Part shown: positions 1-11,622 of the stretch, in pieces
Numbering within the stretch: the first letter of the stretch is position 1
Layout: each line of letters starts with the position of its first letter
Assembly (NCBI GenBank): GCA_019417795.1
Contig: DXUR01000062.1
Coordinates: 1-11,622 of the forward strand
Source: Clostridiales bacterium
Lineage (GTDB): Bacteria; Bacillota_A; Clostridia; Oscillospirales; Oscillospiraceae
Reading direction: 5' to 3'
DNA: 11,622 nucleotides
Translations under genes and position numbers: made by a program
Notes under the pieces: model-generated
Told to the model about the DNA's origin: nothing
The model's input: only the letters and a program-made list of their open reading frames with translations
Database searches by the model: none

Positions 1-2
1 CG

Positions 3-431
3 GTGGTGGAGGAAATGATGAAGCTGCTGCCGCTGGTGTTCTATCTTCTGGTGTTTGAGCCGGAGAGCGAGAGAATTAAGCCCGCCGCCATCACGCTCGC
101 CCTGAGCTTCGCCACCTTTGAAAACGTGTGCTATCTCATCCAGAACGGCGCGGACCGCTTCTCCTTCATCTTCTTCCGGGGCTTCGGCACGGGAGCCATG
201 CACGTCCTCTGCGGCCTGATCGTGGGCGGCGGGCTTGCCTATGCGTGGCGGCGGACGTGGCTTAAAATAGCCGGTACGTGCGGGCTGCTGGGCGCGGCCA
301 TCACCCTCCACGCCATCTATAATCTGCTCATTGCTTACGGCGGCGCGGCGCAGTATGTGGCCTATGTCCTGCCGGTGCTGCTGGTAGCGGCGGGAAGATG
401 GTCCGCTTTCCGCTTATCGCAGAGGAAATAA
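3..431 (+). CDS. PrsW-family intramembrane protease, 3' part (5' end outside window)
   Basis: The reading frame is open from the window edge, so the true start probably lies upstream; a GTG at 3 is only the first possible start seen. The visible 142 residues are mostly hydrophobic helices. They carry the motifs known for the PrsW family of membrane glutamic proteases: an EExxK motif at residues 3-7, FxxxE at 36-40 (followed by Asn), and conserved-looking histidines at 67 (GAMHVLCG) and 103 (HAIYN). PrsW of Bacillus subtilis cleaves the anti-sigma factor RsiW within the membrane region; homologues often serve in envelope signalling or bacteriocin contexts. The substrate here is unknown. The gene ends in TAA followed closely by a strong terminator, so it is the last gene of its transcript and is separate from the downstream pair. 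Family assignment is by motif, not by database search. Confidence 0.75.
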   Translation: MVEEMMKLLPLVFYLLVFEPESERIKPAAITLALSFATFENVCYLIQNGADRFSFIFFRGFGTGAMHVLCGLIVGGGLAYAWRRTWLKIAGTCGLLGAAITLHAIYNLLIAYGGAAQYVAYVLPVLLVAAGRWSAFRLSQRK

Positions 432-447
432 CCGAACATTTACTCCC

Positions 448-482
448 TGAGAGCTGCCTTTTGGCGGCTCTCAAATTTTTTT
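448..482 (+). terminator. Rho-independent terminator after the PrsW-like gene
   Basis: An 11-bp stem (448-458 with 463-473, one T-G wobble) closes on a TTTT loop and is followed by a run of seven T at 476-482. It lies 16 bases after the stop codon, so it ends the upstream transcript. Confidence 0.88.
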
Positions 483-528
483 GAAAAATTTTGCGTTTTG
501 GGTGAGAGTTTTTTCGATTTTTTGTACC

Positions 529-536
529 TATATAAG
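529..536 (+). promoter_or_regulatory. Candidate -10 region upstream of the 590-943 gene
   Basis: An isolated TATATAAG element sits 53 bases before the ATG at 590, in a T-rich stretch directly after the upstream terminator. No good -35 hexamer is visible at the normal distance, so this could be a promoter for an alternative sigma factor or simply AT-rich sequence. A promoter is expected here because the upstream gene is terminated. Confidence 0.3.
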
Positions 537-589
537 TGAAAGGGTTTTTATCACAGTTCCAGACAAACCGGAAAGGGGGTTCAAACGAT

Positions 590-943
590 ATGTACGATAC
601 CGCAAGACGGGTCGCATTCGTCAAGCAGCGGGTGCGGGAAAACAACCGCCGGAGGCAGCGGCGCGAGGTAATAAGTCTCTCCGCAGCGTGTATGCTGCTG
701 TACGCGGCGCTGATGCAGACAGCGGGCACGGTCGTCGGGCCGGGGCAACCGGAAGCATGGGGCGTGTTCGGCTCGATGCTGCTGCGGCAGGACGCGGGCG
801 GCTATGTGCTGGTGGCCGTCGTCTCCTTTGCAGCGGCGGTGGTCATCACCGCGCTGTGCTTCCGGCTCAGAAGCAAGGAAAACCGGAGAAAAGACGGGAC
901 GGATAAGCCGAACCAACACGAAAAGGAGGAGAAAAGCCAATGA
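590..943 (+). CDS. Small two-helix membrane protein, translationally coupled to the surface protein
   Basis: A 117-residue protein of unrecognised family. The start at 590 is chosen over an in-frame ATG at 536 because GGGGG (574-579 region) sits at ribosome-site distance before it and the protein proper begins with MYDTARR. It has a strongly basic N-terminal segment (about residues 5-28, many Arg), a hydrophobic segment at about 28-50, a short extracytoplasmic loop, a second hydrophobic segment at about 73-95, and a basic, charged C-terminal tail rich in Lys/Glu. Both ends are therefore predicted cytoplasmic. Its TGA stop overlaps the ATG of the next gene (ATGA at 940-943), which implies co-transcription and coupled translation with the giant surface protein. 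By position it might assist membrane insertion or regulation of that protein, but nothing in its sequence shows this. Overlapping frames at 481-906 and on the minus strand look like shadows. Confidence 0.65.
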   Translation: MYDTARRVAFVKQRVRENNRRRQRREVISLSAACMLLYAALMQTAGTVVGPGQPEAWGVFGSMLLRQDAGGYVLVAVVSFAAAVVITALCFRLRSKENRRKDGTDKPNQHEKEEKSQ

Positions 944-3900
944 AGAAACGAATACTCAGTATCATACTTCTATGCTGCATGGTGCTCGTCCTTTTGCCGA
1001 CGACCGTGTTTGCCAACAATGACGGCGCAAAAGCCATACAGCTCGGTACAAGTGGAATCAGTGGTTATGACAGCACAAATCGCAGCTATGACTATATTTA
1101 TTTTGGCACATGGAATAACAGCACCGTCAAATGGCGTGTGCTGGATACAAAAACCAATATGCCCAATGCTCAGGAGGGCGACGGATTTTTTCTGCTCTCT
1201 GATGCGCTGCTTGGGACTGGAGCGTTTGGCGGCGTAGAATTTGATTATACGACCCCATATTTCAACGACTGGAAGGGCAGCCGTGGGCAGGACTGGTGTA
1301 ATGACTTTTACAGCAGAAGTCTCAGCATTACGGAGCAAAAAGCTGTTTTGGCAACCAGCAAAAGTGATGCTCTATATGGTATGTACTATGACGCTTCTGA
1401 CAACATCCTGGATGGGGACAAGGTGTTTTTTCTCTCGGCAGAGGAAGCGGAAAATGCAGCCTACGGATTTACCGATGACAATGCGCGTATCGCCAATTAT
1501 GGCGATAGTGCATACGTATGGTGGCTCCGTTCTCCTAGGAGAATGAACCCTGATTCTGCGGGGACGGTCAATGAAAAGGGCGCTGTGATCGGTGAATGGG
1601 TAGGCCAAACCAACGCCGCCCGCCCTGCCTTCAACCTGAAGCCGGACTCTGTCCTCCTCGTTTCTGCAGCCGTTGGCGGCAAAGGTACTGCTGACGGAAT
1701 GTTCAAAATCCCGGAATACAGCGGGGACGAATGGAAATTGACACTTTTGGACGATACCCGTACTTTTAGGGTAACGGAAACTACCGCAGCAGGAAAACCC
1801 GGCGGCACGGTTACGCTGAATTTTTCCGGGCCGAGAACGGGGTTAAATGAATATATTTCTGCGATTATCGAGGGTGAAAGCGGTGCGACCTATTATGGAA
1901 GGATTATGAAGCCCACTGCCACAGACAGGCAGCTCAGCTTTACACTGCCGCATGACCTTGCCAGTGGAAATTATAAACTCCATGTGTTTTCCGAGCAGTG
2001 TAACGGTGATTACCAGACTGACTACGCCAGCCGATTTCAGACGGTAGCGTTGACGGTGGAGGAGGCAGCCACCGAGCAGTTTGCCCTCACTCCTGGCGGC
2101 ACTTATTACTTTGACCTCTCCGGTGAGAACATTCCAGGCACAATAAACGATGATTTACCGGACAAATCAATGCACTATGTTCCCTTTACCTATGCAGGGG
2201 CAGTGAACGCCTACAAGCTCACATCTGCGATGGCAACCACCGAGGAGTATGCACAGCAGTATAAATACGACCACAGCCTGTTTATAGCGGACCATGCCGT
2301 AACGCATACGGTAAGCTGGGATGACTTAAATACGAAAAGTCTGATTTTCGGCAAGGACTATGTCGCCGGCGGCGTGGACTATACCCTGCGCGCACCGTCT
2401 GTGGGAAGTGACTATACAGGCTCGGATGAGTCCCAACGCGGCGTGCCCCAAAGCAACGAATGGGACACGATGCTGAACAAGAACAGCGGATATATCCAAA
2501 ACTGGAATGGAATGTATTCGTGGGGACAGGATACTGTTTCTGTCGACGCGTCGGACCGTGCGGTTCGCGGGTACATTTCGGCCCGCTTCTGGAACTTCAG
2601 CTATGCTTCGTACTCCTATCCGATCGTCGGTTTCCGCCCCGTCCTTGAAGTCCCGAAACCTGACACACTGGGCTCTGACGGACTGAAGGTCGTTACCCTT
2701 GATCTTGGCGGCGGCAAATTGGGGAATAGCTCCGAGGATATTCAAATCATTGTGAAAACCGGCAGCGAGTTTACCGCGCCTGCGTCCGGCGGTTTGACCC
2801 GCCCGGACGGAAATACAGGCAGCTACTTTATGTGGCTCGGAAGCAACGGTAAGCTCTACGCCCCCGGCGACAACGTTCCGGCGGACGTTACCAAGCTCAC
2901 GGCGCAGTTTGCTTTATCAGAACAGTTTTCCCTCAAGCCCGGCGGCACCTATTACTTTGACCTATCGGCAATGGGTATTCCCGGCACGGTGAACACCGGG
3001 AACGAAGACGGCGCAGTTTCTTTGCCGGATACGTCGCTGCACTATGTTCCCTTTACCTATGCGGGAACAATAGAAGCCTACAAGCTCACGTCTGCGATGG
3101 TGACCACCGAGGAGTATGCACAGCAGAACAAATACGCCCACAGCCTGTTTGTGGCGGACTATGCCGTAACGCATACGATTAGCTGGGGTGGCCTGAATGA
3201 CGAAGGTCTGATTTTCGGCAAAAATTATGCCAGCGGCGGCGTGGACTATACCCTGCGCGCACCGTCTGTGGGAAGTAACTATACAGGTTCGGGCAATTCC
3301 GAACGCGGCGTGCCCCAAAGCAACGAATGGGACACGATGCTGAATAAGGACAGCGGATATATCCAAAACTGGAATGAAATGTATTCGTGGGGACAGGATA
3401 CTGTTTCTGTCGACGCGTCGCTCCGTGCGATTCGCGGGTACACTTCGGCCCGCTACTGGAGCTCCACCACTGCTACGAACTCCTATCCGGACGTCGGTTT
3501 CCGCCCCGTCCTTGAAGTCCTGAACCCTGACACACTGGGCCCTGGCGGGCTGAAGGTCGTTACCCTTGACCTTGGCGGCGGCAAATTGGGCGGCAGCTCC
3601 GAGGATATTCAAATCATTGTGAAAAACGGCAGCGCATTTACCGCTCCCGCATCCGGCGGTCTGAACCGCCCGGACGAAAATACGGGCAGTTACTTTATGT
3701 GGCTTGGCAGCGACGGTGCACTCTACGCACCGGGTGACAGCGTCCCGGCAAACGTGAACAAGCTGACGGCGCAGTTTGATTCCATAGAGCAGTTCGCCCT
3801 CGTTCCCGGCGGCACATATTACTTTGACCTCTCCGGTGCGGGTATTCCCGGCACGGCGAGCGGCAGCCTGCCGGATGCGTCGCTGCACTATGTTCCCTTT

Positions 3901-6618
3901 ACCTACGCCGGGACAGTGGACGCCTACGCGCTCACGTCGGAGATGGCAACCACCGATGAGTATGCAGAGAAGCACAAATATCCACACAGCCTGTTTGTAG
4001 CGGACTTCGCCGTAACGCATACGATAAGCTGGGAGAATCTGAATGCCGCAGGTCTGATTTTTGGAAAAAACTACACTGCCGACAGCGTGGAATATACGAT
4101 GCGCGTGCCGTCAGCAGGACGTTCTTATAGAGGCTCTGGCGATTCTGTACGCGGCAACCCACAAAGCAACGAATGGGACAAAATACTGGACAAATACGAC
4201 GGATATATCAAAAACTGGAGCAAAATATATTCGTGGGGGCAGGATACTGCGCACAATTACGCGCAGGGTCGTGCGAACCGTGGGTATAGCTCGGCCCGCA
4301 ACTGGAGTTTCTACGAATCTTCGGGTGCCAAATCGCACCTTGGTTTCCGTCCCGTCCTGGAAGTCCTGAACGCGAACACCTTGGGCGCTTACGGACTGAA
4401 AGCCATTACCCTTGACCTTGGCGGTGGCAAATTGGGCGGCAGCTCCGAGGCCATCCAGATTATCGTAAAAAACGGTGAGAGCTTTACTGCGCCTGCATCC
4501 GATGGTCTGATCCGGCCGGACGGAGATACCGGCAGCTACTTTATGTGGCTTGGCAGCGACAGCAAGCTCTACGCATCGGGCAGCAGCGTTCCGGCAGATG
4601 TAACCAAGCTGACGGCACAGTTTGCTCCCGGCATTTTTGACGTGACCATCACTACGGACAGACTGCCGGACGGCAAGGTGGGCGAGGCGTATAGCCAGAC
4701 CCTGACCGCCGACGGCACCGAGCCTGTCGCATGGAGCATCAGCAGCGGCAATCTGCCCGACGGTCTGAAGCTGGATGGGAATACCGGCGAGATCAGCGGC
4801 ACGCCTACTGCGGACGGCACCGCCAAATTTACCGTCAAGGCTACCAACAGCGCGGGCAGCAATACGAAGGAGCTGTCTATTACGATAGCTAAAGCCGCGC
4901 CTGCCGAGTATACCGTCAGATTCAACGCCAACGGTGGCGGCGGCACAATGGCAGATGTCACCGGCGTTTCCGGCAGCTACACCCTGCCCTCCTGCGGTTT
5001 TACTGAACCGGAAGGCAAGCAATTCAAGGGTTGGTCAACCAGTGCCGACGGTTCGGTTATTTCCGGCACGACCTATGAAGTAAGCTTGGATACTACCTTC
5101 TATGCAATCTGGGAGAGTAAAGAGTATTCCATCATCGTAACGGACGGCAAAGCGACAATCGGTGCAGGAAGCGAAATCAGTAAAGCGGCGAAAGGCACAA
5201 CCATTACTCTGACCGCAAATGCGGCTCCTGACGGTAAGGTGTTTGATAAGTGGGTAGTAGAAAGCGGCAACACTACTCTTGAAGATGCGAACAGTGAAAC
5301 CACTACTTTCATAATGCCTGACAGTGAAGTCAGCGTGAAAGCGACCTACACAATTCCCCATACCCATACCTACGATCAGGAAATTCAGAAGCCGGAAACC
5401 CTCAAGTCGGCTGCCGACTGCACCAACGATGCAGTATATTTCAAGAGCTGCTCCTGCGGAGAGATCAGCACAACAGAAACCTTTACAGCGGCAGGTACAC
5501 AGCTCGGGCACGCATGGGCAAGCGATTGGAGCAAGGACACAGACAATCATTGGAAAGAATGCTCTCGCTGCCACGAAAAGAAGGACGAGGCGGCTCACGA
5601 TTATGGTAGCGATAACATCTGCGACACCTGCGGATATGACAAGACCGTACCGCATACGCACAATCTGACCCTCGTTCCCGCAAAGGCTCCTACTTGCACG
5701 GAGAAAGGCAACACGGCATATTACACCTGCGACGGCTGTGACAAGTGGTTTGAGGATGCAACCGGTGCATCCGAAATTACCGACAAGACAAGCGTAATCC
5801 TTGCGGCAACAGGTCATAGCGCTTCCGACTGGAAGTCCGATAATACCGATCACTGGAAAGAGTGCACCGTTGTCGGCTGCGGCGTGATCATCGAGGGCAG
5901 CAAGGCGGCGAATACCGCCGGTGAATGGATTATCGACACTCCGGCAACAGCTACCACAAGCGGCTCAAAGCATAAGGAATGCACCGTCTGCGGTTATACG
6001 ATGGCAACCGAAACTATCCAGGCAACCGGCGGCGGTGAGCATACTCACAGCTACGGCAGCGAGTGGAAGAACGATGCCGACAACCACTGGCATGAGTGCT
6101 CCTGCGGCGATAAGAAAGATACAGCAGCGCATACCGCCGGCGAATGGATCATCGATACCCCGGCAACAGCTACCACAAGCGGCACAAAGCATAAGAAATG
6201 CACCGTCTGCGGTTATACGATGACAATCGAAACTATCTCGGCAACCGGCGGCGAGCATACTCACAGCTACGGCTCCGACTGGAAGAACGATGCTACGAAC
6301 CACTGGCATGAGTGCTCTTGCGGAGATAAGGCCGATAAGGCGGCACACGACTTCAAGTGGGTTGTTGACAAGGAAGCGACCGCAACGCAAAAGGGTTCCA
6401 AGCATGAGGAGTGCAGGGGTTGCGGCTACAAGAAGGCGGCAGTTGAGATTCCGGCTACCGGAACACCGACTGAGCCGGGCAAGCCGACCGATTCGGATTC
6501 TCTGCAGACCGGTGACAACAGCAATATGATCCTCTGGATCGCACTGCTGTTTGTCAGCGGCGGCGTAGTGATCGGCATCATCGTTTACAGCAAAAAGAAG
6601 AAAGAAAACGCTGAATAA
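940..6618 (+). CDS. Giant sortase-anchored surface protein with DUF6273-like, three variable lectin-like repeats, Ig and InlB-type domains
   Basis: A 1892-residue secreted protein. AGGAGG (924-929) precedes the ATG. Residues 1-25 form a signal peptide ending VFA. Residues about 45-240 resemble DUF6273 (WWLRSP at 194-199, ARPAFNL at 227-233). Three tandem repeats follow at residues 379-660, 661-949 and 950-1230. Each begins GGTYYFDLS, passes a conserved SNEWD...YSWGQDT block, and ends RGYxSARxW...GFRPVLEV plus an 85-residue TLDLGGG...LTAQF module. Then come a putative Ig domain (about 1231-1319, LPDGLKLDGNTGEISGTP), an InlB-type B-repeat (about 1322-1392, ending FKGWS...FYAIWE), a divergent InlB-like module (about 1395-1472), Cys/His repeats (about 1473-1840), and SLQTGD (1854-1859), a hydrophobic helix and KKKK. 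It is probably a wall-displayed binding protein. Ligand unknown. The lectin-like blocks look like DGR-diversified sites. DUF6273 naming is by memory of motifs. Confidence 0.9.
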   Translation: MKKRILSIILLCCMVLVLLPTTVFANNDGAKAIQLGTSGISGYDSTNRSYDYIYFGTWNNSTVKWRVLDTKTNMPNAQEGDGFFLLSDALLGTGAFGGVEFDYTTPYFNDWKGSRGQDWCNDFYSRSLSITEQKAVLATSKSDALYGMYYDASDNILDGDKVFFLSAEEAENAAYGFTDDNARIANYGDSAYVWWLRSPRRMNPDSAGTVNEKGAVIGEWVGQTNAARPAFNLKPDSVLLVSAAVGGKGTADGMFKIPEYSGDEWKLTLLDDTRTFRVTETTAAGKPGGTVTLNFSGPRTGLNEYISAIIEGESGATYYGRIMKPTATDRQLSFTLPHDLASGNYKLHVFSEQCNGDYQTDYASRFQTVALTVEEAATEQFALTPGGTYYFDLSGENIPGTINDDLPDKSMHYVPFTYAGAVNAYKLTSAMATTEEYAQQYKYDHSLFIADHAVTHTVSWDDLNTKSLIFGKDYVAGGVDYTLRAPSVGSDYTGSDESQRGVPQSNEWDTMLNKNSGYIQNWNGMYSWGQDTVSVDASDRAVRGYISARFWNFSYASYSYPIVGFRPVLEVPKPDTLGSDGLKVVTLDLGGGKLGNSSEDIQIIVKTGSEFTAPASGGLTRPDGNTGSYFMWLGSNGKLYAPGDNVPADVTKLTAQFALSEQFSLKPGGTYYFDLSAMGIPGTVNTGNEDGAVSLPDTSLHYVPFTYAGTIEAYKLTSAMVTTEEYAQQNKYAHSLFVADYAVTHTISWGGLNDEGLIFGKNYASGGVDYTLRAPSVGSNYTGSGNSERGVPQSNEWDTMLNKDSGYIQNWNEMYSWGQDTVSVDASLRAIRGYTSARYWSSTTATNSYPDVGFRPVLEVLNPDTLGPGGLKVVTLDLGGGKLGGSSEDIQIIVKNGSAFTAPASGGLNRPDENTGSYFMWLGSDGALYAPGDSVPANVNKLTAQFDSIEQFALVPGGTYYFDLSGAGIPGTASGSLPDASLHYVPFTYAGTVDAYALTSEMATTDEYAEKHKYPHSLFVADFAVTHTISWENLNAAGLIFGKNYTADSVEYTMRVPSAGRSYRGSGDSVRGNPQSNEWDKILDKYDGYIKNWSKIYSWGQDTAHNYAQGRANRGYSSARNWSFYESSGAKSHLGFRPVLEVLNANTLGAYGLKAITLDLGGGKLGGSSEAIQIIVKNGESFTAPASDGLIRPDGDTGSYFMWLGSDSKLYASGSSVPADVTKLTAQFAPGIFDVTITTDRLPDGKVGEAYSQTLTADGTEPVAWSISSGNLPDGLKLDGNTGEISGTPTADGTAKFTVKATNSAGSNTKELSITIAKAAPAEYTVRFNANGGGGTMADVTGVSGSYTLPSCGFTEPEGKQFKGWSTSADGSVISGTTYEVSLDTTFYAIWESKEYSIIVTDGKATIGAGSEISKAAKGTTITLTANAAPDGKVFDKWVVESGNTTLEDANSETTTFIMPDSEVSVKATYTIPHTHTYDQEIQKPETLKSAADCTNDAVYFKSCSCGEISTTETFTAAGTQLGHAWASDWSKDTDNHWKECSRCHEKKDEAAHDYGSDNICDTCGYDKTVPHTHNLTLVPAKAPTCTEKGNTAYYTCDGCDKWFEDATGASEITDKTSVILAATGHSASDWKSDNTDHWKECTVVGCGVIIEGSKAANTAGEWIIDTPATATTSGSKHKECTVCGYTMATETIQATGGGEHTHSYGSEWKNDADNHWHECSCGDKKDTAAHTAGEWIIDTPATATTSGTKHKKCTVCGYTMTIETISATGGEHTHSYGSDWKNDATNHWHECSCGDKADKAAHDFKWVVDKEATATQKGSKHEECRGCGYKKAAVEIPATGTPTEPGKPTDSDSLQTGDNSNMILWIALLFVSGGVVIGIIVYSKKKKENAE
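2554..2625 (+). other. Variable region 1 (DGR-like), residues 539-562
   Basis: This block encodes the stretch between the invariant DAS and VGFRPVLEV segments of repeat 1. Compared with repeat 2, eleven codons differ here: GAC/CTC, GTT/ATT, ATT/ACT, TTC/TAC, AAC/AGC, TTC/TCC, AGC/ACC, TAT/ACT, TCG/ACG, TAC/AAC and ATC/GAC. None differs at the third position. The 43 bases before (2511-2553) and 29 bases after (2625-2653) are identical between repeats. The GC-rich flank GTCGGTTTCCGCCCC resembles the position of an initiation-of-mutagenic-homing site, which is an inference. Confidence 0.7.
3421..3492 (+). other. Variable region 2 (DGR-like), residues 828-851
   Basis: The counterpart of variable region 1 in repeat 2, exactly 867 bases downstream. 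The framework codons (Arg-Ala, Arg-Gly-Tyr, Ser-Ala-Arg, Trp, Ser-Tyr-Pro) are base-for-base the same as in repeat 1, while the intervening codons differ only at first or second positions. The variable codons mostly end in C or T, as expected if the template carries AAC/AAT-type codons. Confidence 0.7.
4267..4338 (+). other. Variable region 3, diverged counterpart in repeat 3, residues 1110-1133
   Basis: The same framework (RANRGYxSARxW ... GFRPVLEV) is present, and the segment has the same number of codons. Here, however, framework codons also differ silently from repeats 1 and 2 (for example CGT for CGC and CTG for CTT), and extra positions are changed (Pro to Ser, Ser to Ala, Val to Leu). 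It may be an older, no longer targeted copy, or it may match another template. Confidence 0.5.
5914..6348 (+). repeat. 219-bp direct repeat in the Cys/His tail of the surface gene
   Basis: Copy A starts at 5914 and copy B at 6133, a period of 219 bases (73 residues). Each unit encodes AGEWIIDTPATATTSG, KHKxCTVCGYT, EHTHSYGSxW and NHWHECSCGDK. The copies are nearly identical at DNA level, and further partial, more diverged units lie before and after. The CxxC and CxC pairs with nearby His could bind metal, but this is not established. Such units are common in the stalk regions of gut Firmicute surface proteins. Confidence 0.8.
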
Positions 6619-6619
6619 A

Positions 6620-6826
6620 TCAGCTGCGAACCTTTGAGCAAAGGGCGGTGACGGACATTGCCGTCATCGCCCTTTCGCTTGGACTGGAGAAGAAATCTTC
6701 CATTGATTTATAGCCTGTCCACTTCATAAAGTGACGTATGTTGTTGATATAGGTATCTGCAGTTCGGGAGGATCTGTTACGAATCAGGCATTCCTCTCTG
6801 AGCTTGCTAAAATATTTTTCGTACAT
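6620..6826 (-). pseudogene. Truncated tyrosine recombinase, N-terminal SAM-like DNA-binding part only
   Basis: Reading from ATG at 6826 (preceded by GGAGG at 6833-6837), the first 45 or so residues (MYEKYFSKLREEC, then NRSSRTADTYINNIRHFMKWTG) have the look of the N-terminal core-binding domain of phage-integrase-type tyrosine recombinases. Those domains pack against DNA and precede the catalytic Arg-His-Arg-Tyr domain. After MEDFF the resemblance stops, the frame runs through the complement of the surface-gene hairpin and ends at 6620, and no catalytic domain is present. A full-length recombinase would be some 280-400 residues, so this is a remnant of an inserted element cut at about 6690. 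An upstream in-frame ATG at 6883 is unlikely because the SD favours 6826. I recall similar recombinases accompanying IS91-like transposases, but no transposase is visible here. Confidence 0.6.
6638..6680 (+). terminator. Stem-loop terminator after the surface protein gene
   Basis: A 15-bp stem (6640-6654 with 6661-6675, one G-T wobble) with a 6-base loop begins 21 bases after the TAA at 6616-6618. The T tract after it is weak (TTTCGCTT), so it could also act as a 3' stabilising hairpin. Confidence 0.7.
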
Positions 6827-6830
6827 AATA

Positions 6831-6880
6831 AACCTCCATGATACTAGTAACGTTAATGAGTCACTGCCATCATGGAGGTT
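6831..6880 (-). repeat. Perfect 12-bp inverted repeat covering the ribosome site of the recombinase remnant
   Basis: AACCTCCATGAT at 6831-6842 is mirrored by ATCATGGAGGTT at 6869-6880, with a 26-base loop. On the minus-strand transcript the second arm contains the GGAGG that serves the ATG at 6826, so the folded hairpin would hide the ribosome site. It could equally be an element end. Confidence 0.75.
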
Positions 6881-6883
6881 CAC

Positions 6884-7135
6884 GTATTAAAGATACCCTC
6901 TTGAGAAAAAGAGATTCTGGTGTTATTCTATTCATGGCAGTGTTAATGATGAAACTGTTCGATTGTTATTTTGTGGTGATTTAACAATACTACTTTTAGG
7001 GCTCATTATCTACTGCCTTTTTAAGTTAAAGAGAAAACTGTGCCACAGCCTTCGCAGGCCATCGCACAGCGATTTAGTTCAATTCAAGTTTGTCGAACTG
7101 ACAAACCATAACAATTTAATATAAACAACAGCGTT
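6884..7135. other. Gene-poor AT-rich stretch with an ATG-less frame and small RNA hairpins
   Basis: No convincing gene was found. On the plus strand a frame is open from 6891 to the TAA at 7122-7124 (77 codons) but has no ATG. It would encode a short hydrophobic segment (LTILLLGLIIYCLF) followed by KLKRK, so it may be the tail of a broken gene. Hairpins are visible: CTGTGC/GCACAG (7038-7043 with 7064-7069) enclosing GCCT-TCGC-AGGC (7048-7059), and GTTTGTC/GACAAAC around 7088-7106. Together with the strong terminator that follows, this could instead be the 3' part of a structured RNA. Confidence 0.3.
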
Positions 7136-7174
7136 AGAGCATTTATGTGATTGAAACATAGATGCTCTTTTTTT
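7136..7174 (+). terminator. Strong Rho-independent terminator
   Basis: A 13-bp stem (7136-7148 with 7156-7168, one T-G wobble) with a 7-base loop runs directly into TTTTTTT. No clear gene precedes it, so it must end either a truncated gene or a small RNA read rightward from the 6890-7135 stretch. Confidence 0.88.
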
Positions 7175-7259
7175 GTGCCCTTTGGGCAATGTATATGAAT
7201 GTAACTTTAGGACATTTTGTCCAGAAGTTCAGATAAAGGAAATTAAGGAGGAACAAGAG

Positions 7260-7358
7260 ATGTGCATTAAAATGTGTATCCTATGGGTGAGAGCACCCAC
7301 AGACAGAAGCCATAGGAAAATATATAACAGGAGGACAGAACAATGGTCGATGAGTTGA
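7260..7358 (+). CDS. Possible 32-residue leader peptide upstream of the DUF3801-like gene
   Basis: ATG at 7260 follows AAGGAGG (about 7245-7251) at good spacing and opens a 32-codon frame beginning MCIKMCILW and ending inside the next gene at 7358. The frame contains the hairpin at 7280-7316 and overlaps the ATG at 7343. The strong ribosome site is the only evidence; composition is not informative. It could be a leader peptide that couples translation to unfolding of the downstream ribosome site, or a chance frame. Confidence 0.25.
   Translation: MCIKMCILWVRAPTDRSHRKIYNRRTEQWSMS
7280..7316 (+). promoter_or_regulatory. Structured leader just upstream of the DUF3801-like gene
   Basis: CCTATG at 7280-7285 pairs with CATAGG at 7311-7316, and inside it GGTG-AGAG-CACC (7286-7297) forms a second short stem. 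The structure ends 12 bases before the AGGAGG (7329-7334) that serves the ATG at 7343, a position suited to translational control. No known riboswitch class was recognised. Confidence 0.4.
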
Positions 7359-7834
7359 CGCAGGAGTCATTCCAAACGGGAAAGGCGATTGTGACTTTCA
7401 GCGTGGATCTGATAACAGCCATTGCGGAAGCCTGTAAACGTTCAGAAGAGAAAAATCCCGGTATGAGTGCGGAGCAGAAGGAAACTCTGCTCGGCAAGGT
7501 AGTCGATAAGGTGGTTTCCAACTATAAGGAGACACATGGCTCGTTAAAGGATTTTAACCAAGAGGGTAAAGATGTTACTTCCATAGATGTGAATGATGAG
7601 AGAACCGCAGAGATATTAAAGAAAGCGTGTAAAAAAAGTCATATTCCGGTGGATATGAGAGAAGTCACACGGGCAGATGGTTCGGTAACACATACAGCAT
7701 GTGAACCTTATTTTATGACGATGCTATTTGTAGTATTCATGGCAAGAAGCAGAAAAGCGGAGTTTCAGATACCATTTGAACGACCAAAGATGAAAATGCT
7801 CCTGCAGAGTATCGGTATCTCAGTATGCTTCTGA
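7343..7834 (+). CDS. DUF3801/PcfB-like conjugation-associated protein, possibly frameshifted near its C-terminus
   Basis: A 163-residue protein starting at an ATG well placed after AGGAGG (7329-7334). The N-terminal part (TGKAIVTFSVDLITAIAEACK) and the middle (GKDVTSIDVNDERTAEILKKACKKSHIPVDM...) resemble the DUF3801/PcfB family of integrative and conjugative elements, where PcfB (Enterococcus pCF10) works with the coupling protein PcfC to deliver the relaxosome to the secretion channel. The expected final beta-strand and basic tail are not apparent. After about residue 125 the protein becomes hydrophobic and Met/Phe-rich (YFMTMLFVVFMARSRK). Another frame over the same bases reads YDDAICSIHGKKQK, which looks more like a natural continuation, so a frameshift around 7705-7715 is possible. 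No coupling-protein gene follows, so the gene is isolated from its usual operon. Family call is moderate. Confidence 0.55.
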   Translation: MVDELTQESFQTGKAIVTFSVDLITAIAEACKRSEEKNPGMSAEQKETLLGKVVDKVVSNYKETHGSLKDFNQEGKDVTSIDVNDERTAEILKKACKKSHIPVDMREVTRADGSVTHTACEPYFMTMLFVVFMARSRKAEFQIPFERPKMKMLLQSIGISVCF

Positions 7835-7891
7835 TGATGTAGCTGACCGGATAGGATTGATAGAATGATTTGCATGATGTTGTGGTATTAA

Positions 7892-7920
7892 TTGCGGGTA
7901 TGAGTGAAAAATGGTATAAT
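7892..7920 (+). promoter_or_regulatory. Sigma-70-type promoter for the TIR gene
   Basis: TTGCGG (7892-7897), a 17-base spacer and a perfect TATAAT (7915-7920) with an extended -10 TGG before it. It points rightward and lies 70 bases before the TIR start codon, giving a leader of about 60 bases. The -35 box is only a partial match, which the extended -10 would offset. Confidence 0.7.
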
Positions 7921-7990
7921 CAATGTGCATTTTTCGATTATAAGTGGTTAGGATTATATAGTATATGACACAAAAGAGGGGAAACAAGGG

Positions 7991-8749
7991 ATGGCTTTTG
8001 AAGAAGAACTTAAAACACTAATAGAAAGAACAAAAAAGAATGGCACAGATACATCTTATAAAGAATCGTATGAAGCAATAAATAGTAATTTTTATGATGT
8101 AAAAAAGCAACACGAAATATGGATGAATGATGTTGAAATATTTTTCAATAAATATTTAAAGGAGCATGTGTTAGCTCCGAAAATAGAGTCATGGCTATTT
8201 CATAGGAAATATAATCAATTAGTTGCGGCGTTAGAAAGTATATGTAATGACAAGAACTATATAGATAAAATGAATGGCATATCAACAGTGGAAGTGCCAA
8301 AGTATCAAGCAAATTCGTTGCCAGAATATGATGTTTTTATATCTCATGCGAATAAGGATAAAGAGAATCTAATAGAGGAACTATATAAGTCTCTAAAAAA
8401 GTTGGGTGTTAAAATATTTTATGATAAAGAAGAACTTGAATGGGGAGATAATTGGAAGGACAGAATCCTTAATGGGACTAAGAAAGCTGAATTTGCAATT
8501 ATTGTGATTTCAGAGAATTTCTTTGATAGAGAATGGACCGAGAGAGAACTTGGCGAGTTCTTGAATCGTCAAAATAGAAATGGACAGAAATTAATTTTGC
8601 CTATTTTACATAATATTTCTGTAGAGCAATTAAAGGAGAAATATCCGACAGTTGCAGATATCCAGGCAATAGATTCGTCTAAATATAGTTGTGATGAGAT
8701 AGCGCTTTCGTTTGCCAGGCAGTTAATCAAACGTTTGAAAAACATTTAG
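7991..8749 (+). CDS. TIR-domain protein with helical N-terminal domain (candidate anti-phage effector)
   Basis: A 252-residue soluble protein. AGGGG lies just upstream of the ATG at 7991. Residues 1-105 are charged, mostly helical, and of no family I recognise. Residues about 112-245 form a TIR domain: strand A EYDVFISHA (112-120), LGVKIFYDKEELEWGDNW (138-155), strand D FAIIVISENFF (168-178), and WTERELGEF (182-190). Glu186 in the WxxxEL context corresponds to the catalytic Glu of NAD-cleaving TIR domains. Many bacterial TIR proteins deplete NAD+ or make signalling nucleotides during abortive defence, but others are scaffolds. There is no signal peptide or membrane segment, so it acts in the cytoplasm. 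It is transcribed from its own promoter, and a regulator-like AlbA_2 gene follows 98 bases later with no terminator between. AT-rich codon use, unlike the upstream genes, suggests transfer. Confidence 0.85.
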   Translation: MAFEEELKTLIERTKKNGTDTSYKESYEAINSNFYDVKKQHEIWMNDVEIFFNKYLKEHVLAPKIESWLFHRKYNQLVAALESICNDKNYIDKMNGISTVEVPKYQANSLPEYDVFISHANKDKENLIEELYKSLKKLGVKIFYDKEELEWGDNWKDRILNGTKKAEFAIIVISENFFDREWTERELGEFLNRQNRNGQKLILPILHNISVEQLKEKYPTVADIQAIDSSKYSCDEIALSFARQLIKRLKNI

Positions 8750-8847
8750 AGTGGGGAAAAATGAGATAGAACAAGAACAGGACTAGAATTAGACTGACAA
8801 AGAATAAATGTAGAAGGAATATTGTTTTAGATATTGGAGGTAGTAAT

Positions 8848-10287
8848 ATGGCAGAAGAGACACTGTTTTCCGGCGAATCAAAAAATATTGAATATAAGGT
8901 TGCAGTACCGGATAAAAGCGAAAAATATATGAAAACTGTTGTAGCTTTTGCCAATGGTAGGGGAGGAAAAATTGTTTTCGGAATAGAGGACAAGACCTTA
9001 GAAGTTGTGGGAATGGATGAAGATAGTATCTATAAGACAATGGATGCCATTACCAATGCTATTTCAGATTCTTGCGAACCTGCAATCAGACCGGATGTGG
9101 CGATGCAGACGATTAAGGATAAGACAGTGATTGTGGTAGAGATATTCCCAGGGGCAGAGCGTCCATACTATATAAAATCACAAGGTGTGTTTGATGGTAC
9201 TTATGTGCGTGTTGCAGGTACGACTAGGCATGTCGAGGATTATATGTTAAGAGAGTTGATGCTGGAAGGTAAGAATCGTTATTTTGACAGTGAAATATGT
9301 CAGAATATGGATATATCAGATAGTGAGATTGAGGAGCTCTGCAAGAGCTTGAAGGAGACTGCCATACGAAATACATGGCAGGATAGTGAAAAAGTGAAGA
9401 TTAAGGATGTCACCAGAAATATACTGATTTCATGGGGCGTTCTGAAGGAGGAAGGCGGAAAGGTATATCCGACCAATGCATATGCACTTTTGACCGGACG
9501 GATGGTAGGGCAGCCGGTTATTCAGTGCGGCGTGTTCAAGGGAACCAATCGGGCACATTTTGTTGATCGGAGAGAGTTTGAGGGTTCTATTCAGGAACAA
9601 ATGGATGCTGCATACCAGTATGTTCTTGAAAAAATTAACATGGGAATGACAATAAAGGGAATGTACAGACAAGATGTATATGAACTTCCTACAGATAGCA
9701 TAAGAGAGTTGATTGCAAACGCAGTGGCTCATCGTAGTTATCTTGAGCCGGGAAATATACAAGTGGCATTGTATGATGACAGACTAGAGATTACTTCGCC
9801 GGGTATGCTACTGAATAATGTTACGATCGAAAAAATGATAGAAGGTTACTCAAGACCGAGAAATCCCGCAATCGCAAGAGCTTTTGCGTACATGAAAATT
9901 ATTGAAAAATGGGGAACTGGAATACCAAGGTTATTTGCAGCCTGTGAGGAATATGGATTACCGAAGCCGGAGTTGATTGATTTTGATGGCGATTTCAGAG
10001 TAAATATGTATCGAAAAAGGGATGCTAATACAGAAACTAACACAGAAACTAACATAGAAACTAACACAGAAACTAACATAGAAACTAACACAGAAACTAA
10101 CACAGAAAATGTAGGGAGAATAATTAGGCTCATGGGTGAACAGCCTTCCATTACAGTAAAGATGATTGCACAGCAGCTTGGGCTTTCTGTTGGAGGAGTT
10201 CGCTATCATATCAATAAATTAAAGAAAGATGGTGTTGTGGAGCATATCGGTTCTTCTAAGAAAGGTACATGGGTAATCCATGATTAA
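8848..10287 (+). CDS. AlbA_2 (Schlafen-like) / ATPase-fold / winged-helix protein, COG2865-type
   Basis: A 479-residue protein; TTGGAGG (8834-8840) precedes the ATG by seven bases. The N-terminal domain (about residues 8-130) matches the AlbA_2/Schlafen divergent AAA region, with ESKNIEYK (10-17) and AFANGRGGKIVFGIED (33-48). A C-terminal GHKL-like ATPase fold (HATPase_c_4) spans about 275-390, with RELIANAVAHRSY (286-298, N-box Asn) and GTGIPRL (356-362). A repetitive Thr-Asn-Thr-Glu linker (394-420) joins a winged helix (421-479, ITVKMIAQQLGLSVGGVRYHINKLKKDG). Proteins of this layout are annotated as ATP-binding or transcriptional regulators and are often in accessory or defence regions; biochemical roles are mostly unknown. 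It may be cotranscribed with the TIR gene. It may regulate that gene or itself be an effector, and the sequence does not decide. Confidence 0.85.
   Translation: MAEETLFSGESKNIEYKVAVPDKSEKYMKTVVAFANGRGGKIVFGIEDKTLEVVGMDEDSIYKTMDAITNAISDSCEPAIRPDVAMQTIKDKTVIVVEIFPGAERPYYIKSQGVFDGTYVRVAGTTRHVEDYMLRELMLEGKNRYFDSEICQNMDISDSEIEELCKSLKETAIRNTWQDSEKVKIKDVTRNILISWGVLKEEGGKVYPTNAYALLTGRMVGQPVIQCGVFKGTNRAHFVDRREFEGSIQEQMDAAYQYVLEKINMGMTIKGMYRQDVYELPTDSIRELIANAVAHRSYLEPGNIQVALYDDRLEITSPGMLLNNVTIEKMIEGYSRPRNPAIARAFAYMKIIEKWGTGIPRLFAACEEYGLPKPELIDFDGDFRVNMYRKRDANTETNTETNIETNTETNIETNTETNTENVGRIIRLMGEQPSITVKMIAQQLGLSVGGVRYHINKLKKDGVVEHIGSSKKGTWVIHD
10030..10101 (+). repeat. 12-bp minisatellite, six units, in the AlbA_2 gene
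   Basis: Six head-to-tail copies of ACAGAAACTAAC (units 3 and 5 have ATAG in place of ACAG) are followed by a partial seventh. Each unit encodes four residues (Thr-Glu-Thr-Asn phase), so gain or loss of units would keep the frame and only change linker length between the ATPase-fold and winged-helix domains. Confidence 0.95.
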
Positions 10288-10289
10288 AA

Positions 10290-10318
10290 TTGTTGTATTG
10301 CGAGTGGAATAGTATACT
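10290..10318 (+). promoter_or_regulatory. Candidate promoter for the 10414-11106 gene
   Basis: TTGTTG (10290-10295), a 17-base spacer and TATACT (10313-10318) lie just after the preceding stop codon, about 95 bases before the ATG. The -10 is a five-of-six match; the -35 is weak. A separate TATAAT at 10388-10393 is too close to the ribosome site to serve the gene normally. Confidence 0.45.
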
Positions 10319-10413
10319 AAAAGCAAAAGGTGAACAATTAAAGCGATTATGCCGATATACAATGTGAGTCAGTAAATGGATTTACAATATAATGTGCACA
10401 AGGAGGTTACATT

Positions 10414-11106
10414 ATGTCAAAAATTACAGATTATGCTTTTTTGTTTCAAAATTCATCCGGAAAGTCGGCATTTAATCCAATAGGGAGTTTCCAATTATCC
10501 CAGCTCAATAGCAGTGCAGTACAATCACAGTTAAAAGCAGCAGGGATTAACACAAACAGCAAACAATATAAAACCGTTATAAGTAAAATGATGCAAAATG
10601 CAAACGGAATGATGTATACCAATCCGGCAGCCATAAAGAATTTGATGAAGAACTATGATAAAGATGGGGACTATATTTCTCCGGCAACTGGTCTTGCCGG
10701 TATGGACGCAACGGATATTCCTATTTCGCAGAGACACGTGATTATTGATATTCCTGAAAAAAACAGACAGGAAATGTTTGATAATGCAAAACGGGAGTTC
10801 CTTGAAGAAAATGGAATTGCAAACGGAGATACTACAAAACGTTCAGATGTGTTTTACCATTATCAAAAGTCTGCAAAGAAGCGGGACAGATTAAAGGGGA
10901 CGTGGACTTTAGAACAATATGAACGACAGTATAATCAAGCTTTTTATGATGCGGCAAAGGCTGCCAATCCAACATGGAAACCTGGAAAAGCGATAAAAGC
11001 AGGTGCGTTGGATGGGATTACAAGAGAGCAAATTGATAAATCATTGACTGTAACGATGGGACAATATGGAGAAATATTCAAGAGAGGTTTTGATCTGAAA
11101 TTATAA
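10414..11106 (+). CDS. Uncharacterised 230-residue protein (DUF3879-like), with an EF-hand-like loop
   Basis: AAGGAGG (10400-10406) precedes the ATG at 10414. The protein has no signal peptide or membrane segment. It opens with MSKITDYAFLFQ, has a Ser/Gln/Asn-rich first third, an acidic loop NYDKDGDYIS (80-89) with Asn80, Asp82, Asp84 and Gly85 spaced as in EF-hand or dockerin calcium loops, and a Lys/Glu/Tyr-rich helical second half. The N-terminal motif reminds me of DUF3879, a family of unknown function in Firmicutes, but this is from memory and uncertain. It stands alone: a promoter lies before it and hairpins follow it. The Ser/Gln/Asn-rich start is reminiscent of small secreted or flagellum-like proteins, but no secretion signal is visible, so no function is assigned. 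Confidence 0.75.
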   Translation: MSKITDYAFLFQNSSGKSAFNPIGSFQLSQLNSSAVQSQLKAAGINTNSKQYKTVISKMMQNANGMMYTNPAAIKNLMKNYDKDGDYISPATGLAGMDATDIPISQRHVIIDIPEKNRQEMFDNAKREFLEENGIANGDTTKRSDVFYHYQKSAKKRDRLKGTWTLEQYERQYNQAFYDAAKAANPTWKPGKAIKAGALDGITREQIDKSLTVTMGQYGEIFKRGFDLKL

Positions 11107-11129
11107 TGATCTGAATATATTAGTAGACA

Positions 11130-11159
11130 GAACGGCATTTTGTGTAACAAATGCCGTTC
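11130..11159 (+). terminator. Perfect 11-bp hairpin after the 230-residue protein gene
   Basis: GAACGGCATTT (11130-11140) pairs exactly with AAATGCCGTTC (11149-11159) across an 8-base loop, 23 bases after the stop. There is no immediate T tract (TTTT begins 8 bases later), so termination efficiency is uncertain. Confidence 0.6.
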
Positions 11160-11185
11160 GGATGCCTTTTCTATAACTTTACTGC

Positions 11186-11218
11186 AAAGCATGAGGATTA
11201 AATATCTTCATGCTTTTT
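11186..11218 (+). terminator. Second hairpin with T run, probable rightward terminator
   Basis: AAAGCATGA (11186-11194) pairs with TCATGCTTT (11208-11216), and the arm leads into TTTTT (11214-11218). The loop is 13 bases. Read rightward it closes the 10414 gene as a backup terminator. The TAA of the minus-strand remnant lies in its loop. Confidence 0.6.
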
Positions 11219-11622
11219 CCCTAGATAGGTGTCAATTTCCTTCTGGTGGCGCTGCAGCTCCTTTAGATCACGCTCGTTTTGTTGCTGCTGCTCCTCAAGG
11301 TTATACATATCCTGCTCAGCCTGCTCGAGTCGATTTTGCAGTATTTTGATATTGGAACTGGTGATTGCAGTGAGGTCTATGTTGTGGCTTTCCAGTGCGA
11401 ATTTCGCATCATGGTAGGCGTTTAGCTGGAGACATAGCTTCGTATGTAGCTTTCCGCTTTTCTTTTCGTTCTTTCGCTCTTTCCTTTTGCGTTTTCAGAT
11501 AGGCCTGTCGTCTCGAAATTCTCTTTTTTATGTTGTCGTCGGTATAGAAGGAACCGAGAGAGTATAAATTTAGCAAACTTCATCAAATCTTTATTTTTCC
11601 CTGATAGATTATATTTCAGTAA
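11198..11622 (-). pseudogene. Frameshifted remnant of a coiled-coil gene (possible relaxase C-terminus)
   Basis: On the minus strand three frames carry successive protein-like pieces. From the window edge: LKYNLSGKNKDLMKFAKF; then in another frame GSFYTDDNIKKRISRRQAY continuing as LKTQKERAKERKEKRK; then, after another shift, LQLNAYHDAKFALESHNIDL and a Gln/Glu/Lys-rich helix (QNRLEQAEQDMYNLEEQQQQ) ending at TAA 11198-11200. The pieces are in the right order and have coding-like composition, so this is best read as one gene broken by at least two frameshifts. The charged Lys/Glu-rich coiled coil resembles C-terminal tails of mobilisation relaxases from Firmicute elements, but no catalytic motif is in the window. 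No start codon or ribosome site is visible; the gene enters from the right edge. Plus-strand frames at 11140-11417 are its shadows. Confidence 0.5.

Follow-up and report, generated by a model that had tools for sequence, protein, structure and literature searches.

The window, by which we mean the whole 11,622-nucleotide stretch of DNA analysed, carries a surface protein gene with two variable regions (VRs) that differ almost exclusively at adenines from the template of a diversity-generating retroelement (DGR) present in Faecalibacterium phage FP_Mushu. In our opinion the bacterial repeats were probably written in trans by a DGR of the Mushuvirus type, and then retained and spread without the phage; the sequence comparison suggests that a viral mutation machine is able to rewrite bacterial genes. 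The features concerned are the following, mismatches being counted against the FP_Mushu template:

3..431, + strand: PrsW-type protease gene, open at the window's edge, upstream of the surface protein gene (Pfam)
590..943, + strand: small membrane-protein-like ORF between the PrsW and the surface protein genes, with matches in loci L010, L012, L013 and L015
940..6618, + strand: surface protein gene, 1892 amino acids (ORF, Pfam)
2077..2664, + strand: repeat domain R1 (alignment; model and fold match)
2548..2640, + strand: VR1, 12/22 template-A and 1/71 other mismatches, p = 1.8e-8
2641..2658, + strand: VR1 3′ flank of VR type, not template type, candidate homing signal; 3/18 bases differ from the phage VR flank
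2923..3531, + strand: repeat domain R2 (alignment)
3415..3507, + strand: VR2, 11/22 template-A and 2/71 other mismatches, p = 6.9e-7
3508..3525, + strand: VR2 3′ flank of VR type; 1/18 bases differs from the phage VR flank
3790..4377, + strand: repeat domain R3 (alignment)
4261..4353, + strand: VR3, 12/22 template-A and 19/71 other mismatches, p = 0.017

The surface protein begins with an N-terminal region containing DUF6273, followed by the three lectin-like repeats and He_PIG; Pfam also recognizes Flg_new and Flg_new_2, i.e. InlB/List-Bact-type repeats, and the C-terminus is sortase-like, with an LPXTG model score of 13.5 bits that lies below the 15.9-bit cut-off. R1 to R3 are 196–203 amino acids long in the alignment. 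They correspond to no Pfam model, even at an E-value of 10, and Foldseek gave no match at E 0.001. Modelling points to a C-type lectin-like fold in which the variable residues lie at the domain's end, and the predicted fold of R1 appears to be that of known DGR targets. When the gene is compared with L005, a sequence of the same locus, 115 clustered substitutions are seen, 38 of them in the bin from 3500 and 45 in the bins from 750 and 1000, a pattern that an exchange of repeat and 5′ parts by recombination would produce.

The preliminary description of this DNA, made on R1 and R2 (offset 867), reported identity over 2511–2553 and 2625–2653 and, over 2554–2624, 14 differing bases in 11 codons, none of them at a third codon position, each of the 11 codons altering its residue, and with A in one copy at 10 of the 14 sites. 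A codon table bears out each of these points. The phage template, which is defined independently, places 13 of the 14 differences on its 22 adenines and only one on its 71 other bases (Fisher p = 2.4e-9). At least two internal variable regions had been proposed, and VR1 and VR2 do match the phage template, but the third copy, R3, had been overlooked. R3 shares the VR layout of R1 and R2, yet VR3 looks older because of its 19 non-adenine mismatches, and seems to be either decayed or derived from a different template. Differences are confined to template adenines in VR1 and VR2, and only weakly so in VR3.

To find the template, viral contigs were searched with the expected template core carrying A at the variable sites. 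Seven viral contigs match this core, and a reverse transcriptase (RT) frame containing GNxxSQ is present in at least five of them. Five records matched when annotated phages were searched at the DNA level, including FP_Mushu and Mushuvirus mushu strain Zape3, for which Avd, RT and a Hoc-like target are annotated. In FP_Mushu, RT, bAvd and template occur together, the Avd matching the bAvd model PF22296; the template (L061, 5949–6041) comprises 22 A and 71 other bases, and the phage's own VR shows no non-A mismatch to it. The non-A change of VR2 at template position 16 is an A in a related template, L060, and the true template is therefore close to, and not identical with, that of FP_Mushu. The single VR difference between the window and G001, the nearest relative genome examined (G/C at 2563), is also at a site that is A in L060. 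One further sequence, L045, has a template-like core that continues directly, in one frame, into a target-like end, with no RT frame found between; this layout may be either a rearrangement or an assembly chimera.

Among known systems, the likeness is to Mushuvirus mushu/FP_Mushu (MG711460, BK063464) and extends to the template repeat, the VR core, ∼18 bases at the start of the 3′ flank and the A-specific differences. The FP_Mushu target and the repeats of the window are homologous lectin-like domains, with 37% amino-acid identity. However, the phage holds a complete cassette (Avd, RT, template and target) with a single VR in a Hoc-like capsid target, whereas in the window three VRs lie in a bacterial operon that lacks a cassette.

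A scan in template register gave 45 distinct sequences, i.e. 10 templates, 10 phage-type VRs and 25 bacterial-type VRs; copies with indels cannot appear in it, identical copies count once, and L043, L048–L050, L053–L057 and L059 fall outside it. Eight of the 25 bacterial-type VRs have at most two non-A mismatches (window VR1 and VR2, L005, L009, L010, L011, L013 and L068), 12 have at most six, and the other 13 have at least ten. Six were pooled, namely window VR1 and VR2 and one each of L009, L010, L011 and L013, L005 (same locus) and L068 being left out. Their mismatches to the template amount to 77/132 at A, 4/198 at C, 4/138 at G and 1/90 at T, the low non-A rate being partly due to choice, since a small number of non-A mismatches was the ground for selecting these VRs. 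In rewritten AAY codons the third base of the template was retained in 52 cases out of 54, while 23.5 would be expected from the codon use of the gene, a count that the choice of low-mismatch VRs also favours somewhat. Residues common to the phage target and the VR are specified by the same codon in 20/20 cases for R1 and 18/18 for R2, as against 11/34 and 6/24 in the body of the domain. Duplication of the repeat and subsequent positive selection on binding residues, without any DGR, would likewise favour the first two codon positions when surface residues change, but it fits neither the retention of third bases nor the near-identity of the non-A bases to a non-coding phage template; for VR1 and VR2 we take it to be refuted by template match, third-base and codon identity, and give it practically no credence. 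A lower synonymous divergence of the VRs (0.21 versus 0.28 for 22 bacterial copies) was considered as proof of common templating, found too weak and left unused.

The limits of the similarity bear on how the bacterial gene received its VRs. Upstream there is a sharp boundary: similarity ends at the 5′ edge of the template, and the pooled six differ from the phage at 93–100 of 150 bases. For window VR1, the differences from the phage VR number 93/150 upstream, 1/71 in the non-A part of the VR, 6/30 just downstream and 87/120 beyond. Downstream, the pooled six differ from the phage VR at 8/108 positions in bases 1–18 and at 21/72 in bases 19–30, and within the non-A VR at 9/426. That similarity runs ∼18 bases beyond the 3′ end of the template into the phage VR flank, with the same codon at 7/7 residues common with the phage, speaks against a clean 3′ boundary and favours the main rival explanation, namely that the action of the phage DGR was limited to the phage's own target, and that homologous recombination in the course of infection then brought completed phage VRs into bacterial genes. 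Such recombination would also suit bacterial sites that have no hairpin. On the other hand, it is at odds with the abrupt upstream limit, seen in all six VRs, and with a non-A VR core that is nearer to the phage VR than are the first 18 downstream bases (p = 0.01), and all the more than bases 19–30. On balance we consider this route unlikely.

The 3′ end reads GTCCTTGAA in the VRs versus GCCTTGTAG in the phage template, so that the bacterial copies carry a candidate homing signal of VR type. An inverted repeat with a 6-bp stem follows the VR in 3/3 phage VRs; no such repeat is conserved at the seven bacterial VRs folded. By adenine specificity, predicted fold and 3′ end, VR1 and VR2 are nevertheless DGR variable regions. 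In Bordetella phage BPP-1 (Mtd), where a phage gene is targeted in cis, one study indicates that the downstream hairpin is needed for efficient homing, suggests residual homing without it, and describes how moving the homing signal together with the hairpin redirects homing to another gene (PMC3240598). Bacterial targets of the type found in the window differ from BPP-1 in having no conserved inverted repeat.

A template copy next to an RT had been expected in the source genome. In the nearest relative, G001 (2.9 Mb in one contig, 99% complete, locus at 98% identity), the VR query matches the three VRs only and the template pattern has no match; the only RT gives its best NCBIfam match to a group II model, and no DGR-type RT was found. 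Of the earlier DGR reading, the mutation pattern holds, but, judging by G001, the machinery is not where it was expected, and the surface locus is not a DGR cassette. The group II-type RT is ruled out as the motor by its TIGR04416 match, and a resident DGR in G001 is rejected, neither a DGR-type RT nor a template having been found there. The Avd model PF05635 had no match in G001, nor in the control genomes. Beside the homologues in L009–L020 and L021–L023, a simple motif scan, which could miss one, revealed no DGR-like RT. With the Mushu RT as query, the best match in eight target-bearing genomes, most of them drafts, was a group II-type one at 54 bits. The template pattern was absent from 12 records (two matches being VRs). 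An RT of genome G041 (L035) has the motif LPLGVEPSQ, DGR-like in that motif, and does not match the Mushu RT query.

A larger sample gave a similar picture. Among 397 genomes of the family of G001 no template was found, the one match lying at the contig position of the Hominifimenecus VR, and among 396 sampled genomes of a second family there was no match. In the family of G041, 10 of 400 genomes match the template query (two best candidates per genome scored). G1009 and G851 have a template, a close RT (762 and 667 bits) and phage-type VRs. G1090 has a 100% template match within an FP_Mushu-like stretch (L064) that is 99.5% identical and stops ∼165 bases past the match, and no close RT was found there with the Mushu RT query. 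G1102 has a more distant template, and the remaining matches are VRs or short matches. Template and bacterial-type VR were not found together in any of the genomes examined, most of which are drafts. One could suppose that the VRs were written by a resident DGR with a template of the same lineage, carried by unsampled strains on a plasmid, an integrative element or the chromosome itself, and that this DGR has since been lost or is missing from the genomes compared, for the comparison rests on G001 and not on the source genome itself, and drafts make up most of the genomes examined. Isolates of Treponema denticola offer a parallel: orphan targets without RT and template are described there and read as remnants (PMC4891356). 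Yet the template was not found in the 397 and 396 genomes sampled in the two families, and the strong template matches seen are in phages or phage-like cassettes, which makes a resident element improbable. The remote or orphan targets of T. denticola (TvpA family), as presented in the same source (PMC4891356), have their template in the same species, whereas the template that matches the window's VRs is known from a phage and targets of this type occur in at least three bacterial families.

R2 of the window matches repeat 3 of L009 (Ruminococcaceae bacterium D5) at 150/150 upstream and 30/30 downstream bases, while their VRs differ at 17/93 bases, i.e. 13 A and 4 non-A sites. The best 120 metagenomic proteins listed contained 493 domains and 408 pattern-readable VR strings, 142 of them distinct; among these matches, at least 61 pairs of distinct copies combine flank identity of ≥95% with VR identity of ≤85%, the flanks of some being identical across 120 residues. 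Unchanged VR strings recur among the same matches (VR2 in 14/408, VR1 in 6 and its G001 version in 5), so that there is no sign of current VR activity. The gut family to which the protein belongs comprises at least 7970 scored related proteins. Other Clostridia also have surface genes with near-pristine VRs that carry different mutations, namely Hominifimenecus (Lachnospiraceae), Gemmiger (Oscillospiraceae), Pseudoruminococcus (Acutalibacteraceae), Ruminococcaceae bacterium D5 and others. The surface gene is preceded by PrsW and sigma-factor genes in L009, L010, L012 and L015, i.e. in 4 of the 15 loci compared (L009–L023, of which one is a duplicate and some are too short to be judged). This gene order, together with flanks in G001 that read, from their ORFs, as apparent housekeeping genes, is more suggestive of a bacterial operon than of a prophage.

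Further along the window, a TIR-domain protein (7991–8749; best PADLOC matches PDC-S66 and ThsB) adjoins an AlbA/Schlafen-type protein (8848–10287), a defence-like pair. The AlbA-type gene has an in-frame 12-base tandem repeat at 10025–10108 and encodes 479 amino acids in the window versus 471 in G001. Directly behind the surface gene, a short minus-strand ORF (6620–6883) with a sub-threshold match to a phage-integrase N-terminal domain (20.9 of 27 bits) is possibly a mobile-element remnant.

Taken as writing in trans by a Mushuvirus-type DGR, these data would fit the following course. A Mu-like gut phage would supply the RT and Avd that make adenine-mutated cDNA from the phage template; during lysogeny or infection this cDNA would home in trans, within one cell, into VR1 and VR2, two of the VRs in which the three tandem lectin-like domains end, by way of their VR-type 3′ end, and overwrite them. 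Finished variants would be selected, presumably for varied ligand binding at the cell surface, kept and reshuffled among the repeats, and would spread between Clostridia with the operon, in cells that have since lost the phage. The weak points of homing in trans are the missing inverted repeat and the fact that template and target were not seen to reside together. The 13 bacterial-type VRs with at least ten non-A mismatches also count against this reading. As for the phage, strong VR variation is reported in Mushu after one induction (PMC5883640) and, in a later study, no clear VR peak (PMC11792537), which suggests that its DGR is not always on; PMC10805732 describes a host range that is broad within Oscillospiraceae, and a Hoc-like gene that the DGR varies. 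Whether DGR-bearing Mu-like gut phages in general hypermutate host surface-protein genes in trans, as a shared source of variants for several families that is archived in tandem arrays, we regard as an even bet.

As a rule, a DGR and its targets are described from one and the same genome, and our search of the openly available literature yielded no paper in which a phage DGR acts on the genes of bacteria. In the present case, the VRs belong to bacterial surface genes from a very large gut family, and their best template match is in a phage. Surveys are already said to miss remote DGR targets (PMC8144416); if homing from one replicon to another is true, those that seek a VR beside an RT would miss targets such as these, and the phage would shape the surface of its hosts by directed mutation.
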